Source: Cryobacterium sp. N22
GTDB lineage: Bacteria > Actinomycetota > Actinomycetes > Actinomycetales > Microbacteriaceae
Direction: 5' to 3'
NCBI RefSeq assembly: GCF_002929555.1
Contig: NZ_PJJP01000034.1
Coordinates: 1-64,000 of the forward strand
Length of the DNA stretch: 64,000 nt
In this document: one piece after another, positions 1 through 64,000 of the stretch
Numbering within the stretch: the first letter of the stretch is position 1
Layout: the number at the start of each line of letters is the position of its first letter
Program-made: the position numbers and the translations under genes
The notes under the pieces: generated by a model
Databases searched by the model: none
The model's input: the letters and a program-made list of their open reading frames with translations, nothing else
Told to the model about the DNA's origin: nothing

Positions 1-476
1 ACGGGCGCGGCGGGTGTGACCGGCGTGACGGGGGCGGCCTGGGCCGGCGGGGTGCGGCGCACGGCGTCAACGGCCGGATCGGGCTCGACGCTCGGGGTGA
101 GGCCCCAGCGGAAGCCGCCGGAGGCCGGCTCTGCCGGGGCAGTCGCGGCGGGAGCGGTGTCGCCGCCGGCCGGAACCGAATCCGCCGATGGAACCTGCGC
201 GGCGGGCCGCTCGGGAACGGCCCGCTCGGCGGCGGGCGCGGGCGGAGCGGTGGGAGGGTCTGCGGGCGGTGCGACCGGAGGCACGACAACCGGCGCGACG
301 GGGAGGGCGACGGTCGGGGCGGAGTCGGGACGAGCATCCGCTTCGGTGCCCGCGGCGGTATCGTCCGCGGCATCCTCGTCGGGCTCGGCGGCGGCCTCGT
401 CGTCGTCGGCGTTCAGCTGAGCCGCGAGCCAGTCCAGGCCGAGGTCCTTGTCGTCGTTTCCGCCCTGCTCCGGCAT
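1..476 (-). CDS. Acidic Ala/Pro-rich protein, N-terminal part only (runs off left edge)
   Basis: The frame opens at ATG 476 and continues past base 1, so only about 158 residues are visible. It begins MPEQGGNDDKDLGLDWLAAQ, then becomes low-complexity and acidic with long Ala, Pro and Asp/Glu runs, with no membrane segment or enzyme motif yet. The ATG overlaps the pyrE stop by one base (TGATG), which indicates translational coupling. A disordered N-terminal extension ahead of a folded domain, for example a ParA/MinD-like ATPase, would fit, but that is a guess because the domain lies outside the window. I do not recognise the gene. Confidence 0.7.
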   Translation of the reverse strand, partial: MPEQGGNDDKDLGLDWLAAQLNADDDEAAAEPDEDAADDTAAGTEADARPDSAPTVALPVAPVVVPPVAPPADPPTAPPAPAAERAVPERPAAQVPSADSVPAGGDTAPAATAPAEPASGGFRWGLTPSVEPDPAVDAVRRTPPAQAAPVTPVTPAAP

Positions 477-1024
477 CAGCTCAGTCCCAGGTCCTCGAGT
501 CCGATGGCCGCGTAGTACGGGTAGCCGGCCGCTTCGATGATCTCGCGGGCCCCGGTGCTGCGGTCCACGACCACGGCGACGCCGGCGATGACGGCGCCCA
601 CCTTGAGCAGCGCCTCGATGGCGGCCAGCGGCGAGCCGCCGGTGGTGGAGGTGTCTTCGAGGACGATGACCCGCTTGCCGGCGAGCTCCGGGCCCTCGAC
701 CTGGCGGCCGCGGCCGTGGTCCTTGGGCTCCTTGCGCACGACGAAGGCGTCGTAGGCCAGCCCGCGGGCGGCACCCTGGTGCAGGATCGCCGTGGCGACG
801 GGGTCGGCGCCCATGGTCATGCCGCCGACGGCCACGACATCGGGGATGTCCTTGATGAGGTCGATCATGACCTGGCCGATCAGCGGGGCGACCCTGTGGT
901 CGAGGCTGACCTTGCGGAGGTCCACGTAGTACGTGGCCTTCTTGCCGCTGGTAAGGGTGAAGTCACCGTGGAAGACGGCGTCGGCCGAGATATAGTCGAT
1001 GAGTTTTCTGCGGGTATCCATCAC
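476..1024 (-). CDS. pyrE: Orotate phosphoribosyltransferase
   Basis: Transfers phosphoribosyl from PRPP to orotate to make OMP in cytosolic UMP synthesis. The 182-residue length fits the family. The PRPP-binding loop is visible as VIVLEDTSTTGGSP, about two thirds along, and the N-terminal part has FTLTSGKKATYYVDLRK, the usual orotate/PRPP-contact segment. The frame starts GTG-ATG at 1024 and 1021. No good Shine-Dalgarno precedes it, but a TAAAGT hexamer ends six bases before the GTG, so the mRNA may be leaderless with GTG 1024 as start. The next gene is coupled through a one-base overlap. Confidence 0.95.
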   Translation of the reverse strand: MMDTRRKLIDYISADAVFHGDFTLTSGKKATYYVDLRKVSLDHRVAPLIGQVMIDLIKDIPDVVAVGGMTMGADPVATAILHQGAARGLAYDAFVVRKEPKDHGRGRQVEGPELAGKRVIVLEDTSTTGGSPLAAIEALLKVGAVIAGVAVVVDRSTGAREIIEAAGYPYYAAIGLEDLGLS

Positions 1025-1030
1025 AGGGCT

Positions 1031-1036
1031 ACTTTA
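1031..1036 (-). promoter_or_regulatory. -10 element of leaderless pyrE transcript
   Basis: TAAAGT on the minus strand, six bases (AGCCCT) before GTG 1024. This matches the TANNNT-N6-start geometry seen repeatedly in the window. Confidence 0.5.
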
Positions 1037-1094
1037 GGCCAACACGCGCCCGCGCGCCCGGTGCACGATGCAGGCGTGCGCCGGACGGCGTGTT

Positions 1095-1217
1095 TTAGAA
1101 GCTGCGAACGAACTTCCGCACGGGAACACGACCGTAGCCATCCTTGTTCACGGCGACGACGGTGCCGACGACGGAGCCCACGGCGACCAGGGAGATGAGG
1201 AGCATGAAAACGAACAC
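1095..1217 (-). CDS. Small single-pass membrane protein, 40 aa
   Basis: A 40-residue frame with GTG start at 1217 reads as an N-terminal hydrophobic helix (FVFMLLISLVAVGSVVGTVV) followed by a short basic tail (NKDGYGRVPVRKFVRSF). An AAAGG ribosome-binding site sits eight bases before the GTG. An internal ATG at 1205 is an alternative start that would trim four residues. I recall similar short proteins with a DGYGRVP-like tail in related actinobacteria, but no function is known to me. It is transcribed divergently from the lysR gene and lies 70 bases upstream of pyrE, so it may share the pyrE promoter region. Confidence 0.65.
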   Translation of the reverse strand: MFVFMLLISLVAVGSVVGTVVAVNKDGYGRVPVRKFVRSF

Positions 1218-1309
1218 TGACGTGCCTTTCGAAGGAAGTGGATGGCCGGGTCACCCGGGCAGGAGCCCGGTAACCGACGTCTTCATCAGACCACCAACAA
1301 CCATTCAGC

Positions 1310-1322
1310 ACAATCACATTGT
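1310..1322. promoter_or_regulatory. Inverted repeat ACAAT-CAC-ATTGT upstream of lysR
   Basis: Perfect 5-bp arms with a 3-bp spacer, about 28 bp upstream of the lysR start and in the divergent region with the small membrane-protein gene. The position suits an autoregulatory LysR operator, which is inference. Confidence 0.4.
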
Positions 1323-1337
1323 TTAGCAGTGACCATG

Positions 1338-1343
1338 TAGTCT
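1338..1343 (+). promoter_or_regulatory. -10 element of leaderless lysR
   Basis: TAGTCT followed by six bases (GGCTTC) and ATG 1350. No Shine-Dalgarno is present. Confidence 0.5.
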
Positions 1344-1349
1344 GGCTTC

Positions 1350-2297
1350 ATGGATGTTCAGCGCCTCGAACTGCTCCGCGAACTGGCCGAACGCGGCAGC
1401 GTGACCGCCGTGGCCCGGGCCACCCACCGCACCCCCTCGGCGGTTTCGCAGCAGCTGAAGGTCCTCGAGCGCGAGGCCGGCCTGCCGCTCACCGAACGCA
1501 GCGGGCGCGGGCTCGTGCTCACCGACGCGGGCCGCGCGCTGGCCGCGAGCGCGACGGACATCGCGGTGGCCCTGGAGCGCGCCACCGCGGTCTGGGACAC
1601 CTTCCGCAACCGGGCCACCGGCGACGTGAGCCTGGTCACGTTTCCCACCGCCGGGCAGATGCTGCTGCCGGGGGCGCTGCAGGACCTCGCCGACCACGAC
1701 GGCCTGGCGGTGCACTGCACCGACATGGACCCGGAACTCAGCGATTTTCCCGCACTCACGAGCGAATACGACATCGTGCTCGCCCACAGCATGCGCGGGC
1801 AGCACACCTGGGGCGGACGCGGCCTCACCTCGGTGCCCCTGATGACGGAGCCGCTGGACGTCGGCCTGCCCACCGGCCACCGGCTGGCCGGCCGGGTGTC
1901 CCTCGGCGCGAGCGACGTGGTCGGCGAGACCTGGATCGGCGTGCCGGTCGGCTACCCGTTCGGACGCATCCTGCACGACATCGAGCTGCAGACCGGCAGC
2001 CGCGCCCGGGTGACCCAGCGGTTCGCGGACATGCGGCTGATCGAATCGTTCATCATGGCCGGTCTCGGCATCGCCCTCGTCCCCCGGTACACGTCCAGCG
2101 GCGATCAGCCGGGCCGGATGGTGCTCAAGCCATTGCGGGGACTCGACGCCGAACGGCAGATCGTGGCGCTGATGCGCCCCGACCGGGCCGAGCGCCTGGC
2201 CGTGCGCACCGTCGTCGAGGCGTTGCGCGCCCGGGCGGCTCAGGTGCAGGCCGAGCACGCGGCGGCGGCGGCTGAGCCGGAAATCACCGCCAGATAG
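1350..2297 (+). CDS. LysR-family transcriptional regulator
   Basis: 315 residues. The N-terminal winged helix-turn-helix (about residues 1-60, with SVTAVARATHRTPSAVSQQLKVLERE) is classical LysR. It is followed by a periplasmic-binding-like effector domain from about residue 85 that ends near 300. The C-terminus is Ala/Glu-rich. The ATG at 1350 is chosen because a TANNNT hexamer ends exactly six bases upstream and the HTH starts immediately. The target is unknown. Candidates are the divergent 40-aa membrane protein or the downstream membrane-protein and NodA-like genes, which follow in the same direction. Confidence 0.9.
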   Translation: MDVQRLELLRELAERGSVTAVARATHRTPSAVSQQLKVLEREAGLPLTERSGRGLVLTDAGRALAASATDIAVALERATAVWDTFRNRATGDVSLVTFPTAGQMLLPGALQDLADHDGLAVHCTDMDPELSDFPALTSEYDIVLAHSMRGQHTWGGRGLTSVPLMTEPLDVGLPTGHRLAGRVSLGASDVVGETWIGVPVGYPFGRILHDIELQTGSRARVTQRFADMRLIESFIMAGLGIALVPRYTSSGDQPGRMVLKPLRGLDAERQIVALMRPDRAERLAVRTVVEALRARAAQVQAEHAAAAAEPEITAR

Positions 2298-2300
2298 GGT
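2295..2300 (+). promoter_or_regulatory. -10 element built on the lysR stop codon
   Basis: TAGGGT begins with the TAG stop of lysR and ends seven bases before ATG 2308. It could drive a leaderless transcript of the membrane-protein gene. Confidence 0.4.
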
Positions 2301-2307
2301 GTGGGGA

Positions 2308-3165
2308 ATGACGCGACGATCACGCCGAGCCGACCGGGGCACTGTCGCCGCGCGTTCGAAGACCGCCCGCCAGGGGCTCTCCCCTTCCGAGCTCAGGGCT
2401 CTTCGCCGGAGTCACCGGAACGGTTCCCGCCCGGTTTCCCTGCCCGCCGCTCCCATCATTGTGGCGAGCGCCTCCGCCCTCGCGGTGATCGCGGCATGGG
2501 TGGTGCTCGTCATCCGGCCTGGGGCGCCGGACTTTGCTGTCTTCACCCCCGTCGCTGCGGCGATCCTGCTCCTGGGCTACCTGTTCCAGATCTGCTGGGC
2601 GGTCTATGCGCTGCCCACGGCGCCGCTCTACACCCGGCTGACGATCACCGGCCATACTCCACCCCGGCATTCCTGGACCGTCTGGGTACTGCCGGCGACA
2701 GTGCCGCTTCTCGTGCTTGCGGTGATCACCCCGTGGAGCCTCCCCACCGATTCGTTCGTGCCGGGCATGCCCGTGGCGGGCGTGCTGGGCATGCACCTGC
2801 TGATCTTCACGATCGCCGCATTGACCTCCGTGCTCGTCTGGATGCTCCTGATCGCACCCATCGGGCTTTTTGCGGCGTCGTTGCTGCCGCACCGCTCGCC
2901 CGGCGGAAGCGTGTTCGGCCGACTGTCACCGGGCGAACAGCGCTGGACTGCGGCGATCCCCTTCAGCATCGTGGGATTTGCCGTGTCGATGCCCAACGTC
3001 TCCGACGAGGGCGGTAACCGGATCAGCCGGATGGTCTACGACTTCTGGGAGCTCATCACCCTGACCGGGGAACCACGGGCCGTCATCGCCAGCTGGGTCT
3101 TCATCGGCCTGGTGGTGTTCTTCGTCGCCGGACTCGCCAGGTCCACGCGTCGCGCTGCCGGTTAG
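2308..3165 (+). CDS. Multi-pass membrane protein of unknown function
   Basis: About 285 residues from ATG 2308; a GTG at 2299 is possible but less likely. A basic, Arg/Ser-rich cytosolic N-terminus of about 45 residues precedes roughly six hydrophobic segments, arranged as pairs near residues 50-95, 125-145, 160-195, 215-235 and 260-280. I recognise no family motif. It lies ten bases after lysR and nine before the NodA-like gene in the same direction, so the three may be cotranscribed. A TANNNT formed by the lysR stop suggests an additional leaderless start. Confidence 0.75.
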   Translation: MTRRSRRADRGTVAARSKTARQGLSPSELRALRRSHRNGSRPVSLPAAPIIVASASALAVIAAWVVLVIRPGAPDFAVFTPVAAAILLLGYLFQICWAVYALPTAPLYTRLTITGHTPPRHSWTVWVLPATVPLLVLAVITPWSLPTDSFVPGMPVAGVLGMHLLIFTIAALTSVLVWMLLIAPIGLFAASLLPHRSPGGSVFGRLSPGEQRWTAAIPFSIVGFAVSMPNVSDEGGNRISRMVYDFWELITLTGEPRAVIASWVFIGLVVFFVAGLARSTRRAAG

Positions 3166-3168
3166 GCT
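3163..3168 (+). promoter_or_regulatory. -10 element built on the membrane-protein stop codon
   Basis: TAGGCT starts with the TAG stop of the upstream gene and is followed by six bases (GACCGG) and ATG 3175, giving leaderless geometry for the NodA-like gene. Confidence 0.5.
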
Positions 3169-3174
3169 GACCGG

Positions 3175-3729
3175 ATGGCTGACATCGAATGGACCCTACG
3201 CTGGGAGGCCGATCTCTCGGCCGACGACCACACCGCCCTCGCGGCCCTGTTCGCGCGTTACTTCCCGGAGGATCACGCCACCTTCACCGGCGCCCGCAGC
3301 TGGATGGGTGCCCGCCCTGAGGCCCGGGTGATCGCCTACGACAAGGGCCGGCCGGTCGCCCACCTCGGCTTCGTGCGGCGGATGCTGCGCCTGGAGTCCG
3401 GCGGGTCGCAACTGGTCGGCGATGTGGGCCTGGTCGGTGTCGATCCCGACTACCAGGGCACGGGCCTCGGTCGCCGGCTGCTCACCGAGGCGGCCGCGGC
3501 CCTGACCGGCCAGGGTCTGCCGTTCGGCTACCTCACCTGCGCCCCCGAGCTCGTCGCCTACTATGTCGGCGGCGGCTGGCAGCAGTCGCCCGGACAGGTG
3601 ACCCGCATGATCGATACCAAGATGCGCCCGGAGACCTTCACCGGCCCCGCGATGGTGCTCCCGGTGTCGGCGCCGTTCAGCGAGTGGCCGACCGGGCACA
3701 CGATCATCCGCGACGGCCTCGAGGTGTAG
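3175..3729 (+). CDS. NodA-like N-acyltransferase (GNAT fold)
   Basis: 184 residues matching, from memory, the rhizobial NodA family along its whole length. Matching blocks are LRWE near residue 9, DHTALA near 18, RSWMGARPEARVIAYD near 41, AHLG..RR near 62, VGDVGLVGVDPDYQG near 81, and the C-terminal VLPV...SEWPTG block. NodA transfers a fatty acyl chain to the deacetylated amino group of a chito-oligosaccharide. No nodB or nodC lies nearby, so the acceptor here is unknown. The length is close to NodA (about 196). The gene is convergent with the chelatase gene, 28 bases away. A generic GNAT acetyltransferase role remains possible. Confidence 0.8.
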   Translation: MADIEWTLRWEADLSADDHTALAALFARYFPEDHATFTGARSWMGARPEARVIAYDKGRPVAHLGFVRRMLRLESGGSQLVGDVGLVGVDPDYQGTGLGRRLLTEAAAALTGQGLPFGYLTCAPELVAYYVGGGWQQSPGQVTRMIDTKMRPETFTGPAMVLPVSAPFSEWPTGHTIIRDGLEV

Positions 3730-3757
3730 GCCCCGCCGACTGCCGACGGCTGCGACG

Positions 3758-4501
3758 TCAGAGCGCGCGCAGGGCGGTCAGGTACCGGTCCACCACCACG
3801 TCGACGAGCGCGGCCGGGGGGTCTTCGCCCTCGACAAGGAGGGGCGCGCTGACCACGTCCGCGCCCGCGTCGAGCGACCATCTGGCGAAGGTGCCCGGTG
3901 CCAGGAGATAGCTCGCGACGACCACGCGGGCATCCGGTGACTCGGTCCGCGCGGCGGCCACGGCATCCGCCAGGCTCGGCGTCGCGGCGGCGATGAAGGC
4001 GACGGTGACCGGCCGGCCCAGCAGGGCGGCGAGCTGCTCGCCCGCGGCGCGGCAGTCGGCCACGGCGTTCGCGTCGCTCGATCCGGCGGCGGCGAGGATC
4101 ACCCGGTCTCCCGCGCCCAGGCCGCTCTGGGCCAGCCTGTCGGCGAGGATGCCGGTCAGCCGGCTGTCGGGTCCGAGCGCGGCGGTGACGGCGACCTGGC
4201 GCGGCTGGGCCTGGGCAACGGCGTTGGCGAGGTCGAACCGCACGTGATAGCCGGCGGACACCAGCAGCGGCACGAGAACGGCGGCCCGGCCGGGCTCGGC
4301 CGCGGCGAGGCAGTGCGGCACATCCGGCTGCTGCACGTCGATGAAACCGGCCGTGACGAGGGTGGCCGGGCTGATCGTGGTCAGCGCCAGGGTCACCGCG
4401 TCGACGAGGGCCAGCACCGCGCGCTGGGCAGCGGGATCCCGGGAGCCGTGGGAGGCGAGGAGGAGCAGCGGCGCGATCTCGCTCTGGGGTGCGTCGCTCA
4501 T
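3758..4501 (-). CDS. Sirohydrochlorin chelatase, CbiX type
   Basis: About 247 residues. The N-terminal LLLLASHGSRDPAAQRAVLALVDAV is the CbiX/SirB signature with the catalytic His. A second half with related topology (VILAAAGSSDANAV) indicates the two-repeat long form. It should insert ferrous iron into sirohydrochlorin to finish siroheme, the cofactor of NirB encoded nearby. The start is ATG 4501, which overlaps the nirD stop by one base (TGATG), so it is translationally coupled to nirD. A much longer upstream extension of this frame exists but overlaps nirD and is not real. Cobaltochelatase activity cannot be excluded. Confidence 0.88.
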   Translation of the reverse strand: MSDAPQSEIAPLLLLASHGSRDPAAQRAVLALVDAVTLALTTISPATLVTAGFIDVQQPDVPHCLAAAEPGRAAVLVPLLVSAGYHVRFDLANAVAQAQPRQVAVTAALGPDSRLTGILADRLAQSGLGAGDRVILAAAGSSDANAVADCRAAGEQLAALLGRPVTVAFIAAATPSLADAVAAARTESPDARVVVASYLLAPGTFARWSLDAGADVVSAPLLVEGEDPPAALVDVVVDRYLTALRAL

Positions 4502-4899
4502 CACGCCGCGGCGCGGGCCGAGGCTTCCGGGACCAGCCGCACCCACACGGAGCCGGATTCGACCCGGGTCTCGAAGGTGCGCAGCGTGAGGTCGGCGGAG
4601 CTGAAGCACTCGCCGCTGGCCAGGTCGTACACCTGCTTGTGCAGCGGAGAGGCCAGCGTGTCCCGGTCGCCGTGCGAACCGACGATGCCCCGGCACATCA
4701 CGAACGAGCCTGTCGCGGGGTCCTGGTTGGAGACGGCGTACACGGTTCCGTTGGGCATCCGCACCAGCGCGAGCTGCTCGCCGTCGACCATGGCCGCTTC
4801 TGCCCAAAGGGGTTCGAGCTGGGCGAGCTCGCAGACGGTCGCCCATCCGCTGGTCGCGTCGGCGCTTCGTGGTGCCGTGGTGTCTTGAGCTGTCAGCAT
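4501..4899 (-). CDS. nirD: Nitrite reductase (NADH) small subunit
   Basis: 132 residues with the Rieske-like fold of NirD: TVCELAQLEPLWAEAA, YAVSNQDPATGSFVMCRGIVG and SPLHKQVYDLASGECF. The Cys/His ligands of true Rieske clusters are absent, as is usual for NirD, so it is probably structural. It partners the large subunit NirB in six-electron reduction of nitrite to ammonium in the cytosol. Here nirD is divergent from nirB instead of downstream of it, and is followed by the siroheme chelatase. An inferred -10 (TAATCT, 4955 to 4950) and a GGGAC-type palindrome sit upstream. Confidence 0.93.
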   Translation of the reverse strand: MLTAQDTTAPRSADATSGWATVCELAQLEPLWAEAAMVDGEQLALVRMPNGTVYAVSNQDPATGSFVMCRGIVGSHGDRDTLASPLHKQVYDLASGECFSSADLTLRTFETRVESGSVWVRLVPEASARAAA

Positions 4900-4949
4900 G
4901 ATGTCCTCGATTCCTGCGCCGGGCCAGTGGATGCGTTCGGCACCCCCTC

Positions 4950-4955
4950 AGATTA
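4950..4955 (-). promoter_or_regulatory. Putative -10 of nirD-cbiX
   Basis: TAATCT on the minus strand, 50 bases before nirD. The inferred start near 4943 places the GGGAC palindrome centre about 42 bases upstream. Confidence 0.45.
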
Positions 4956-4978
4956 CCCAAGCCGAGGGCGCGTTTTTC

Positions 4979-4992
4979 GGGACTAAGGACCC
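4979..4992. promoter_or_regulatory. DosR/DevR-like palindrome in the nirB/nirD intergenic region
   Basis: GGGAC-TAAG-GACCC with flanking TTC on the left follows the mycobacterial DosR box layout (GGGAC, four bases, GTCCC) with one arm mismatch. The palindrome lies 80 bases from nirD and 111 from nirB, able to serve both. A second perfect copy lies at 52371-52384. The binding protein is unknown. Confidence 0.55.
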
Positions 4993-5102
4993 TCTTTAGG
5001 CGCGCGCGGGTATGGCTTACTTGAGAGACGCCATGAGGCGGCGCGACGGCGGACGACGCCGTCGGGAATATGCCACCTGATTGACCCCCGAGAGATGCCG
5101 TA

Positions 5103-7775
5103 ATGACACTGAACACCCCCCTGCCGAAGACGATCGAATCAAACGGCACGCGCCGGGTCATCGTGATCGGAGGCGGTCCCGCCGCGCACAGGTTTGCCGA
5201 AGCCATGGTCGCCCGCGCCGAGGCCAACGGCGATTCCGCCCGGCCCGTGGACATCACCGTCATCGGCGAGGAGAATCACCTGCCCTACGACAGGGTGTCG
5301 CTCTCGCACCGCCTGAACGGTCCGGAGGACCTGACCCTGGGCGACCCGGTGTTCTGGCAGTCCGAGACCGTGCACTACCGCGGCGGCCGCCGCGTCACCG
5401 CCGTCGACCCCGCGGCCCAGACCGTCACCCTCGACAACGGTGACGCCCTCGTCTACGACGACCTGGTCTTCGCCACCGGATCGAGCGCCTTCGTTCCCCC
5501 GGTTCCCGGGGCCGACAAGGGGGTCGTCTACCGCACCATCGAAGACGTGGACTTCCTGGTCAGCGAGACCGCACGCCTGAAGGCGAAGTTCGGCCGGCCC
5601 GCGAACGTCACCGTGATCGGTGGCGGGTTGCTCGGACTCGAGGCCGCTGGTGGAGTGCAACGCCTCGGCGCGAACACCACGATCGTGGATGGCGCCACCT
5701 GGCTGATGCCCACCCAGCTCGACCAGGGTGCCGGCATGGCCCTCGGCCGCCTCATCGACGGCCAGGGCATCCACCTCGAACTCGGCCACCGCCCCACCGA
5801 GATCCTCACCGCCGAGACCGGCCAGGTGCTCGGGCTGACCCTCGACGACGGCCGCTCGCTCAATGCCGACCTGATCGTCTGGTCCATCGGCATCCGGGCC
5901 CGCGACGAACTCGCCCGCACCGCAGGCCTGGAGATCGGCCCGCGCGGCGGCATCGTGATCGGTGACGACTGCTCCAGCTCGGTGCCCGGCATCTGGGCCA
6001 TCGGCGAGGTCGCCAGCTACGACGGCCAGTGCATCGGGCTCGTCGCACCGGCGAATGCGATGGCCGAGGTCGTCGCCGACAGGCTCAACGGCGGCCAGGC
6101 CCTGTTCCCCGGCATCGACGACGCCACCAAGCTCAAGCTGTCCGGAGTGGAAGTGGCCAGCTTCGGCGACGCCTTCGCCACCGGCGAGAGGGCCCTCGAG
6201 GTCGTCTATGCCGACCCGGCCCGCGGCCTGTACCAGAAGGTCGTCGTCTCCAGCGATGCGAAAACCCTGCTCGGCGGCATCTTCGTCGGCGACGCGTCCC
6301 CGTTCCTGTCGCTGCGTCCGCTGCTCGGCCGCGAGCTGCCCGCCGAGCCCGGAGCGTACCTGTCCGCCTCCGGCGCCGAGCTGCCGTCCAGCTCTGACAT
6401 GCCCGACGACGCCCAGCTGTGCTCGTGCAACGACGTGTCGTTCGGCACCGTGCGCGCGGCCATCCGTGGTGACCATGGCGACCCGGTAACCGAGCTCGGC
6501 GCCCTGAAGGCCTGCACCAGGGCCGGTACCCAGTGCGGCTCCTGCGTGCCGCTGCTCAAGAAGGTGCTCGAAACCGAGCTGACCGCTGCCGGCCTCGAGA
6601 TCTCCAAGGCGCTCTGCGAGCACATCTCCATCAGCCGCAGCGAACTCTTCGAATCGGTGCGGGTGCTGCAGCTCACCTCGTTCGACCAGATCATGGACCG
6701 CTTCGGCACCGGCCTCGGCTGCGACGTCTGCAAGCCCACCATCGCCTCGATCCTGGCCTCGCAGTCCTCCGCGTATATTCTGGATGCCGGCCGTGGCGGC
6801 CTGCAGGACACCAACGACCGTGCCCTCGGGAACATGCAGAAGGACGGCAGCTACTCGGTGATCCCCCGCATCCCCGGCGGTGAGATCACCCCGGAGAAGC
6901 TCATCGTGATCGGCGAGGTCGCCGCCGAATTCAACCTGTACACCAAGATCACCGGCGGCCAGCGGATCGCCCTGTTCGGCGCCCGGCTCGACCAGCTGCC
7001 CGACATCTGGCGCACCCTCGTGGATGCCGGCTTCGAATCCGGCCAGGCCTACGGCAAGAGCCTGCGCACGGCGAAGTCGTGTGTCGGATCGGCCTGGTGC
7101 CGCTTCGGCGTGCAGGATTCCGTGGCGCTGGCGATCACGCTGGAAAACCGGTACCGCGGGTTGCGTTCGCCGCACAAATTCAAGATCGGGGTCTCCGGCT
7201 GCGCTCGCGAGTGCGCCGAAGCCCGCGCCAAGGACATCGGCGTCATCGCCACCGAACTCGGCTGGAACCTCTACGTCGGCGGCAACGGCGGCTTCCAGCC
7301 TGTTCACGCCGTGCTGCTCGCGAAGGACCTCGACGAGGACACCCTCGTGACGTACATCGACCGGTACCTGATGTACTACATCCGCACCGCCGACCGGGTG
7401 CAGCGCACCGCTCGCTGGCAGGAAGAGATCGCGGGCGGCATCGACCACGTGCGCGACGTGGTCGTGAACGACTCGCTGGGCATCGCCGCCGACCTCGAAG
7501 CGGCCATGGCCTCGCACATCGACGTGTACGAAGACGAGTGGGCGGCGACCCTCGCCGACCCGGAGCGGCTGCGCCGGTTCCGGCCGTTCGTGAACGCCGA
7601 CACCCCCGACCCGTCGCTCCTGCAGGTCATCGAGCGCGGCCAGCCGCGTCCGGCCCGGCCCGACGAGCGCGACGGCACCAGCGCCGCCGGCCCCGTGCAC
7701 CTGGCCGGCGTCACCATCCCGGTGCGGCGCGTCGGCGACGACATCCCGGTCGCCTCGGCGATGGGCGCGGAGTAG
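5103..7775 (+). CDS. nirB: Nitrite reductase (NADH) large subunit
   Basis: 890 residues. An N-terminal FAD/NAD pyridine-nucleotide disulfide oxidoreductase domain (VIVIGGGPAAHRFAE near residue 20, second dinucleotide motif VTVIGGGLLGLEAAG near 172) is followed by a BFD-type 2Fe-2S segment (CSCNDV, then CTRAGTQCGSC) near 445-480. Then come the sulfite/nitrite reductase ferredoxin-like half and the siroheme/4Fe-4S motif CVGSAWCRFG...SGCARECAEA near 660-705. It transfers electrons from NADH to siroheme for nitrite to ammonium. It is divergent from nirD and four bases upstream of the SUMT gene, so the siroheme genes are split between the two arms. Confidence 0.96.
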   Translation: MTLNTPLPKTIESNGTRRVIVIGGGPAAHRFAEAMVARAEANGDSARPVDITVIGEENHLPYDRVSLSHRLNGPEDLTLGDPVFWQSETVHYRGGRRVTAVDPAAQTVTLDNGDALVYDDLVFATGSSAFVPPVPGADKGVVYRTIEDVDFLVSETARLKAKFGRPANVTVIGGGLLGLEAAGGVQRLGANTTIVDGATWLMPTQLDQGAGMALGRLIDGQGIHLELGHRPTEILTAETGQVLGLTLDDGRSLNADLIVWSIGIRARDELARTAGLEIGPRGGIVIGDDCSSSVPGIWAIGEVASYDGQCIGLVAPANAMAEVVADRLNGGQALFPGIDDATKLKLSGVEVASFGDAFATGERALEVVYADPARGLYQKVVVSSDAKTLLGGIFVGDASPFLSLRPLLGRELPAEPGAYLSASGAELPSSSDMPDDAQLCSCNDVSFGTVRAAIRGDHGDPVTELGALKACTRAGTQCGSCVPLLKKVLETELTAAGLEISKALCEHISISRSELFESVRVLQLTSFDQIMDRFGTGLGCDVCKPTIASILASQSSAYILDAGRGGLQDTNDRALGNMQKDGSYSVIPRIPGGEITPEKLIVIGEVAAEFNLYTKITGGQRIALFGARLDQLPDIWRTLVDAGFESGQAYGKSLRTAKSCVGSAWCRFGVQDSVALAITLENRYRGLRSPHKFKIGVSGCARECAEARAKDIGVIATELGWNLYVGGNGGFQPVHAVLLAKDLDEDTLVTYIDRYLMYYIRTADRVQRTARWQEEIAGGIDHVRDVVVNDSLGIAADLEAAMASHIDVYEDEWAATLADPERLRRFRPFVNADTPDPSLLQVIERGQPRPARPDERDGTSAAGPVHLAGVTIPVRRVGDDIPVASAMGAE

Positions 7776-7778
7776 CCC

Positions 7779-8873
7779 GTGACTCTCAACCTCGACTTCT
7801 CGGGGAAACGGGTGCTCGTCGTGGGCGGCGCCCACGCGTCACGCCGCGTCCTCGCGCGGTACCTGGCCTCGGGTGCGACGGTGTACCACCTGGCCGGGCC
7901 CGGCCCGCATTCGCCGGCCGGCCAGCCGGCGCCCGGGGTGCACACCCCGGTGTTTCCCCGGTCAGTGGGCGCGTGGGATGCACTCATCGGCGCGGTCGAC
8001 CTGGTCGCCCTCGTGGAGACCACACCGCCCACCGACGCCGTGATCACCGCGGCGTGCGCCACGCACCGCACCTGGCTGAGCCGGGAAACCGCGGCGGCGA
8101 CTGCACCCATCGGGTCGGTCACGCTCGTCGGCGGCGGCCCCGGCCTCGAACGCCTGCTCACGGTCGGCGCGCTCGCGGCACTGAACGCCGCCGACATCGT
8201 GTACTACGACCGACTGGGTCCCACCGACCGGCTCGAGGAGTGGGCGCCGGGCGCCGAGCACGTGGACGTCGGCAAAGCGCCGGGGCACCACGCGGTTCCG
8301 CAGCGTGACGCCGAACGGATGATGGTGGCCTCGGCCCTGGCCGGCCGCACCGTGGTGCGACTCAAGGGCGGCGACCCGTTCGTCTTCGGGCGCGGCGGCG
8401 AAGAGGTTCTCGCCTGCCGTGCCGCCGGCGTGCCCGTGACCGTGATCTCGGGCGTGACGAGCGCGATCGCCGTGCCGGCCGCCGCGGGCATCCCCGTGAC
8501 GCACCGGGAGGTCAGTCACCTGTTCACGGTGATCTCCGGTCACGCACCGATCACCGATTCGGAGCTGACCCATCTGATCGGCCTCGGCGGCACCATCGTG
8601 GTGTTGATGGGCATCGGCACCCTGCAGCAGATGGCCGCGGGGCTTTCCAGGCTCGGGATGCGCACCGACATGCCCGTAGCGATCATCGAACGGGGATTCG
8701 CGCACGACCAGCGCTCGACCTTCGGCCGCCTCGACACCATCGGTGAGCTCGCGGCGCATGCCGGGGTGCGCTCCCCCGCCGTTGTGGTGATCGGCGACGT
8801 GGTGAGCCTGGCCGCGAACGGGGATGACGCTGCCGCCGACCTCCTGCGCGAGGCCGCCACCCTGACAGCCTGA
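7779..8873 (+). CDS. Uroporphyrinogen-III C-methyltransferase with short N-terminal siroheme-synthase-like domain
   Basis: 364 residues from GTG 7779, three bases after nirB. Residues about 105-355 are a complete SUMT domain: SVTLVGGGPGLERLLT, YYDRL, VRLKGGDPFVFGRGGEE, and GIPVTHRE. It methylates uroporphyrinogen III to precorrin-2. The first 100 residues (GKRVLVVGGAHASRRVLARYL) resemble the Rossmann half of CysG/Met8. They lack the usual glycine pattern and the middle dimerisation domain, so precorrin-2 dehydrogenase activity is doubtful. Together with the CbiX gene it supplies siroheme to NirB. Confidence 0.92.
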   Translation: MTLNLDFSGKRVLVVGGAHASRRVLARYLASGATVYHLAGPGPHSPAGQPAPGVHTPVFPRSVGAWDALIGAVDLVALVETTPPTDAVITAACATHRTWLSRETAAATAPIGSVTLVGGGPGLERLLTVGALAALNAADIVYYDRLGPTDRLEEWAPGAEHVDVGKAPGHHAVPQRDAERMMVASALAGRTVVRLKGGDPFVFGRGGEEVLACRAAGVPVTVISGVTSAIAVPAAAGIPVTHREVSHLFTVISGHAPITDSELTHLIGLGGTIVVLMGIGTLQQMAAGLSRLGMRTDMPVAIIERGFAHDQRSTFGRLDTIGELAAHAGVRSPAVVVIGDVVSLAANGDDAAADLLREAATLTA

Positions 8874-9029
8874 GTTCGCCTCCTCCACTACCGGACGGGT
8901 TGCATAACTCCTGCAATTCGGCCGGTCGGTGCCGGTCGGGCAGCCCGGCCGGCGCAACGCGAAGGCGGCGATCCTGCCCTCGCCGGCTGCGCTGCCGTCG
9001 TGGGGCGAGAACCGCCGCCTTCCTCTGCC

Positions 9030-9056
9030 GCCTCCGCCCGGCCCCGGGCGGGAGGC
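9030..9056. terminator. Hairpin between convergent SUMT and sugar-permease genes
   Basis: GCCTCCGCCCGG pairs with CCGGGCGGGAGGC (one bulge) around a CC loop. The site lies just past the sugar permease stop and can end transcription from both sides. A weaker 10-bp stem pairs GAAGGCGGCG near 8961 with CGCCGCCTTC near 9013. Confidence 0.55.
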
Positions 9057-9058
9057 GG

Positions 9059-10363
9059 TCAGGCTCTACCGTGCGACGCCCGGGTGCGACGCGACAGGGA
9101 GTCGACGATGACCGCGAGCAGCAGCACCGCGCCGGTGATCATGTACCGGATCGACGAGTCCAGGTTGAGCAGGGTGAGACCGCTGGAGATCGACTGGATC
9201 ACCAGGATGCCCAGCAAGGCGGAGAACGCACTGCCGCGGCCGCCGAAGAGGCTGGCGCCGCCGATCACCGCCGCGGCGATGGCGTTGAGGTTGGTGTCGC
9301 CGCCGCCCGAGCCCTGGTTGGCCGCCGCCAGCCGCCCCGCGGCGAGGATGCCGCCGAGGGCCGCGAAGGTTGAGCAGAGCATGAACACCGAGAGGTACAC
9401 CCCGGTGACGTTGATGCCCGAACGGCGGGCGGCCTCGACGTTGCCGCCGACGGCGTAGACGGACCGGCCCCAGCGGGTGCGGGTGAGGAAGAAGTTCACC
9501 ACCACCACAATCACCAGGAACAACAGGAACATGGCGCCGACCCCGCGGGTCTGATTGAGGTACCAGGTCGGCACCCCGAGCACCAGCAGCAGGAACACGC
9601 TGCGCACCACGATCGACGTGGCCGGCACGGCGGAGAGCCCCGCCGCGGCCCGACGGTTCGCGGTGACGAACAGTTGCGCCGCATAGACCAGCGCCGTGAG
9701 CACCACCAGCACGTAGGAGAGCCAGTCGGGCAGGAACCACTGCTGGGCGAACTGCACGATCCAGGAGTCGAACGGGATGTTGATCGACCCCGTTGAGCCG
9801 AGCACCCACAACTGCAACCCCAGGAAGCCAAGCAAACCGGCCAGGGTGATCACGAAGCTCGGTACCCCGAACCGGGTGTACAGGAAGCCGTAGAGCAGCC
9901 CGATCGCCATACCCGTCAGCAATGAGGCCAGCAGGGACACCGGCAGGGGCCAACCCAGGTTGACGAAGCTGACCGCGAGGATGGCCGCCGACAGGCCGCT
10001 GACCGAACCGACCGACAGGTCGATCTCGCCCAACAGGAGCACCAGCACGATGCCGACGGAGATGGTGCCGACCGCCGCGCATTGCAGGGTGAGGTTGACC
10101 AGGTTGGTGCTTGAGAGGAAATTCGGGTTGAGCAGGGAGAACACCACCCAGATCACGATCAGGCCGATCACGACGGGCAGCGAACCGATGTCACCGGAAC
10201 GCACCCGCCTGCCGAAGGCGCGCACCGTGCCGCCGATGCCGTGCGGCTGGATCAGGCGTTCGTCCTGCAGGTCGGCCGCAACGGCGGCCAGCCGAACCGT
10301 TTCGGTGGGCGGGGCGGTGTCGTCGGCTCCGGCCGACGGCGGGGTCGAAGTCGGGGTCGTCAT
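9059..10363 (-). CDS. Sugar ABC transporter permease, XylH-like
   Basis: 434 residues with a soluble N-terminus of about 60 and then roughly ten membrane segments in the BPD_transp_2 arrangement. The family motif GGNVEAARRSGINV is near residue 325, and the pore-lining GEIDLSVGSV near 115. It forms the membrane channel with the ATPase encoded immediately upstream, whose stop overlaps this start by four bases (ATGA). It is the last gene of the operon, followed by the hairpin at 9030-9056. The substrate is inferred only from the XylF/ChvE-type binding protein: a pentose or similar sugar. Confidence 0.92.
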   Translation of the reverse strand: MTTPTSTPPSAGADDTAPPTETVRLAAVAADLQDERLIQPHGIGGTVRAFGRRVRSGDIGSLPVVIGLIVIWVVFSLLNPNFLSSTNLVNLTLQCAAVGTISVGIVLVLLLGEIDLSVGSVSGLSAAILAVSFVNLGWPLPVSLLASLLTGMAIGLLYGFLYTRFGVPSFVITLAGLLGFLGLQLWVLGSTGSINIPFDSWIVQFAQQWFLPDWLSYVLVVLTALVYAAQLFVTANRRAAAGLSAVPATSIVVRSVFLLLVLGVPTWYLNQTRGVGAMFLLFLVIVVVVNFFLTRTRWGRSVYAVGGNVEAARRSGINVTGVYLSVFMLCSTFAALGGILAAGRLAAANQGSGGGDTNLNAIAAAVIGGASLFGGRGSAFSALLGILVIQSISSGLTLLNLDSSIRYMITGAVLLLAVIVDSLSRRTRASHGRA

Positions 10364-11220
10364 GGCCGATCCTCCTCGGGGAGTGCGGTGTCGATAGGTT
10401 CGCTCGCCGCGGCCGCGGCGTCGGCGGAGTCCACCCGCGCCTGGGCGCGCCGCGTGACGGCGTTGTCGCTTGCGCCGGTGATCGCCGCGATGATGTCCTC
10501 ATAGCTGACGTCGGCGACCCTGAACTCGCCGTTGTTTCTGCCCAGCCGCAGCACCACGATGCGGTCGGCGACGGCCTGCACATCCGCCATATTGTGACTG
10601 ATCAGCACCACGGCCAGGCCGCGTTCGCGCAACCGTTCGATGAGGTTGAGCACCTCGGCCGTCTGGGCCACACCCAGGGCGGCGGTGGGTTCGTCGAGGA
10701 TGACGATGCGCGGTTCGCCGATCAGCGACCGGGCGATCGCCACGGTCTGCCGCTGCCCGCCGGAGAGGGATGCGACCGGGATACGCACCGACGGGATCCG
10801 GGCGGAGAGCTGACGGAGCAGCCCCCAGGAGCGTTTCTCCATCTCGACCTCGTTGATGGTGCCGCGCCCGAGCTCGTGCCCGAGGTACAGGTTGGCGACC
10901 ACGTCGAGGTTGTCGCAGAGCGCGAGGTCCTGGTAGACGGTTGCGATACCGAGGTTGTTGGAGTCCGCGGGGTTGTTGATCGATACCCGCTTGTCGCCCG
11001 ACGTGATCGTGCCGCCGTCTTGTGGGTGCACCCCGGCCAGGATCTTGATCAGCGTGGACTTTCCGGCGCCGTTGTCACCGACCAGGGCGACCACCTCGCC
11101 GCTGTAAATGTCGAGGTCGATGGCAGTGAGAGCCTGCACGGCTCCGAAGTTCTTGTCGATTCCGCGAAGCGACAGCACCAGCTCGCTGGTATGTGTCTCG
11201 GGGGTGGAAAGCACAGTCAT
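10360..11220 (-). CDS. Sugar ABC transporter ATP-binding protein, single-domain XylG/MglA type
   Basis: 286 residues. Walker A GDNGAGKSTLIK is near residue 50, signature SLSGGQRQTVAIARSL near 150, Walker B IVILDEPTAALG near 170, and the H-loop ISHN near 205. Sugar importers of this family usually carry two fused ATPase domains of about 500 residues. This one has a single domain plus a short C-terminal tail, so it should work as a homodimer. GGAGG lies seven bases before ATG 11220. It is between the binding-protein gene and the permease, with a strong hairpin upstream. Confidence 0.92.
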   Translation of the reverse strand: MTVLSTPETHTSELVLSLRGIDKNFGAVQALTAIDLDIYSGEVVALVGDNGAGKSTLIKILAGVHPQDGGTITSGDKRVSINNPADSNNLGIATVYQDLALCDNLDVVANLYLGHELGRGTINEVEMEKRSWGLLRQLSARIPSVRIPVASLSGGQRQTVAIARSLIGEPRIVILDEPTAALGVAQTAEVLNLIERLRERGLAVVLISHNMADVQAVADRIVVLRLGRNNGEFRVADVSYEDIIAAITGASDNAVTRRAQARVDSADAAAAASEPIDTALPEEDRP

Positions 11221-11243
11221 TGTGATTCCTCCTGCTGGGTGGA

Positions 11244-11287
11244 GCCGGCCGGGACCCGCAATCGTGGGTAGCGGTGCCCCGGCCGGC
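11244..11287 (-). terminator. Intercistronic hairpin after the sugar-binding-protein gene
   Basis: GCCGGCCGGG at 11244-11253 pairs perfectly with CCCGGCCGGC at 11278-11287, with a further ACCC/GGGT pairing in the loop. It lies between binding-protein and ATPase genes, where such hairpins commonly cause partial termination or protect the upstream message. No U-tract is evident. Confidence 0.6.
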
Positions 11288-11342
11288 CGTTCGTGACTGT
11301 TCAGTTATGGCTATTCCGTGCGGCCGGGCGCAGTCGCACGTG

Positions 11343-12422
11343 CTATTGCAGCCCGGCGGCGGCGCACGCGTCGGCGTAGTCGGCCGTGCAGATCTGGTCG
11401 ACCGTCCAGAAGCCGTCGTCGATCACGGTCTCCTGGATGTTGTCGACCGTGACCACCACCGGGGTGAGCAGGGTTGACGGGATGTCCTGAACAGTGGTGT
11501 CGGGTTCCGGCGTCTTACCCTGGGCCAGCTGATGGGCGACCTCTGCCGCAAGCTCGGCCTGCAGCTTGATCGCCTTGTAGACGGTCATGAACTGGTCCCC
11601 GGCGACGATGCGCTGGATGCCGGCGAGCTCAGCGTCCTGACCGGTGACCGGCGGCCATGGGTCGGTTCCGGCGGCCTTCATCGCGGCGATGGCGCCACCG
11701 GCGGTGCCGTCGTTGGCCGCGTACACGCCGGACATCTCGGTGCCGAACTGGGTGACCTGGCCGGCCGCCCACTCTTGGGCCTTGTCCGGACTCCAGTCTG
11801 GCGTGTCGAATTCGGCGAGAATCGGGATGCCGCTCGGGTCGATAACCGAGTGCGCGGCCTTCTTGAAGTCGGCTGCGTTGGCGTCGGTGGGCGACCCGTT
11901 GATCATGATCAGGCCCGTGGTTGTGCCGTCTGCCTTGAGCTTGTCGACAAGTGCCGTGGCCTGCAGAACCCCCACCTTCTCGTTGTCGAACGAGATGTAG
12001 TAGGAGACTTTGTCGCTCTTGATGAAGCGGTCGTAGGCGATCACGGGCACATCCTGCGCGGCGGCAGCCTCGACGATGGTTACGGCGGCCGTGCCGTCAA
12101 CGGGGTCGAGCACCAGCACCTTGATCCCCTCGGTGAGCGCCGATTCAGCCTGCTGTAGCTGTTTGTCGGCATCCTGGGCGGCGTTGGCGTAGACAACCTC
12201 GTAGTTGCCGAGCGAGGTGATCTTGTCTTCAAACAAGGGTCGGTCGAACGCTTCGTACCGGGCGGTCTTGGTTTCGGGTAGAAGTAGGCCGATTTTGATA
12301 GTGTCGCCGGAGCCGTCGGTGCTGTCGGAGTCGGAACCGGACGGGGAACAGGCGGCAAGGGCGCCTGATATCGCGAGTGCTGCAATTGCCAGGAGCGCGA
12401 ACCTCTTCCTGGGTTTGCTCAT
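11343..12422 (-). CDS. Sugar-binding lipoprotein of ABC transporter, XylF/ChvE-like
   Basis: 359 residues. A lipoprotein signal (SGALAACSPSG, lipidated Cys near residue 25) is followed by a periplasmic-binding-protein type I domain. Typical segments are KIGLLLPETKTARYEAFDRP, LDPVDGTAAVTIVEAA, VIAYDR and YAANDGTAGGAIAAMK, all as in D-xylose-binding XylF/ChvE. It captures sugar outside the membrane for the two downstream components. A GGAGG site precedes ATG 12422. A promoter with TTGACG, 17 bases, CATGCT lies between this gene and the ROK regulator. Confidence 0.93.
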   Translation of the reverse strand: MSKPRKRFALLAIAALAISGALAACSPSGSDSDSTDGSGDTIKIGLLLPETKTARYEAFDRPLFEDKITSLGNYEVVYANAAQDADKQLQQAESALTEGIKVLVLDPVDGTAAVTIVEAAAAQDVPVIAYDRFIKSDKVSYYISFDNEKVGVLQATALVDKLKADGTTTGLIMINGSPTDANAADFKKAAHSVIDPSGIPILAEFDTPDWSPDKAQEWAAGQVTQFGTEMSGVYAANDGTAGGAIAAMKAAGTDPWPPVTGQDAELAGIQRIVAGDQFMTVYKAIKLQAELAAEVAHQLAQGKTPEPDTTVQDIPSTLLTPVVVTVDNIQETVIDDGFWTVDQICTADYADACAAAGLQ

Positions 12423-12448
12423 GATGAATGCCTCCTACTGTGACCACC

Positions 12449-12468
12449 CTCGTTGGCGGTGTAACGAG
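12449..12468. promoter_or_regulatory. Operator candidate CTCGTT-N8-AACGAG upstream of the sugar ABC operon
   Basis: Perfect 6-bp arms around 8 bp, overlapping the putative CATGCT -10 at 12467-12472. A repressor bound here would block the binding-protein promoter. The adjacent ROK protein is the obvious candidate. Confidence 0.5.
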
Positions 12469-12495
12469 CATGGCCCCGGTGCCAAATGCCGTCAA
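12467..12495 (-). promoter_or_regulatory. Promoter of the sugar ABC operon
   Basis: TTGACG (12495 to 12490) and CATGCT (12472 to 12467) are separated by exactly 17 bases, about 45 bases upstream of the binding-protein start. A CTTGA-AC-TCAAG palindrome at 12498-12509 adjoins the -35 and overlaps the ROK stop codon. Confidence 0.55.
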
Positions 12496-12504
12496 GGCTT
12501 GAAC

Positions 12505-13794
12505 TCAAGAGGCCAGACCGCCCCTTTCGGGCGATATTTGCGGGGCCAAACCGGGCAGGATTCCACCGATCCCCGGCAGGATATCGGGGGCCGGGGCGGC
12601 CGCCACGGTGCGGACGGTGTCTTCGGCCCGGCCCGCCGTGATCTGGGCCCGATCGATGGCGAAAAGCACCGCACCGAGCAGCTCGGCCCGCTCGCCCAGC
12701 TCGCCCTTGACCACCTCGGGAACCCCGGATGGCGTGGCCAGGGTGGACCTTTCCAGAGCGTGCCGCAGCGGGCTGAGCAGCATCTCGCCGGCTTCGGCCA
12801 GCTCGCCGCCGACCACGATGCGGTGCGGGTCGACGAGGTTGCTCAGGCCCGCGAGCGCGATACCCAGGTGCCGGCCGGCGTCGGCGATCACCCGGCGGGC
12901 CAGGGCCTCGCCGGCGTCGGCGCGCAGCACGATGTCGCGCAGCTTCACCTCGCCGTGGCTGCCGGGGAACTTCGCGGCCAGCGCGGGGGCCCCCACCAGG
13001 GTTTCCAGGCAGCCGCGGTTGCCGCACCGGCAGACCAGTCCCTGCTCGTCGAGGGTGAGGTGGCCGATCTCGCCGGCCTTGCCGCTGCCGCCGCGGTAGA
13101 CCCGGCCGTCCACGATCAGCCCGGCGCCCACGCCGTGCGACAGGCGCAGGTAGGCCGCCTGCCGGATGCCCTGGGCCGCGCCAATACGGTACTCGGCGAG
13201 CGCACCGAGGTTGGCCTCGTTGTCGACGAACACCGGGCGGTGCAGCCGGGACTCGAGTTCCTCAGCGACGGGCACCCCGTCCCAGCCGCGCAGCAGGCCG
13301 GGGGTGGCGATGAGGCCGGTGCGCGGGTCGACCGGAGCGGCCAGGCCCACCCCCACCGCGAGCACTTCGTCGAGGCCGGCACCGACCGACTCGGTCATGT
13401 CCCGGATGAGCAGCATCACCCTGTCGAGTTCGCTGTCGGCGCGGTGGTCGCGGGCCAGCGGCAGCATCCGCTCGGCCAGCACCTGGTGGCCGGCATCGGC
13501 CAGCGCCAGCCGCAGCTGCCGGTTCGCCACGTGCAGGCCCACCACCAGGCCCACCTCCCGGGCGAGGGTGACCCGCACCGCGCGGCGGCCGCTGCGCGAG
13601 GTCGGGGTGGTCGCCAGCACCCCGGCGGCGGCCTGCTCCTTGACGATGTTGGACACCGTGGCCGGCGACAGCCCGGTGACCGCGGCCAGTTCCACCTGGG
13701 TGAGGGCGCCATGGTGCGTGATCGCGTCAAGAATGCGGGCGCGGTTGGCCTCACGCAGGGACGACTGCGACCCGGGATTGCGGCGGCTGCTCAC
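12505..13794 (-). CDS. ROK-family sugar-responsive repressor, XylR-like
   Basis: About 429 residues from GTG 13794. N-terminal winged HTH (ANRARILDAITHHGALTQVELAAVTGLSPATVSNIV) is followed by a ROK kinase-like sugar-binding domain with VGVGLAAPVD, GVGAGLIVDGRVYRG and the zinc site CRCGNRGCLE. The frame extends 30 codons further upstream, but the GTG is preferred. A TATCGT hexamer ends seven bases before it, and the extension has no recognisable content. It lies 82 bases upstream of the sugar-binding-protein gene and probably represses it in the absence of sugar. A nested inverted repeat sits upstream of its own start. Confidence 0.9.
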   Translation of the reverse strand: MSSRRNPGSQSSLREANRARILDAITHHGALTQVELAAVTGLSPATVSNIVKEQAAAGVLATTPTSRSGRRAVRVTLAREVGLVVGLHVANRQLRLALADAGHQVLAERMLPLARDHRADSELDRVMLLIRDMTESVGAGLDEVLAVGVGLAAPVDPRTGLIATPGLLRGWDGVPVAEELESRLHRPVFVDNEANLGALAEYRIGAAQGIRQAAYLRLSHGVGAGLIVDGRVYRGGSGKAGEIGHLTLDEQGLVCRCGNRGCLETLVGAPALAAKFPGSHGEVKLRDIVLRADAGEALARRVIADAGRHLGIALAGLSNLVDPHRIVVGGELAEAGEMLLSPLRHALERSTLATPSGVPEVVKGELGERAELLGAVLFAIDRAQITAGRAEDTVRTVAAAPAPDILPGIGGILPGLAPQISPERGGLAS

Positions 13795-13801
13795 AGGACA
13801 C

Positions 13802-13807
13802 ACGATA
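13802..13807 (-). promoter_or_regulatory. -10 element of leaderless ROK gene
   Basis: TATCGT on the minus strand, then seven bases and GTG 13794. Confidence 0.45.
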
Positions 13808-13844
13808 GTGCCGGGCGAGGTGTTCGCGAGGAACTGCACCTCGT

Positions 13845-13915
13845 TATAAGGAAAAAGTGACCTTACAAGGACGGGATTGGACACCGGGTCCTTGTTTGCG
13901 GCCCTTGTCCTTATA
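13845..13915. promoter_or_regulatory. Nested inverted repeats upstream of the ROK gene
   Basis: Outer pair TATAAGGA (13845-13852) and TCCTTATA (13908-13915), inner pair CAAGGAC (13866-13872) and GTCCTTG (13888-13894). The four AAGGA/TCCTT half-sites in an AT-richer patch suggest cooperative binding, possibly autoregulation by the ROK protein. They lie between the ROK gene and the convergent end of the next gene. Confidence 0.45.
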
Positions 13916-13935
13916 GACGCGCGTCGCTGGTCAGT

Positions 13936-14343
13936 TCAGACGTAGTCGCCGGAGCCCTGCTCGGGGACTTCCCAACGACCTTCGGGGGTCCGCACGCCCC
14001 GCATGGAGCCGAACATCATGTCGGTCATCCCGGTCGGGTCACCGCCGCACCGCACGAAGTCCTCCCGCCGCCGCCGTCCGGACCGCAACGTGCTGCGAAC
14101 ACTCCACAGGAGCGCCAGGGACGCTCCGATCAGAGCGGCAACCAGGTAAATCCAGTCCTCGGCCGGGTCGAACAAGACGACAACGAAGGCAGCGGCGCTG
14201 GCCCCGGCCCCGATGGCGAGCACAAAGCCCACGACCATCGCTCCGCGCAGCGACGCGTCGCTCGGCCGGTCGATGTGCACGAACTTGTCCGGGTCGACGG
14301 GTGTGTACCCGCCCCTCACGCGGCGCCCGGTGGGCTCGGTCAT
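13936..14343 (-). CDS. Two-helix membrane protein of unknown function
   Basis: About 135 residues from ATG 14343 (MTEPTGRRVRGGYTPVDPDKF). An AAAGG site lies about 11 bases upstream. A hydrophilic N-terminus of 45 residues precedes two adjacent membrane helices (GAMVVGFVLAIGAGASAAAF and WIYLVAALIGASLALLW). A basic stretch and a hydrophilic C-terminus ending PEQGSGDYV follow. A longer frame back to 14463 overlaps the next gene's 3' end and is not preferred. I recognise no family. It is in the same direction as the P-loop kinase gene 70 bases upstream. Confidence 0.7.
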   Translation of the reverse strand: MTEPTGRRVRGGYTPVDPDKFVHIDRPSDASLRGAMVVGFVLAIGAGASAAAFVVVLFDPAEDWIYLVAALIGASLALLWSVRSTLRSGRRRREDFVRCGGDPTGMTDMMFGSMRGVRTPEGRWEVPEQGSGDYV

Positions 14344-14413
14344 CTCGTCACGGCCTTTCGAATGGAGGGACCACCCCATCCAAGCAGGAAACACGACGCA
14401 ATCAGGTCCAGCG

Positions 14414-14980
14414 TTAGCGCACGGCGTGAGCGAGAGCCCCGCCCAGCCACTGCTCGACCTCACGCTGCGATCGCAGCCTCACCACGACGAGGTGCGGATG
14501 CTGGAGTTCCACCAGCGGCACCCGCTCCTCGTAGTTCCGCCGGGTCGAGATCGCCCATCGCACGATGTGCTCACGGTTGGTGAGCAGCGTGCGGAACGGT
14601 GGCTCGACGTTGCCGTTCCACAACTCCTCCCGGCGAACCCGGCGACGGACGGTACGGCGGATCACCCGGGGAAGCGTCACTCGCAGGAATGGCAGATCGA
14701 GCCACACGAGCAGATCGGCACGCTCGGCAAGCACCTCACGGGCGGCGCTGTACTGCCATTCGGTCGTCCACGACTCCGCGGCGATGAAGGCTCGTACATC
14801 GTCGGCGAATTCTGGCCGAGGAACCCAATTCGGGCCGTGGAACAGCCCGTCGATCTCCGTGTGCGGACCCCCGGTGAGCACGGCGATTCGCGCGGCCAGG
14901 GTGGTCTTGCCCGTGCCGGACACCCCAGCGACAAGGACGCGGCGGGGACGATGAGGAAGGGCGCCGTCGGAGGAGAGCAT
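14414..14980 (-). CDS. P-loop kinase of the adenylate-kinase/FlaR-like type
   Basis: About 188 residues. Walker A VSGTGKTTLA is near residue 21, an IDGLFHGPNWV segment near 44 resembles the substrate lid of FlaR-type topology-modulation proteins, and LLVWLDLPF near 90 is the second strand. The C-terminal half is Arg-rich and includes VIRRTVRRRVRR. Such proteins are annotated as shikimate/adenylate-kinase-like with unknown substrate. ATG 14980 is chosen because TACACT plus six bases immediately precede it, giving leaderless geometry. A start nine codons upstream (15007) would lie above that -10. Confidence 0.8.
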   Translation of the reverse strand: MLSSDGALPHRPRRVLVAGVSGTGKTTLAARIAVLTGGPHTEIDGLFHGPNWVPRPEFADDVRAFIAAESWTTEWQYSAAREVLAERADLLVWLDLPFLRVTLPRVIRRTVRRRVRREELWNGNVEPPFRTLLTNREHIVRWAISTRRNYEERVPLVELQHPHLVVVRLRSQREVEQWLGGALAHAVR

Positions 14981-14986
14981 CGACCC

Positions 14987-14992
14987 AGTGTA
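14987..14992 (-). promoter_or_regulatory. -10 element of leaderless P-loop kinase gene
   Basis: TACACT on the minus strand, six bases (GGGTCG), then ATG 14980. Confidence 0.5.
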
Positions 14993-15032
14993 AACACGGC
15001 CGGTCACGCCCGAGGCTAATCTGCCACGGCGC

Positions 15033-15344
15033 TTAGACCGCGTCGCTCACGAGCTGCCCGAGGCGCGCGATTGTCTCCTCATTGCGACGGTAGTGCGACC
15101 ACTGCCCAACCCGGGTGCACGTCACGAGGTTCGCTCGCTGCAGAGTCGCCATGAACTGAGAGGCGGTTGATTGGGAAACGTTCGCGCGGGCCTGAATGTG
15201 CTTCAGGCACACCCCGACGTCCTCGGCCGGCTGGTCCTGCGGAGGAAACGAAGCCGGGTCCTTGAGCCAGCCGAGGATCGCGAGACGCGTGGGGTGCCCC
15301 AACGCCTTGAACGCTGGAACGAGGTCATCGAGAGGGTCTGGCAC
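15033..15344 (-). CDS. ArsR-family repressor
   Basis: 103 residues, all winged helix: FKALGHPTRLAILGWLKDP near 12-30 and the recognition region ARANVSQSTASQFMATLQRANLVTC near 52-76. There is only a pair of scattered Cys and no CVC metal box, so a metal sensor is not evident. It may respond to redox or a small molecule. It starts at GTG 15344, six bases after TACTCT, and is therefore leaderless. It is divergent from the SDR gene at 15430 and an inverted repeat TAAATCGT/ACGATTTA spans their shared region, so it probably represses both. Confidence 0.88.
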   Translation of the reverse strand: MPDPLDDLVPAFKALGHPTRLAILGWLKDPASFPPQDQPAEDVGVCLKHIQARANVSQSTASQFMATLQRANLVTCTRVGQWSHYRRNEETIARLGQLVSDAV

Positions 15345-15350
15345 TCCACC

Positions 15351-15356
15351 AGAGTA
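15351..15356 (-). promoter_or_regulatory. -10 element of leaderless arsR-type gene
   Basis: TACTCT on the minus strand, six bases (GGTGGA), then GTG 15344. The first operator arm starts five bases further upstream. Confidence 0.5.
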
Positions 15357-15360
15357 CAGC

Positions 15361-15414
15361 TAAATCGTAAAATCGCGATGATGTGCTAAACATGCATCGG
15401 TAAATAACGATTTA
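15361..15414. promoter_or_regulatory. Operator candidate between ArsR-type regulator and SDR gene
   Basis: TAAATCGT at 15361-15368 is mirrored by ACGATTTA at 15407-15414, with extra AATCG and ACGATT half-sites alongside. The 85-bp region is markedly AT-rich compared with its surroundings, as expected for a shared divergent operator. Confidence 0.6.
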
Positions 15415-15429
15415 ACGATTGGAAGCGAT

Positions 15430-16491
15430 ATGACCCAGAGGACAGCGCTCGTTGTCGGGGCCCACGGAGTCATCGGCGGGAACCTCATCACCCACCTTCA
15501 GAGCCTCGGCGGCTGGGACGTCATCGGGCTCTCCCGACGCGGCGGAGTCGATGGTGGAGCCGTGCGGCACGTCGCCGTCGATCTCCTGCAGGCTGACGAA
15601 ACTGCTGGCGCCCTGGCCCGCGTCCCGGGCATCTCGGCCGTCACCCACATCTTTTATGCGGCCTATCAGGACCGAGCCACGTGGGCCGAGCTGGTGCCGC
15701 CCAACCTGGCGATGCTGACCAACATCGTCGACGCCGTGGAGCCCCTCGCACCGCACCTCGAACACATCAGCCTCATGCAGGGCTACAAGGTCTATGGCGC
15801 TCACCTGGGCCCCTTCCCGACACCCGCACGCGAGGATGACCCGCCCCACATGCCGCCCGAGTTCAACGTCGACCAGCAGCAATTCCTCGAGCGGCGGCAG
15901 GTGGGCTCCTCCTGGACCTGGTCCGCACTCCGACCCTCGGTTGTGGCCGGCATCGGCCTCGGCAACCCGATGAACCTGGCCATGGTTATCGCCATCTACG
16001 CCTCGATGAGCAAGGAGCTCGGCATCCCGCTGCGGTTCCCCGGCAAGCCCGGCGCCTACACGGCCCTGATCGAGATGACCGACGCCGACCTTCTGGCGGC
16101 CGCGACGGTGTGGGCCGCCACCAACACTGGCAGTGCCAATCAGGCCTACAACATCACCAACGGCGATGTTTTCCGGTGGAGCCGGATGTGGCCCAAGATC
16201 GCGGCGTTCTTCGAACTCGATGTGGCCCCGCCCCTGCCCATGCAGCTCACCGAGATCATGGCCGACAAGAACGACCTGTGGGACAACCTGGTAGCGGCCC
16301 ACGGACTCCAGCCCACGCCGTACTCGGTAGTCTCGTCCTGGCAGTTCGGCGACTTCGTGTTCGGCTGGGACTACGACGTCATCGCCGACAGCTCCAAGGC
16401 GCGGCGAGCCGGCTTCCACCAGTACGTCGAGACCGAGGAGATGTTCCTCCGAATCTTCCAGAGCCTCCGCGATCAGAGGCTCATCCCCTAA
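15430..16491 (+). CDS. NAD(P)-dependent SDR of the PRISE (progesterone 5-beta-reductase-like) type
   Basis: 353 residues. An N-terminal Rossmann motif (ALVVGAHGVIGGNLITHL) and the SLMQGYKVYGAHLGPF segment near 118-133 place it with atypical extended SDRs that reduce activated C=C bonds of enones. The C-terminal half has WSALRPSVVAG and a substrate-lid region. The true substrate is unknown. GGAAG lies about six bases before ATG 15430. The divergent ArsR-type gene and shared operator suggest induction by an electrophile. The 3' end overlaps the convergent NmrA-like gene by 11 bases. Confidence 0.85.
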   Translation: MTQRTALVVGAHGVIGGNLITHLQSLGGWDVIGLSRRGGVDGGAVRHVAVDLLQADETAGALARVPGISAVTHIFYAAYQDRATWAELVPPNLAMLTNIVDAVEPLAPHLEHISLMQGYKVYGAHLGPFPTPAREDDPPHMPPEFNVDQQQFLERRQVGSSWTWSALRPSVVAGIGLGNPMNLAMVIAIYASMSKELGIPLRFPGKPGAYTALIEMTDADLLAAATVWAATNTGSANQAYNITNGDVFRWSRMWPKIAAFFELDVAPPLPMQLTEIMADKNDLWDNLVAAHGLQPTPYSVVSSWQFGDFVFGWDYDVIADSSKARRAGFHQYVETEEMFLRIFQSLRDQRLIP

Positions 16492-17302
16492 GGGCGGGCA
16501 CCACACGACCCAGGGTGACGGCATTCGCTGCGGCTTCCGTTCCGTCCTGCACAGATCTGCCGAGCACTGTTCGAAGGTCATCGTTGCCTTGAGCGAGAAA
16601 GCCGTGTCGCACTGCCGTGTAGATGGACATCAGCATCGAGGGCTGAAATGGTTTCAGTCCGGCTCCGAGAAGCTCGGCACGGCGGTCCTCGAGCGACGTC
16701 GTCACCACGGCAACGCCCAGGCGCTGGGCCACTGCGGCTGCGCTGACGGGAGTCCCGACCAGATCGTACGTTCGGCTGGAGTGCCGTGCAGCGTCGGCGG
16801 CAACGATTGCGGCGGCATCTGCCAGATCGTGGCGAGTGGCCGCGGCGAGGGATCCTGGCCCGAACGCCGATAACAGCCCCTCGGGCGACCAGGTGAGGAG
16901 CGAACCGAACAGCTCGGCGTAGAGACCATTTCGGAGCACGGTCCACGACATCGAGCTGTTCCGGAGGCGGCGTTCGGTCCACCGGTGAGCCAGCGCAAAC
17001 GCGAGATGATCCCCCGCGGTTGTGACGCTGGTGTAGATGACATGCTGAACGCCGTCCCGCTCCGCCGCCGCAATGGCCGCGTCATGCCGGGCAATCACCA
17101 CGTCGTCCTCGGCTTCCCCAGCCGAGACCAAGACCAGGGTGTCCACCTGAGAGAAATCGATAGTTGCGGGTTGGTCGAAGTCGATCCGCCGGCCGGGCGC
17201 CCCTCCGGCGCGGCTGCTACCGACCGCCTCGTGGCCCGAATTGATGAGTGAGGCAAGGATCGCCCCACCGAGTTGACCCGATGCGCCGGTCACGAGAATC
17301 AT
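16481..17302 (-). CDS. NmrA-like NAD(P)H:quinone oxidoreductase, Qor2/YtfG type
   Basis: 273 residues. MILVTGASGQLGGAILASLI is the dinucleotide-binding start. HVIYTSVTTAG and TVLRNGLYAE follow as in QOR2/YtfG proteins that reduce quinones. The divergent neighbour is an HxlR regulator, the same pairing as ytfG/ytfH and corynebacterial qor2/qorR, which supports the call. AAAGG precedes ATG 17302. It should act in the cytosol in defence against quinones or diamide-type stress. The stop lies inside the end of the convergent SDR gene. Confidence 0.87.
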   Translation of the reverse strand: MILVTGASGQLGGAILASLINSGHEAVGSSRAGGAPGRRIDFDQPATIDFSQVDTLVLVSAGEAEDDVVIARHDAAIAAAERDGVQHVIYTSVTTAGDHLAFALAHRWTERRLRNSSMSWTVLRNGLYAELFGSLLTWSPEGLLSAFGPGSLAAATRHDLADAAAIVAADAARHSSRTYDLVGTPVSAAAVAQRLGVAVVTTSLEDRRAELLGAGLKPFQPSMLMSIYTAVRHGFLAQGNDDLRTVLGRSVQDGTEAAANAVTLGRVVPALRG

Positions 17303-17332
17303 GTGTGCCTTTCGTGGTTCTGTTCAGTAACT

Positions 17333-17344
17333 ACGATTGATCGT
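17333..17344. promoter_or_regulatory. Operator candidate ACGAT-TG-ATCGT between qor2-like and hxlR genes
   Basis: Perfect 5-bp arms in the 78-bp divergent region, preceded by AGTAACT. Autorepression with effect on the quinone oxidoreductase would match QorR, by analogy. Confidence 0.45.
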
Positions 17345-17380
17345 GTCCGACCGGCGGGGAGCCCACAAGGAGGCAGTTTC

Positions 17381-17794
17381 GTGTCAGTGACGCACACCGA
17401 AGTAACCGCATTGCTGGATCCCTGCGGCAAGGCGGAGCATCCCGACTGCGGAATCCGCGATGTCCTCGACCGCGTCGGTGACAAGTGGTCGGTGCTTGTG
17501 ATCGTTCAGCTCGCAAGCGGCGTCCACCGGTTCCGCGAGTTGCAGAGAGCCATCGACGGCATTTCGCAAAGGATGCTGACCCTCACCGTGCGCCGGCTGG
17601 AGCGCGACGGTCTCGTCACCCGCACCGTCTACGCCACAGTTCCGGCCCAGGTCTCCTACGAGCTCACGCGGACCGGCGAGAGCCTGACCCACCTCGTGAA
17701 GGCCTTGGCCGACTGGTCACTCGAACAACGCCCGGCCATTGCCGAAGCCCGCCACCACTACGACACAGCTCACCCCGGCCACGAGATCCGATAG
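17381..17794 (+). CDS. HxlR-family redox-type regulator, QorR-like
   Basis: 137 residues from GTG 17381, which has a perfect AAGGAGG seven bases upstream; the longer frame back to 17273 crosses the neighbour's start and is not used. The winged HTH shows IRDVLDRVGDKWSVLVIVQLASG, FRELQRAIDGISQRMLTLTVRRLERDGLV and YELTRTGESL, diagnostic of HxlR. Two N-terminal cysteines (CGKAEHPDC) could sense thiol oxidation as in QorR. It is divergent from the Qor2-like gene and probably represses it and itself. Confidence 0.9.
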   Translation: MSVTHTEVTALLDPCGKAEHPDCGIRDVLDRVGDKWSVLVIVQLASGVHRFRELQRAIDGISQRMLTLTVRRLERDGLVTRTVYATVPAQVSYELTRTGESLTHLVKALADWSLEQRPAIAEARHHYDTAHPGHEIR

Positions 17795-17804
17795 GAGATC
17801 TGAG

Positions 17805-18566
17805 CTAGCGGCCTCCGGCTATGTCCAGGATGCTTCCGGTGCAGTAGCTTGCATCGTCGCCGAGCAGCCAGATGATCGCGGCTGCGACTTCCGCGGGATG
17901 TCCGGCTCGTTGCATCGGAATGGCAGGGGCCATGTCCTGCGCCCGGTCCGGTCGACCGTTTCGACCGTGCATTTCCGTGTCGATGATTCCGGGCCGAACG
18001 ACGTTCACCCGAATGCCCTCATTGGCGACTTCACGTGACAAGCCGATGCCGAGAGTGTCGATTGCACCTTTCGATGCGGCGTAGTCCACGTACTCGCCGG
18101 GCGCCCCCAGCCGACTCGCCGCTGATGACACCAGAACGATGCCTCCGCCCGCGCCCCCGTGGAGTGTGGACATCCGCCGTACCGCATGCCCGCAAGCAAG
18201 CAATGGGCCCGCGACGTTGACCGCGAGTATTTCGGCGATGCGTGCAGCGGTGAGCTCATCAACTCTGGACTGTGAGGCTGCGACTCCGGCATTGGCGACG
18301 AACGCCGTTACCCTGCCGAGTTTGTCGGCGGCCTCGAACATCGCCGCTATGTCGTCCTCGCTCGCCATGTCTGCTCGGATGGAGGACGCCAGACGGCCGG
18401 CCGTCTGAATCGTCTCGACGACTGTGGCGGCTGCCTGCTCATCTCGTTGATAGGTGAGGAGCACTGACCAGCCCGCATGTGCCGCGGCAATCGCGGCGGC
18501 GGCACCGATTCCACGGCTCCCACCCGTGATGACTGCAACGCCGCGGGCCCCTGGGTCTGTATTCAT
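17805..18566 (-). CDS. Classical SDR oxidoreductase
   Basis: About 253 residues from ATG 18566. GGSRGIGAAAAIAAAHAG is the NADP-binding motif, ANAG the structural motif near 88, and YVDYAASKGA holds the catalytic Tyr and Lys near 160. The C-terminal end (YCTGSILDIAGG) is typical of the SDR family that includes glucose dehydrogenases and 3-oxoacyl reductases. The substrate cannot be told. CATACT followed by six bases precedes the ATG, so a leaderless start is plausible. It lies tail-to-tail with the HxlR gene. Confidence 0.88.
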   Translation of the reverse strand: MNTDPGARGVAVITGGSRGIGAAAAIAAAHAGWSVLLTYQRDEQAAATVVETIQTAGRLASSIRADMASEDDIAAMFEAADKLGRVTAFVANAGVAASQSRVDELTAARIAEILAVNVAGPLLACGHAVRRMSTLHGGAGGGIVLVSSAASRLGAPGEYVDYAASKGAIDTLGIGLSREVANEGIRVNVVRPGIIDTEMHGRNGRPDRAQDMAPAIPMQRAGHPAEVAAAIIWLLGDDASYCTGSILDIAGGR

Positions 18567-18572
18567 CCCACC

Positions 18573-18578
18573 AGTATG
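18573..18578 (-). promoter_or_regulatory. -10 element of leaderless SDR gene
   Basis: CATACT on the minus strand, six bases (GGTGGG), then ATG 18566. It matches TATAAT less well than the other sites. Confidence 0.35.
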
Positions 18579-18597
18579 ACCGTGAGCCGGATGCCGA

Positions 18598-19305
18598 TCA
18601 CAACTCGTGCGCGAGCGCTCGTACCTGCTCAACGACCAGGTCGGGACGGGTGATGAACGGGTGGTGCCCGGTCGGAAGCTCGACGACGCGCGTCGCTCGC
18701 TCGGCGTGGAATCGCTGCAGATCCACCGACGTGCTGCGGTCCTGCCCGCAGACGATGTACGTCGAATCGACCCCGTGCCAGCCGGCAGCGCTGGTCGGCG
18801 TCATGAACGCTCCGGCGGCCTGCGCGGTCACTCGCTCCCAGGCCTGTTGCTGGGTGGCGGCGTCCGCGTCCTGCAGGAATCGGGCTCCAAACGAGGCGGC
18901 GTCGTAGCCCGAAACGCCGAGCGTGCCATCGCCGTTGACTCCGATCGACACCGGGTTGCTCTCACCGCTCATGATCGCGCCCTGCGACTGCCCGATCTCG
19001 GGCAGATACGACGACACGTAAAGCAGGTGCGCGACGGCGGGATGTGCGCCGGCCTCGGCTATGACGGTGCCGCCATACGAATGGCCGACCACGATCGCTG
19101 AATCCACATCATCGAGGTCCTGGCGGAGGGCCGCGGCGTCGGCAATCAGGCCGCCCGCAACCTGCTCGGGCGTAGTCTCGCCACAGGACGGCAGCGCCAG
19201 GGCTCGGCTGCGGATGCCCGTGCGTTCGCGGAGAAGGTCAGCGCTTCGCTGCCACCACCACTGCCCGTCTCGCACGAGAGCGCCGTGGACGAAGATCAGT
19301 TCCAT
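18598..19305 (-). CDS. Alpha/beta hydrolase
   Basis: 235 residues. The oxyanion-side HGALVRDGQWWW is near residue 7, the nucleophile elbow GHSYGG near 75, and the C-terminal catalytic His in TGHHPF near 218. This resembles the esterase/salicylate-esterase-like group often found beside SDR genes. Soluble, with no signal peptide. AGGAAGG precedes ATG 19305. It is 31 bases upstream of the SDR gene in the same direction, so they may be cotranscribed. The substrate is unknown. Confidence 0.87.
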   Translation of the reverse strand: MELIFVHGALVRDGQWWWQRSADLLRERTGIRSRALALPSCGETTPEQVAGGLIADAAALRQDLDDVDSAIVVGHSYGGTVIAEAGAHPAVAHLLYVSSYLPEIGQSQGAIMSGESNPVSIGVNGDGTLGVSGYDAASFGARFLQDADAATQQQAWERVTAQAAGAFMTPTSAAGWHGVDSTYIVCGQDRSTSVDLQRFHAERATRVVELPTGHHPFITRPDLVVEQVRALAHEL

Positions 19306-19349
19306 GTCGGTCCTTCCTGCACGGTTGGGAAGTGGTGGTGGAGCTCGGA

Positions 19350-20966
19350 TCAGAGCGTGTCGACGGCAGCCCGCTCGACGGCGAGGCCCGCGTGGTAGCG
19401 GTCGAGGTAGCTGGAGAAGCCGGCGACGTCGACAGGGTCGGGTGCGACGGTCTCGAATTCCTGCCCCGCGAAGACTCGCTCCCGCAGGTAGCCGTCAAGA
19501 TCGAGGTCGACGCCGGATGCTGCGGCCGCCGTGAAGGACGCCAGGACCGCGATGCCCCAGGCACCGCCTTCCGAGGCCGTCTCGGCGACGGAGACCGGGG
19601 CGTCCAGGGCACCGGCGAGGAATCTCTGGGCCACACCGGCGGTGCGGAAGAGCCCACCGTGCGCGAACATCGCGTCGAGCTCGACGCCCTCCTCGGCGAG
19701 CACGCGCATACCGAGGCTCAGCGTGCCGAACACTCCGTAGAGCTGTGCGCGCATGAAGTTCGCGAGGGTGAGCCGGCTGTCGGGGGTGCGCACGAAGAGC
19801 GGCCGGCCCTCGGTGAGGCCGGCGATGGGCTCGCCAGCCAGGTGGTTGTAGGCCAACAGGCCGCCGGCATCCGCGTCACCGTCGAGCGCCTCGCGGAACA
19901 GAGCGTCGAAGACCGCGTCGCTGGTGACGGGGTTTCCGCTGGCCGCGGCGAAGCGGCCGAACATCCCGGCCCACGCGGCGAGCTCACTTGCCCCGTTGTT
20001 GCAGTGCACCATCGCGACGGGATCGCCGGCCGGTGTGGTGACCAGGTCGAGTTCGTGGTGCACCTTCTTGAGGGGGCGTTCGAGCACGACCATCGCGAAG
20101 ATGCTGGTGCCGGCGCTGACATTGCCGGTGCGTGGGGCGACGGAACAGGTGGCGACCATGCCGGTGCCGGCGTCGCCTTCCGGCGGGCACAGCACGGCGC
20201 CGGGCCGGAGGGCTCCGGTCGGGTCCAGGAGGGCCGCGCCCGCTGCGGTGAGCTCGCCAGCCGGCTGTCCGGCCACGAGCACCGTCGGCAGCAGCGCGGC
20301 AAGGTTGAGGTCGGGAGCGGATTCGGCGACCAGGCCGTCGTACCGGGCGAGGAGTTCGGCGTCGTAGTCGGCGGTGGCGGCGTCGATGGGGAACATGCCC
20401 GATGCGTCGCCGACGCCGAGGACCTTGCGGCCGGTGAGTCGCCAGTGCACGTAGCCGGCGAGGGTCGTGATGAAATCGAGCTGCGACACGTGCGGCTCGT
20501 GGTCGACAACCGCCTGGTGCAGGTGGGCGATCGACCAGCGCAGCGGAATGTTCACGCCGAACAGCTCGGTCAGCTCGGCCGCCGCTGGACCGGTCGTGGT
20601 GTTGCGCCAGGTGCGGAACGGCACCAGTTGTTCGCCGGCGGCGTCGAACGCGAGATAGCCGTGCATCATGGCCGAAACGCCGACCGCACCGTAGCTCTCG
20701 AGGCGCACACCGTACTGCTTTTCGACGTCGGCGACGAGGGCAGCGTGTGCGGCCTGGATGCCCGTCCAGACGTCTGCTAACGAGTACGTCCAGACGCGAT
20801 CGACGAACTGGTTTTCCCACTCGTGGCTGCCGACGGAAAGCACGTCAGCCGGGTCCTCGCCGATCAGGCAGGCCTTGATGCGGGTCGACCCCAGCTCGAT
20901 TCCCAGGGACGTCCGTCCGCTGAGAATTGCGGTCCGGGCGGCCTCGAGTGCATCGTTGCTAGTCAT
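19350..20966 (-). CDS. FGGY-family carbohydrate kinase
   Basis: 538 residues with both ATPase-fold halves. N-terminal GIELGSTRIKACLIGED is the phosphate-binding start, GVSAMMHGYLAFD the sugar-side motif near 135, and FAHGGLFRTAGVAQRFLAGAL the FGGY C-terminal signature near 435. It phosphorylates a pentulose or similar sugar; xylulose or ribulose is likely but not proven. It lies downstream of an orphan NarL-type regulator. A GGCGGTG-ATTT-CACCGCC palindrome lies between them, adjoining a CATAAT hexamer six bases before ATG 20966. Separate transcription is therefore likely. Confidence 0.9.
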   Translation of the reverse strand: MTSNDALEAARTAILSGRTSLGIELGSTRIKACLIGEDPADVLSVGSHEWENQFVDRVWTYSLADVWTGIQAAHAALVADVEKQYGVRLESYGAVGVSAMMHGYLAFDAAGEQLVPFRTWRNTTTGPAAAELTELFGVNIPLRWSIAHLHQAVVDHEPHVSQLDFITTLAGYVHWRLTGRKVLGVGDASGMFPIDAATADYDAELLARYDGLVAESAPDLNLAALLPTVLVAGQPAGELTAAGAALLDPTGALRPGAVLCPPEGDAGTGMVATCSVAPRTGNVSAGTSIFAMVVLERPLKKVHHELDLVTTPAGDPVAMVHCNNGASELAAWAGMFGRFAAASGNPVTSDAVFDALFREALDGDADAGGLLAYNHLAGEPIAGLTEGRPLFVRTPDSRLTLANFMRAQLYGVFGTLSLGMRVLAEEGVELDAMFAHGGLFRTAGVAQRFLAGALDAPVSVAETASEGGAWGIAVLASFTAAAASGVDLDLDGYLRERVFAGQEFETVAPDPVDVAGFSSYLDRYHAGLAVERAAVDTL

Positions 20967-20972
20967 ATGTCG

Positions 20973-21005
20973 ATTATGGCGGTGATTTCACCGCCCCACT
21001 GTCAA
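20973..21005 (-). promoter_or_regulatory. Promoter and operator of the FGGY kinase gene
   Basis: CATAAT (20978 to 20973), six bases and ATG 20966 give leaderless geometry. A TTGACA (21005 to 21000) lies 21 bases further up, longer than usual. Between them sits GGCGGTG-ATTT-CACCGCC (20978-20995), a perfect 7-bp palindrome placed to occlude polymerase. Confidence 0.5.
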
Positions 21006-21664
21006 GGTCCGCCGAGCCAGTTGTCGATCCGATGGTGGTCGGGGGTGAATCCGTTGCCGACGCCCCACAGGACGGCCTGGGTGCGGCTGGCAACGCCGAT
21101 CTTGCCGTAGACACTACGTATATAGGACTTCACGGTATTGGGACTGAGATAGGTGAGCGCGGCCACTTCGGCGTTGCTCTTGCCCTGGGTGATCAACGCC
21201 AGAATCTCGGACTCGCGATCCGTGATCCCTTCGCGACGCCCGGGCCAGTCCAGCCCCGGAGCGCTGCCCGCCCGCTTCGGCGGATCACTCACCACGATCT
21301 CGCCGGCCTGCACCGATTCCAGGGCCGCCACGAGGTCGCGGGCGGGCAACGTCTTCGACAGGTAGCCGCTGACACCCCGATCCAAAGCATCGGCGATGAG
21401 CGCGGGCTGGAAGTTCCAGGTGTACACAACGACGCGACCGGCTCGTGGATTCCGGACGAGAGCCGAGAGCTCAGACAGATCGGATTCGGGTTGGGCGAAG
21501 GAGTCATACAGCACGATGTCGGTCGTGTCGGAGAGAGCCGTGTTCGCATCGATCTCCACAACAAGCACACGATCCCGGTAGTGATCGAACATGTGCGCCA
21601 GGCCCTTGAGCACAATGTCGTAGTCATCGACAAGGGCGACAGTCACGGGCTGGGACGGGGACAT
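21002..21664 (-). CDS. Orphan NarL/LuxR-family response regulator
   Basis: 220 residues. A receiver domain (VALVDDYDIVLKGLAHMF, acceptor Asp in VLYDSFAQ near 55, conserved Lys in GYLSKTLP near 105) is followed by a LuxR HTH (LTxxESEILALITQGKSNAEVA, SPNTVKSYIRSVYGKIGV near 150-200). The sequence after the acceptor Asp is atypical. No histidine kinase gene is adjacent. The gene starts at ATG 21664, six bases after TAACGT, and a TACACCC-CTAA-GGGTGTA palindrome sits about 35-52 bases above. The target may be itself or the divergent YeaQ-type gene. Confidence 0.88.
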   Translation of the reverse strand: MSPSQPVTVALVDDYDIVLKGLAHMFDHYRDRVLVVEIDANTALSDTTDIVLYDSFAQPESDLSELSALVRNPRAGRVVVYTWNFQPALIADALDRGVSGYLSKTLPARDLVAALESVQAGEIVVSDPPKRAGSAPGLDWPGRREGITDRESEILALITQGKSNAEVAALTYLSPNTVKSYIRSVYGKIGVASRTQAVLWGVGNGFTPDHHRIDNWLGGP

Positions 21665-21670
21665 AGTAGG

Positions 21671-21676
21671 ACGTTA
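21671..21676 (-). promoter_or_regulatory. -10 element of leaderless response-regulator gene
   Basis: TAACGT on the minus strand, six bases (CCTACT), then ATG 21664. Confidence 0.5.
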
Positions 21677-21698
21677 CTGCCAGTGTCGGTCGAGTGGC

Positions 21699-21716
21699 TA
21701 CACCCCTAAGGGTGTA
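21699..21716. promoter_or_regulatory. Palindrome TACACCC-CTAA-GGGTGTA between response regulator and YeaQ-type gene
   Basis: Perfect 7-bp arms, 4-bp spacer, centred about 43 bases upstream of the regulator's inferred start. It has the size and spacing of a LuxR-type dimer site, so autoregulation is likely. Confidence 0.55.
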
Positions 21717-21809
21717 CCGCCGCCTCCGTCAGGGTGTTTTGCTGTTCATCGTCCAGCAATCGCTGGTCACATCGAAGGCTCAGCCACACCCAACAGGAAG
21801 GAGACCACA

Positions 21810-22088
21810 ATGCTTGGTCTCATCATCAGCCTCATCGTCGTCGGCATCATCGCCGGCGCCGTCGCTCGCCTCGTCGTGCCCGGTCGGCAGAACATCAGCA
21901 TCCCGATGACCATTGTGCTGGGCATCCTCGGATCCTTCGTCGGTGGATTCCTCGGCTTCCTGATCTTCCAGCACGACCCGATGGACGGCTTCTTCCAGCC
22001 AGCCGGCATCATCGGATCCATCATCGGCGCGATCATCGTGCTCTTGGTTTACATCCGCGTCAGCGGCCGGCGCAGCGTTCAGCACTAG
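21810..22088 (+). CDS. GlsB/YeaQ/YmgE-family stress membrane protein
   Basis: 92 residues, three membrane helices rich in Gly and Ile (LGLIISLIVVGIIAGAVARLVVPG, IVLGILGSFVGGFLGFLIF, and GIIGSIIGAIIVLLVYIRVSG). The RLVVPG and LGILGSFVGG motifs are those of the transglycosylase-associated YeaQ family. The biochemical role is unknown, but relatives are stress induced. AGGAAGGAG lies upstream of ATG 21810. A strong hairpin follows the stop. Confidence 0.92.
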   Translation: MLGLIISLIVVGIIAGAVARLVVPGRQNISIPMTIVLGILGSFVGGFLGFLIFQHDPMDGFFQPAGIIGSIIGAIIVLLVYIRVSGRRSVQH

Positions 22089-22094
22089 CCGGCT

Positions 22095-22124
22095 CCCCCG
22101 GTGACCGCTGTTCGTCGGTCACCG
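22095..22124. terminator. Bidirectional terminator hairpin
   Basis: CCCGGTGACCG at 22095-22105 pairs perfectly with CGGTCACCGGG at 22114-22124 around an 8-base loop. It separates the convergent YeaQ-type and DUF1801 genes. Confidence 0.75.
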
Positions 22125-22150
22125 GGCCAACTGCGCCCTGAGTGCTTCCG

Positions 22151-22561
22151 TCAGGAGACGGCCTTCTTCAGCAGCTCGACCAGCTGCTTCTGGTCCGCGT
22201 CGGTGAGCCTTTCTACCGCGAACGACGTCGGCCACAAATTGCCCTCGTCGAGGTGCGCGTCCGGCTGGAAACCGATGGTGGCGTAGCGCACCTTGAACTT
22301 GGCGGCGCTCTGGAAAAAGACCACCACCTTGCCGTCCGCGTTGGCGTAGGCAGGCATGCCGTACCAGGTCTTGGCGCCCAGGTCGGTGTTGTCCTTGACC
22401 AGCCGGTGCAGCGTCTCGGCCAGTTCCTGGTCCGTGCCGGACATCTCGGCGATTGCGGCGAGGCACGCCGCTTCCAGGTCGGCGCCGACTTGTGCAGCCT
22501 TTGCTTCGGCCACCACCGCCCGCATCGCGGCCTTCTCCTCTTTGCTGAATGCTGTGCTCAT
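22151..22561 (-). CDS. DUF1801-family protein
   Basis: About 136 residues (one more if the ATG at 22564 is used). TWYGMPAYANADGKVVVFFQSAAKFKVRYATIGFQ near 68-100 is the DUF1801/YdhG core, a small alpha-beta fold related to frataxin-like iron chaperones. The molecular role is not established. The second ATG has better spacing to GAGGAG and is preferred. It is alone, convergent with the YeaQ-type gene, with the terminator of the pyrimidine operon upstream. Confidence 0.88.
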   Translation of the reverse strand: MSTAFSKEEKAAMRAVVAEAKAAQVGADLEAACLAAIAEMSGTDQELAETLHRLVKDNTDLGAKTWYGMPAYANADGKVVVFFQSAAKFKVRYATIGFQPDAHLDEGNLWPTSFAVERLTDADQKQLVELLKKAVS

Positions 22562-22649
22562 CATCTACTCCTCAGGGTTGCGCTTATGGCACCTACTGTA
22601 AGAGGAACCCGGCGATCGTGCTTCTTTGATCCTGCTCGACTACGCCGGT

Positions 22650-22681
22650 GGCTGCCCGCCGAACCCGGCGGGCGGGCAGCC
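22650..22681 (-). terminator. Terminator of the pyrimidine-catabolic operon
   Basis: GGCTGCCCGCC at 22650-22660 pairs with GGCGGGCAGCC at 22671-22681. The 10-base loop can extend the stem. It lies seven bases past the dehydrogenase stop. Confidence 0.7.
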
Positions 22682-22687
22682 GCGTCG

Positions 22688-24187
22688 CTAGGTGTTCTGC
22701 GGGAAGCCCAGGTTGATGCCGCCGTGGCTGGGGTCGAGCCAACGGGCGGTGACGGCCTTCTCCCGGGTGTAGAAGTTGATGCCGGCGGGGCCGTAGGCCT
22801 TGGCGTCACCGAACAGGGAATCCTTCCAGCCGCCGAACGAGTGGTACGCCACCGGCACCGGGATCGGCACGTTGATGCCGACCATGCCCACCTGCACCTC
22901 GTGTTGGAAGCGCCTGGCTGCGCCACCGTCGTTGGTGAAGATCGCGGTGCCGTTGCCGTAGCGGCTGGCGTTGATGACGGCCACGCCGTCGGTGTAGCTG
23001 GCCACCCGCAGCACGCTGAGCACCGGGCCGAAGATCTCGTCCTTATATACGGCGGAGTCCAGGCTGACCTTGTCGAACAGGGTCGGGCCGAGCCAGAAAC
23101 CGGATGCGTCACCGTCGACCTCGATGCCGCGTCCGTCGATCACGACCTCCGCGCCATCCTTCTGGGCGATGTCGATGTAGCCGGCGACCTTGTCGCGGTG
23201 CGCTTGGGTGATCAGCGGGCCCATGTCGCAGCCGCGCATGCCGTCGCCCACGGTGAGGCGCTTGACCCGGTCGGCGATCTTGGCGATGAGCTCGTCGGCG
23301 ACGGGCTCGACGGCCACGATGACGCTGATGGCCATGCAGCGCTCCCCCGCCGAACCGAAGCCGGCGTTGACCGCGGCATCCGCGGCGAGGTCGAGGTCGG
23401 CATCCGGCAGCACCAGCATGTGGTTCTTGGCGCCGCCGAGGGCCTGCACCCGCTTGCCGTGCTGCGCGGCGGTCTCGTAGATGTACTTGGCGATCGGGGT
23501 GGAGCCGACGAAGGAGATGGCCTGCACGTCGGGGTGCACCAGCAGGGCGTCCACGGCTTCTTTGTCGCCATGCACGACGTTGAGCACGCCGTCGGGCAGA
23601 CCGGCCTCGGTCATGAGGGCCGCGAGCCAGTTCGCGGCGGACGGGTCCTTCTCGCTGGGCTTGAGCACGACACAGTTGCCGGCGGCGATGGCGATGGGGA
23701 AGAACCAGAGCGGCACCATGGCGGGGAAGTTGAACGGACTGATGATGCCGACCACGCCGAGCGGCTGGCGCAGGGTGTAGACGTCGACGCCCGTGGAGAC
23801 GTTCTCGGAGAACTCGCCCTTGGCCAGGTGCGGCAGGCCGAGGGCGAACTCGACGACCTCGAGGCCGCGGGCGATCTCGCCGAGGGCGTCGGAGGTGACC
23901 TTGCCGTGCTCGCTGGTGAGAATGTCGGCGAGCTCGCCCTTGCGGGCGTTGAGCAGCTCGCGGAAGTTGAACATGACGCCCTGGCGTTTGGCGAGGGAGG
24001 CGTCGCGCCAGGCGGGGTAGGCGGCCTGGGCCGAGGCGACAGCGGTGTCGACGTCGGCAGCGGAGGCCAGCGAGACCAGGCGCTGCACTCTGCCGGTGGC
24101 CGGGTTGTAGACGGGGGCGGAACGAGCAGAGCTTCCGGTGCCGGGAGCGCCGTCGATCCAGTGGGTGAGGACGGGAAGGTCGTTCAT
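22688..24187 (-). CDS. mmsA: Methylmalonate/malonate-semialdehyde dehydrogenase (CoA-acylating)
   Basis: 499 residues. The catalytic Cys lies in GSAGERCMAISV (Cys284), and the usual aldehyde-dehydrogenase Glu is replaced in GGAKNHM (near 252-257). This is the mark of CoA-dependent MmsA/IolA enzymes. PFNFPAMVPLWFFP near 151-164 agrees. In this operon it would oxidise malonate semialdehyde, made from beta-alanine, to acetyl-CoA and CO2. It is the last gene of the unit, separated from the aminotransferase gene by a palindromic repeat region. Confidence 0.93.
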   Translation of the reverse strand: MNDLPVLTHWIDGAPGTGSSARSAPVYNPATGRVQRLVSLASAADVDTAVASAQAAYPAWRDASLAKRQGVMFNFRELLNARKGELADILTSEHGKVTSDALGEIARGLEVVEFALGLPHLAKGEFSENVSTGVDVYTLRQPLGVVGIISPFNFPAMVPLWFFPIAIAAGNCVVLKPSEKDPSAANWLAALMTEAGLPDGVLNVVHGDKEAVDALLVHPDVQAISFVGSTPIAKYIYETAAQHGKRVQALGGAKNHMLVLPDADLDLAADAAVNAGFGSAGERCMAISVIVAVEPVADELIAKIADRVKRLTVGDGMRGCDMGPLITQAHRDKVAGYIDIAQKDGAEVVIDGRGIEVDGDASGFWLGPTLFDKVSLDSAVYKDEIFGPVLSVLRVASYTDGVAVINASRYGNGTAIFTNDGGAARRFQHEVQVGMVGINVPIPVPVAYHSFGGWKDSLFGDAKAYGPAGINFYTREKAVTARWLDPSHGGINLGFPQNT

Positions 24188-24210
24188 GTCAGTCGATTCT
24201 GTTGGGGTTG

Positions 24211-24345
24211 TCCGTTGATCGAGCTTGTCGAGATCTGGTGACCCTGTCTAGGTTCAGAGATCGGGTCACGGGGTCTCGACAAGCTCGACCAGCGGGCGGG
24301 GCAAGTTTTTGAGTTCGGGTTGCGGGGTCTCGACAAGCTCGACCA
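24211..24345. repeat. Palindromic repeat cluster (VELVETP type), three copies
   Basis: A GATCGAGCTTGTCGAGA unit near 24219 faces two opposite-strand copies of GGTCTCGACAAGCTCGACCA near 24272 and 24326. The facing arms can fold into a long hairpin between the aminotransferase and dehydrogenase genes. The same element occurs at 32131-32291 and 60382-60632. Confidence 0.85.
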
Positions 24346-24356
24346 GCGCTGGGCGG

Positions 24357-25685
24357 CTAGAGGAGGTCGAGGGAGAGGACCTCGTCGTAGATGGCGAGGG
24401 CCTCGGCCACCTCGGAGTCGGTGACGACGCAGGGCGGCACCACGTGGATGCGGTTGTCCATGATGAAGGGCAGCAGGTTGCGGGCCAGCAGCTCGGTCTT
24501 GATGTGGGCCATCACGGCCGGCGACACGGGCTCCCGGCTCTCCCGGTCGGCCACAAGCTCGATCGCCCAGAAGACGCCCTCGCCGCGCACCTCCCCGATG
24601 ATCGGGTGCTTGGCCTTGAGCGCTTCCAGCCCGGGGCCGATGGCGTCGGTGCCGACCCTGGCGGCGTTGTCGACGATGCCCTCGTTCTCCATGGCATCGA
24701 GCGCGGCAACGATCGAGGCCATCGCCAGCGGATGCCCGCTATAGGTAAGCCCTCCGGGGAACACAGTGTTGTGGAAGTCGGCGGCGATGGCGTCGGAGAT
24801 GATCACGCCACCGACGGGCACGTATCCGGAGTTGACGCCCTTGGCGAAGGTGATCAGGTCGGGCACGACGCCGGTGCCGTCGAAGGCGAACCAGCGCCCC
24901 GTGCGGCCGAAGCCCACCATCACCTCGTCGAGGATCAGCATGATGCCGTAGCGGTCACAGAGCTCGCGCACCCCGGCGAGGTAGCCGGGCGGCGGCATCA
25001 GCACCCCGGCGGTGCCGGGGATGGTTTCGAGCAGCACCGCCGCGATGGAGGTGGCGCCCTCGCTCTGGATGACCCGTTCCAAGTGGTGCAGGGCCCGTTC
25101 GGTTTCCTGCTCGGGCGTCGTCGCCCAGAACTCGCTGCGATAGAGGTACGGCCCGAAGAAGTGCACGTGGCCGCGGGCGAACTCGTTGGGGATGCGCCGC
25201 CAGTCGCCGGTGGCGACGATGGCCGCACCGGTGTTGCCGTGGTACGAGCGGTAGGTGGAGAGCACGGTGTCGCGGCCGGTGTGCAGGCGGGCCATCCGGA
25301 TGGCGTTCTCGTTGGCATCCGCACCGCCGTTGGTGAAGAAGACCTTGTTGAAGCCGTCGGGTGCCCGGTCGACGATGCGTTTGGCGGCCTCGCCGCGGGC
25401 CAGGTTGGCAGTGGACGGAGCGATGGTGGTGAGCAACTGCGCCTGGTCGATGATGCCCTTGATCACAGCCGGATGCTGGTGGCCGATGTTGACGTTGACC
25501 AGCTGGCTGGAGAAGTCGAGGTAGCTGCGCCCGTCGTGGTCCCAGACCCGGCAGCCCAGACCGCCGGCGATGACCAGGGGCACCAGCTTGGCCTGGGCGG
25601 ACCAGGAGTGGAAGATGTGGGCCTTGTCGAGCTGAGTGGTGCGGTCGTTCAGGCCGAGCTCGGTAGTGGTGTCGGTGTCGGTCAC
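24357..25685 (-). CDS. Class III omega-aminotransferase, probable beta-alanine:pyruvate/2-oxoglutarate aminotransferase
   Basis: 442 residues from GTG 25685. PLP-binding features include FTNGGADANENAIRMAR near 117, LDEVMVGFGRTG near 252, and the Schiff-base Lys282 in FAKGVNSGY. These are class III aminotransferase hallmarks. In context it converts beta-alanine to malonate semialdehyde, the step between beta-ureidopropionase and the MmsA-type dehydrogenase. Beta-aminoisobutyrate from thymine would be an equivalent substrate. It lies 93 bases downstream of the ABC binding-protein gene, with two hairpins in between. Confidence 0.9.
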   Translation of the reverse strand: MTDTDTTTELGLNDRTTQLDKAHIFHSWSAQAKLVPLVIAGGLGCRVWDHDGRSYLDFSSQLVNVNIGHQHPAVIKGIIDQAQLLTTIAPSTANLARGEAAKRIVDRAPDGFNKVFFTNGGADANENAIRMARLHTGRDTVLSTYRSYHGNTGAAIVATGDWRRIPNEFARGHVHFFGPYLYRSEFWATTPEQETERALHHLERVIQSEGATSIAAVLLETIPGTAGVLMPPPGYLAGVRELCDRYGIMLILDEVMVGFGRTGRWFAFDGTGVVPDLITFAKGVNSGYVPVGGVIISDAIAADFHNTVFPGGLTYSGHPLAMASIVAALDAMENEGIVDNAARVGTDAIGPGLEALKAKHPIIGEVRGEGVFWAIELVADRESREPVSPAVMAHIKTELLARNLLPFIMDNRIHVVPPCVVTDSEVAEALAIYDEVLSLDLL

Positions 25686-25715
25686 GATGTGTGTCCTTCT
25701 CTTCTGCTCTGTACG

Positions 25716-25768
25716 CCCCGGTGCACGGGGCGGTGGTGACCGGGCGGCGACGCGAGGCCGCCGCCCGG
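25716..25768 (-). terminator. Two intercistronic hairpins after the binding-protein gene
   Basis: CCGGGCGGCG/CGCCGCCCGG (25740-25768) and CCCCG/CGGGG (25716-25730) lie between the ABC binding-protein and aminotransferase genes. They probably give partial termination or message stabilisation within the operon. Confidence 0.55.
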
Positions 25769-25778
25769 TCTGGGTTGT

Positions 25779-26930
25779 CTACTCGCCGCCCTCCTTCAGG
25801 GTGACCTCGATCGGACCCCAGTCGGCGCCCATCACGTCGACGCCATCGGCGGTGAGCTCATCCAGGGCCTGCTGCACGTACTCGTTGGAGTACGCGGTTT
25901 CGGGCGGCTCTGTGGTGATGATGGTGCCACCGGTTTCGTTCTTCGTGTTCATCGCGATATCGACGGTGTTGGCCCAGGCGGCCTCGTCGATCAGGCCGAC
26001 ACCGTTCGTGGACGGAAAGATCAGCTTGCTGACCTCGTTGGTCATCCACAGCTGGTGGCCGGCGGGCAGGGCCGAGCCGGCGTCGGCCACGATGGCTGCG
26101 GCCTCGTCGGGGTTACCGGCGGCGTAGATCCACCCCTTGATGGAGGCCTTGATGAACTTCACGGTCTGGTCGGCGTAGGCCTCGTCGTCGGCGAGCTTGT
26201 CGGTGTTGGCCCAGATGGCGTCCTGGAGCATCGCGGTGCCCTCCTCGTTCCAGTCGATGACGTTGAGGTCCTCGGGCTGGTAGAGCTCGCCGGTGTCGGG
26301 GTTGATGGTTTCGAGCACCTGGGCGTACTCGTTGTAGGTCATCGCCTGGGCCGCGTCGATGTCGCCGGCCAGGAAGGCGTTCATGTCGAACGCCTGCTGC
26401 ACCAGGCTGATGTCGCCCACCTCCACGCCGGCCTGCTGCATGCCGGCGAAGAGCTCCCACTCGTTGCCGTAGCCCCAGCTGCCCACGTTCTTGCCGGCCA
26501 GGTCGGCCGGGCTGGTGATGTTCTTGTCAACGAACGAGATCTGGGTGGTGGCGCTGCGTTCGAAGATCTGGGCGACGTTGGTGATGTTGGCGCCCTGTTC
26601 GATGGATCCGAGCACCTTGGGCACCCAGGAGATGGCGTAGTCCACGTCGCCGGAGGCGAGCACGTCCTGCGGCACGATGTCGGCGCCGCCCTCCGCGATG
26701 GTCACGTCGAGGCCTTCGTCTTCGTAGTAACCCTGCTCGACGGCCGCGTAGTAGCCGGCGAACTGGGCCTGCGCCACCCACTGCAACTGCAGGGTGACGG
26801 GGGTGAGGCCGCCGGTGGCGGAGTCCTCGGTCGGGTCGGCATCGCTGGCGGCGCTGCATCCGGAAAGGACGAGGGCGCCGGCCGCCGCGACGGCGCCTGC
26901 CGTCGTCAGCCATCGTGTGCTGTGTTTCAT
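25779..26930 (-). CDS. ABC transporter substrate-binding lipoprotein, NMT1/THI5-like
   Basis: 383 residues from ATG 26930, with GGAGGAACTC upstream. A lipoprotein signal (GALVLSGCSAAS, Cys near 25) precedes a type II binding-protein fold: LQLQWVAQAQFAGYYAAVEQGYYEDEGLDVTI near 48 is diagnostic of the NMT1/THI5-like group that binds pyrimidines and related heterocycles. With the two permeases and ATPase upstream it should import a pyrimidine or a breakdown product for this operon. The exact ligand is inferred from context. A much longer upstream extension of the frame runs antisense-like through the permease and is rejected. Confidence 0.92.
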   Translation of the reverse strand: MKHSTRWLTTAGAVAAAGALVLSGCSAASDADPTEDSATGGLTPVTLQLQWVAQAQFAGYYAAVEQGYYEDEGLDVTIAEGGADIVPQDVLASGDVDYAISWVPKVLGSIEQGANITNVAQIFERSATTQISFVDKNITSPADLAGKNVGSWGYGNEWELFAGMQQAGVEVGDISLVQQAFDMNAFLAGDIDAAQAMTYNEYAQVLETINPDTGELYQPEDLNVIDWNEEGTAMLQDAIWANTDKLADDEAYADQTVKFIKASIKGWIYAAGNPDEAAAIVADAGSALPAGHQLWMTNEVSKLIFPSTNGVGLIDEAAWANTVDIAMNTKNETGGTIITTEPPETAYSNEYVQQALDELTADGVDVMGADWGPIEVTLKEGGE

Positions 26931-26992
26931 GAGTTCCTCCTTATATGTACTGCTGCGGGGGTGCTGTTGCGGGGGGTGCTGCGGGGATGGTT

Positions 26993-27823
26993 TCAGGCGG
27001 TGGGGGCGCGGCGGCTGACCAGCTTCTCGAGGCCGAGCGCTGCGCAGTAGAAGAGGAGACCGAGGATTATCGAGCCGAGCACGTAGGCCCAGGCGAGGCC
27101 GTAGTTGCTGCTGGACGCGGCGGAGGTGATCGACTTGCCCAGGCCCCCGACCGGGCCGCCGAAGTACTCGGCGATCAGGGCGGAGATCACGGCGAGCGAG
27201 GACGCGATGCGAAGGCCCGTGAACACGAACGGCACCGCGGTGGGCAGGGTCACGGTCTTGGTGGCCTGCCAGGCGGAGGCTGCGTAGGAACGCATCAGGT
27301 CGCGGTGCACCGGCCGCACCATGCGGAGGCCCTTGAGGGTGTTGAAGTACACCGGCACGAACACCGCCAGCGCGGCCACAAGCTGTCGGGCGGTCTCGGC
27401 GTTGGCGCCGAACATCGTGCACAGCACGGGCGCCAGGGCCACGATCGGCACCACGGCGACGGCTGCCACAACCGGTGCGGCCATCCCGTCGAAGATCCGC
27501 ACGAGGGCCGAGAGGATGGCCAGCAGCACGCCGACGATCGCGCCGATCACCAGGCCGATCAGGGCGTTGCGGCCGGTGACGACGGAGCCGCTGACGACGT
27601 TCTGCAGGTTGGCGACGAACTGCTCGCCGATCGCGAACGGGCCGGGCAGGATGAACGGCTTGATCGCCAGCACCGTGACGAAGCCCTGCCAGAGCAGGAT
27701 CGCCAGGACCCCGAGCAGTACCGGTGGCAGCACGGTGCGGGCCAGGCCGGAGCCGGCCGGGTTCGCGCGCGCCGACCCGGCCGGAGCCGGTGCGGCCTCG
27801 CGCACGCCCGCGCCGGCGCTCAT
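26993..27823 (-). CDS. ABC transporter permease 1
   Basis: 276 residues, about six membrane helices of the BPD_transp_1 (SsuC/ThiX) type. A cytosolic N-terminus of 30 residues is followed by LPPVLLGVLAILLWQGFV. The ATPase-coupling loop includes RSYAASAWQATKTVTLPTAVPFVFTGLRIASSLA near 185-215. It pairs with the second permease encoded upstream to form a heterodimeric channel. Its start overlaps the ATPase stop by four bases (ATGA). Confidence 0.92.
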   Translation of the reverse strand: MSAGAGVREAAPAPAGSARANPAGSGLARTVLPPVLLGVLAILLWQGFVTVLAIKPFILPGPFAIGEQFVANLQNVVSGSVVTGRNALIGLVIGAIVGVLLAILSALVRIFDGMAAPVVAAVAVVPIVALAPVLCTMFGANAETARQLVAALAVFVPVYFNTLKGLRMVRPVHRDLMRSYAASAWQATKTVTLPTAVPFVFTGLRIASSLAVISALIAEYFGGPVGGLGKSITSAASSSNYGLAWAYVLGSIILGLLFYCAALGLEKLVSRRAPTA

Positions 27824-28647
27824 CGCGTCTCGACCCCGCGCGCCCCGGTGGGGGTGTCGCCGTGCAGCAACTCCCGCACCCGGCTGACCGAGTGGAAGAA
27901 CTCCGCGTCTTCGCGCAGGTTCTCGCCGCGGTCGCTCATTCGGCCGAGGTTCACGCCCAGCACGTCGCGGATGCGGCCGGGCCGCGGCGACATCACCACC
28001 ACCCGGTTGGAGAGGAACACCGCCTCGGGGATGGAGTGGGTGACGAAGACCACGGCGGCGCTGGTCTCGGCGCAGATGCGCACGAGCTCGTTCTGCATGC
28101 GCTCCCTGGTCATCTCGTCGAGAGCACCGAACGGTTCGTCCATCAACAGCAGGCTCGGGCTCTCGGCCAGCGACCGGGCGATCGCCACCCGCTGCTGCAT
28201 GCCGCCGGAGAGCTGGTCGGGGTAGTGCCCGGCGAAGTCGGTCAGGCCCACGAGCTCGATCAGCTCTGCGGCCCGCTCGCGGCGGGCGGCCTTGCCGGCG
28301 CCGTGCAGTTCCAGGGGCAGTTCGATGTTGCCGGTCACCGTGCGCCAGGGCAGCAGGCCGGCCTGCTGGAACGCGATGCCGTAGTCCTGGTCGATGCGCG
28401 CCTGACTGGCGGTTTTGCCGAACACCTCGATCGACCCGCTGGTGGGGGTGTCGAGGTCGGCGATCAGCCGCAGCAGGGTGCTCTTGCCGCAGCCGCTAGG
28501 CCCGATCAGCGAGACGAATTCGCCGGGGGCGACGGTGAGGCTCACCGCATCCAGGGCCGTGACGGATGCGCCCTTGCGGCCGGCGAAGACGCGGCTGACC
28601 TCGGTCACCTCCACGGCGTGCTGTACCGGTCGTGCTGCCGTGGTCAT
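27820..28647 (-). CDS. ABC transporter ATP-binding protein
   Basis: About 275 residues from ATG 28647. Walker A GPSGCGKSTLLR is near 50, Q-loop FQQAGLLPW near 95, signature LSGGMQQRVAIARSL near 145, and Walker B LLLMDEPFGALD near 168. It is closest to the SsuB/TauB/ThiZ group. It energises the two permeases, and overlaps both neighbouring genes by four bases, so the three are translated together. The frame extends far upstream as an artefact across the second permease. Confidence 0.93.
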   Translation of the reverse strand: MTTAARPVQHAVEVTEVSRVFAGRKGASVTALDAVSLTVAPGEFVSLIGPSGCGKSTLLRLIADLDTPTSGSIEVFGKTASQARIDQDYGIAFQQAGLLPWRTVTGNIELPLELHGAGKAARRERAAELIELVGLTDFAGHYPDQLSGGMQQRVAIARSLAESPSLLLMDEPFGALDEMTRERMQNELVRICAETSAAVVFVTHSIPEAVFLSNRVVVMSPRPGRIRDVLGVNLGRMSDRGENLREDAEFFHSVSRVRELLHGDTPTGARGVETR

Positions 28648-29588
28648 GCGGCCACCTCTCCCCTGCGGAATCGACGTAGGAACAGTGAGATCAGGCCGAC
28701 AAAACCGGCGGCGACGAGGCCCACCAGGATCGACCCGAAGATGGGGGCCCAGGGCTTGCCCGGGTCGCTGCCGGCGGCGCCGGCGTATTCGACGATGAGG
28801 CGGCCGATGCCGCCGCGCAGCCCGATCGACACCTCGGCGACGACGCTGCCGATCACGGCGCTGGCCGCCGCGAGGCGGAGGGCCGGCAGCAGGTAGCCCA
28901 CGCTGGCGGGCAGCCGCAGCCGCCAGAGCGTCTTCCACCAGCCCACGGCGTAGCAGTGCATCAGGTCGATGTGGTTGGTGTCGGGCGAGCCGAGGCCCTT
29001 GAGCGCACCGATCGAGACCGGGAAGAAGGCGAGGTAGGAGGCGATCAGCGCCACCGACATCCAGTTCTCCCAGGTGAAGGCGCCGAATTCGAGCTGCGCG
29101 CCCCAGCGCCGCACCAGCGGGGCCAGCGCAATCAGCGGCACGGTCTGGCTGAGGATGACCCAGGGCAGGATGGCCGATTCGGCCAGCTTGAAGCGCTGCA
29201 TCACCAACGCCAGGGCCAGGCCCACCGTGACGCCCACGATCCAGCCGACGGCCGAGATGCCGAGGGTGAACAGGGACGCCTCGAGCACCGCCTGCCACAT
29301 CGGGATGGCGCTGGCGCTGCCGGTGACGGGTTCGAGGATGCGTTCGAACATCACCCACAGGTGCGGCATGGCCATCTCGCTGGCCCGCGGCAGCACGGTG
29401 ACACCGCCGACGACCACGCCGTCTTCGGGGCCGAGGAGGATGTAGAGCTCCCAGAGCAGCGCGAGCACCAGCACGCCGAGGGCACCCACCAGGATGCGCC
29501 GCGGCATCCCCTGGCTCAGCCGCGCCCGGCCCCGCGCCGCAGCGCCCGCTTTCGCGGGGGCGGTGCGCACGGAGCCGGCCGGAGTCAT
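28644..29588 (-). CDS. ABC transporter permease 2
   Basis: 314 residues with about six to seven membrane helices. The BPD_transp_1 coupling loop (CYAVGWWKTLWRLRLPASVGYLLPALRLAAASAVIGS) is near 215-250. An unusually long loop after the first helix (residues about 50-90) faces outside. It forms the channel with permease 1. The ATG at 29588 overlaps the LLM oxidoreductase stop by four bases, tying transport to the enzymatic genes in one operon. Confidence 0.9.
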   Translation of the reverse strand: MTPAGSVRTAPAKAGAAARGRARLSQGMPRRILVGALGVLVLALLWELYILLGPEDGVVVGGVTVLPRASEMAMPHLWVMFERILEPVTGSASAIPMWQAVLEASLFTLGISAVGWIVGVTVGLALALVMQRFKLAESAILPWVILSQTVPLIALAPLVRRWGAQLEFGAFTWENWMSVALIASYLAFFPVSIGALKGLGSPDTNHIDLMHCYAVGWWKTLWRLRLPASVGYLLPALRLAAASAVIGSVVAEVSIGLRGGIGRLIVEYAGAAGSDPGKPWAPIFGSILVGLVAAGFVGLISLFLRRFRRGEVAA

Positions 29589-30622
29589 GCCTTGGCCGTG
29601 ATGTGGTTGGCGAGGGCGGGGATCACGGTCTCGCCGTAGACCCGCAGCGTCTCCTCTTTATTGTCGTGCTGCAGGTAGCCGGCGAACTGGTCGACACCGA
29701 GCGCCTTGAGCGCGGTGAGCTTCTCGATGTGCGCCTCGGCCGGCCCCAACAGGCAGAACCTATCGACGATCTCGTCGGGCACGAAGTCGGCGTGGGTGTT
29801 GCCCGCGCGGCCGTGCTCGTTGTAGTCATAGCCCTCGCGGCCCTTGATGTAGTCGGTCAGGGCCTTCGGAACCGCGGCTTGCCCTGAGCCTGTCGAAGGG
29901 TCAGAGCCGTACTTGGCGACGATGTCGGCCACGTGGTTGCCGACCATGCCGCCGAACCAGCGGCACTGATCACGCATGTGCTGGAGGTCGTCGCCGATGT
30001 ACATCGGCGCCGCGACGCAGAACTTGATCGCGTCGGGGTCGCGGCCGGCGTCGCTGGCGGCGGTGCGCACGGTCTTGATCATCCACTCGGCCACGTCGAG
30101 GTCGGCCATCTGCAGGATGAAACCATCGCCGACCTCGCCGGCGAGCTTGAGCGCGAGCGGGCCGTACGCGGCCACCCACACATCCAGGGTGGACCCCTGA
30201 CTCCAGGGGAACTGCAGGGTGGCCCCGTTGTACTCCACCGACCGGGAGTTGGCGAGCTCGCGGATCACGTGGATCGCCTCGCGCAGGGTCTTCAGCGTGC
30301 TGGGCCTGCCGTTGGTCACCCGCACGGCCGAGTCGCCGCGGCCGATGCCGCAAATCGTGCGGTTGCCGTACATCTCGTTGAGGGTGGCGTAGGTGGAGGC
30401 CGTGACGGTCCAGTCCCTGGTGGCCGGGTTGGTGACCATCGGGCCCACGATCACCTTGCGGGTTCGCTCGAGGATCTGGCTGTAGATCACGTAGGGCTCC
30501 TGCCAGAGCAGGTGCGAGTCGAAGGTCCACACGTGGCTGAAACCGTGGTTCTCGGCCAACTGGGCCAGTTGCACGGTGCGCGCCGACGGCGGATTGGTCT
30601 GGAGTACTGCGCCGAAGTCCAT
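29585..30622 (-). CDS. Luciferase-like (LLM) oxidoreductase, probably F420- or flavin-dependent
   Basis: 345 residues. TIM-barrel LLM motifs are HVWTFDSHLLWQEPYV near 30, GPMVTNPATRDWTVTASTYATLNEMYGNR near 60, ICGIGRGDSAVR near 90 and WVAAYGPLALKLAGEVGDGFIL near 150. The family is often annotated as F420-dependent, and F420 genes lie elsewhere in this window. The reaction in pyrimidine breakdown is unknown. Residues near 239-248 (SDPSTGSGQA) are encoded by a palindromic repeat inserted in frame. It lies 11 bases downstream of the dihydropyrimidinase gene. Confidence 0.88.
   Translation of the reverse strand: MDFGAVLQTNPPSARTVQLAQLAENHGFSHVWTFDSHLLWQEPYVIYSQILERTRKVIVGPMVTNPATRDWTVTASTYATLNEMYGNRTICGIGRGDSAVRVTNGRPSTLKTLREAIHVIRELANSRSVEYNGATLQFPWSQGSTLDVWVAAYGPLALKLAGEVGDGFILQMADLDVAEWMIKTVRTAASDAGRDPDAIKFCVAAPMYIGDDLQHMRDQCRWFGGMVGNHVADIVAKYGSDPSTGSGQAAVPKALTDYIKGREGYDYNEHGRAGNTHADFVPDEIVDRFCLLGPAEAHIEKLTALKALGVDQFAGYLQHDNKEETLRVYGETVIPALANHITAKA
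29880..29902. repeat. Palindromic repeat inside the LLM gene
   Basis: CCCTGAGCCTGTCGAAGGG, the usual half of a widespread actinobacterial palindrome, is read on the minus strand as DPSTGSGQ in frame. It lies in a loop region of the protein. Confidence 0.7.
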
Positions 30623-30633
30623 GGGGTTCCCGC

Positions 30634-32067
30634 CTAGATCAGGTACTGGCTGAGGCCGCGTTTGATGTACTTGCCATCACCCTTGGCGCCGAGGTACCGG
30701 TTGTTGTCGATGACGACCTTGCCGCGGGAGAGCACGGTGTCGACGTGGCCGTCGATCTCGAAGCCCTCGTACGCGGAGTAGTCCATGTTCATGTGGTGGG
30801 TTTTCTCCACACCGATCGAGGTGTGCCCCTGGGGGTCGTAGACCACCACGTCGCCGTCGGCGCCGGGCTGGATGACCCCCTTGGTGCCGTACATGCCGAA
30901 CATGCGCGCCGGGGTGGTGGACGTGACCTCCACCCAGCGCTCGAGGGAGATCTGCTTGTCGACAACGCCCTGGAACAGCAGGTCCATGCGGTGTTCGACC
31001 GAGCCGATGCCGTTGGGGATCTTGGAGAAGTCGGTCAGCCCCATGTCTTTCTGGCCCTTCATGCAGAACGGGCAGTGGTCGGTGGAGACCATCTGGATGT
31101 CGTTCGTGCGCAGGCTCTGCCACATGTGGTGCTGGTGCCCCTCGGCCTTGGACCGCAAGGGGGTGGAGCACACCCACTTGGCGCCCTCGAAGTCGCCCCA
31201 CTCCTCGCTCTGGGCGCCGAGCTGGTCTTCCAGCGAGAGATAGAGGTACTGCGGGCAGGTCTCGCCGAAGACGTTCTGGCCGCGGTCACGGGCGATCATG
31301 ATCTGCTCCACGGCCTGCTTGGCGGAGACGTGAACCACGTACAGCGGCGCCCCGGTGAGGTCGGCGAGCATGATCGCCCGGTGGGTGGCCTCCTCCTCGG
31401 CCTGCCACGGCCGGGTCAGGCCGTGATAGTACGGCGTGGTGTTGCCGGCGGCGACGGCCTGCTGCACGAGCAGGTCGATGACGCTGCCGTTCTCGGCGTG
31501 CATCATGATCATGCTGCCGTTGCCGGCCGCCTTCTGCATGGCCTTGACGATCTGGCCGTCGTCGGAGAGGAACACCCCCTTGTAGGCCATGAACAGCTTG
31601 AAGCTGGAGACGCCCTCGTTGACGAGTTCGTCCATCGCGACGAGAGAGGAATCCTGCACGTCGGAGAGGATCTGGTGGAAGCCGTAGTCGATGGCGCACT
31701 CGCCGCGGGCCTTCTCCTGCCAGTGGTGATACTGGTCGAGCACGTTCTCGCCGGCGTACTGCACCACGAAGTCGACGATGCTCGTGGTGCCGCCCCAGGC
31801 CGCAGCCCGGGTGCCGGTCTCGAAGGTGTCGCTGGCCTCGGTACCGCCGAACGGCATCTGCATGTGGGTGTGCGCGTCGATGCCGCCGGGGATGACGTAT
31901 TTGCCGGCGGCGTCGATCACGGTGTCGACGTTCCGCTCGATGTCGAAGCCGAGCAGGGTGGAACCGGGGGCGAGCACCGCGGCGATCTTCTCGCCGTCGA
32001 TCAGCACATCCGCTGTGGCCGTTCCCGTGGAATTGACCACGGTGCCGTTCTTGATCAGGGTCTTCAT
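30634..32067 (-). CDS. Dihydropyrimidinase (hydantoinase)
   Basis: 477 residues of the amidohydrolase superfamily. Metal ligands His66/His68 are in GGIDAHTHMQ, the carboxylated Lys163 in FKLFMAYKG, and further ligands in HAENG, VVHVSA and STDHCPF. It opens the dihydrouracil or dihydrothymine ring to give N-carbamoyl-beta-alanine, the substrate of the ureidopropionase encoded upstream. A GGAGAA site precedes ATG 32067. The dihydropyrimidine dehydrogenase for the first step is not in the window. Confidence 0.95.
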   Translation of the reverse strand: MKTLIKNGTVVNSTGTATADVLIDGEKIAAVLAPGSTLLGFDIERNVDTVIDAAGKYVIPGGIDAHTHMQMPFGGTEASDTFETGTRAAAWGGTTSIVDFVVQYAGENVLDQYHHWQEKARGECAIDYGFHQILSDVQDSSLVAMDELVNEGVSSFKLFMAYKGVFLSDDGQIVKAMQKAAGNGSMIMMHAENGSVIDLLVQQAVAAGNTTPYYHGLTRPWQAEEEATHRAIMLADLTGAPLYVVHVSAKQAVEQIMIARDRGQNVFGETCPQYLYLSLEDQLGAQSEEWGDFEGAKWVCSTPLRSKAEGHQHHMWQSLRTNDIQMVSTDHCPFCMKGQKDMGLTDFSKIPNGIGSVEHRMDLLFQGVVDKQISLERWVEVTSTTPARMFGMYGTKGVIQPGADGDVVVYDPQGHTSIGVEKTHHMNMDYSAYEGFEIDGHVDTVLSRGKVVIDNNRYLGAKGDGKYIKRGLSQYLI

Positions 32068-32130
32068 GAGTGGTTCTCCTGTTCGTTACTGCGCTACTTC
32101 GCTGCTTCGTCTGCGGGTCGAGCCGTCTCG

Positions 32131-32291
32131 TTGGTTGAGCCTGTCGAAACCTGGTTCCCTGTCCTCGGAACCTAGGCCGGGTTGCGGGGTCTCGACAAGC
32201 TCGACCAACGGATGGCCGGGTTGCGGGGTCTCGACAAGCTCGACCAACGGATGGCCGGGTTGCGGGGTCTCGACAAGCTCGACCAACGGAA
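32131..32291. repeat. Palindromic repeat cluster with three tandem 39-bp units
   Basis: Units start at 32175, 32214 and 32253 and are almost identical. Each holds the GGGGTCTCGACAAGCTC core, and a divergent opposite-strand copy (GGTTGAGCCTGTCGAAACC) lies near 32133. The cluster separates the ureidopropionase and dihydropyrimidinase genes. Confidence 0.9.
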
Positions 32292-32311
32292 CTTCAGTTC
32301 CGCAGGTCGGC

Positions 32312-33190
32312 CTACGGCTTCGGGATCGAGGTGTAGGAGTCCGGGCGGCGGTCCCGGTAGAACTGCCAGTTGTTGCGTACCTGGCGGATCATGCCGAGGT
32401 CGAGGTCGCGGATCACGACCTCCTCGGCATCCGCGCTGCCCAGCTCACCCACGTAGTTGCCCTGCGGGTCGACGAACTGGCTGGTGCCGTAGAACGTCAC
32501 AGCGAGCTCGCCGTATTCGTTGTCCTCCCGGCCCACCCGGTTGGGCGCGGCCACGAAGTATCCGTTCGCGGCGGCGGCGGCCGGTTGCTCGATCTCCCAG
32601 AGCCGGTTCGACAGCCCGGGCTTGGTGGCGTTGGGGTTGAAGACGATCTGCGCGCCGTTCAGGCCCAGCTCCCGCCAGCCCTCTGGGAAGTGCCGGTCGT
32701 AGCAGATGTACACGCCGATCGGGCCGACCGCGGTGTTGAAAACCGGGTAGCCGAGGTTGCCGGGGCGGAAGTAGAACTTCTCCCAGAACTTGTCGAGGTG
32801 GGGGATGTGGTGCTTGCGGTACTTGCCGAGGATGGTGCCGTCGGCATCAACCACCACGGCGGTGTTGTAGTACACGCCAGGCTGCTCCTCCTCGTAGATG
32901 GGGAGCACCATGACCATGTTCAGTTCCTTGGCCAGGGCGGCGAAGCGCTGCACGATGGGGCCGTCGGCCGCCTCGGCGTAGTCGTAGTACTTGGCGTCTT
33001 CGGTGATGCCGAAGTACGGGCCGTAGAACAGCTCCTGGAAGCAGATCACCTGAGCCCCGTCGGCGGCCGCGTCACGGGCGAACTGCTCGTGCTTGGCGAT
33101 CATCGATTCGATATCCCCCGTCCACGTGGTCTGGGTGATCGCCGCTCGCACGATGTTGGCTGTGCCGGTGCTGGTTGTGTCAACGCTCAT
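32312..33190 (-). CDS. Beta-ureidopropionase (nitrilase superfamily)
   Basis: About 292 residues from ATG 33190 (GGAGG upstream; five codons above are not needed). The catalytic triad is visible: Glu53 in CFQELFYGPYF, Lys126 in GKYRKHHIP and Cys163 in YICYDRHFPEG. It hydrolyses N-carbamoyl-beta-alanine to beta-alanine, CO2 and ammonia in the cytosol. It is first in the long minus-strand unit and is divergent from the MocR regulator. The operon order fits a complete pathway from dihydrouracil to acetyl-CoA. Confidence 0.94.
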   Translation of the reverse strand: MSVDTTSTGTANIVRAAITQTTWTGDIESMIAKHEQFARDAAADGAQVICFQELFYGPYFGITEDAKYYDYAEAADGPIVQRFAALAKELNMVMVLPIYEEEQPGVYYNTAVVVDADGTILGKYRKHHIPHLDKFWEKFYFRPGNLGYPVFNTAVGPIGVYICYDRHFPEGWRELGLNGAQIVFNPNATKPGLSNRLWEIEQPAAAAANGYFVAAPNRVGREDNEYGELAVTFYGTSQFVDPQGNYVGELGSADAEEVVIRDLDLGMIRQVRNNWQFYRDRRPDSYTSIPKP

Positions 33191-33431
33191 ACTGTCTGCC
33201 TCCACTGGGTCTCACACTGTGGAACCTCGTCAGCGGGGGTCGGACGGCAACGCGATGTTCTGCGAGCTGAACGGTGAGAGAGCCTGTCGAGATCGAGCCA
33301 CGTTACGGTGTCCGGTTTTGTTATTATTCGACGTAAACATTTCTGTTCTGTTTCTTCACATGACGCATGCGTAAATCATCATCCTGTCGTTAGCGGATGC
33401 TGCTGGCAAGCATTTGCCCAGGAAGGACCCC
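33191..33431. promoter_or_regulatory. Divergent control region of ureidopropionase operon and MocR gene
   Basis: 241 bp containing an AT-rich stretch (about 33312-33380) and a perfect palindrome ACGCATGCGT at 33363-33372. This is the likely MocR binding region, though its exact direct repeats cannot be fixed by eye. Confidence 0.5.
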
Positions 33432-34766
33432 GTGCAGCTGTATCTGGACGAGATCGAACAGGCCACGCCGGCCGGAATCGCTGCCGCCCTCGGCCGGCTG
33501 ATCAGCACCGGCCGGATCGCCCCCGGCGAGCGCCTGCCCACCGTGCGGGACCTCGCCGGGGAGCTCGGGGTGAGCCCCGCCACGGTCAGCCACGCCTGGC
33601 AGGCGCTGTCCTCGGCGGGCTTGATCGTCTCGCGCGGCCGCAGCGGCACGTTCGTTCGGGAGCAGTCCACGAACTGGCTGCCCGCCCGCTCCCAGTCGTT
33701 GGCCGGCCATCTGAGCGACACCCGCATCGACCTGTCCCGGGGCACGCCGGACCCGCTGTTGTTGCCCGCCCTCGGCCCCGCGCTCTCCAGGGTCTCCCAG
33801 CGCGCGATGACACCCAGCTACCAGGCGCCGCCGGTGATCCCGGAGCTGCTCACCGTGCTGACCGGCTCCTGGCCGTACCGGTGCGAGTCGATCACGGTGG
33901 TCGACGGGGCCCTCGACGCGATCTCGCGCAGCCTCGAGCAGGTGGCCAGGTTCGGCGACAGGGTCATCGTCGAACACCCGGGCTTCCCGCCGTTCTTCGA
34001 CCTGCTCGAACAGATGGGCATCGAGCGGCTACCCGTGGCGGTGGATGCGGAGGGCATCGACCCGGCCGCCTTCCAGGCGGCGCTGGCGCAGTCGCCGGCC
34101 GCGGTCATCCTGCAGCCGCGGGCGCACAACCCCACCGGGGCATCGATGTCGCCGGACCGGGCTGCCGAGCTGGCCCGGCTGCTGGCCACCAGCAAACGGG
34201 CCGCGCACACCGTAGTGATCGAGGACGACCACTCCGGTGCGATCAGCACTTCCCCCGATGTGTCGCTGGGCCGCTGGCTGCCCGAGCGGGTCTTGCACGT
34301 GCGCAGCTACTCCAAGTCGCACGGGCCCGACCTGCGCATCGCAGCTCTCGGCGGGCCGGCCGCGTTGGTGGACCGGATCGTGGCCCGGCGGATGCTGGGA
34401 CCGGGCTGGACCAGCCGGATGCTGCAGACGATCCTGCACGAGCTGCTCACCGACAGCGCCAGCATGGCGCTGGTGTTCGAGGCCCGGCACGTGTACTTCG
34501 CCCGGCAGAAGGCGCTGGCGGATGCCCTCACCGGGTTCGGCGTGCCCCTGCCGCGTGCCGACGGCATCAACGCCTGGGTGCCGGTGGCTGATGAGCGCGA
34601 CGCCATCGTGCGGCTGGCGGCGTCGGGCATCCGGGTGGCCGGCGGCAGCCCGTTTCTCGCGCTGGACCGGCCCGAGGCGTTCATTCGGGTGACCGCCGGG
34701 GCGTTGGTCGACGACGTGGTGCCGGTCGCCCGGGCGATCGCGGCGGCAGGGGTGCTCGCGACCTGA
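33432..34766 (+). CDS. MocR-type GntR/aminotransferase regulator
   Basis: About 444 residues from GTG 33432, placed four bases after AGGAAGGA; a TTG at 33414 is less likely. N-terminal GntR HTH (residues about 8-70: LISTGRIAPGERLPTVRDLAGELGVSPATVSHAWQALSSAGLI) is fused to a class I aminotransferase-like domain with the PLP Lys in RSYSKSHGPDLRIAALG. MocR proteins sense amino compounds through PLP. Beta-alanine or a related amine would suit here. It probably controls the divergent pyrimidine-catabolic operon. Confidence 0.92.
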   Translation: MQLYLDEIEQATPAGIAAALGRLISTGRIAPGERLPTVRDLAGELGVSPATVSHAWQALSSAGLIVSRGRSGTFVREQSTNWLPARSQSLAGHLSDTRIDLSRGTPDPLLLPALGPALSRVSQRAMTPSYQAPPVIPELLTVLTGSWPYRCESITVVDGALDAISRSLEQVARFGDRVIVEHPGFPPFFDLLEQMGIERLPVAVDAEGIDPAAFQAALAQSPAAVILQPRAHNPTGASMSPDRAAELARLLATSKRAAHTVVIEDDHSGAISTSPDVSLGRWLPERVLHVRSYSKSHGPDLRIAALGGPAALVDRIVARRMLGPGWTSRMLQTILHELLTDSASMALVFEARHVYFARQKALADALTGFGVPLPRADGINAWVPVADERDAIVRLAASGIRVAGGSPFLALDRPEAFIRVTAGALVDDVVPVARAIAAAGVLAT

Positions 34767-34810
34767 GGGGCGCGTCTGGCGCGCATCAGCGGGGTCGCGG
34801 GCAACGAGGC

Positions 34811-34908
34811 CGAGGGGCATGCTGGGCGCAGACAGTGACTCGCCAGTGCGGTCCGGCGGATGCGACTCGGGGACGATCGACGCCGCACGCGACAGGTGCG
34901 GAGGAACC
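34811..34908 (+). repeat. Duplicated leader, copy 1
   Basis: About 98 bp upstream of the first FAD-oxidase gene matches 36241-36339 upstream of the second. Shared blocks include GAGGGGCATGCTGGGCG, CCGGCGGATGCGAC and CGCCGCACGCGACAGG. It probably holds each gene's promoter. Confidence 0.75.
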
Positions 34909-36210
34909 ATGATCGACGGTTTTGCGGGCACGATACTCCTGCCCAGTTCGGACGAATACCTGATGGCGGCCACCGCCTACGGGAAGGTCGGCAGGCCCGT
35001 GCTGGCGGCCCGACCGACCAACGCGGCGGATGTCGCGGCGGCGATCGCCTACGCCAGGGCCCAGGGTCTCGTGTTGTCTGTGCGGAGCGGCGGGCACAGC
35101 CCGCTGAACACCAACGACGGCGGCATGGTGCTCGACCTGTCCCGCATCCGCGACGTCGAGGTGCAGGGCGGCAACCGGGTTCGGCTGGGCAGCGGCGCCA
35201 CCTGGGGCAGTGTGGCGCAGGAGCTGCTCGAGTACGACCTGGCGGTCTCCAGCGGCGACACCTACTCGGTGGGCGTTGGCGGTCTCACCCTGGGCGGCGG
35301 CATCGGGTGGCTGGTGCGACAACACGGGCTGGCGATCGACAGCCTGCGCGAGGCGGAGGTGGTGTTACCCAGCGGCGCCATCGTGACGGCCAGCGACACC
35401 AGTGAGCCTGAGCTGTTCTGGGCGCTGCGCGGCGGCGGCGGCAACTTCGGCGTCGTCACGAGGTTCACCTTCCAGGCGCATCCGCTGCGGGGTGTGGTCT
35501 TCGGCACCATCGACGTGCACCCGGCGCACCTGGCCGAGACGCTGCGCGGCTGGCGGGACGTGATGCGCGCCTCGCCGGAGCGGCTCAATTCGACGGTCTA
35601 CTCGACGCCGGAGTTCGGTCCCGAGCTGCCCGCGACGACGAAGGTGCTGGTCTGCTACGGCAGCGCCGATCAGGACGAAGCAATGTCGGCCATCCGGCCC
35701 CTGCTCGCTCTGCCGGGGGTGACCGGCAACGACGTGGAACTCAAACTCTTCGTGGAGGTCTTCGACGAACCGTCGGCGCCGCCGGGGTCGATCCGGATCA
35801 TTGACCGCAACGGCTTCGCCCGTGACCTCGACGACACTCTCATCGAACGGGTCACCACCGTGACCTCCTCGCTCGATTCGGCGGTGCTGATGGTGCGTTA
35901 CGTGCGCGGGGCGATGAACCGGGTGCCCACCGATGCCACGGCATTTCCGCACCGGGATGTGGAGGCCTTCGTGATGTCGGCGGCATTCCTGCCGCCGGAT
36001 GCCCCCGACGAGGACGAGCGGCGCATCCTGGACGGGTGGTCGCCCGTGGCCGAGAGATTGACGGGCACCTACGGCAACTTCAATTTGCGCGCGTATCCCG
36101 ACGTGCTCGACCTGATGTACCCGCCGGCCACCATGGAACGGCTGCGGGCGGCGAAACGGCGCTACGACCCCGAGAACGTGCTGGCCCACAACCTCAACAT
36201 CGTGCCCTGA
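34909..36210 (+). CDS. FAD-linked oxidase, berberine-bridge type (paralogue 1)
   Basis: 433 residues from ATG 34909 (GGAGG upstream). FAD-binding PP-loop SVRSGGHSPLNTNDGGMVLDLS is near 57-78 with His63 able to carry covalent FAD. The partner Cys of bicovalent enzymes is missing (GDTYSVGVGGLTLGGG), so only mono-covalent attachment is expected. The C-terminal BBE domain ends RYDPENVLAHNLNIVP. It has no signal peptide. It should oxidise a sugar, alcohol or phenolic compound with O2 as acceptor. The substrate is unknown. It is a tandem duplicate of the next gene. Confidence 0.9.
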   Translation: MIDGFAGTILLPSSDEYLMAATAYGKVGRPVLAARPTNAADVAAAIAYARAQGLVLSVRSGGHSPLNTNDGGMVLDLSRIRDVEVQGGNRVRLGSGATWGSVAQELLEYDLAVSSGDTYSVGVGGLTLGGGIGWLVRQHGLAIDSLREAEVVLPSGAIVTASDTSEPELFWALRGGGGNFGVVTRFTFQAHPLRGVVFGTIDVHPAHLAETLRGWRDVMRASPERLNSTVYSTPEFGPELPATTKVLVCYGSADQDEAMSAIRPLLALPGVTGNDVELKLFVEVFDEPSAPPGSIRIIDRNGFARDLDDTLIERVTTVTSSLDSAVLMVRYVRGAMNRVPTDATAFPHRDVEAFVMSAAFLPPDAPDEDERRILDGWSPVAERLTGTYGNFNLRAYPDVLDLMYPPATMERLRAAKRRYDPENVLAHNLNIVP

Positions 36211-36240
36211 GCCCGGTCCCGGGGTCGCGGCCCGGGTGCA

Positions 36241-36339
36241 CGAGGGGCATGCTGGGCGTCGACGGCTACTCAGCCCGTGCGGGCCGGCGGATGCGACCGT
36301 GAGCTATCGGCGCCGCACGCGACAGGCGTGGGAGGAACG
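36241..36339 (+). repeat. Duplicated leader, copy 2
   Basis: Counterpart of 34811-34908, with the same spacing to the start codon within one base. Confidence 0.75.
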
Positions 36340-37641
36340 ATGATCGACGGATTCGCGGGCACCATCCTGATGCCCGGCTCGGAGGAATACCCGGCGGCGG
36401 CCACCGCCTACGGCGTACTCGGCAGCCCGGCGCTGGTTGCCCGGCCGTCGTCCGCGGCGGATATCGCGTTGGCGATCGGCTATGCCAGGGCGCACGGTTT
36501 GCCGTTGTCGGTGAGGAGCGGCGGGCACACTCTGTTCAGCACCAATGACGGCGGGATGGTGCTCGACCTACGCGCCATCCACGACGTGGAACTGCTCGGC
36601 AACGACCTGGTGCGCGTCGGCGGTGGCGCGGTGTGGGGCGATGTCGCCCGGGCGCTGCAGCCGCATGGGCTGGCGCTGTCATCGGGCGACACCTACTCGG
36701 TCGGCGTGGGCGGGCTCACCCTGGGCGGCGGCATCGGCTGGATGGTGCGCCAACACGGTCTGGCGTTCGACAGCCTGCGCGAGGCCGAGGTGGTGCTGCC
36801 CAGCGGCGACATCGTGACGGCCAGCGCGACCGTTGAGCCGGAGCTGTTCTGGGCGCTGCGCGGCGGCGGCGGCAACTTCGGCGTGGTGACCCGGTTCACG
36901 TTCCAGGCGCATCCGCTGCCCGGGGTGGTCGCCGGCTCCATCACCGTCGACCCAGCGCGGCTGGCGGACACCCTGCGCGGATGGCGCGACGTGATGCGGC
37001 ACTCACCGGAGGAGCTCAACTCCACCGTGATCGCGATGCCTGCATTCGGTCCCGAGATGCCGGCCGCAACCCAGGTACTGGTCTGCTTCGGCGGCAACGA
37101 CGTCGACGCGGCGATGAAGGCAATCCGGCCGTTGCTGGCCCTGCCCGGCGTGACCGGAAACGATGTGGCGCCCAAGGCCTACGTGGACGTGCTCGAGGAA
37201 CCGGAGCTGCCTCCGGCCGAGATACGGCTGGTCGACCACAACGGCTTCGCCCGCGACGTCGACGACGGCCTGATCAGCCGGCTCACCACCGCGCACGAAG
37301 CCTTCGGGGCGGCCGTGCTCATGGTGCGCTACTTGCGCGGGGCGTTCAACCGGGTGCCGGCGGATGCCACGGCGCTGGCCTACCGGGACGCCGAGGCCTT
37401 CGTCGTGTCGGCGGCGTTTCTGCCGCCGGATGCCCCGGCTGAGGCCGAGCGCCGCATCCACGACGGCTGGGCCGCCCTGGCCGGCGACGTGACCGGCGAG
37501 TACGGCAATTTCAGCATGCACCCGGATGCGACGACGATCACCCGGATCTATCCGCCGGCCACCGTGGAGCGACTGCGGGCGGCCAAACGCCGCTACGACC
37601 CGGAGAACGTGCTCGCCTTCAACCACAACATCGTGCCCTGA
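36340..37641 (+). CDS. FAD-linked oxidase, berberine-bridge type (paralogue 2)
   Basis: 433 residues, the same length as paralogue 1, with the same start (MIDGFAGTIL), PP-loop His63 (SVRSGGHTLFSTNDGG) and the same absence of the second attachment Cys (GDTYSVGVGG). GGAGG precedes ATG 36340. Differences cluster in the substrate half, for example NDVAPKAYVDVLEEPELPPA against NDVELKLFVEVFDEPSAPPG. This suggests divergence in specificity rather than a very recent copy. The membrane context is absent. Each copy has its own leader, so they may be transcribed separately. Confidence 0.9.
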   Translation: MIDGFAGTILMPGSEEYPAAATAYGVLGSPALVARPSSAADIALAIGYARAHGLPLSVRSGGHTLFSTNDGGMVLDLRAIHDVELLGNDLVRVGGGAVWGDVARALQPHGLALSSGDTYSVGVGGLTLGGGIGWMVRQHGLAFDSLREAEVVLPSGDIVTASATVEPELFWALRGGGGNFGVVTRFTFQAHPLPGVVAGSITVDPARLADTLRGWRDVMRHSPEELNSTVIAMPAFGPEMPAATQVLVCFGGNDVDAAMKAIRPLLALPGVTGNDVAPKAYVDVLEEPELPPAEIRLVDHNGFARDVDDGLISRLTTAHEAFGAAVLMVRYLRGAFNRVPADATALAYRDAEAFVVSAAFLPPDAPAEAERRIHDGWAALAGDVTGEYGNFSMHPDATTITRIYPPATVERLRAAKRRYDPENVLAFNHNIVP

Positions 37642-37703
37642 GCGGGACCGCTCGCCGGAGTGACTCGGGGGCGGGTCGCGGGCCAGGCGGGGCGCCCGTG
37701 GCG

Positions 37704-37771
37704 CAACTGTTGCCCGTGCGGACAATTGTTACCGGCACACCGGGCGCACTTGTCCGCACCGGCAACAGTTG
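37704..37771. repeat. 68-bp inverted repeat with 22-bp arms
   Basis: Arms at 37704-37725 and 37750-37771 are complementary except at one position, around a 24-base loop. Left arm begins CAACTGTTGCC. This may be a terminator for the oxidase genes or another repetitive palindrome family. Confidence 0.7.
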
Positions 37772-38028
37772 GGCGGGGGCCGGCCCGGGCATCCGCCGCG
37801 AACACCAGGGGTTTAGGCTGGTTGTGACCCCCGGTTCGATCTGACCGGTTGCGCCGGCCCGGATTTGGGCGGCAGGTCGGGGCTTTGCCTTCTGTTTCAC
37901 CCCACCTCGTTTGAGCCCTGCTCCCTCGCGTACGCCTGCGGTGCCGGCCGGCGCCGGTGTCGCCCGCGACACCGTGTTTCGGTCCGTTGCCTGGCGACCA
38001 CGCCGACGGATGCACGGCTCCCGCCGCT

Positions 38029-38034
38029 CAGATT
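38029..38034 (+). promoter_or_regulatory. Possible -10 of leaderless F420-0 binding-protein gene
   Basis: CAGATT, six bases (GGTCCC), then ATG 38041. No Shine-Dalgarno is present. Confidence 0.35.
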
Positions 38035-38040
38035 GGTCCC

Positions 38041-39036
38041 ATGAAGATTCGCTACCCCGCCATCGCCGCCACCGCGGCCGTGCTGCTGCTGGCCGGCTGC
38101 GCCTCCGGTTCGACGGCCGCCGCGCCAGCCCCGACAGCCTCAGCCGGTGGTGGCGCCGGCGCGTTCCCGGTGTCGTTCGAGAACTGCGACACCTCGGTCA
38201 CCCTTCAGGCCGCCCCCGAACGCATCGTCACGATCAAGTCGAACACCACCGAGCTGCTGCTCGCCCTGGGACTCGGCGAGCGCATCGTCGGCTCGGCGTT
38301 CCTCGACGGCCCGCTGCCGGCATCCCTCGCCGACGCCGGTGCCGATCTCAACGTGATCAGCGACTTCGTACCCGGCCAGGAGGCCGTGCTGGCGCTCACC
38401 CCCGACTTCGTCTACGGCGGCTGGGAGTCGAACTTCTCCGCCGAGGGCGTGGGTGAGCGCAGCGTGCTGGCCGGCCTGGGCATCGGCAGCTATGTGTCGC
38501 CGGCCGCGTGCAAGGGCGACGCCATGCCCGACCCGCTCACCTTCGACACCGTGTTCGCCGAGATCGACGAGGCCGGCGCCCTGTTCGGCGTGCCGGATGC
38601 CGCCGACGCGCTCGTCGCCGAGCAGGAGGCCGAACTGGCCGCGCTTGAGCCCGCCACCGGCGACACGACGGCGCTCTGGTACTCCAGCGGCACCGACACC
38701 CCATACGTGGGCGCCGGCATCGGCGCGCCGCAGATGATCATGGATGCCGCGGGCCTGACGAACATCTTCGCCGACGTGCAGGACACCTGGACCTCGGCCG
38801 GCTGGGAGTCGGTCGTGGAGGCCAACCCGAGCGTGATCGTGCTCGTGGACGCCACCTGGAACACCGCGGACTCGAAGATCGCCAATCTCAAGGCCAACGC
38901 GGCGACCGCCGGGCTCGACGCCGTGCTGAACGACCGCTACATCGTGGTGCCGTTCGCGGCCTCAGAGGCGGGCATCCGCAACGTGGAGGCCGCCGCGTCG
39001 ATCATCGACCAGCTCGCCGCGCTCGAGGCCGAGTAG
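38041..39036 (+). CDS. Putative F420-0 ABC transporter, substrate-binding lipoprotein
   Basis: 331 residues. A lipoprotein signal (AVLLLAGCASGS, Cys near 20) precedes a helical-backbone (BtuF/FecB type) binding domain: ITVTLQAAPERIVTIKSNTTELLLALGLGERIVGSAF near 55. I recognise it as the family annotated F420-0 ABC transporter, mainly because a permease, an ATPase and cofD follow directly. The real ligand has not been shown to my knowledge. Iron-siderophore or corrinoid would be the alternatives. Confidence 0.8.
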   Translation: MKIRYPAIAATAAVLLLAGCASGSTAAAPAPTASAGGGAGAFPVSFENCDTSVTLQAAPERIVTIKSNTTELLLALGLGERIVGSAFLDGPLPASLADAGADLNVISDFVPGQEAVLALTPDFVYGGWESNFSAEGVGERSVLAGLGIGSYVSPAACKGDAMPDPLTFDTVFAEIDEAGALFGVPDAADALVAEQEAELAALEPATGDTTALWYSSGTDTPYVGAGIGAPQMIMDAAGLTNIFADVQDTWTSAGWESVVEANPSVIVLVDATWNTADSKIANLKANAATAGLDAVLNDRYIVVPFAASEAGIRNVEAAASIIDQLAALEAE

Positions 39037-39088
39037 GCCCGGGGCAGGCAGTCCGACCTCACACCAACACCGATTCGAAGGACCGCGG

Positions 39089-40222
39089 ATGACCGTCACC
39101 CCGAGCAGGCAGGGCCACGGCACCGCCGCGCCCGGCGGGCCCGCGGCGCACGGTGCGCCCGGCACGCCCGCGTCATCCGCTCGCGCCCGGCACGGCGGGC
39201 CCGGCCGGTACCTGATCTGGCTGCTCGCGGCGGTGGTGGCGCTGGTGCTCGGCAGCGCGGTGGCCGTGACGATCGGCCCGGCCGACGTGAGCCTGGCGCA
39301 GGTCTGGGGCAGTGTGGCCGGCCATCTCGGCCTGCCCGGGCTCGCCGGCGACACCCCGGTGCCGCCGCTGACCGACGCGATCGTGTGGCAGCTGCGGATG
39401 CCGCGGGTGCTCACCGCCGCCATGGTGGGCGCGGGCCTGGCGCTGAGCGGCGCGGTCATGCAGAGCGTCACCCGCAACCCGTTGGCCGACCCCTACCTGC
39501 TCGGCCTGTCGTCCGGGGCGTCGCTCGGCGCGGTCTGCGTGGTGATCCTCGGCATCGGTTTCGCGCTGCCGGCGGCCGCGTTCGCCGGGGCGTTGATCGC
39601 CCTGTTCGCCACCCTCAACATCGCCCGCGTCGGCGGCAGCATCACCCCGGGCCGGGCCGTGCTGGCCGGGCTGGCGATCGCCCAGCTGGGCTCCGCGGGC
39701 ACCTCGTTCATCATCTTCTGGGCCGCCAAGGGCGACTCCTACCGGGAGATCCTCAACTGGCTGCTCGGCTCGCTGGCGGGCAGCTCGTGGAGCAGTGTGC
39801 TGATCTCCTCGGTCGCGCTGGTTGTGGTGGGCACCGGCATCCTGCTCGCCGCCAGCCGGCTGGATGCGTTCACCTTCGGCGACACGAACGCCGCGTCGCT
39901 GGGCATCAACGTGAACGCCACCCGTTGGGGATTCCTCGTGGCGGTGGCGCTGCTCACGGGCGCGATGGTGGCCGTGAGCGGGGCGATCGGCTTCGTGGGG
40001 CTGATCCTGCCGCACCTGGTGCGCGGGCTCAGCGGCCCGGGGCACCGGCGCCTGCTGCCGCTGGTCGGGGTGGTGGGGGCGCTGTTCCTGGTGCTCGCCG
40101 ACACCCTCGCCCGCACGGTCTTCGACCCGCGCGAGCTGCCGGTGGGCATCATCACCGCGTTCATCGGGGTGCCCGTGTTCATCCTGCTGATCAAGCGCAA
40201 GCGAAGCGCGGCCTGGGCATGA
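39089..40222 (+). CDS. Putative F420-0 ABC transporter, permease (FecCD type)
   Basis: 377 residues, cytosolic N-terminus of about 40, then about nine to ten helices of the FecCD/BtuC family. Typical motifs are VWQLRMPRVLTAAMVGAGLALSGAVMQSVTRNPLADPYLLGLSSGASLGA near 95-145 and GAIGFVGLILPHLVRGLSGPGHRRLLP near 305-330. GAAGGA precedes ATG 39089. The stop overlaps the ATPase start by four bases. It should form a homodimeric channel. Confidence 0.9.
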   Translation: MTVTPSRQGHGTAAPGGPAAHGAPGTPASSARARHGGPGRYLIWLLAAVVALVLGSAVAVTIGPADVSLAQVWGSVAGHLGLPGLAGDTPVPPLTDAIVWQLRMPRVLTAAMVGAGLALSGAVMQSVTRNPLADPYLLGLSSGASLGAVCVVILGIGFALPAAAFAGALIALFATLNIARVGGSITPGRAVLAGLAIAQLGSAGTSFIIFWAAKGDSYREILNWLLGSLAGSSWSSVLISSVALVVVGTGILLAASRLDAFTFGDTNAASLGINVNATRWGFLVAVALLTGAMVAVSGAIGFVGLILPHLVRGLSGPGHRRLLPLVGVVGALFLVLADTLARTVFDPRELPVGIITAFIGVPVFILLIKRKRSAAWA

Positions 40223-41277
40223 GTCCCGAGCGCGGCGGCGCATCCGCATCCGCACCCGAATCCGCACCGCGAGTTGCCGCAGATACCCCCATCGATCGCT
40301 CTGAAGGGGCGCTTTCCCGCAACTCGCGAGATTCCCGCCCACGAGATGACACTTCCCGCCCGTTCGGGAGCGCTCAAGGGGCCGCAACGGGCAACTCGGG
40401 CGCGCCTGGCGACGCGGGGGCGGCGCTCACGGCCGGCGTGGTGCTCGACGGGGTGTCCCTCAGCATCGACGGCATCAGCATCCTGCAGGGTGTCTCGGCG
40501 ACCCTGCCGCCCGGTACCGTCACCGGGCTGCTCGGGCCGAACGGGGCGGGCAAGTCCAGCCTGCTGCGCATCATCGCCGGCATCGACCGGGCGGATGCCG
40601 GCACCGTCGCCCTGGACGGCGCGGTCGTGGGGCAGCTGCGCCGGCGCGAGGCCGCCCGGCGCATCGCCCTGCTCGAGCAGAACGTGGCGCCCAGCGTCGA
40701 CCTGTCCGTGCGCGACGTCGTGCTGCTCGGCCGCATCCCGCACCGCAGCCGGCTGCTGGGCAGCTTCGGCGGTGACGACGACCTTGCCGTGGCCACCGAG
40801 GCGCTGGCGATGGTGGGCGCCGCCGACCTCCTCGACCGGCGCTGGCACACCCTCAGCGGCGGGCAGCAACAGCGGGTGCAGATCGCCAGGGCCCTGGCCC
40901 AGCGGCCGAGTCTGCTGCTGCTGGACGAACCCACCAACCACCTTGACGTGAGCGCGCAACTGTCGCTGCTGCACCAGGTGCGCGGGCTCGGCCTCACCTC
41001 GGTGCTCGCCCTGCACGACCTCAACCTCGCCGCGGCGTACTGCGACCACATCGTGCTGCTGCAGGCCGGCCGGCTGGCCGCGTTCGGCACGCCCGCCCAG
41101 GTGCTGCGTCCCGAGATCATCCAGGCCGTGTACGGGGTCGACTGCGACATCGTGCCGCACCCCCGCACCGGCCGGCCGGTGATCGTGTTCTCCGGGCCGG
41201 ATGAGCAGCCCGAGCCGCTCGCATCCGCCTCGCCAGGTGCGCGAGATGACACTTCGGGCCCCCTCAGCACTCCGTAA
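40219..41277 (+). CDS. Putative F420-0 ABC transporter, ATP-binding protein
   Basis: 352 residues from ATG 40219 (ATGA overlap with the permease). The ABC domain starts only near residue 75. Walker A GLLGPNGAGKSSLLR is near 105, signature LSGGQQQRVQIARAL near 215 and Walker B LLLLDEPTNHLD near 235. The N-terminal 70 residues are not family-like: they are encoded mostly by two in-frame palindromic repeats (40268-40328, 40342-40398). A third repeat (41237-41301) supplies the last residues and the stop. A start nearer the ABC domain lacks a good site, so the extension is probably translated. Confidence 0.88.
   Translation: MSPERGGASASAPESAPRVAADTPIDRSEGALSRNSRDSRPRDDTSRPFGSAQGAATGNSGAPGDAGAALTAGVVLDGVSLSIDGISILQGVSATLPPGTVTGLLGPNGAGKSSLLRIIAGIDRADAGTVALDGAVVGQLRRREAARRIALLEQNVAPSVDLSVRDVVLLGRIPHRSRLLGSFGGDDDLAVATEALAMVGAADLLDRRWHTLSGGQQQRVQIARALAQRPSLLLLDEPTNHLDVSAQLSLLHQVRGLGLTSVLALHDLNLAAAYCDHIVLLQAGRLAAFGTPAQVLRPEIIQAVYGVDCDIVPHPRTGRPVIVFSGPDEQPEPLASASPGARDDTSGPLSTP
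40268..40328. repeat. CGAGTTGC palindrome, copy A (in frame in ATPase gene)
   Basis: 61 bp with perfect 10-bp ends CGCGAGTTGC and GCAACTCGCG. The interior shows CCCCC against GGGGCG. Confidence 0.85.
40342..40398. repeat. CGAGTTGC palindrome, copy B (in frame in ATPase gene)
   Basis: 57 bp, ends CGAGATG and GCAACTCG. Shares CGAGATGACACTTC with copy C. Confidence 0.75.
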
Positions 41278-41301
41278 ACGGCCGCAATCGGCAACTCGCA
41301 C
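41237..41301. repeat. CGAGTTGC palindrome, copy C (provides the ATPase stop codon)
   Basis: 65 bp, ends GTGCGCGAGATG and GCAACTCGCAC. The ATPase TAA (41275-41277) lies in its loop. Confidence 0.75.
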
Positions 41302-41329
41302 GACACCTAGACCTGCAGAAGGAACCCCC

Positions 41330-42841
41330 ATGACCCGAGTCACAGTTCTCGCCGGCGGCGTCGGCGGCGCCCGCTTCACCCGCGGGTTGCTGCAGCAGCT
41401 GGCCTCCGTGGACGCTCGAGTTGCGGCAAATGACCCCTTCGGCGGGCGTGAAGGGGCGGTTTCCGGCGGCTCGGCGCAGGAAACCACCGCGGGGGCCGCC
41501 AGCGAGGTCACCGTGATCGTCAACACCGGCGACGACATGTGGCTCGACGGGCTGCGCATCTGCCCCGACCTCGACACCGTGATGTACACCCTCGGCGGCG
41601 GCATCAGCGAGGAGCAGGGCTGGGGCCGGCCCGACGAGTCCCGGCGCACCTCCGCCGAGATCGCCGCATACGGGCGCGGCTGGTCGTGGTTCACCCTCGG
41701 CGACCTCGACCTGGCCACCCACATCGTGCGCACCGACCTGCTCCGAAACGGCGCCACCCTCAGCGCCGCCACGGAGTTCCTCTGCCGGCGCTGGCAGCCC
41801 GGCGCCCGGCTGCTGCCGATGAGCGACCAGTTCGTGGAGACGCACGTGCGGCTGGCCGAGGATGCCGACGAGCACCGTGCGGGCGACCTCATCCACTTCG
41901 AGGAGTGGTGGGTGCGCTACCGCGCGACCACGCCCATCACCGAGTTCGTGCAGCTGGGCCTGGCCGACGCCGTCGCGGCGCCCGGGGTGATCGACGCCAT
42001 CCTCACCGCCGACCTGGTGATCCTGCCACCGTCGAACCCCGTCGTGTCGGTGGGCACGATCCTGAGCATCCCCGGCATCCGCGAGGCCTTGCGCGCCACC
42101 ACGGCCCGGGTCGTGGGTATCTCGCCGATCATCTCCGGTTCCGCCGTGCGCGGCATGGCCGACACCTGCCTGAGCACCATCGGCGTGGAGACCTCCGCCC
42201 TCGCGGTGGGCCTGCACTACGGCTCCCGCCGGGGCGACGGGGTGCTCGACGCCTGGCTCGTCGACGAGACGGATGCCGACGCGGTGCCCGCGCTCGAGGC
42301 CGCCGGCATCCGCGCGGCCGCCGTGCCGCTCTGGATGAGCGATGTGGCCGCGACGGCGCAGATCGCCGCCGAGGCCCTGAGGATCGCCGCCGACCTGACA
42401 GACGCCGCGCACCCGGCGCAGCACGACCTGCCGGTCGTGGAGTTCGCCTTTCCCGGGCCGCTGCGCGACCGGCTGGTCGCCGCGATCCTGAACGGCTCGA
42501 AGACCTCGACGACGTCCACGCTCATCGAGTACGGCATCGAGGACGAGCCGCTGCCCGTGGTCGGCAGCCGGCAGGTCGTGATCGATTCGGCGGGGCGCCC
42601 GGTGGCGATCATCGAGACCACGGGGATGCGCGTTGTGCGCCTCGGCGCCGTGGATCTGGACCACGCCCTCGACGAAGGTGAAGGCTACGACTCCGTGGCC
42701 GCCTGGCGGGCCGGCCACGAGCGCTTCTGGCACAGCGACGACATGCGCGCCTACCTCGGCGACCCTGCCTTCACCGTGACCGACGACACCGAGGTCGTGC
42801 TCGAGCGGCTGCGGGTCGTGCGGGTGCTGCCCCGCGCCTGA
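41330..42841 (+). CDS. cofD: 2-phospho-L-lactate transferase (CofD) fused to an ASCH domain
   Basis: 503 residues from ATG 41330 (AGAAGGAA upstream). The first about 365 residues are CofD: VTVLAGGVGGARFTRGL, TVIVNTGDDMWLDGLRICPDLDTVMYTLGG, ILPPSNPVVSVGTIL and SPIISGSAVRGMA. It joins the lactyl or phosphoenolpyruvyl guanylate to Fo to form F420-0. The last about 135 residues are an ASCH domain: ILNGSKTSTTSTLI, LPVVGSRQVVIDSAGRPVAIIETT and GYDSVAAWRAGHERFW. The two are in one unbroken frame. Residues about 29-50 (RVAANDPFGGREGAVSGG) come from an in-frame palindrome absent from other CofD proteins I know. Confidence 0.92.
   Translation: MTRVTVLAGGVGGARFTRGLLQQLASVDARVAANDPFGGREGAVSGGSAQETTAGAASEVTVIVNTGDDMWLDGLRICPDLDTVMYTLGGGISEEQGWGRPDESRRTSAEIAAYGRGWSWFTLGDLDLATHIVRTDLLRNGATLSAATEFLCRRWQPGARLLPMSDQFVETHVRLAEDADEHRAGDLIHFEEWWVRYRATTPITEFVQLGLADAVAAPGVIDAILTADLVILPPSNPVVSVGTILSIPGIREALRATTARVVGISPIISGSAVRGMADTCLSTIGVETSALAVGLHYGSRRGDGVLDAWLVDETDADAVPALEAAGIRAAAVPLWMSDVAATAQIAAEALRIAADLTDAAHPAQHDLPVVEFAFPGPLRDRLVAAILNGSKTSTTSTLIEYGIEDEPLPVVGSRQVVIDSAGRPVAIIETTGMRVVRLGAVDLDHALDEGEGYDSVAAWRAGHERFWHSDDMRAYLGDPAFTVTDDTEVVLERLRVVRVLPRA
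41417..41474. repeat. CGAGTTGC palindrome, copy D (in frame in cofD)
   Basis: 58 bp, ends CGAGTTGC and GGCTCG with inner CCCCTT/AAGGGG arms. It codes for an insertion between the GGVGG loop and the NTGDD strand. Confidence 0.8.
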
Positions 42842-42922
42842 CCCGCCCGGGCAAGCAGAACCCCGCCGAGCGGCCTACTATCGCCGGTGAATCGGTTCGA
42901 GCGTGCGGAAGGTGGAACTGCC

Positions 42923-43399
42923 ATGGACACGGCCACAGTCATCTGGATCATCGTGGGCATCGTCGTCGTGATCGCCATCATCGGCGTGATCGCCGTCGTC
43001 GCCGCCCGGCGCGGCCGGGAGCAGCGCGAGAAGAAACACCGCGAAGACCAGCAGCGAGCCGAGGAGATGCGCCGGGATGCCGAGGCCCGCGCCATCGACG
43101 CGCGCGAGAACGAGGCCAAGGCCACCCGGGCGCAGGCGGATGCCCAACAGGCGCAGGTGGACGCCGACCGGCTGCGCCAGGAAGCCGATCAGCGCCAAGC
43201 CGAAGCGCAGGACCTCCGCGCCCACTCCGAGGAGCAGAGCCGGCACGCCGACGAGATCGATCCGACCGTGGACACGCGCCACGGCGGACGCCACGACGAC
43301 ACCGCAACGGGTGCCGGAACGGTGGACGAGCGCCCGGCGGCCACCGAGCCGCGCCACACCGATCAGCCGCCGCCGCAGGACACCGACAACCGAACCTGA
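42923..43399 (+). CDS. Single-pass membrane protein with a cytosolic coiled coil
   Basis: About 158 residues from ATG 42923, with GGTGGA six bases upstream. A GTG at 42887 five bases after TACTAT is an alternative leaderless start adding 12 residues. One membrane helix (TVIWIIVGIVVVIAIIGVIAVVAA) is followed by a highly charged Glu/Arg/Gln/Ala coiled coil of about 75 residues. The tail is hydrophilic with His and Pro. There is no enzymatic motif. Similar proteins are annotated only as hypothetical. It is in the same direction as cofD 80 bases upstream. Confidence 0.8.
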   Translation: MDTATVIWIIVGIVVVIAIIGVIAVVAARRGREQREKKHREDQQRAEEMRRDAEARAIDARENEAKATRAQADAQQAQVDADRLRQEADQRQAEAQDLRAHSEEQSRHADEIDPTVDTRHGGRHDDTATGAGTVDERPAATEPRHTDQPPPQDTDNRT

Positions 43400-43516
43400 G
43401 ACGACCGGGTACCCAACCGGACGCCTCGAGCCCTGCCGGGGACTACGGGGCCGCGCTACTCTCGGCTACGTCGAAGCGCCACGCGCCGACCCGCCCCCGA
43501 GCGAAGGGCCACCGTC

Positions 43517-44398
43517 ATGTCTCCTGTTCCCACGCCGCCCCGCGTCTACGGCACCTGGCCCGGCGGGATGCCCTACCTTGCCGTCGGCTCCGGCCCGCCG
43601 CTGGTCTTCCTACCCGGCACCACCCCGAACCACGACGCGCCCACGGGTACCGAGCGTCGTTTCCAGGCCCGGCAGATTCTGCCGTACGCCGCGTCGCGCC
43701 GGGTGTGGTGGGTGAACCGGCGGCCGGGACTCGACCCCGCCGCCACCATGGCCGACATCGCCGCCGACTACGCCAGCGCGATGCTGCGGCGCTTCGACGA
43801 ACCCGTCGACGTGATCGGCGAGTCCACCGGCGGCAGCGTGGCTCTGCAGCTCGCCGCCGACCACCCGGCCGTCGTGAAGCGGCTCGTGATCGTGTCGGCC
43901 GCCTACCGGCTCAGCGAGGAGGGCCGCGACACCATGCTGCGGGTGGCCGACGACGTTCTCGACGGCCGTCCGCGCGCCGCCGGGGCGGAGCTGATGCGGA
44001 TGACGGGCTCCGGCGCCCTCTCCAATCGGCTGTTGGCGGCTCTGGGCTGGCTGATCGGCAAACCCTTCTTCGCCCGTGCGAGCGCCGACCTGATGACCAC
44101 CATCCGGGCCGAGGATGCCTTCAACCTGCGCACCGGGTTGGCTGACATCGTGGCCCCAACGCTGGTGATCGGAGGGGACAGGGATGCCTTCTATTCGGCC
44201 GAGCTTTTCCGCCAGACGGCGGAGGGTATCCCCCGCGCCGACCTGGCCCTCTACTCCGGCCGAGGCCACATGAGCACCGGGCTGGATCCCCGGTTCCTGC
44301 CCGACATCCTCTCGTTCCTCGACCCGCCCGACGACACCGGCTCGCCGGCCGGCCGGGCCGAGCCTGGGGCCGGCCGGGGTGACATCTCAGTACAGTGA
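43517..44398 (+). CDS. Alpha/beta hydrolase
   Basis: 293 residues. The nucleophile elbow GESTGGSVALQLA is near residue 101, the catalytic Asp probably in VIGGDRDAFYS near 217, and the His in YSGRGHMST near 252. The oxyanion region is FLPGTTPNHDAP near 31-42. It is soluble with no signal. The gene is downstream of the coiled-coil protein and directly upstream of the YhhN gene in the same direction. The substrate is unknown. Confidence 0.88.
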   Translation: MSPVPTPPRVYGTWPGGMPYLAVGSGPPLVFLPGTTPNHDAPTGTERRFQARQILPYAASRRVWWVNRRPGLDPAATMADIAADYASAMLRRFDEPVDVIGESTGGSVALQLAADHPAVVKRLVIVSAAYRLSEEGRDTMLRVADDVLDGRPRAAGAELMRMTGSGALSNRLLAALGWLIGKPFFARASADLMTTIRAEDAFNLRTGLADIVAPTLVIGGDRDAFYSAELFRQTAEGIPRADLALYSGRGHMSTGLDPRFLPDILSFLDPPDDTGSPAGRAEPGAGRGDISVQ

Positions 44399-44431
44399 GT
44401 GAGACATCCGGCCCCCATCGAAGTGAGCACA

Positions 44432-45103
44432 GTGCACGAATCCCGTATTGCGGTCCGACCGGCGTCTTCCGTCGTACAGTTTCTGCCGCTCCTCGTGGTC
44501 GCCGTGATCCACCTGGGTGCCATCCTGCTGTCGCTGCCCGTCGCGGCGGAGTGGACGAAGCCGCTGCTCATGCCGGCCCTGGCGACCGGGCTCATCTGGG
44601 GCGCGCCCGAGCGTCGCTCGCCGGCAGTGGTGCTCGGGGTAGTCGCGTTGTTCCTCTCGTGGGTGGGAGACGTCACGATCCCGTGGTGGTTCGTCGTCGG
44701 CCTGGTGTTCTTCCTGCTGGCGCACATCGCCTACCTCGTGCTTTTCGTCACCCGGCTCGCCGTGCGGCGCCGGCTGCAATGGTGGGCCGCCGCCTATGCG
44801 GCCTGGCTCATCGTCTTGCTCACGATTCTGGGCCCCCACACCGGCTCCCTGCTGATTCCGGTCATCGCCTACGGCATCGTGCTCTCCGCGATGGCCGCAT
44901 TCGCGTCACGGTGCAACCGCTGGGTCGCGTGGGGCGGGGCGCTCTTCGTCGTCTCCGACTCGCTCCTGGCGATCAACAGGTTCCTGCCGGACGCCGGCAT
45001 ACCCCTGGCGGATTTCCTGATCATGGTCACCTATATCGCGGCCCAGACGCTCATCGTGTGGGGGCTGCTGCGGCACGAGCGGGCGCGGGTGGCTTCGGCG
45101 TAA
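44432..45103 (+). CDS. YhhN-family membrane protein (lysoplasmalogenase-like)
   Basis: About 223 residues from GTG 44432, preceded by GAAGTGAG. GTG 44399 would overlie the likely start of transcription (TACAGT at 44391). About eight hydrophobic segments show the YhhN/TMEM86 pattern with charged Asp residues in helices: LFLSWVGDVTIPW and ALFVVSDSLLAINRF. Animal relatives hydrolyse lysoplasmalogen vinyl ethers. The bacterial role is uncertain. Its last 198 bases are antisense to the 3' part of the P1B ATPase gene. Confidence 0.88.
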   Translation: MHESRIAVRPASSVVQFLPLLVVAVIHLGAILLSLPVAAEWTKPLLMPALATGLIWGAPERRSPAVVLGVVALFLSWVGDVTIPWWFVVGLVFFLLAHIAYLVLFVTRLAVRRRLQWWAAAYAAWLIVLLTILGPHTGSLLIPVIAYGIVLSAMAAFASRCNRWVAWGGALFVVSDSLLAINRFLPDAGIPLADFLIMVTYIAAQTLIVWGLLRHERARVASA

Positions 45104-46990
45104 CAGCCGCATCGCGTTGACGATCACGAGCAGAACGGATGCCTCGTGCACGAGCATCCCCACGGCCATGGTCACACCGCCCAGCAGCACCCCGGCCAGC
45201 AGCAGCACCACCGTTATCACGGCGACGGCAACGTTCTGGTGCATGGTGCGCACGGTGCGCCGGGCCAGGTCGATGGCCACGGGCAGCATCAGCAGGTTGT
45301 CACCCATCAGGGCGATGTCGGCGGTTTCGACCGCCACCGCCGACCCGGCCGCGCCCATCGCGATGCCGATGTCGGCCGTGGCCAGCGCCGGGGCATCGTT
45401 CACGCCGTCGCCCACCATCGCCACAACGTGGCCCTCGTGTTGCAGCCGCGTCACCACGTCGAGCTTGTCCTCGGGCAGCAGCGATGCCCGGATCTCGTCG
45501 ATACCGACGGCGGCACCGACCATGGATGCCACCAGCGGGCCGTCGCCGGTGAGCATGATGACCCTGTGCACCCCGGCGGCGCGCAGCCCCGCCAGCATGC
45601 GGGCGGCGTCGGGACGCACCTCGTCGGCAACCGCGAGAACCCCGGCCACGATGCCGTCGATCACGACGATCAGCGGCGTGCGACCGCGGGCGGCGAGGCC
45701 GGCGGCCACCGTGACGGCCGCATCCGGGTCGTCGATGGCGTGAGCGGCCAGCAGCGCCGGGTTGCCGATCAGCACGGTGCGACCGGCCACGGTGGCGGTT
45801 ATGCCCTGGCCGGGGATTGACGTGATGGTGTCGGGCAGGTGGGTTCCGCCGGCACCGCGAGCTTCGGCCACGGCCGTCCCCGTGGCGCTGTCCGCGGCGG
45901 CCAACACGATCGCTCCGGCCAGCGGATGCCCGGAGCCGGCCTCGGCCCTGGCGGCCCAGCCGAGCACGTCGGCGCGGGTCAGTTCGGGGTTCAGCACCAC
46001 CACGTCGGTCAGTTGCGGGCGACCCCGGGTGAGGGTTCCGGTCTTGTCGACGGCGACGACGGTGATCCTTGATGCGGTCTCGAGGAACTCGCCGCCCTTG
46101 ATCAGGATTCCGGACCGGGCGGCACGGCCGATCCCGGCGACGATCGCGACGGGAATCGAGATGACCAGGGCGCCGGGGCAGCCGATCACCAGCAGCGTCA
46201 GCGCCAGGAACAGGTCGCCGGTGGCAAGACCGACGACGACGGCGAGCACCAGGATACCGGGGGTGTACCAGGCGGAGAACCTGTCCATGAAGACCTGGGT
46301 CGGGGCGGTGGCGTCCTGGGCCTCCTCCACCCTGTGCACGATGCGGGCCAGAGTGGTGGCCGCGCCGACCTCGGTGGCCTCGACCTGCAGCAACCCGCCG
46401 GTGCACATCGTGCCGGCGAAGACGCTGTCGCCGGGCCCCTTGGCCACCGGGAGGGATTCGCCCGTGATCGAGGACTCGTCGAGGGCGCCGGTGCCCTGCG
46501 TCACGATGCCGTCCACCGGCACCCGCGCGCCGGACTTGACCAGCACGGTCTCGCCGCTGAGCACGGCGGCGGCCGGCACCTCGGCCTGCGCGCCGCCGCG
46601 CAGCACCACGGCCACGTCGGGCGCCAGCGCCACGAGGGCGGTCAGGGCGGACCGGGTGCGATTCAGGGTCGCCGTTTCGAGGGCGTGGCCGACGGCGAAC
46701 AGAAAGGTCACCGCGGCGGCCTCCCAGTACTCGCCGAGTACGACAGCACCCACCGTGGCCACGGTGACAAGCAGGTCGATGCCGACCACACGCCCCGACA
46801 GGCCACGCAGGGCCGCCCGGGCGATCGGGGCGCCGGCCACGATGGCGGCCGCCCCCATCGCCGTGTCCGAGGCCAGGCTCAACGCTGGCGCCAGACCGGC
46901 CAGCCAAGCCGCCGCGATCAGCGTCCCGGACACGGCCGGTATCGTCCAACGGGTGTTCAGCCGGCGGCCGAGGCCGGCCGCGGTGCGCAT
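44906..46990 (-). CDS. P1B-type heavy-metal-transporting ATPase with CPG motif
   Basis: 694 residues. P-type motifs are TGES near 176, the phosphorylated Asp315 in DKTGTLTRG, GSGHPLAGA near 355 and GDGVNDAPA near 555. The membrane metal motif is CPG (residues 271-273) rather than CPC, CPH or SPC. There is no N-terminal metal-binding domain. A free HMA protein is encoded 21 bases upstream. Copper export, possibly for NirK maturation, is the context-based guess. After the last helix (VIVNAMRLL) a 60-odd-residue charged tail runs antisense through the YhhN gene, an unusual extension. Confidence 0.9.
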   Translation of the reverse strand: MRTAAGLGRRLNTRWTIPAVSGTLIAAAWLAGLAPALSLASDTAMGAAAIVAGAPIARAALRGLSGRVVGIDLLVTVATVGAVVLGEYWEAAAVTFLFAVGHALETATLNRTRSALTALVALAPDVAVVLRGGAQAEVPAAAVLSGETVLVKSGARVPVDGIVTQGTGALDESSITGESLPVAKGPGDSVFAGTMCTGGLLQVEATEVGAATTLARIVHRVEEAQDATAPTQVFMDRFSAWYTPGILVLAVVVGLATGDLFLALTLLVIGCPGALVISIPVAIVAGIGRAARSGILIKGGEFLETASRITVVAVDKTGTLTRGRPQLTDVVVLNPELTRADVLGWAARAEAGSGHPLAGAIVLAAADSATGTAVAEARGAGGTHLPDTITSIPGQGITATVAGRTVLIGNPALLAAHAIDDPDAAVTVAAGLAARGRTPLIVVIDGIVAGVLAVADEVRPDAARMLAGLRAAGVHRVIMLTGDGPLVASMVGAAVGIDEIRASLLPEDKLDVVTRLQHEGHVVAMVGDGVNDAPALATADIGIAMGAAGSAVAVETADIALMGDNLLMLPVAIDLARRTVRTMHQNVAVAVITVVLLLAGVLLGGVTMAVGMLVHEASVLLVIVNAMRLLRRSHPRPLVPQQPPHDERLGRDIGDHDQEIRQGYAGVRQEPVDRQERVGDDEERPAPRDPAVAP

Positions 46991-47011
46991 GTCACTCCCC
47001 CGACCTGGGCG

Positions 47012-47245
47012 TCAGAACGCGGCCAGCCGGGCGGTGTAGCCGGCCTTGCCGACCGCGGCGATGAGGGCATCCGTCGTAACCAGGGCCGGGTCGTGGTCGA
47101 TCTCGATGCGGGCGGAGGAGAAGAACACGGCGACCCCGGTGACGCCGGGCAGCCGGCCGACCAGCTTCTCGATCTTGGCGACGCACGAGGGGCAGGAGAA
47201 GCCGTCGGCCCGCAGGATGGTGTGGGTGGTGGTGAGGGTGGTCAT
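47012..47245 (-). CDS. HMA-type copper chaperone
   Basis: 77 residues, a single heavy-metal-associated domain with the CxxC site in GFSCPSCVAKIEKLVGRLPGV near residues 18-21. It should bind Cu(I) and hand it to the ATPase encoded next. AAAGGA lies eight bases before ATG 47245. A CCCCGG-CTGA-CCGGGG hairpin in the leader and an ATGACGGCCGTCAT palindrome further upstream suggest its own promoter. Mercury or zinc binding is possible in this fold, but the NirK context favours copper. Confidence 0.92.
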   Translation of the reverse strand: MTTLTTTHTILRADGFSCPSCVAKIEKLVGRLPGVTGVAVFFSSARIEIDHDPALVTTDALIAAVGKAGYTARLAAF

Positions 47246-47272
47246 GGTGTGTCCTTTCGTAGGTGCCGCGCA

Positions 47273-47288
47273 CCCCGGCTGACCGGGG
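47273..47288 (-). promoter_or_regulatory. Leader hairpin of the HMA gene
   Basis: CCCCGG/CCGGGG with a 4-base loop, about 30 bases upstream of the HMA start. It may be part of a regulatory leader or an attenuator after the FNR-like gene. Confidence 0.4.
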
Positions 47289-47324
47289 CATTCACGACGT
47301 TACGGAAGCCGCCGGCCGGCGACC

Positions 47325-47338
47325 ATGACGGCCGTCAT
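47325..47338. promoter_or_regulatory. Perfect 14-bp palindrome ATGACGGCCGTCAT
   Basis: Uninterrupted dyad overlapping the stop of the FNR-like gene and about 80 bases upstream of the HMA gene. Candidate operator for the HMA-ATPase pair, perhaps copper-responsive. Confidence 0.5.
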
Positions 47339-48084
47339 TTTGCCGCGAGCAGGCCGGTCCGGTCGAGCACCGCGGTCCAGCGGCGGCCCGAGTCGATGAG
47401 TCCGTCGCGGCGGAGCCGGCTCATCGTGCGGGACACCGACTCGGCGCTGGTGCCCGCCATGGCGGCCAGGTCGGCGCGGGTCAGGGGCAGCTGGATGAGG
47501 GTCGTGCCGGGGGCGTCGCCCGGCACGCCGAAGCTGTCGGCCAGGCGGAGCAGGCCGGCCGCCACCCGTTCGGTGACGGTCGTGGAGGCCTGCTCCTGCT
47601 CGGTGGAGCGGGCGCGGGCCAGACGGTCGGAGACCACGTCGAGCACGCCGAGCGCCACCGACGGATGCGCGAGCATCACCTCGCGGAAGGCGCCGGCGTC
47701 GATGCGGAGGGCGCAGGTGGTGACCAGGGCCACGGCCGTCTCGGCGTAGCCGCTGCGGCCCGCCCAGGTGAGGCCGCCGAGCACGTCTCCCGGCCCGAAG
47801 AAGTCGAGGCTGGTGCGCTGGCCGGCGGGGGTGGTGCGGAAGGCCTTCGCCTGGCCGGCCGCGAGCAGATAGACGTGCTCGGCGGGGTCGCCGGCGGTGA
47901 ACATGGCCTCGCCGGCGGACCAGGCCAGCGATTCCATCCGTCTGCCGATCGAGGCCAGCTCGACGCCGGGCAGGTCGTGGAAGAGGCCGATCTGCCCGAG
48001 GATCCGCAGTTGCATCTCGGGCGGACACGGGTGCGGGCTTCCACAGGTGCTGCGGAGCGGCACCGTGCGCCGGGGCTCACTCAC
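47335..48084 (-). CDS. CRP/FNR-family regulator
   Basis: 249 residues from GTG 48084 (GTGA overlap with the nirK stop). Cyclic-nucleotide-like barrel about residues 28-140, then HTH_CRP with the recognition helix TSAESVSRTMSRLRRDGL near 205. The E-SR contact residues are those of FNR rather than CRP. Cysteines at about 14, 20 and 124 recall the FNR cluster ligands, although one is missing. It may sense O2 or NO and control this operon or narGHJI. No clear FNR box was found in the window. Confidence 0.88.
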   Translation of the reverse strand: MSEPRRTVPLRSTCGSPHPCPPEMQLRILGQIGLFHDLPGVELASIGRRMESLAWSAGEAMFTAGDPAEHVYLLAAGQAKAFRTTPAGQRTSLDFFGPGDVLGGLTWAGRSGYAETAVALVTTCALRIDAGAFREVMLAHPSVALGVLDVVSDRLARARSTEQEQASTTVTERVAAGLLRLADSFGVPGDAPGTTLIQLPLTRADLAAMAGTSAESVSRTMSRLRRDGLIDSGRRWTAVLDRTGLLAAK

Positions 48085-50738
48085 GGCAGCACCTCGATGA
48101 CGCCGCGGGCGCCCTTCTCGGCATCCGACATGATGTGGCTCACGAACGGGTAGTGGCCGGCCTGACTGAAGCTGAGCTCCACAAAACCGCCCTGCGCCGC
48201 GGCGAGGTCGAGCACCTGGGAGCCGCCGGTTCCGGTACTGCCGCCGTCTTTGAGCGTGTAGTCACCCTCCCTGTAGACGGTGTGGAACTGTCCGCCGACG
48301 ACGTGGAAGGCGCTGCCCACATTGGGGCCGGCATCCAGGACCCAGACCCGCACGGTCTCGCCCACCCGGGCCGCGAGCGGGCGGGCGGCGTACTGGTTGG
48401 CGTAGCCGTTGAAGACGACGAGGTCGGGGGTCTGCGCCTCGACCTTGCGGTCGTCGACCTCGCCGCCCTGCGCGCCGAGGTAGAGCTCGGACTGCACGAC
48501 GAGGTACTCCCGATCGACCTCGGCCAGGCCGGGCGGGTCGATGATGACGGCGCCGAACATGCCGTTGGCGATGTGCACCGACATCGGCATGGTGGAGCAG
48601 TGGTAGAGCCAGATGCCCGACCGGGTGGCGGTGAACGTGTAGACCAGGCTCTCGCCGGGCTGGATGGTGCGCATCACGTCATCGGGGGCGATGTCTCCGG
48701 CGTGGAAGTCGATGGAATGGCCCATCGTGCCCTCGTTGACCAGGGTGATCTCGAACACGTCGCCGACCGTGCCGCGCAGGGTGGGCCCGGGAGCGGTGCC
48801 GTTGAAAGTCCACAGCATCTGGGTGACGCCAGGGGCCACTTCGGTCTCCACATTGCGCACGGTCAGGGTCTGCCGGTGCACGGTGTCGGACGGGGCGGGC
48901 GGCAGTGTGGCGTCCCTCGCCTCGAATGCGGCGCCGGGTTCTGCCATGGGGTCGAGGTCGTCGGCGGCGGACGCCCCGGTCGCAGCAGCGCCGTGGCCGG
49001 TGTGGCTGCCGTCTGCGGACATGCCCGCCATACCGTCCATCGACGTGCCATCGCCGGCATCGGCGGCGCTGTCGCCGCCCACGGCGACGATGCTGATCTC
49101 CATGCCCAGGAGCCGGTGTCCGGCGATCGAGCACCAGCCGTCCACGCTCGCGCCGATCACGCCCACGGCCACGGCTTCGGTGGCGCCAGGGTCGAGCGAG
49201 CCGGACACCAACCCGGACTCCAGCACCAGGTTGTGCACCATGTCATCGCTGTTGGTGAGTTCGATCACCAGTTCGTCGCCGGCCGGCACCTCGATGCGGT
49301 CGGGCACGAACCGGGTGTCCACCATGTCCACCGCCACCGTGGTGGTGTGCCCGGTCGCGGCACCAGCGACGGAGCCGGCGGCCGAGGTCGACACCGTCGA
49401 CAGGCCGACAGAGGCCGGGTCGGCCACGATGCCCACGGTCACCGTGAGCAGCAGCACGGTCGCGGCCGCGAGCATCCGCCCGGTGCTGCGGGGTCGCTCG
49501 GCCGGCACCGCGCGTTCGCCCGGTGCGATGCGCGCCAGTGGGAGGGCGCGCACCCTTCGGTTGGTGCGGAGCGCCAGGGTGAACAGCACCAGGAAACTGG
49601 CCAGAATGCCCACGATCAGCAGCGACAGCAGCACGGTGAGGGTGCTGGACACCGGCAGCAGCGTGAGGGCGAGGCCGCCGTTGACGACCACGACCCTGAA
49701 CAGGCCGCCCCGGTCGAGTTCGGCCGCGGTGGCCTTGAGGGTGGCCGGGCCGCCGCCGAGCACCACGGGCACCAGGTGGCTCAGGGCGCCGAGCAGGATC
49801 TGGGCGGCGAAGCCGACCGCGAAGTACGGCACCAGGGTTTCCACACCGGCGGCGGCGGCCGTCCAGCTGGGGGCGAGGGCCAGCTGCAGTCCGAAACCGA
49901 GGGTGCAGAGCGCGAACCAGGCCAGCGCGGCGCCGAGGCTCCAGGCGGCGAAGGTGACGGCTGGCGCGCGGCGCAGGTGGCCGACGGCCTCCCAGAGCAC
50001 CCGGCCCAGCCCGGCCAGGTAGACCAGCACGCCCAGGGCCACGATCAGGCGCAGGTCGGCCAGGCAGCCCAGTGCGAGCAGACCGAGTGCGCCCACGAGC
50101 AGCATCAGGGTGTGCCCGCCGGCGAGAGTGGCGCCCTCCACCCGGGTGTGCAGCACCGTGGGCCAGAGCAGGGCGATGGTGCCGATCACGGTCAGGCCCA
50201 CCCAGCCGAGCAGGTTGAGGCCGAGGTGTCCGATGAAGAGGCGTTCATAGTCTTCGCCGCCACCGTCGAGCCTGGCCATCAGGATGCCCAGAACCACCCC
50301 GGCGGCCAGCATCAGCGCGCTGGCCACGTAGTAGCGCACCAGCGGGGCGAACCGGCCCGGCATCGCGCCGCGGGACTGGCCCACGATCACGACGGCGTGA
50401 AGGATCGCGTTCAGGCCCACCAGGACGCCGCCGACCAGCACCAGCGGGTACGCGTCGACGACCATGCCCGTCATCACCAGGATGGCGCCCACGGTGTGCG
50501 CGCTCAGCCGCAGCCCGAGCGAGAAGCGGTGGCCGAGGGCCTTGCGTCGCAGCAGGGTGTCGGCGAAGTGCTGGCTCCAGATCAGGATGGCAGTGCTCAC
50601 CGCGCCGAGCAGCAGCAGGTGCACGAGCAACCAGCCCGACGACGGAACGAGGCGGTGCAGGACGGTGAAGACCACCGCGGCGGCCAGCCAGGCGGGCACC
50701 AGGATGCCCGAGACAATGTGCCAGAGCCGGTTCTTCAT
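48081..50738 (-). CDS. nirK: Copper-containing nitrite reductase with N-terminal membrane domain and extra cupredoxin
   Basis: 885 residues from ATG 50738. Residues about 1-440 form a polytopic membrane domain. A further helix and linker lead to a plastocyanin-like cupredoxin (His in SDDMVHNL, Cys/His/Met in WCSIAGHRLLGM near 535-545). The C-terminal two-domain NirK carries type 1 and type 2 copper ligands: GHSIDFH near 672, LYHCSTMPMSVHIANGMFG near 710 and FHVVGGQFH later, including the active-site Asp. It reduces nitrite to NO, outside the membrane. The extra cupredoxin may pass electrons. Both ends overlap neighbours by four bases. Confidence 0.92.
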   Translation of the reverse strand: MKNRLWHIVSGILVPAWLAAAVVFTVLHRLVPSSGWLLVHLLLLGAVSTAILIWSQHFADTLLRRKALGHRFSLGLRLSAHTVGAILVMTGMVVDAYPLVLVGGVLVGLNAILHAVVIVGQSRGAMPGRFAPLVRYYVASALMLAAGVVLGILMARLDGGGEDYERLFIGHLGLNLLGWVGLTVIGTIALLWPTVLHTRVEGATLAGGHTLMLLVGALGLLALGCLADLRLIVALGVLVYLAGLGRVLWEAVGHLRRAPAVTFAAWSLGAALAWFALCTLGFGLQLALAPSWTAAAAGVETLVPYFAVGFAAQILLGALSHLVPVVLGGGPATLKATAAELDRGGLFRVVVVNGGLALTLLPVSSTLTVLLSLLIVGILASFLVLFTLALRTNRRVRALPLARIAPGERAVPAERPRSTGRMLAAATVLLLTVTVGIVADPASVGLSTVSTSAAGSVAGAATGHTTTVAVDMVDTRFVPDRIEVPAGDELVIELTNSDDMVHNLVLESGLVSGSLDPGATEAVAVGVIGASVDGWCSIAGHRLLGMEISIVAVGGDSAADAGDGTSMDGMAGMSADGSHTGHGAAATGASAADDLDPMAEPGAAFEARDATLPPAPSDTVHRQTLTVRNVETEVAPGVTQMLWTFNGTAPGPTLRGTVGDVFEITLVNEGTMGHSIDFHAGDIAPDDVMRTIQPGESLVYTFTATRSGIWLYHCSTMPMSVHIANGMFGAVIIDPPGLAEVDREYLVVQSELYLGAQGGEVDDRKVEAQTPDLVVFNGYANQYAARPLAARVGETVRVWVLDAGPNVGSAFHVVGGQFHTVYREGDYTLKDGGSTGTGGSQVLDLAAAQGGFVELSFSQAGHYPFVSHIMSDAEKGARGVIEVLP

Positions 50739-51943
50739 AGGAGCGAGCCTCGCAGGGGTGTGGGCGTGGGCACGGCGGCGCCGCGTGATGCTGGGCGCGC
50801 AGGTCGCACGGTGGCGCCGCGCAGCACCGAGATCACGGCGACAGCCACGAACAGCAGCACCGCGACGATGTTGAACACGCCGCCCCACTGCACCAGCACC
50901 GGCCAACCGTAGGCGTCGCCGAGCAGCACCCGGGCCAGCAGCGAGGCGTGCAGCAGCGCGGCCGGCAGATACATGACCGGCCGGTAGGGCAGCGGCCGGC
51001 GCAGCACGGCCGGCAGGATGGTGGGCGCATGCGCCATGATCATCGACATCACGAAGCCGAGGAACACGGCGTGCATCATGGCGTCGTAGGCGGGGCCGGA
51101 GTAGACCGGGCCCCGCAGTAGCCAGATACCGCCCACCACGACCAGCCAGCCGTAGCCGGCCAGGAGGCAGCAGGCCATGTAGCGGGGCAGCCCGACCGAG
51201 CGCACCATGCGGGTGGCGATGTCGTGGCGGAAGAGCCAGGCCACCAGCGCCAGCATCCCGGCACCCAGCAGCGGGTAGCCGGCGACCGGCCAGACCAGGC
51301 CGATGACCGAGCCGAAGCTGAGGGCGAGGCTGAGGGCGAGCATCCACTGTTCGGCCCGGCGGTTCACGGTGGGCGAGATGCGGGACAGCTCGAGGCGTTC
51401 GCCGGCGATGGTGAGTACCAGATAGAGGATCAGCAGGGGCGCGAGTTGCGGGATGCCGATGCCGCGCAGCCACAACACCGTGGCCATCAGCCCGGCGACG
51501 GCGCCGAGCACCTGCACCGCGGTGGACACCGACCCCTGCCGGCGCCAGATCTCGGCGTAGATGGCCAGCAGCATGGCGCAGCCGGCGACGAGGGCGACCT
51601 GGCCCACGACCACCGGCAGCGGTGAGATGAGGGCGAGACCGCCGGCGCCGAGCAGCCCCGGGGACAGGTAGGCCCAGCCGCGGCGCACCGCCACCGCCCG
51701 TTCGAGCACGACGACGGTACCGACGAAGCCGAACACCATCAGCGGCCCGTGCACCGCGCTGAGCCGCGCGTTGTCGACCGGGGCCGCCAGGCCGAGGAGC
51801 AGCAGGGCGCCGTCGAGTCCGGCGAGCAGGGCGATGCCGCCCAGGAGCAGGAACACCAGCCGGCCGGTGACCTTCGGCCGCGCCGCCGGACCGGTGCCGC
51901 GCGCTGCGCTGCCGGTGCGGCGGAGGGGACTGAGCGTGGTCAT
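50735..51943 (-). CDS. NnrS-like polytopic membrane protein
   Basis: 402 residues with about twelve helices. LSAVHGPLMVFGFVGTVVVLERAVAV near 60 and YDAMMHAVFLGFVMSMIMAHAPTILPAVLRRPLPYRP near 285 show the membrane-embedded His pattern of NnrS/heme-copper-like proteins. NnrS protects against NO or helps NO-related enzymes. It probably assists NirK, to which it is translationally coupled (ATGA). It shares topology with the N-terminal half of NirK, so an internal duplication is conceivable. The heme content is unproven. Confidence 0.75.
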   Translation of the reverse strand: MTTLSPLRRTGSAARGTGPAARPKVTGRLVFLLLGGIALLAGLDGALLLLGLAAPVDNARLSAVHGPLMVFGFVGTVVVLERAVAVRRGWAYLSPGLLGAGGLALISPLPVVVGQVALVAGCAMLLAIYAEIWRRQGSVSTAVQVLGAVAGLMATVLWLRGIGIPQLAPLLILYLVLTIAGERLELSRISPTVNRRAEQWMLALSLALSFGSVIGLVWPVAGYPLLGAGMLALVAWLFRHDIATRMVRSVGLPRYMACCLLAGYGWLVVVGGIWLLRGPVYSGPAYDAMMHAVFLGFVMSMIMAHAPTILPAVLRRPLPYRPVMYLPAALLHASLLARVLLGDAYGWPVLVQWGGVFNIVAVLLFVAVAVISVLRGATVRPARPASRGAAVPTPTPLRGSLL

Positions 51944-51975
51944 CGGCGGCGGCTGGTCAGGCAGGCGGGCGCTGG

Positions 51976-52302
51976 CTAGTTGGCGCGGGTGAGGCGGATG
52001 GTCCAGGTTTCGGGTCCGTTCTCGAGGTAGGAGACGATGAAGTCGCCGGGGCGGCTGCTTTCGAGCTGGCCGAGCAACGGCAGCGGGTTGTGCGAGGCGA
52101 TCAGGTCGAGGGCGAAGCCGGGCTTGATGGCTCCGAGGGCTCCGAAAATCGTGGCGTGGCGAATGGCGTGCGGGATGGTGCGGGAGTCGAGGACGATCTT
52201 CTCGGTGTCTTCGTGGCCGCAGGCGCAGGCATGTCCAGCGGGGGCTTCGACATCCACGGCACCGGGACGGCTGGATGAGAGGTTGATCGGTTCGACAGTC
52301 AC
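51976..52302 (-). CDS. DUF2249-family protein
   Basis: 108 residues from GTG 52302 (AAGGAGAA upstream). The DUF2249 fold (IVLDSRTIPHAIRHATIFGALGAIKPGFALDLIASHNPLPLLGQLE) follows an N-terminal Cys/His patch HACACGHE that could bind metal. Such proteins recur next to nitrite reductase and NO genes, but the biochemical role is unknown. It is first in the unit that includes NnrS-like, NirK and the FNR-like gene. Its upstream region carries two 5-4-5 palindromes. Confidence 0.9.
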   Translation of the reverse strand: MTVEPINLSSSRPGAVDVEAPAGHACACGHEDTEKIVLDSRTIPHAIRHATIFGALGAIKPGFALDLIASHNPLPLLGQLESSRPGDFIVSYLENGPETWTIRLTRAN

Positions 52303-52319
52303 AAGAATTCTCCTTCGCC

Positions 52320-52333
52320 GGGTCGTATGACCC
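52320..52333. promoter_or_regulatory. Palindrome GGGTC-GTAT-GACCC near the DUF2249 start
   Basis: Perfect 5-4-5 dyad, related in layout to the GGGAC boxes. It lies just past the inferred transcription start, so it may be a second regulator site or a leader hairpin. Confidence 0.5.
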
Positions 52334-52334
52334 T

Positions 52335-52348
52335 AGTGAGTCACTTTA
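52335..52348 (-). promoter_or_regulatory. Inferred promoter of the DUF2249-nirK operon
   Basis: TAAAGT (52348 to 52343) is the -10 candidate, giving a start near 52336. The palindrome AGTGA-G-TCACT (52335-52345) overlaps it, and the GGGAC box centre lies about 42 bases upstream. Confidence 0.5.
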
Positions 52349-52370
52349 GAGGATGCCTATCCTTTTAATC

Positions 52371-52384
52371 GGGACGTTCGTCCC
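52371..52384. promoter_or_regulatory. DosR/DevR-like box GGGAC-GTTC-GTCCC
   Basis: Perfect 5-4-5 palindrome in the region between the DUF2249 operon and the Rieske gene. It matches the mycobacterial DosR box core and the site at 4979-4992, at nearly the same distance from an inferred -10 (22 against 23 bases). Confidence 0.6.
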
Positions 52385-52427
52385 ATCGGCCCAGGCCGCA
52401 AGAAGAATCGGCAGGAACGAGAAGCAG

Positions 52428-52766
52428 ATGGCAACCAGGGTGTGCGCGGAATCCGAACTCGAGCTCGGCGAAGCGATCAAGGTGATGGTCGACGGCGTGG
52501 CTGTGGCACTGGTGAAGGACAGCGCCGGCAACTGCTTCGCGCTCGGCGATATGTGCTCACACGCCGACATCTCCCTCTCCGACGGCTTCGTCGAGGGCGA
52601 CGACCTCGAGTGCTGGGCGCACGGCGGACGGTTCGAGCTGTCCACCGGGCGGGCCCGCACCCTGCCGGCCTCCGAGCCGGTGCCGGTCTACCCGCTCACC
52701 ATCATCGACGGCGACGTCTACGTCGACGTCAGCACGCAGGTCGACGTGTCCTCCTACGTGGCCTAA
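52428..52766 (+). CDS. Rieske [2Fe-2S] ferredoxin
   Basis: 112 residues from ATG 52428. ATG 52353 would place the GGGAC box inside the gene and is disfavoured. The cluster ligands are MCSHADISLSDG and CWAHGGRFELSTG (C-x-H ... C-x2-H), spacing as in dioxygenase-type Rieske ferredoxins. Here there is no oxygenase nearby, so the partner is unknown. It may feed electrons to a nitrogen-oxide enzyme. It is divergent from the DUF2249-nirK unit and convergent with the HTH regulator gene. Confidence 0.9.
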   Translation: MATRVCAESELELGEAIKVMVDGVAVALVKDSAGNCFALGDMCSHADISLSDGFVEGDDLECWAHGGRFELSTGRARTLPASEPVPVYPLTIIDGDVYVDVSTQVDVSSYVA

Positions 52767-52771
52767 CGCCC

Positions 52772-52832
52772 CGCGAACTGTGAGTTAAGCACCAGTTTGC
52801 GGCGCGACGTGGGGCTTTTCTCTCAGTTCGCG
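52772..52832. repeat. 61-bp palindrome providing the regulator stop
   Basis: Arms 52772-52790 (CGCGAACTGTGAG...) and 52814-52832 match in 16 of 19 positions. Size and layout resemble the CGAGTTGC family, and the right arm includes the HTH regulator's TGA stop. Confidence 0.65.
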
Positions 52833-53533
52833 AGACCTGGCGGCAACTCCACGAGACAGAGGTGGGGCTGCACGAAGGGCAGCAGGCGGATGCCGGAGGC
52901 GTCGTGGCCCCGCTCCCGCACCAGGCCCTTGATCAGGCCCAGGTGCACCGAGCAGACCACGTCGGGATTCTGCCGCGCCTCGGCGCGGAACGGGCAGGCG
53001 GGCAGCGCGATGGTGTTCTCGTCGGCGCGCAGCTGAGGCTCGAAACCGATCTCGGTGAGCACCCGCAGCAACGGGGGCACGATGCCGGTGCCGGGTTCCC
53101 CGGTGGCCGACGCCCCACCCGTCGCGCCGGGTGGGGCGTCGGCATCCGCCACGGCCGGGTACTGCGCCGACCAACGCTCGCCGGCGCGCACCGAGCGGGC
53201 GCGGCCGCCATCGGCGTCCTCGCCGATCACGGAGGCGAGGGCCTGGGTGAGCTGCTGCTGGGCGTCTTCTGCGGGCAGCGGCGCCGCCACCGGGCTGAAC
53301 AGCACGTGCGGGCGGCCACGCTGGCCGGCCCTGGCCACCCGGCGCTCGACGAGTCCGGCGGCCTCGAGTTGCTCCAGGTGGAACCGGGCCGTGGTGACGT
53401 GCAGGCCGATGCCCGCGGCTACGGTGACGGCATCCAGCGGCCCGGCGGCGGCGGTGAGCAGGCCCAGCACCCGACGGCGCGGCTCGCTGGCCAGGGCCGC
53501 GTGCCTGGCGTCACTCTGATCGGTCGAAACCAT
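52823..53533 (-). CDS. HTH regulator with C-terminal Cys-rich sensor domain
   Basis: About 236 residues from ATG 53533 (32 codons upstream are not preferred). N-terminal winged HTH (SEPRRRVLGLLTAAAGPLDAVTVAAGIGLHVTTARFHLEQLEAAGLVERR) is followed by a domain whose end, ALPACPFRAEARQNPDVVCSVHLGLIKGLVRE near 190-220, resembles SufR-type or related Fe-S/redox regulators. It may sense Fe-S integrity or NO. TACTCT plus six bases precede the ATG. It lies 40 bases downstream of moaA, in the same direction. Confidence 0.82.
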   Translation of the reverse strand: MVSTDQSDARHAALASEPRRRVLGLLTAAAGPLDAVTVAAGIGLHVTTARFHLEQLEAAGLVERRVARAGQRGRPHVLFSPVAAPLPAEDAQQQLTQALASVIGEDADGGRARSVRAGERWSAQYPAVADADAPPGATGGASATGEPGTGIVPPLLRVLTEIGFEPQLRADENTIALPACPFRAEARQNPDVVCSVHLGLIKGLVRERGHDASGIRLLPFVQPHLCLVELPPGLAN

Positions 53534-53539
53534 GATTTT

Positions 53540-53545
53540 AGAGTA
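53540..53545 (-). promoter_or_regulatory. -10 element of leaderless HTH regulator gene
   Basis: TACTCT on the minus strand, six bases (AAAATC), then ATG 53533. Confidence 0.5.
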
Positions 53546-53573
53546 GCAGCGTGCGGTTAAACCGGGCCGGTGG

Positions 53574-54689
53574 TCAGCCGCCGATGTAGGACATCTCGAT
53601 CTTCTTGCCGCCGGGAGCGCGCACCGCACCGGTCTGGGCGCTGCGCAGCTGGGAGGCCCGGTCGTTGCGGGTGCGCCAGATGGAGCCCATCGCGGCCGAG
53701 AGCTGCTCGTCGCTGCTGCCGTCGCGGAGCAGCTTGCGCAGGTCGTGACCCTCGCTGGCGAACAGGCAGGTGAACAGCTTGCCGTCGGTGGAGACGCGGG
53801 CCCGCGAGCAGGTGTGGCAGAAGGACTGGGTGACGCTGGAGATCAGGCCGATCTCGCCCTCGCCGTCGGCGTAGCGCCAGCGCCTACTGGTCTCGCCGGT
53901 GTAGTTGGGCGCCACTTCTTCCAGCGGCAGTTCGGCGTGGATGCGATCGCGCACCTCGCTGGACGGCAGCACGGCGGCCATGTCCCAGCCGTTGCTGGTG
54001 CCCACGTCCATGAACTCGATGAACCGCAGGATGTACGGGGTGCCCTTGAAATGCCGGGCCATGTTGACGATGTCGTGGTCGTTCTGGCCGCGCTTGACGA
54101 CCATGTTGATCTTGATCGGGCCCAGGCCCACGGCGTGGGCGGCGTCGAGGCCGGCCAGGATGCGGGCGACCGGGAAGTTGACGTCGTTCATGGTGCGGAA
54201 GGTGGTGTCGTCCAGGGAATCCAGGGACACTGTCACCCGCGCCAGGCCGGCGTCCTTGAGCGCCTGGGCCTTCATCGCCAGGGCGGAGCCGTTGGTGGTG
54301 AGGGCGATGTCCACGGGCCGGCCGTCGGGGGTGCGCAGGGCGGCGAGCATCTCGATGAGTTCTTCGAGGCCCTTGCGCAGCAGCGGTTCACCGCCGGTGA
54401 GCCGGATCTTTTCCACACCGTGCGCCACCGAGATGCGCGCCAGCCGGGTCATCTCCTCGAACGAGAGCATCTCATCGCGCGGCATGAACGCGAAGTCCTT
54501 GCCGAAGACCTCCTTGGGCATGCAGTACACGCAGCGGAAGTTGCACCGGTCGGTGACCGACAGGCGCAGGTCGTGCAGTGGGCGACCGAGGGTGTCGACG
54601 AGGGAGACATCCGGGGCCGGGGCAGGCCGGAGCGGCACGCCACCGGCCAGCGGCTCGATGACGCGCACGGGGATCGGTGCGCCGGACAT
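53574..54689 (-). CDS. moaA: GTP 3',8-cyclase, molybdopterin biosynthesis
   Basis: 371 residues. Radical-SAM motif CNFRCVYC near 48-55, SAM-binding GGEPLLR near 100, the second 4Fe-4S ligands in [20 protein letters not shown] near 290-310 and the essential C-terminal GG. It makes cyclic pyranopterin precursor for the molybdenum cofactor of nitrate reductase (narGHJI here). The first about 25 residues are non-conserved. ATG 54689 follows TAGGGT by six bases. An inverted repeat sits just upstream. No other moa gene lies in the window. Confidence 0.95.
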
Positions 54690-54695
54690 ACACCG

Positions 54696-54701
54696 ACCCT
54701 A
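54696..54701 (-). promoter_or_regulatory. -10 element of leaderless moaA
   Basis: TAGGGT on the minus strand, six bases (CGGTGT), then ATG 54689. Confidence 0.5.
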
Positions 54702-54703
54702 AC

Positions 54704-54718
54704 CCCGAACGGTTCGGG
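54704..54718. promoter_or_regulatory. Operator candidate CCCGAAC-G-GTTCGGG upstream of moaA
   Basis: Perfect 7-bp arms with one central base, directly above the moaA -10, covering the spacer/-35 zone. Repression or activation site, regulator unknown. Confidence 0.5.
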
Positions 54719-54805
54719 TTCGCCGCATCGCCCGCGAAGACAACCGCCTCTGTCGGGCCGAATCATTTTTCACGGTGTTCGCTCGTTGTCGCACGCCGCG
54801 GCGAC

Positions 54806-54818
54806 GGTCAGGCTGACC
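54806..54818. promoter_or_regulatory. Inverted repeat GGTCA-GGC-TGACC upstream of narK
   Basis: Perfect 5-bp arms, 3-bp spacer, about 53 bases above the narK start. It is unlike the GGGAC boxes. Confidence 0.4.
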
Positions 54819-54870
54819 TTGAGCACACCATCAGGGTGCACTCTCATCCGACCGGAAACCAGGAGCTTTC

Positions 54871-56196
54871 ATGTCAGCCGCCGCTTCCACCGCCGTCAGC
54901 AGCCGCCTCGAACCGGACCTGTCCAATTGGGACCCGGAAAACGAAGAGACCTGGGATTCCAAGCTCGCTTGGCGCACCCTCTGGATCACCACCTTCAGCC
55001 TCACCCTCGCGTTCGCCTCCTGGTACCTGGTGAGCGCGATCGCGCCGCGACTCAACGACATCGGCTACTCGCTCGCACCCGAGCAGCTCTACTGGCTGGT
55101 GGCCCTGCCCGGCCTGGCCGCCGGCATCCTGCGGTTGGTCTTCATGTTCCTGCCGCCGATCATGGGCACCCGCAACCTGGTCGCGATGTCGTCCGGGCTG
55201 TTGATCCTGCCGATGCTCGGCTGGACCCTCGCCGTGCGGGACACCTCGACGCCGTTCTGGGTGCTGCTCTGCCTGTCGTTCTCGGCCGGCATCGGCGGCG
55301 GCGCGTTCTCCGGCCTGATGGCCTCCACCAGCTACTTCTTTCCCAAGCGCCTGGCCGGCACCGCACTCGGACTGCAGGCGGGCCTGGGCAACTTCGGTAT
55401 CGGCCTGATCCAGCTGCTGCTGCCCTGGGTGGTCGGATTCGGCCTGCTCGGCACGGCCGCGCTCACCCCGCAGTCCAGCGCCAACGGCGAGCTGGTCTGG
55501 CTGCACAACGGCGGACTCGTGCTCATTCCCTGGGCCCTGCTCGCGATGGTGCTCTCGATCGTCTACCTGCGCAGGGTGCCGATCACGGCCAACTTCGCGC
55601 AGCAGGTGGACATCTTCAAGGTCAAGCACACCTGGATCATGACCGCGATCTACCTGATGAGCTTCGGCGCCTACAGCGGCCTGGCCGCCCAGATGGGCCT
55701 GATCATCCTCAACGTCTACGGCGACTTCCCGGATGCGCCCAACCCCCTGGCGTTCGCCTTCATCGGCCCCGTCGTCGGTGCCGCCGTGCGCGCGGCGAGC
55801 GGCCCGTTCTGCGACAAGTTCGGCGGCGCGATCTTCACCTTCGTCGGCGGCGCCGGCATGGTGGTGGGCACGGTCCTGACCGCGTTCTTCCTCACCCCGT
55901 CGAGCGTCGGCGAGTTCTGGGGCTTCCTCACCGGGATGCTGATCATCTTCTTCTTCGCGGGCCTGGCCAACGGCGGCACGTTCAAGCAGATGCCGATGAT
56001 CTTCCCCAAGCGCCAGGCCGGCGGCGCCATCGCCTGGACCTCCGCCATCGCGGCGTTCGGCCCGTTCATCGTGGGCATCTCGCTCACGGCGATCAGCCCG
56101 ACCGCGTTCTTCATCGGCTGCGCCGTGTTCTGCGTCTTCTGCACCGTCCTGGCCTGGGTCTTCTACGCCCGGCCGAACGCCCCGTACCCCGGCTAG
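54871..56196 (+). CDS. narK: Nitrate/nitrite transporter, NarK type
   Basis: 441 residues, about twelve helices of the major-facilitator NNP family. A 35-residue N-terminal extension precedes the first helix. The nitrate signatures are seen: GLQAGLGNFGIGLIQL near 168 and WTSAIAAFGPFIVGISLT near 390, with Arg in GILRLVFMF near 88. It imports nitrate and may exchange it for nitrite, supplying NarGHI. AGGAGC lies about six bases before ATG 54871. It is divergent from moaA and its stop is interleaved with that of the response-regulator pseudogene (CTAG). Confidence 0.94.
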   Translation: MSAAASTAVSSRLEPDLSNWDPENEETWDSKLAWRTLWITTFSLTLAFASWYLVSAIAPRLNDIGYSLAPEQLYWLVALPGLAAGILRLVFMFLPPIMGTRNLVAMSSGLLILPMLGWTLAVRDTSTPFWVLLCLSFSAGIGGGAFSGLMASTSYFFPKRLAGTALGLQAGLGNFGIGLIQLLLPWVVGFGLLGTAALTPQSSANGELVWLHNGGLVLIPWALLAMVLSIVYLRRVPITANFAQQVDIFKVKHTWIMTAIYLMSFGAYSGLAAQMGLIILNVYGDFPDAPNPLAFAFIGPVVGAAVRAASGPFCDKFGGAIFTFVGGAGMVVGTVLTAFFLTPSSVGEFWGFLTGMLIIFFFAGLANGGTFKQMPMIFPKRQAGGAIAWTSAIAAFGPFIVGISLTAISPTAFFIGCAVFCVFCTVLAWVFYARPNAPYPG

Positions 56197-56800
56197 ATCC
56201 AGCCCTGCTGCCAGGCGATCTCGGCAGCCTCGTGCCGGGACCGTGCGTTGAGCTTCGTCATCGCCGATGACAGGTAATTGCGCACGGTCCCGGCCGCGAG
56301 ATGGAGCCTGTCGGCGATCTCCTGCACGCTCATCGTCGACCGGCTGAACCGCAGAGCGTCGAGTTCGCGGTCGGTGAGCGGGCAGCGTTCCGCCGTCAGC
56401 GCCGTCGCCGCGATCTCGGGGTCGATGTACCGCTTGCCCGCCGCCACGGCGCGGATCACGTCGGCGAGGTCCTCAGCCGCCGTCGACTTCGGCACGAATC
56501 CCGACACCCGTGCTCCCAGCGCGCGCCGCAGCACACCGGGGCGGGCATGCCGCGTCACGATCACGACCTTCGTCGCCACCGTCGAGAGGATGCGTGTGGC
56601 CGCCTCGATGCCATCGGCCTCGGGCATCTCGAGGTCGAGCAGGCACACGTCGGGCTTCGTCTCCAGCGCCCGCTCCGCCGCCGCGACGCCGTTTCCGACG
56701 CTGGCCACGACCTCGATGTCGGCAGGGCGCTGAGCGCGCCGCGGATCAGGTGCTCATCATCGGCGATCAACAGCCGGATGACACGGGGCGCCGCGCTCAC
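56193..56800 (-). pseudogene. Frameshifted DesR/NarL-type response regulator
   Basis: The N-terminus opens at GTG 56800 (SAAPRVIRLLIADDEHLIRGALSAL). The rest (DIEVVASVGNGVAAAERALETKPDVCLLDLEMPEADG, then a LuxR HTH ending RHEAAEIAWQQGWI) is in another frame. Relative to the family, about 13 bases near 56722-56727 are missing (an LxLEP-like segment), which shifts the frame. An internal GTG at 56708 could still give a 171-residue product lacking the acidic pocket but keeping the acceptor Asp and HTH. It is coupled to the intact kinase gene (GTGA). Confidence 0.75.
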
Positions 56801-58017
56801 GCGTCAACCCCTGCCCTGACGGCGACGAATACCCGCAGCACAAAGGTGTCGCCATCGCTTTCGGTGTCCAGGTGCCCGCCGATCGCCGCGACCCGGTCGC
56901 GCAAACCGGTCAGGCCGCTGCTGGGGGCGTGTCCCAGGGCATCCGTCGCGGGCGATGCCGCGTTGTTGACGACCTCGAGGGTGCTGCCGGCGGCGCTTGT
57001 GGCGAGGGTGATCGCCGCCCGGCTCGCGGTGCTGTGCCGCAGGATGTTCGTCGTCGCCTCCCGCACGACCAGGGCGAGCACTCTGCGCACCTCGATATCC
57101 GTGGGCAGGGCGCCGAGTTCGAGTGCGCAGTCCGCCCCGGACGCGGTCAGCACCTCCCGGGCGTTCTCGAGCTCCGTCGCCAGATCCACTTCGCGGTAGC
57201 CGGCAACGAGGGAGCGGGTCTCCTCGAGCGCCCGCTTGGCGATGAGCCGGGTCTCGTGCAGGTGCTCCCTGGCGGCATCCGGATCGATGGAAAGGAGGCG
57301 TTCGGCCAGTTCGGACTTGAGCGCGATCACCTGCAGGTGATGGCCCTGGATGTCGTGCAGGTCGGAGGCGAAGCGCAGTCGCTCGTGCGCGACCGCGAGC
57401 TCGGCGGCGACCGACCGGTGCCGATCGAGGGTCACCACGATCTCCCACCACCACAGGCTCGAGAGCACCATCATCGGCAGCATCGCACCGTAGGCGAACA
57501 ACAGCCAGACGCCCGAGGGACCCGATGCCTCGAGCGGATGGCCGAAGGCCGACGACGCCAGCAGCGGGTGGGCCAGGGTTACGGCGGCACCGGCGACGAG
57601 CACCGTCCACCGGCGCGCCCTGGGCAGTAGGGGTGCGATGGCGTTGACACTCATCCACAGTGGGAAGGCGGCGAACAGGCCGGCGCCCGGGGTGACGAGG
57701 CCGAGCAGCCACACGGCGACCGCGGGAACGATCAGGGCGACGGTCCAGGCGAGCCTCGGCATCCCGCCGCCCCGACCGACCCGGAGGAACCAGCAGTAGC
57801 GCACGTGTATCGCCGCGCACACGAGAATCAGCACGATGAGGGCGGCGTCGCGGGGGTCTTCGGCTGCCGCGAAGTTCGCGGCAGCCACGCTCAGCAGGAT
57901 CGAATCGAGCACGACGAAGAAGAAGACGATCGATCCGAGGGTGTAGGTCCAGGTCGTGTGCACGCTGCGCGCCTGCCCGTGCGGGCGCGGCGATTCGCGG
58001 GTAGGGGCGTCAGGCAT
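56797..58017 (-). CDS. DesK-like sensor histidine kinase (HisKA_3)
   Basis: About 406 residues from ATG 58017. Five or six membrane helices (about residues 25-195), then the dimerisation and phosphoacceptor region with His221 in ASDLHDIQGHHLQVIALK. The HATPase_c domain has REATTNILRHSTASRAAI (N box) near 320 and GHAPSSGLTGLRDRVAAIGG near 370. It is the class that partners NarL-type regulators such as DesR and may sense membrane state. It begins six bases after TACGCT. Its cognate regulator gene downstream is frameshifted. Confidence 0.92.
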   Translation of the reverse strand: MPDAPTRESPRPHGQARSVHTTWTYTLGSIVFFFVVLDSILLSVAAANFAAAEDPRDAALIVLILVCAAIHVRYCWFLRVGRGGGMPRLAWTVALIVPAVAVWLLGLVTPGAGLFAAFPLWMSVNAIAPLLPRARRWTVLVAGAAVTLAHPLLASSAFGHPLEASGPSGVWLLFAYGAMLPMMVLSSLWWWEIVVTLDRHRSVAAELAVAHERLRFASDLHDIQGHHLQVIALKSELAERLLSIDPDAAREHLHETRLIAKRALEETRSLVAGYREVDLATELENAREVLTASGADCALELGALPTDIEVRRVLALVVREATTNILRHSTASRAAITLATSAAGSTLEVVNNAASPATDALGHAPSSGLTGLRDRVAAIGGHLDTESDGDTFVLRVFVAVRAGVDA

Positions 58018-58023
58018 GCTGCC

Positions 58024-58029
58024 AGCGTA
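58024..58029 (-). promoter_or_regulatory. -10 element of leaderless kinase gene
   Basis: TACGCT on the minus strand, six bases (GGCAGC), then ATG 58017. Confidence 0.5.
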
Positions 58030-58032
58030 GAG

Positions 58033-58050
58033 CAGTGACATTTGTCACTG
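58033..58050. promoter_or_regulatory. Operator candidate CAGTGAC-ATTT-GTCACTG
   Basis: Perfect 7-bp arms, 4-bp spacer, adjoining the kinase -10. GTGAC-N4-GTCAC is a layout known for DesR/LuxR-type autoregulation, so the operator survives although the regulator gene is broken. A partial copy GTGAC-N5-GACAC lies near 58079. Confidence 0.6.
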
Positions 58051-58128
58051 TCCGACGTGCAGAAGTGCCCGGCATGCGGTGACACGGCGACACTTCAGCG
58101 GGGAGCAGCCGACCCGGAGGGTTGAGTC

Positions 58129-58173
58129 ATGGCTTGGAGAAACCGGGCCAACCGAAGAAAGGCTTCACCTTGA
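58129..58173 (+). CDS. 14-codon leader peptide upstream of the small membrane-transport gene
   Basis: ATG 58129 with GGAGG eight bases upstream encodes MAWRNRANRRKASP and stops at TGA 58171-58173. The stop overlaps the TTG start of the next gene by two bases (TTGA), so translation could be coupled. The peptide is strongly basic. It may instead be a by-product of a TTG start at 58122. Confidence 0.45.
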   Translation: MAWRNRANRRKASP

Positions 58174-58643
58174 TTGACGCGCTGCGCGACTTCACCGCCT
58201 CCCTGCCCGAGCTCCTGCAGTGGTTGGGAATCGTCCTCGCCGCCGCGATCCCGTTCGTGGAGTCGTACTTCGGCGCTGCCATCGGCATTCTCGCCGGCGT
58301 CAATCCGGTCGTCGCCATCCTCGCCGCCATCGTCGGCAACGTGCTCTCGATGCTCGCGTTCGTTCTCAGCGCCCACGGGGTACGGTCACGGGTTCGCCTC
58401 GGCAAAGTCGCCAAGCCCGACTCGCCCCGCCGGGCGAAGCTGCGAGAGCGCTTCGACAGGTACGGCGTCGCCGGTGTCAGCCTCCTCGGCCAGACGATCC
58501 TGCCGAGCCAGATCACCTCGGCCGCCATGGTGTCGTTCGGCGCCTCGAAGAACGTCGTCATCCTCTGGCAGATCATCTCGATCATCATCTGGGGCGTGGT
58601 CTTCGGCGTGCTCGCCACCCTCGGCGTCACGGTCCTCCGCTAG
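58170..58643 (+). CDS. Small multidrug-export-like membrane protein (COG2426 type)
   Basis: About 157 residues from TTG 58170, with AAGAAAGG about seven bases before. A TTG at 58122 would add 16 residues but has poor spacing. Four hydrophobic segments with two re-entrant halves are visible: WLGIVLAAAIPFVESYFGAAIGILAGVNPVVAILAAIVGN and GVSLLGQTILPSQITSAAMVSFGASKNVVI. These resemble the DedA/COG2426 small-export family. The cargo is unknown. It is divergent from the kinase gene and shares the GTGAC palindrome region, so it may be the target of that two-component system. Confidence 0.8.
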   Translation: MIDALRDFTASLPELLQWLGIVLAAAIPFVESYFGAAIGILAGVNPVVAILAAIVGNVLSMLAFVLSAHGVRSRVRLGKVAKPDSPRRAKLRERFDRYGVAGVSLLGQTILPSQITSAAMVSFGASKNVVILWQIISIIIWGVVFGVLATLGVTVLR

Positions 58644-58731
58644 GGAGCTGCCGTCCGGGCAGGGTGCGGTCGGTGGGCAAAAAGGTTATCCACAAGTTGA
58701 CATTTACTCACACAAAGCTTCGTAATCGGGC

Positions 58732-58737
58732 TAGATT
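58732..58737 (+). promoter_or_regulatory. -10 element of leaderless HNH gene
   Basis: TAGATT, six bases (CGGGGC), then ATG 58744. A TTGACA at 58697-58702 is too far (29 bases) to be its -35. Confidence 0.5.
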
Positions 58738-58743
58738 CGGGGC

Positions 58744-60372
58744 ATGACAAACCAGTCGAGTCTCGCAGATACATTCGTCGCTCCTCGCGACGATGCGCTG
58801 GTGGGTGCGGCCCTCGACGTGGCCCGGCTGGGCTCCTGCAGCACCGACTACGACACGTTGTCGGATGCCGCTGTATTGGCCGGTCAGCGCACTCTCGCGC
58901 AGGCGCAGCGCGAGCTCGATACCCGCAAGGCCTGGATGGCGAAGACCCTCGCCCAGCGTTCCCGGTGGGAGCTGGGCCAGTCCGGCCTGGCTGCGCAGCA
59001 GGGTTTCCTCAACCCCGAGGCCCTGATCCAGGAGCTGACCGGCACGAGCAAGGTCGAGTCGCGGAAGCTCGTCGGTGTGGGCCGGATGCTCGCCGAGACC
59101 GAAGACGCCGAAGCGCAGGCGGCCGCGTTCCGGGCGGCCGAGGACGAGGCGGCCCGCTGGTTGCTCGACGGTGCGCTGGATGGCGCGCTCAACCCGGACT
59201 CCCCCGACGCCCAGGACTCCGCCGTTCCGCTGCTGCTGCCGCCGGCACCGGCGCCGTGGCACGCACCGATCTCGCACGCCGTGACCGGAGGCGCCCTCTC
59301 CATCGATGCCGCCCACGCCCTGCGCACCGGCCTGGGCGACATCGACACCGTCGTCACCGGTGCGGCCCTCGCCGACGCCCTGGCCGGGCTGCTCGTTGAC
59401 GCCGAAGCGATGAACGTGGACCAGCTGCTCAAACGAGCCCGCCAAGTACGTGACACCCTCGACGAGGCCGGCATCCGGGTGCGCGAACAGAAGGCCTGGG
59501 ACGACCGCTACCTGCGCATCTGGACCCTGAACACCGGCCAGGTCCGCGTCGACGGCCTCTTCCCGCCGGAACAGGGCGAGTTCATCAAATCCGCCTTCGA
59601 CAGCTTCACCAGCCCCCGCCGCGGCGGCGTGCGCTTCGTCGACACCGACCGGGCCGCCTGGGCCAAACGAGTCAAAGACGACCCCCGCACAACCACCCAG
59701 ATCACCTGCGACGGCTTCATCGACCTGCTCAAAGCCGGCACCACCATCAACCCCAACAACATGCTCGGCGGCCGACGCCCCGCCGTGCAGATCCTCACCA
59801 CCCACACCCCGGCCGCCCGGCCCGCCGCCGCAGAGCCCACCGATACCAACGAACTCCACGCCGCCGACGCACTGGCTGCACCGGCTACACCGGCTACACC
59901 CGACGACATCCTGATCTGCCTACCCGGGCAGGCCGGCCACGGCTACATCGAAGGCAACAACGCCCCGGTCTCCGCCGAAACCATCGAACGCCTGATCTGC
60001 GACTCCGGCACCGTCGAGATCAGGGTCGACGAGTTCGACCGGCCACTGGACCTGGGCCACGAACAACGCCTGTTCACCCGGGCCCAACGCCGCGCCCTCG
60101 CCGCCCGCGACGGCGGCTGCCGATGGCCCGGCTGCGACCGGCCACCAGCCTTCACCGAAGCCCACCACATCGACCACTGGCTTCGGGACCACGGCAGAAC
60201 CGACATCAACCAGGGCATCCTGCTCTGCCCCGGCCACCACATGCTGCTGCACAACCAACGCTGGCAAATCTTCGAAAACACCGGCCGCTACTGGCTCCGG
60301 CCACCCGCCACCATCGACCCCGGGCAGACCCTCATCGAGATGCCCAACCACAACCAACCGCGACACACCTAA
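58744..60372 (+). CDS. DUF222-HNH endonuclease-like protein (13E12 family)
   Basis: 542 residues. The DUF222 helical domain (residues about 45-340) is followed by a proline/alanine linker. A C-terminal HNH motif is CRWPGCDRPPAFTEAHHIDHWLRDHGRTDINQGILLCPGHHMLLHN with both Cys pairs and the catalytic His-His present near 460-510. This family exists in many copies in actinobacterial genomes and its function is unknown. It may act as a homing-type or defence nuclease. Flanked downstream by tandem palindromes and upstream by an AT-rich promoter. It separates the two-component region from narI. Confidence 0.93.
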   Translation: MTNQSSLADTFVAPRDDALVGAALDVARLGSCSTDYDTLSDAAVLAGQRTLAQAQRELDTRKAWMAKTLAQRSRWELGQSGLAAQQGFLNPEALIQELTGTSKVESRKLVGVGRMLAETEDAEAQAAAFRAAEDEAARWLLDGALDGALNPDSPDAQDSAVPLLLPPAPAPWHAPISHAVTGGALSIDAAHALRTGLGDIDTVVTGAALADALAGLLVDAEAMNVDQLLKRARQVRDTLDEAGIRVREQKAWDDRYLRIWTLNTGQVRVDGLFPPEQGEFIKSAFDSFTSPRRGGVRFVDTDRAAWAKRVKDDPRTTTQITCDGFIDLLKAGTTINPNNMLGGRRPAVQILTTHTPAARPAAAEPTDTNELHAADALAAPATPATPDDILICLPGQAGHGYIEGNNAPVSAETIERLICDSGTVEIRVDEFDRPLDLGHEQRLFTRAQRRALAARDGGCRWPGCDRPPAFTEAHHIDHWLRDHGRTDINQGILLCPGHHMLLHNQRWQIFENTGRYWLRPPATIDPGQTLIEMPNHNQPRHT

Positions 60373-60663
60373 GCCCCCATCCGTTGATCGAGCCTGTCGA
60401 GATCCCCCGACCCGGTGCGCGATCGCGACACAGCTCACCAGGTCTAATTCGACAAGCTCAGCACGGCGTCGACAAGCTCGACCAACGAGGTGGGAACCGA
60501 CCTCGGATACGTCACGTGGTCTCGACAAGCTCGACCAACGAGGTGGGAACCGACCTCGGATACGTCACGTGGTCTCGACAAGCTCGACCGACGAGCGGGT
60601 CGGCACCATGCGTTGATCGAGCTTGTCGAGATCCAGCGGGACGACCGCGTTCGCGAGGCGGCG
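60373..60663. repeat. Palindromic repeat cluster with three 53-bp tandem units
   Basis: 291 bp between the HNH gene and narI. Units begin at 60469, 60522 and 60575, each with the TCGACAAGCTCGACCAACG core. Facing copies occur at 60384 (GATCGAGCCTGTCGAGATC) and 60614 (GATCGAGCTTGTCGAGATC). No gene is seen. The dyads may also terminate narI. Confidence 0.9.
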
Positions 60664-61473
60664 TTAGCGGCGGATGTTGGTGCGGGAGCGGGAGGGGCGA
60701 GCGGGCTCGTCGGCGCGCGGGGAGACCCGCACGTTGGGGAGCTCCGCCTTTTCCCAGCCGCGCTGCACCGGGCGGGCGCCGGAGCCCTTGTGGGTGTCGC
60801 GCGAGCGGTAGATCACGTAGGGCCGCCAGATGTAACCGATCGGGGCGGAGAACACGTGCACCAGCCGGGTAAACGGCCAGAGCAGGAACAGCGCCGTGGC
60901 AGTGAGCACGTGCAGCTGGAAGAAGAACGGCACGTCACTCATCAGCGACGGGTCGGGCTGCAGGCCCCAGAGGCTGCGGATCCACGGGGAGATCGAGCCG
61001 CGGTAGTCGTAGCCGGCGCCGAGCACCTGGTGCAGCACGGTGGCGATGGTGCCGAACAGGATGGTGCCGCCGAGGAAGATGTACATCACCTTGTCCATCA
61101 CCGTGGTGGCCAGGTGCACCCGGGTGACCAGTCGCCGGCGGATGATCAGGATGACCAGCCCCGCGATGGTCAGCACCGCCGCGACGCTTCCCATCCAGGT
61201 GGCGCCGAGGTGGTAGATGTGCTCGGTGACGCCGAAGAATTCCAGCCAGGGCTTGGGGATGAACAGGCCCACGACGTGGCCGCCGATCACCATGATCATG
61301 CCGTAGTGGAACATCGGCGACCCCCAGCGCAGCAGCCGGTTCTCATAGGTCTGACTGGAGCGGCTCGTCCAGCCGAACTGGTCGAACCGGTACCGCAGGA
61401 TGTGGCCGACCACGAAGGTGGCCGCGGCGAAGTAGGGGAACGCCACCCACAACAGGAAATCGAGCGGGGTCAT
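60664..61473 (-). CDS. narI: Respiratory nitrate reductase gamma subunit (cytochrome b)
   Basis: 269 residues, five membrane helices. The four heme-ligating His are spaced as in NarI: MFHYGMIMVIGGH (10 apart) and QLHVLTATALFLLWPFTRLVH (18 apart). The C-terminus after residue 230 is a hydrophilic tail ending RSRTNIRR. It takes electrons from menaquinol and passes them through NarH to NarG at the cytoplasmic face. ATG 61473 overlaps the narJ stop by four bases. It is last in narGHJI. Confidence 0.95.
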   Translation of the reverse strand: MTPLDFLLWVAFPYFAAATFVVGHILRYRFDQFGWTSRSSQTYENRLLRWGSPMFHYGMIMVIGGHVVGLFIPKPWLEFFGVTEHIYHLGATWMGSVAAVLTIAGLVILIIRRRLVTRVHLATTVMDKVMYIFLGGTILFGTIATVLHQVLGAGYDYRGSISPWIRSLWGLQPDPSLMSDVPFFFQLHVLTATALFLLWPFTRLVHVFSAPIGYIWRPYVIYRSRDTHKGSGARPVQRGWEKAELPNVRVSPRADEPARPSRSRTNIRR

Positions 61474-62162
61474 CGGCGTACTTCCTCACTGGACGCGCCA
61501 TGCGCGGAGAACGGTTTCAGGTTGCCGAGGTAGGTCATACCGACGGTCTCGGTGGGCGGGCCCTCATTGACGAGGTCCAGGTAACGCTTGCGGGTCTCGT
61601 CGTCGATCGGCGGCAGCGACAGGCAGACCGCTTCGACGAGGTGCGCGTACGGGCTGTTGACCTTCTCCAGGGCCGCGCGCAACACCTCGATGCCGTCCCG
61701 GTGGGACGAGAGCAGCTGACCGGCGATCGGGGAATCGGAGAGCGCGGAGAATTCGAGAACCATCGGCAGGTAGTCGGGCAGCTCGTCGGCGTCGACCTCC
61801 CAGCCGGCGGCCCGGTAGGCCTCGACGAAGCGCACCAGGGCCATGCCGCGCCGACGGGTGTCGCCGGCGGCGTAGTAGCTCAGGTACGGGCAGCACTTGC
61901 GCTTGAGGTCGAAGGTGGCCGTGAAGTGCACCTCGAGCTCCTGCTGGCTGAGCTCGCCGGCGGCGTCGAGGAACGCGCCGAACGCCGACTGCAGCGCCTC
62001 CGGCAGCTCGCCCAGCGATGCGGCGACGACGGCGAACTTGGCCCGGCGCTCCTCGTCGGGGTAGTCCAGCAGCAGGGAGGCCGCCATGTGCGCGATCCGG
62101 CGGTGCTGGTCGTCGAGCGCGAGAGCGGTCACCCGCCGGGGGGCGAGCTTGGGCATTCTCAT
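61470..62162 (-). CDS. narJ: Nitrate reductase maturation chaperone
   Basis: 230 residues, all-helical TorD/NarJ type. The segments LSQQELEVHFTATFDLKRKCCPYLSYYAAGDTRRRG near 91-127 and ELPDYLPMVLEFSALSD near 147-163 are NarJ hallmarks. It guides molybdenum cofactor insertion into NarG before membrane attachment. Overlaps of four bases with narH and narI indicate coupled translation. Confidence 0.95.
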   Translation of the reverse strand: MRMPKLAPRRVTALALDDQHRRIAHMAASLLLDYPDEERRAKFAVVAASLGELPEALQSAFGAFLDAAGELSQQELEVHFTATFDLKRKCCPYLSYYAAGDTRRRGMALVRFVEAYRAAGWEVDADELPDYLPMVLEFSALSDSPIAGQLLSSHRDGIEVLRAALEKVNSPYAHLVEAVCLSLPPIDDETRKRYLDLVNEGPPTETVGMTYLGNLKPFSAHGASSEEVRR

Positions 62163-63823
62163 GCGGGCGCTCCCGGGCTCTGCTTCGGCGGGAACATGCC
62201 CGGAGGCACATTGCCACCGGTCCAGTTGAGCAGGTTGACCCGGCCCGGGGTGGTGGGCTTGGTCTTCTCGCCGCCCTTGCCGGTCATCTCGTTGTAGTTG
62301 GACACGGTGCCGGCCAGCGGCATGCCGGGCTCCTGGCCGAACGGTCCGGCGTTCTGGCCGGGTCCGCCCATGCCGGGTCCGCCGTCGGTTTCGAGCGAGC
62401 AGGCCAGCTCGTCCAGTTCGCGGGCGGTCTCCACGTGAGCCTTGGGGATCACGTAGCGGTCCTCGTACTTGGCGATGGCGAGCAACCGGTACATGGCTTC
62501 CATCGTCGTGCCGGTCATGCCGACGGCGCGGGCGATGCGCTCGTCGGCCGGCTTGCCGAGGTTGATGTCGCGCATGTAGGAGCGCATCGCCGCGAGCTTC
62601 TTCAGCGACGCCTCCACCGGTCGCACGTCGCCGGCCGAGAACAGCCCGGCCAGGTACTCCACCGGGATTCGCAGCCGGTCGATGGCGGCGAACAGGGTGC
62701 GGGCATCCTCACTGTCTGCTTGTGTGGTGGAGACCACGTCGACCACCGGGGACAGCGGCGGGATGTACCAGACCATGGGCATGGTGCGGTACTCGGGGTG
62801 CAGCGGCAGCGCGATCTTGTACTCGGCGATGAGCTTGTAGATCGGGCTGTTCTGAGCCGCGAGGATCCAGTCGTCCTCCATGCCCTCAGCCTTGGCCGCG
62901 GCGATGACCTCGGGATCGAACGGGTCGAGGAAGACCCCGCGCTGGGCATCCAGCAGGTCCTGGTCGTTCTCGATCGACGCTGCGGCGAGCACGGCGTCGG
63001 CGTCGTAAAGCATCAGGCCGAGGTAGCGCAGGCGTCCCACGCAGGTCTCGGAGCAGATGGTGGGCTTGCCCTGTTCGATCAGCGGGTAGCAGAGCGTGCA
63101 CTTCTCGGCCTTGCCGGTCTTGTGGTTGAAGTACACCTTCTTGTAGGGGCAGGCGGAGACGCACATGCGCCAGCCGCGGCAGCCGTCCTCGTCGACGAGG
63201 ACGATGCCGTCTTCCTCGCGCTTGTACATGGCGCCGGACGGGCACGCCGCGACGCAGGCGGGGTTGAGGCAGTGCTCGCAGATGCGCGGCAGGTAGAACA
63301 TGAAGGTGTTCTCGAACTCCATCTTCACGTGCTCGCTCATGGTGGCGAGGATGGGGTCGTCAGCGGCGGTCTCCTGCGAGCCACCGAGGTTGTCGTCCCA
63401 GTTACCCGACCACTTGATGTCCATGTTCTTGCCGGTCAGCAGCGACTTGGGCCGAGCGACCGGGCTTTGGGTGCCGGCCGGAGCGGTGGTGAGCATGTCG
63501 TAGTCGTAGGTCCACGGCTCGTAGTAGTCGTCGATCACGGGCAGGTCGGGGTTGTCGAAGATGTGCAGCAGCTTGCTCAGCCGGCCGCCGGCGCGCAGCT
63601 TCAGGCGGCCGCGCTTGGTGCGCACCCAGCCGCCCTTCCACTTCTCCTGGTCTTCGTACTGGCGCGGGTAGCCCACGCCGGGCTTGGTCTCCACGTTGTT
63701 GAACCAGGCGTACTCGACGCCGGTGCGGTTGGTCCAGACCTGCTTGCAGGTCACCGAGCAGGTGTGACAGCCGATGCATTTGTCGAGATTCATGATCATC
63801 GACATTTGAGCCATAACGCGCAT
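62159..63823 (-). CDS. narH: Respiratory nitrate reductase beta subunit
   Basis: 554 residues. Four Fe-S clusters are visible: CIGCHTCSVTC near 16-26, CEHCLNPACVAACPSGA near 189-205, CRGWRMCVSACP near 225-237 (Trp in place of Cys, giving the 3Fe-4S cluster) and CTLC/CSETC near 250-275. The C-terminus is Gly/Pro-rich after residue 495. It conducts electrons from NarI to NarG. ATG 63823 directly follows the narG TAA. GGAGG within the end of narG is the ribosome-binding site. The ATG at codon 4 is possible. Confidence 0.96.
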   Translation of the reverse strand: MRVMAQMSMIMNLDKCIGCHTCSVTCKQVWTNRTGVEYAWFNNVETKPGVGYPRQYEDQEKWKGGWVRTKRGRLKLRAGGRLSKLLHIFDNPDLPVIDDYYEPWTYDYDMLTTAPAGTQSPVARPKSLLTGKNMDIKWSGNWDDNLGGSQETAADDPILATMSEHVKMEFENTFMFYLPRICEHCLNPACVAACPSGAMYKREEDGIVLVDEDGCRGWRMCVSACPYKKVYFNHKTGKAEKCTLCYPLIEQGKPTICSETCVGRLRYLGLMLYDADAVLAAASIENDQDLLDAQRGVFLDPFDPEVIAAAKAEGMEDDWILAAQNSPIYKLIAEYKIALPLHPEYRTMPMVWYIPPLSPVVDVVSTTQADSEDARTLFAAIDRLRIPVEYLAGLFSAGDVRPVEASLKKLAAMRSYMRDINLGKPADERIARAVGMTGTTMEAMYRLLAIAKYEDRYVIPKAHVETARELDELACSLETDGGPGMGGPGQNAGPFGQEPGMPLAGTVSNYNEMTGKGGEKTKPTTPGRVNLLNWTGGNVPPGMFPPKQSPGAPA

Positions 63824-64000
63824 TTAGTACTCAACCTCCTGGCTGCGTCGACGGATCACGGTGACCTCGTCGCGTTGGTTCCCGGTCGGGCCGAGGTAGT
63901 TGAAAGCGAATGAAAGTTGGGCATAGCCGCCGATCAGGTGGCTGGGTTTGAGCAGGATGCGGGTGAGCGAGTTGTTGGTGCCACCGCGCAGTCCGCTGGT
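63824..64000 (-). CDS. narG: Respiratory nitrate reductase alpha subunit, C-terminal end only
   Basis: 58 C-terminal residues are in the window: TNNSLTRILLKPSHLIGGY, then AQLSFAFNYLGPTGNQRDEV and TVIRRRSQEVEY before TAA 63824-63826. The NYxGPTGNQRDE block is the conserved NarG end. NarG carries the bis-MGD molybdenum site that reduces nitrate to nitrite. The promoter and most of the gene lie right of the window. Confidence 0.95.
   Translation of the reverse strand, partial: TSGLRGGTNNSLTRILLKPSHLIGGYAQLSFAFNYLGPTGNQRDEVTVIRRRSQEVEY

Follow-up and report, generated by a model that had tools for sequence, protein, structure and literature searches.

The open reading frame at positions 3175..3729 on the forward strand of the window, i.e. 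the whole stretch of 64,000 nucleotides of Cryobacterium DNA that was analyzed, encodes a protein that, judged by its sequence, is a homologue of NodA but not NodA proper. NodA is the rhizobial enzyme that adds the fatty tail to nodulation signals, and Cryobacterium is a soil-and-ice actinobacterium. The function somewhat favored for the protein is that of a stand-alone actinobacterial NodA-like N-acetyltransferase with a presumed GNAT fold, which would depend on CoA, use Tyr130 as general acid and most likely act on a 2-amino-sugar or an aminoglycoside-like amine, without a role in Nod factor formation.

The gene starts with ATG, includes its stop codon within the given coordinates and encodes 184 aa, annotated as a NodA-like GNAT N-acyltransferase on the basis of Pfam, alignments and Cryobacterium orthologues. 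The Pfam NodA profile PF02474 matches with 138.4 bits (cut-off 22; E 3e-40), whereby residues 2-183 align with profile positions 2-194 of 195. This bears out the end-to-end match to NodA claimed in an earlier note on this DNA, and every NodA motif quoted there is present in the open reading frame. NodA-type blocks are found toward the N-terminus (W6TLRWE11, R41SWMGARPE49, A62HLGFVRR69) and at the C-terminus (W171PTGHTIIRDGLEV184), and the blocks common to both groups can be written as WxxxWExxLxxDHxxL, RSWxGARPExR, AHxGxxRR and WPxGxxIxRxGxE. In a tblastn search of plasmids, relatives appeared only in records of nodulating genera and, where annotated, were nearly always NodA; identity to these NodA records amounts to ~30-35% where the full length matches. 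Viral and phage collections yielded no relatives. The NCBI NodA model TIGR04245, however, scores the Cryobacterium protein with just 99 bits, below its cut-off of 175. This score, together with a position outside the clade of rhizobial and Frankia NodA, sets the protein apart from NodA proper. Two general GNAT models of Pfam also exceed their cut-offs, Acetyltransf_9 with E 2.6e-9 and Acetyltransf_1 with E 7.1e-9, while such ordinary GNAT models hardly match rhizobial NodA at all. The earlier note had named alignment with ordinary GNATs and absence of NodA residues as the outcome that would speak against its assignment; alignment with ordinary GNATs is indeed observed, yet the protein retains the NodA signature blocks.

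At the level of single residues, the protein carries the GNAT motif A (Q/R-x-x-G-x-G/A) as Q94-GTG-LG99, and alignment places Tyr130 at the position of the GNAT tyrosine that serves as general acid. Among the 12 Cryobacterium orthologues, the Q-x-x-G-x-G loop occurs in 11 and the tyrosine in all 12, and all NodA-like proteins aligned but one have the tyrosine. In contrast, true NodAs have V, I or F at this position (10/10; eight rhizobial and two Frankia proteins), and E replaces the loop Q in 8/8 rhizobial NodAs. Since both Frankia NodAs (n=2) retain Q-x-x-G-x-G, the loop alone does not separate NodA-like proteins from NodA; only the tyrosine does. The profile-profile alignment of the two groups has no gaps right around the tyrosine. 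Two insertions of NodA, in the GAFNAKPF region and in the V-x-V-R-S-T region, are missing from the NodA-like proteins in the alignment, and the C-terminus reads WPTGxxIIRDGLEV in Cryobacterium versus WPxGTxIxRNGPEL in true NodA.

A link to enzymes of known structure emerges from profile comparisons. When a profile built from 21 NodA-like proteins was searched against the PDB, AAC(2') ranked first, ahead of all other GNATs (5us1, E 5.8e-13), with a second AAC(2'), 1m44, at E 1e-7. The corresponding search with seven rhizobial NodAs gave no hit to a solved structure up to E 1. Profile-profile comparison gives 99.9% over 182 columns for NodA-like proteins versus NodA and 97.6% over 164 columns for NodA-like proteins versus AAC(2'), but merely 7% for NodA versus AAC(2') directly. 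Hence, the NodA-like family bridges NodA and AAC(2'). By profile, the Cryobacterium protein and AAC(2')-I (5us1, 1m44) belong to the same GNAT subgroup, have similar length and share an invariant A-H pair as well as the loop and the tyrosine position. Nevertheless, the NCBIfam AAC(2') model reaches just 20.3 bits on the Cryobacterium protein (cut-off 350), which also lies outside the separate, well supported AAC(2') clade and has other N- and C-terminal signatures. The predicted structure, calculated from an alignment of five close sequences, has an order of strands and helices that would fit a GNAT, but its confidence (mean pLDDT 40.9) is too low to establish the fold or to inspect a pocket.

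In phylogenetic trees, the rhizobial and Frankia NodAs form a single clade with full support (100/100) on a long stem, from which the Cryobacterium protein is excluded, while the Cryobacterium NodA-like proteins constitute a clade of their own (100/99). In a first tree, the sister group of the NodA clade comprised Cryobacterium and a single further genus (95/85); in a tree with more sequences, the NodA clade grouped with Cryobacterium, with two further groups of Actinobacteria and with two proteins presumably from Streptomyces (90/81; 93/90 in a reduced set). This suggests that NodA may be nested inside the actinobacterial NodA-like group. AU tests did not reject trees in which NodA is the outgroup of its actinobacterial relatives (p 0.43 and 0.23), so that an origin of NodA within the group is not asserted firmly. 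Homologues of NodA in non-nodulating Actinobacteria were published in 2015 by Persson et al., who proposed an actinobacterial origin of nodA (PMC4447401). The trees agree with this proposal without proving it. The proteins of that study are of the same kind as the Cryobacterium protein, although its main text does not name Cryobacterium, nor do the catalytic residues and the link to AAC(2') appear to be treated there (PMC4447401).

The source genome (Cryobacterium, Microbacteriaceae; 4.06 Mb, 39 contigs) is rated 100% complete. Strong orthologues of the NodA-like protein (>130 bits) were found in 12 of 57 Cryobacterium genomes, plus one further distant match; the nearest named ones are from C. 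adonitolivorans and C. zongtaii (95%). Ten other Cryobacterium orthologues are 76-95% identical and one is more divergent. The dN/dS values of 0.13-0.31 for the orthologues aligned with the window gene indicate purifying selection and, together with the existence of these orthologues, that the gene is real. Beyond the genus, PF02474 matches occurred in 42 of 299 genomes (13 of 85 genera) in the family and in 22/396, 11/395 and 7/396 genomes in the order, class and phylum, respectively. The most divergent Cryobacterium orthologue (G409; L058, ~5720-6920) adjoins IS3-type transposase genes away from the usual pyrE-LysR site. In another Cryobacterium genome (G433; L215:2765-2830), a 22-residue C-terminal remnant with 77% identity is all that is left just behind the LysR gene, so that this copy appears to have been lost by deletion.

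In the window, the gene is preceded by a LysR-type regulator (1350..2297, forward strand; Pfam LysR_substrate and HTH_1) and a predicted membrane protein (2299..3165, forward strand), whose stop lies 9 bases ahead of the NodA-like ATG; further neighbors are a CbiX-type chelatase, nirD, nirB and a tetrapyrrole methylase. The LysR, membrane protein and siroheme genes named in the earlier note are thus in place, but any meaning of these neighbors finds no support across the genus. The LysR gene is a core gene present in 54/57 Cryobacterium genomes, with or without the NodA-like gene. The membrane protein has no Pfam or NCBIfam match and no orthologue among the other 56 Cryobacterium genomes, and is not considered a partner. 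In 11 of the 12 Cryobacterium genomes, the NodA-like gene lies downstream of LysR on the same strand, beside pyrE. Five of these 11 have no called gene between the two (gaps of ~48-156 bases), while in the remaining genomes the gap is filled differently, to judge from the sequences: in the source genome by the membrane protein, and elsewhere by what look like a LysE-type transporter gene next to a phosphotransferase-like one, a quinone-oxidoreductase-like gene or two genes on the opposite strand. Downstream, some genomes continue with the siroheme/nirBD block, others directly with a sugar ABC transporter. Both a common operon of the NodA-like gene with its two upstream neighbors and a functional link to siroheme/nirBD were therefore ruled out, and the neighbors do not inform on function. 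In Cryobacterium, the NodA-like gene is an accessory gene without fixed partner genes.

In other genera of the Microbacteriaceae, the gene often resides at a conserved location between purD-purC and katA-fur, either as purD-purC-GNAT-NodA-like-katA-fur or with a glyoxalase gene in place of the GNAT gene (names read from the sequences). No glycan context is seen there, and these housekeeping neighbors give no hint of the substrate. At five loci of other Microbacteriaceae (L074, L075, L076, L081 and L082), the NodA-like gene is paired in tandem with another GNAT-like gene, followed in L074-L076 by a kynureninase-like gene. The best context clue found comes from outside the Cryobacterium genome. 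Two Streptomyces-type NodA-like proteins (132 and 120 bits) are encoded directly downstream of a gene for a NodS-like methyltransferase (L213:6034-7741 in G1617 and L214:6584-7718 in G1683), NodS being the N-methyltransferase of Nod factors. The NodS match of this gene is above the Pfam cut-off (28.7 bits versus 24) but far below that of NCBI (27 bits versus 300). The NodS-like gene is broken in G1683 but intact in G1617, and in the latter genome a GT2 glycosyltransferase is encoded two genes downstream. This pairing hints at N-methylation and N-acylation of a shared amine.

For the Cryobacterium protein, we infer the use of CoA, acetyl as donor group and an aminosugar as acceptor. Acetyl-CoA, or another short acyl-CoA, would be bound via the Q94-x-x-G-x-G99 loop and brought to the primary amino group of a small acceptor in the cytosol, whereupon Tyr130 could act as general acid and protonate the leaving CoA thiolate. 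NodA modifies a terminal glucosamine at its 2-amine, and AAC(2') modifies an aminosugar ring at the 2'-amine; by analogy with both, the acceptor would most likely be a 2-amino-sugar or an aminoglycoside-like amine. The lack of nodulation partners, together with the retained features of an ordinary acetyl-CoA enzyme, makes an acetyltransferase of this aminosugar type the probable reading.

The Pfam assignment itself would fit a true NodA that makes lipochitooligosaccharides with nodB and nodC located elsewhere in the genome, but this is extremely improbable. In the whole source genome, NodC is matched with at most 45 bits, against a cut-off of 550, and NodB with at most 44 bits, against one of 240, and comparably weak matches occur in 13 (NodC) and 10 (NodB) of 14 control genomes. 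The absence of nodBC noted earlier for the surroundings of the gene thus extends to the complete genome, for which the earlier note had proposed a search; a hidden nodBC pair is ruled out, and the non-nodulation role suggested there gains support. Besides lying outside the NodA clade, the protein also scores far below the true NodAs of two genomes (310 bits in G1013 and 305 bits in G852) that, from their NodA and NodC, are presumably of Frankia type. In the former, NodA shares its contig with a NodC of 625 bits, above the cut-off. This contig harbors two NodA copies (L147:7483-8058 and 13888-14457), the second of which contains an in-frame TGA. Unlinked to the NodA-like gene, contig C31 of the source genome (L146:5990-12635) carries a row of genes for a PgaC/IcaA-like GT2 glycosyltransferase, for two polysaccharide deacetylases that contain carbohydrate-binding domains, and for a GH10 hydrolase, which possibly represent an exopolysaccharide locus.

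A fatty acyl donor would be compatible with the CoA loop, as GNATs can use long acyl-CoA. The protein could then lipidate an own-cell glycan, for example an aminosugar of the cell wall or an exopolysaccharide, and thereby resemble NodA on another sugar. Such a role would accord with the full-length similarity to NodA including both terminal blocks, with the generic glycosyltransferase and the two deacetylases on the other contig, and with the tentative association of actinobacterial nodA homologues with cell-wall genes (Persson et al. 2015, PMC4447401). Still, it is rather doubtful, as the tyrosine lost from the acyl-transferring NodAs is kept, the nearest solved relatives are acetyltransferases, and no cell-wall genes were recognized at the Cryobacterium loci of a gene that occurs in only 12 of 57 species. 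The acyl-chain transfer envisaged in the earlier note is accordingly not favored, while an antibiotic or a small amine, which that note named as further acceptors, may still be the substrate. Alternatively, the enzyme may acetylate and detoxify a non-sugar amine such as an amino-acid-like antibiotic, a polyamine or an arylalkylamine. Its patchy distribution, variable neighborhood and loss are reminiscent of resistance and detoxification GNATs, and general GNAT models match; this option is nonetheless unlikely, because profile comparison puts aminosugar enzymes, and not GNATs for amino acids or polyamines, closest to it. A CoA-dependent acetyltransferase that acts on a small amine, perhaps an aminosugar, remains the preferred reading.

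As far as found, the residue contrast, the AAC(2') bridge and the Streptomyces relatives beside a NodS-like gene are new. Conceivably, though this is put forward tentatively, the actinobacterial NodA-like proteins are survivors of the ancestral NodA type, in which case an AAC(2')-like N-acetyltransferase that used CoA and acted on aminosugars would have been turned into the acyl-ACP-dependent NodA via loss of the tyrosine and reshaping of the cofactor loop. If true, this would explain where NodA came from. While the window gene by itself is an ordinary accessory enzyme, the connection of NodA with AAC(2') is the part worth following. NodA, whose own sequence finds no solved structure and whose ancestry is unclear, is tied by the NodA-like family to structurally known aminosugar acetyltransferases, which provides a concrete model of how NodA folds and works and opens the origin of the key step in Nod factor synthesis to testing.

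Follow-up and report, generated by a model that had tools for sequence, protein, structure and literature searches.

A species closely related to C. zongtaii, in the cold-loving genus Cryobacterium, has a DesK/DesR-type two-component module with an intact sensor kinase gene and a response regulator gene (RR_A) broken by a 13-base deletion. We put at about three in four the probability that regulator function was very recently lost by this deletion, with the loss possibly tolerated because a paralogous regulator of the same genome (regulator B) recognizes the same operator sequence. In our view this is mostly ordinary gene loss, with a hint of backup wiring. The two exact operator copies and the paralogous system (system B) are new in this analysis. 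Literature searches limited to open-licence papers returned nothing on this system under Cryobacterium zongtaii, Cryobacterium two-component systems, the operator, or a paralog with a frameshift.

The window, by which we mean the whole stretch of 64,000 nucleotides that was analyzed, comes from a 39-contig draft genome totaling 4.06 Mb. It was compared with 57 Cryobacterium genomes (its own included) and, in a named scan that may omit its own genome, with loci from six genera (Cryobacterium, Mycetocola, Okibacterium, Microterricola, Paenarthrobacter, and Pseudoclavibacter); each species is represented there by one genome. The whole region occurs at high DNA identity in two other genomes of the 57, G056 (91%) and G017 (82%), which are probably Cryobacterium zongtaii TMN-42 and Cryobacterium sp. 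1639, respectively, and are referred to below as the sister species.

A 13-base deletion in the regulator gene

RR_A, a DesR/NarL-type response regulator gene, lies on the minus strand (56193..56800) with a GTG start at 56800. The sequence-only reading had placed the receiver start and the remainder of the protein in different frames, with about 13 bases missing at the join. The open reading frames bear this out (the first ~26 codons are in one frame and the remainder in another), and alignment to the genes of both sister species shows a single gap of exactly 13 bases. The deletion junction (56721..56724, minus strand) has three equivalent placements and 2-base microhomology. Frame 0 stops after 79 amino acids, at 56561, so that the ORF left at 56561..56800 (minus strand) encodes the receiver start followed by frameshifted residues. 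In each of the two sister species the regulator is one intact open frame of 206 residues, and it is unbroken in all 11 named loci across the six genera (two of the 11 being those of the sisters). The window copy retains the whole GerE domain and receiver positions 25-110 of 111 only. With its frame broken at 56721-56724, RR_A no longer encodes, in one frame, the first strand, the acidic pair, and the phosphate-accepting aspartate that a functional response regulator has.

The break could be a sequencing or assembly error, or a mutation of the sequenced culture, in which case the living species would have an intact regulator. This would fit with there being a single genome for the species and with the constrained appearance of the rest of RR_A (see below). 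However, completeness of the genome is rated at 100% and contamination at 0.07%, and the loss of 13 bases at a 2-base microhomology within nonrepetitive sequence is unusual as a sequencing error; we consider this explanation unlikely. Ribosomal frameshifting is another conceivable rescue, since slipping back by one base (-1) at the junction would bring the two frames together again and yield a regulator minus four residues. We find this scarcely credible, given that no slippery heptamer was seen by eye at the junction and that residues are present there in every relative examined.

The kinase and its family

RR_A sits directly behind a gene for a DesK-like sensor histidine kinase (HK_A; 56797..58041, minus strand), whose stop overlaps the GTG start of RR_A by 4 bases. 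Its initial description as intact and coupled to the regulator was correct, as the open frame runs for 414 codons and is 91% identical to the kinase of the sister. The longest frame of HK_A begins within the palindrome described below, at 58041, and an in-frame ATG at 58017 is an alternative start. A HisKA_3 match (PF07730, E 4e-14) covers the phosphorylated-histidine motif; at a threshold of 1e-3 Pfam recognized no ATPase domain, and the ATP-binding part (N- and G-box-like motifs) was read by eye only, as was the hydrophobic front part of the protein. The regulator, judged from the intact sister copy, combines a receiver with a LuxR/GerE domain and is closest to DesR (best PDB match 4ldz, E 9.7e-43, over residues 7-205). 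We take the organism of 4ldz to be Bacillus subtilis, which is consistent with the published DesR motif. In B. subtilis, DesK and DesR form a membrane-fluidity sensing pair. The module in the window is like that pair in its regulator family, its HisKA_3 kinase, and the hydrophobic front part of the kinase; it differs in having a DedA/VTT-like neighbor gene rather than a desaturase, and in having a broken regulator. No desaturase is among the identified neighbors of either operator. Against the NCBI equivalogs UhpA, NarL, MctR, MadR, LiaS, and NarX, all scores of the kinase and the regulator are far below the curated cut-offs.

The neighbor in question is a divergent small membrane protein gene (58122..58643, plus strand; the likely start is TTG 58170), which matches Sm_multidrug_ex and VTT (DedA-like) weakly, with scores below both curated cut-offs. 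It adjoins the module in 11 of 11 named relatives, with the kinase and the regulator on the other side of the operator.

The operator palindrome

The predicted DesR-type operator (58033..58050) had been described as a perfect 18-bp palindrome of GTGAC type. Its two 8-base arms are indeed perfect, but the TT center is not symmetric, and the pattern is GTGACA-N2-TGTCAC. The 14-base core, GTGACATTTGTCAC at 58035-58048, is identical across all three Cryobacterium species. We classify the palindrome as DesR-type because this core fits the published DesR motif ATGACA-N2-TGTCAT (PMC11034029), from which the operator of the window differs only in the outer base pair.

A chance palindrome can be ruled out and the proposal of a genuine operator upheld, because the exact core GTGACANNTGTCAC is present in all eight genomes of the genus with a related kinase versus 4 of 49 without one (Fisher 3e-7). 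It should be added that 7 of the 16 exact operator sites in the genus are located away from such a system (three in G026 and one each in G032, G009, G028, and G040). No relative of the searched proteins was found at the loci of six of these seven (one G026 site without a locus being left out). The Paenarthrobacter site is ATGACAAATGTCAT. A second block, GTGACACGGCGACACT (58079..58094), is invariant in the three Cryobacterium species, has a recognizable form in other genera, and is possibly a weaker second site for the regulator. The locus also points to a predicted DesR-type operator in a family of actinobacterial systems beside DedA/VTT-like membrane proteins.

Age of the loss and selection

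Changes in RR_A were assigned to branches with G017 as the outgroup and C. zongtaii (G056) as the sister branch. The window branch carries 13 silent changes and 2 replacements, the sister branch 12 silent changes and no replacement, and 6 further silent changes are unassigned. Random changes in the regulator gene would be 69-73% replacements, and the probability of 2 or fewer replacements among 15 changes is about 6e-5 (calculated at a replacement share of 0.65), so nearly all of the divergence of RR_A accrued under constraint. By hand estimate, some 30 replacements would be expected had RR_A been free all along the branch, and 2 were seen (Poisson upper bound ~6). If the gene has been free since it broke, the loss would be no older than about the final fifth of the branch. 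The 13:2 ratio thus agrees with the suggestion, made from the window alone, that the break is young. For HK_A the counts are 29 silent to 19 replacement on the window branch and 38 to 19 on the sister branch, and we read the kinase as still constrained, with no clear decay.

Purifying selection on the downstream part of RR_A would look alike if a truncated product were still useful. Such a product, begun at an internal start, could bind the operator unphosphorylated and be constitutive or dominant. The internal GTG at 56708, for which an unphosphorylatable or altered regulator had been proposed as the alternative to a recent loss, opens a 171-amino-acid frame (56193..56708, minus strand); this downstream frame is open and conserved, and its LuxR/GerE DNA-binding domain is whole. 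In addition, GTG 56564 overlaps the frame-0 stop and GTG 56558 stands just behind it, with AAGG upstream. Nevertheless, we judge a working truncated regulator improbable. There is no Shine-Dalgarno match before GTG 56708 in the stretch tested, and nothing marks this codon as a start because the intact sister gene contains it too, as an internal codon. Its product would be missing the first 24 of the 111 receiver positions, and with them the first strand and helix and the conserved acidic pair. Phosphorylation of this product should not be possible, and the leftover part of the receiver is probably unstable. Translation could conceivably restart at the frame-0 stop (GTG 56564 or 56558), but these codons are incidental, as the same bases encode intact protein in relatives. 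Recency alone accounts for the conservation, with no product needed.

A paralogous system with the same operator

The window genome has only two exact RTGACANNTGTCAY sites of the RTGACA-N2-TGTCAY form expected beside regulated promoters, and both are beside systems of this kind, one in the window (system A) and one on contig C38 (system B). The system B operator precedes an operon that encodes an alpha/beta hydrolase, a HisKA_3 kinase, and a regulator. Among the 27 GerE loci examined in the genome (that of the window included), none is closer to RR_A than regulator B, at 61% identity and 221 bits, with the next at 101 bits. The histidine-region cores of kinases A and B are identical at 29 of 36 positions, whereas 11 other comparable HisKA_3 kinases match A at no more than 17 of 36. 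The two operators differ in their center bases and flanks, and operator B has AGTGACA 7 bases past the palindrome, an extension that operator A lacks; both points speak against cross-talk between the two systems. The motif of pneumococcal RR11, a homolog, is ATGACATTTGTCAT-N7-AGTGACA (PMC11034029). Operator B (GTGACA-N2-TGTCAC-N7-AGTGACA) shares the RR11 layout; the host is different, and the window's own operator is without the N7 element.

System A occurs in 3 of the 57 genomes, system B in 6, and both in one, namely the window genome, where RR_A is broken. Two genomes have system A only, and in the five others with system B the operator is ~1.1 kb upstream of the kinase. Mutual exclusion of the two systems was considered and not accepted, since one co-occurrence compares with ~0.3 expected by chance (a hand estimate) and the counts are no proof. 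With a single case against that expectation, the co-occurrence of both systems with a broken RR_A is suggestive only.

The idea that horizontal acquisition of system B triggered the loss is not supported, as B stands between the same flanks in G041 and beside the same left flank in G044. In C. zongtaii, system B is absent between those flanks, which are 783 bases apart, and system B has diverged about as much as the flanking luciferase-like gene. Loss of system B in the sisters and gain here are equally possible.

Two other observations were made along the way. A third related pair (L047, G041:C1:922904-923809) has the kinase motif HDIQGH, an intact regulator, and no palindrome in the locus. 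On C38 of the window genome, an element of 60-90 bases (L052:8272-8370, about 136271-136369 of the contig, G000:C38) matches dozens of places in several Cryobacterium genomes, often on both strands at one spot, and looks like a dispersed palindromic (REP-like) repeat.

Nitrate genes around the module

The module has nitrate genes on either side (54871-56196 and 58744-61473). A narK-like MFS transporter gene (54871..56196, plus strand), whose stop codon overlaps that of RR_A, lies between moaA and the regulator; narI is past a DUF222 gene, and narG begins at 63845. Neither sister species has this transporter gene between moaA and RR_A; in both, moaA directly abuts the regulator, and narI was not found in the stretches examined, so nar genes were gained or lost around the kinase-regulator module. 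The presence of moaA, narK, and narI suggested a nitrate-regulatory role, which we rejected: the sister pairs adjoin moaA without narK, G056 has no NarG above the family cut-off, and the kinase and regulator score far under the NarX, NarQ, and NarL cut-offs. The window genome itself has two full-length narG genes over the cut-off (L072, G000:C33:542434-546075, and that from 63845 of the window). Elsewhere in the genus, one narG copy has a single in-frame TAA (G035:C54:245919-249548) and another is in several pieces (G014:C16:66285-69125), which is perhaps more nar decay in Cryobacterium.

Implications

In the normal state, as DesR and the conserved layout suggest, the pair would sense a membrane-related condition, and the regulator, acting at the palindrome, would control the kinase-regulator operon itself along with the divergent membrane protein. 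Following the 13-base deletion, no active regulator A would be made, leaving HK_A without a cognate partner and operator A unserved by its own regulator. Less firmly, the loss may be tolerated because regulator B, which would recognize the same GTGACA-N2-TGTCAC, may occupy the orphaned operator A, and cross-regulation of this kind is what the shared operator sequence leads us to infer. Judging by sequence similarity, regulator B may also accept phosphate from kinase A. A stronger version would have it that DesKR systems with the same operator do not persist intact together, and that RR_A was lost with kinase A kept as a second sensor for regulator B, making a two-sensor, one-regulator circuit at both operators; we think this quite unlikely.

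There is a partial parallel in ChrSA and HrrSA of Corynebacterium glutamicum, paralogous systems with cross-phosphorylation in which a frameshift in one partner is compensated via the other system (PMC9491836). Both cases involve two paralogous systems in one actinobacterium. The frameshift there was in a kinase, arose in laboratory evolution, and had its effect shown by experiment, whereas here the broken part is a regulator, the genome is a natural one, and any compensation is predicted from sequence.

Because the kinase and the operator are intact, and because a paralogous pair with the same operator and two sister species with unbroken genes are available for comparison, the locus is a clean natural experiment on the fate of a sensor once its regulator goes. 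It also bears on whether paralogous two-component systems can stand in for one another.
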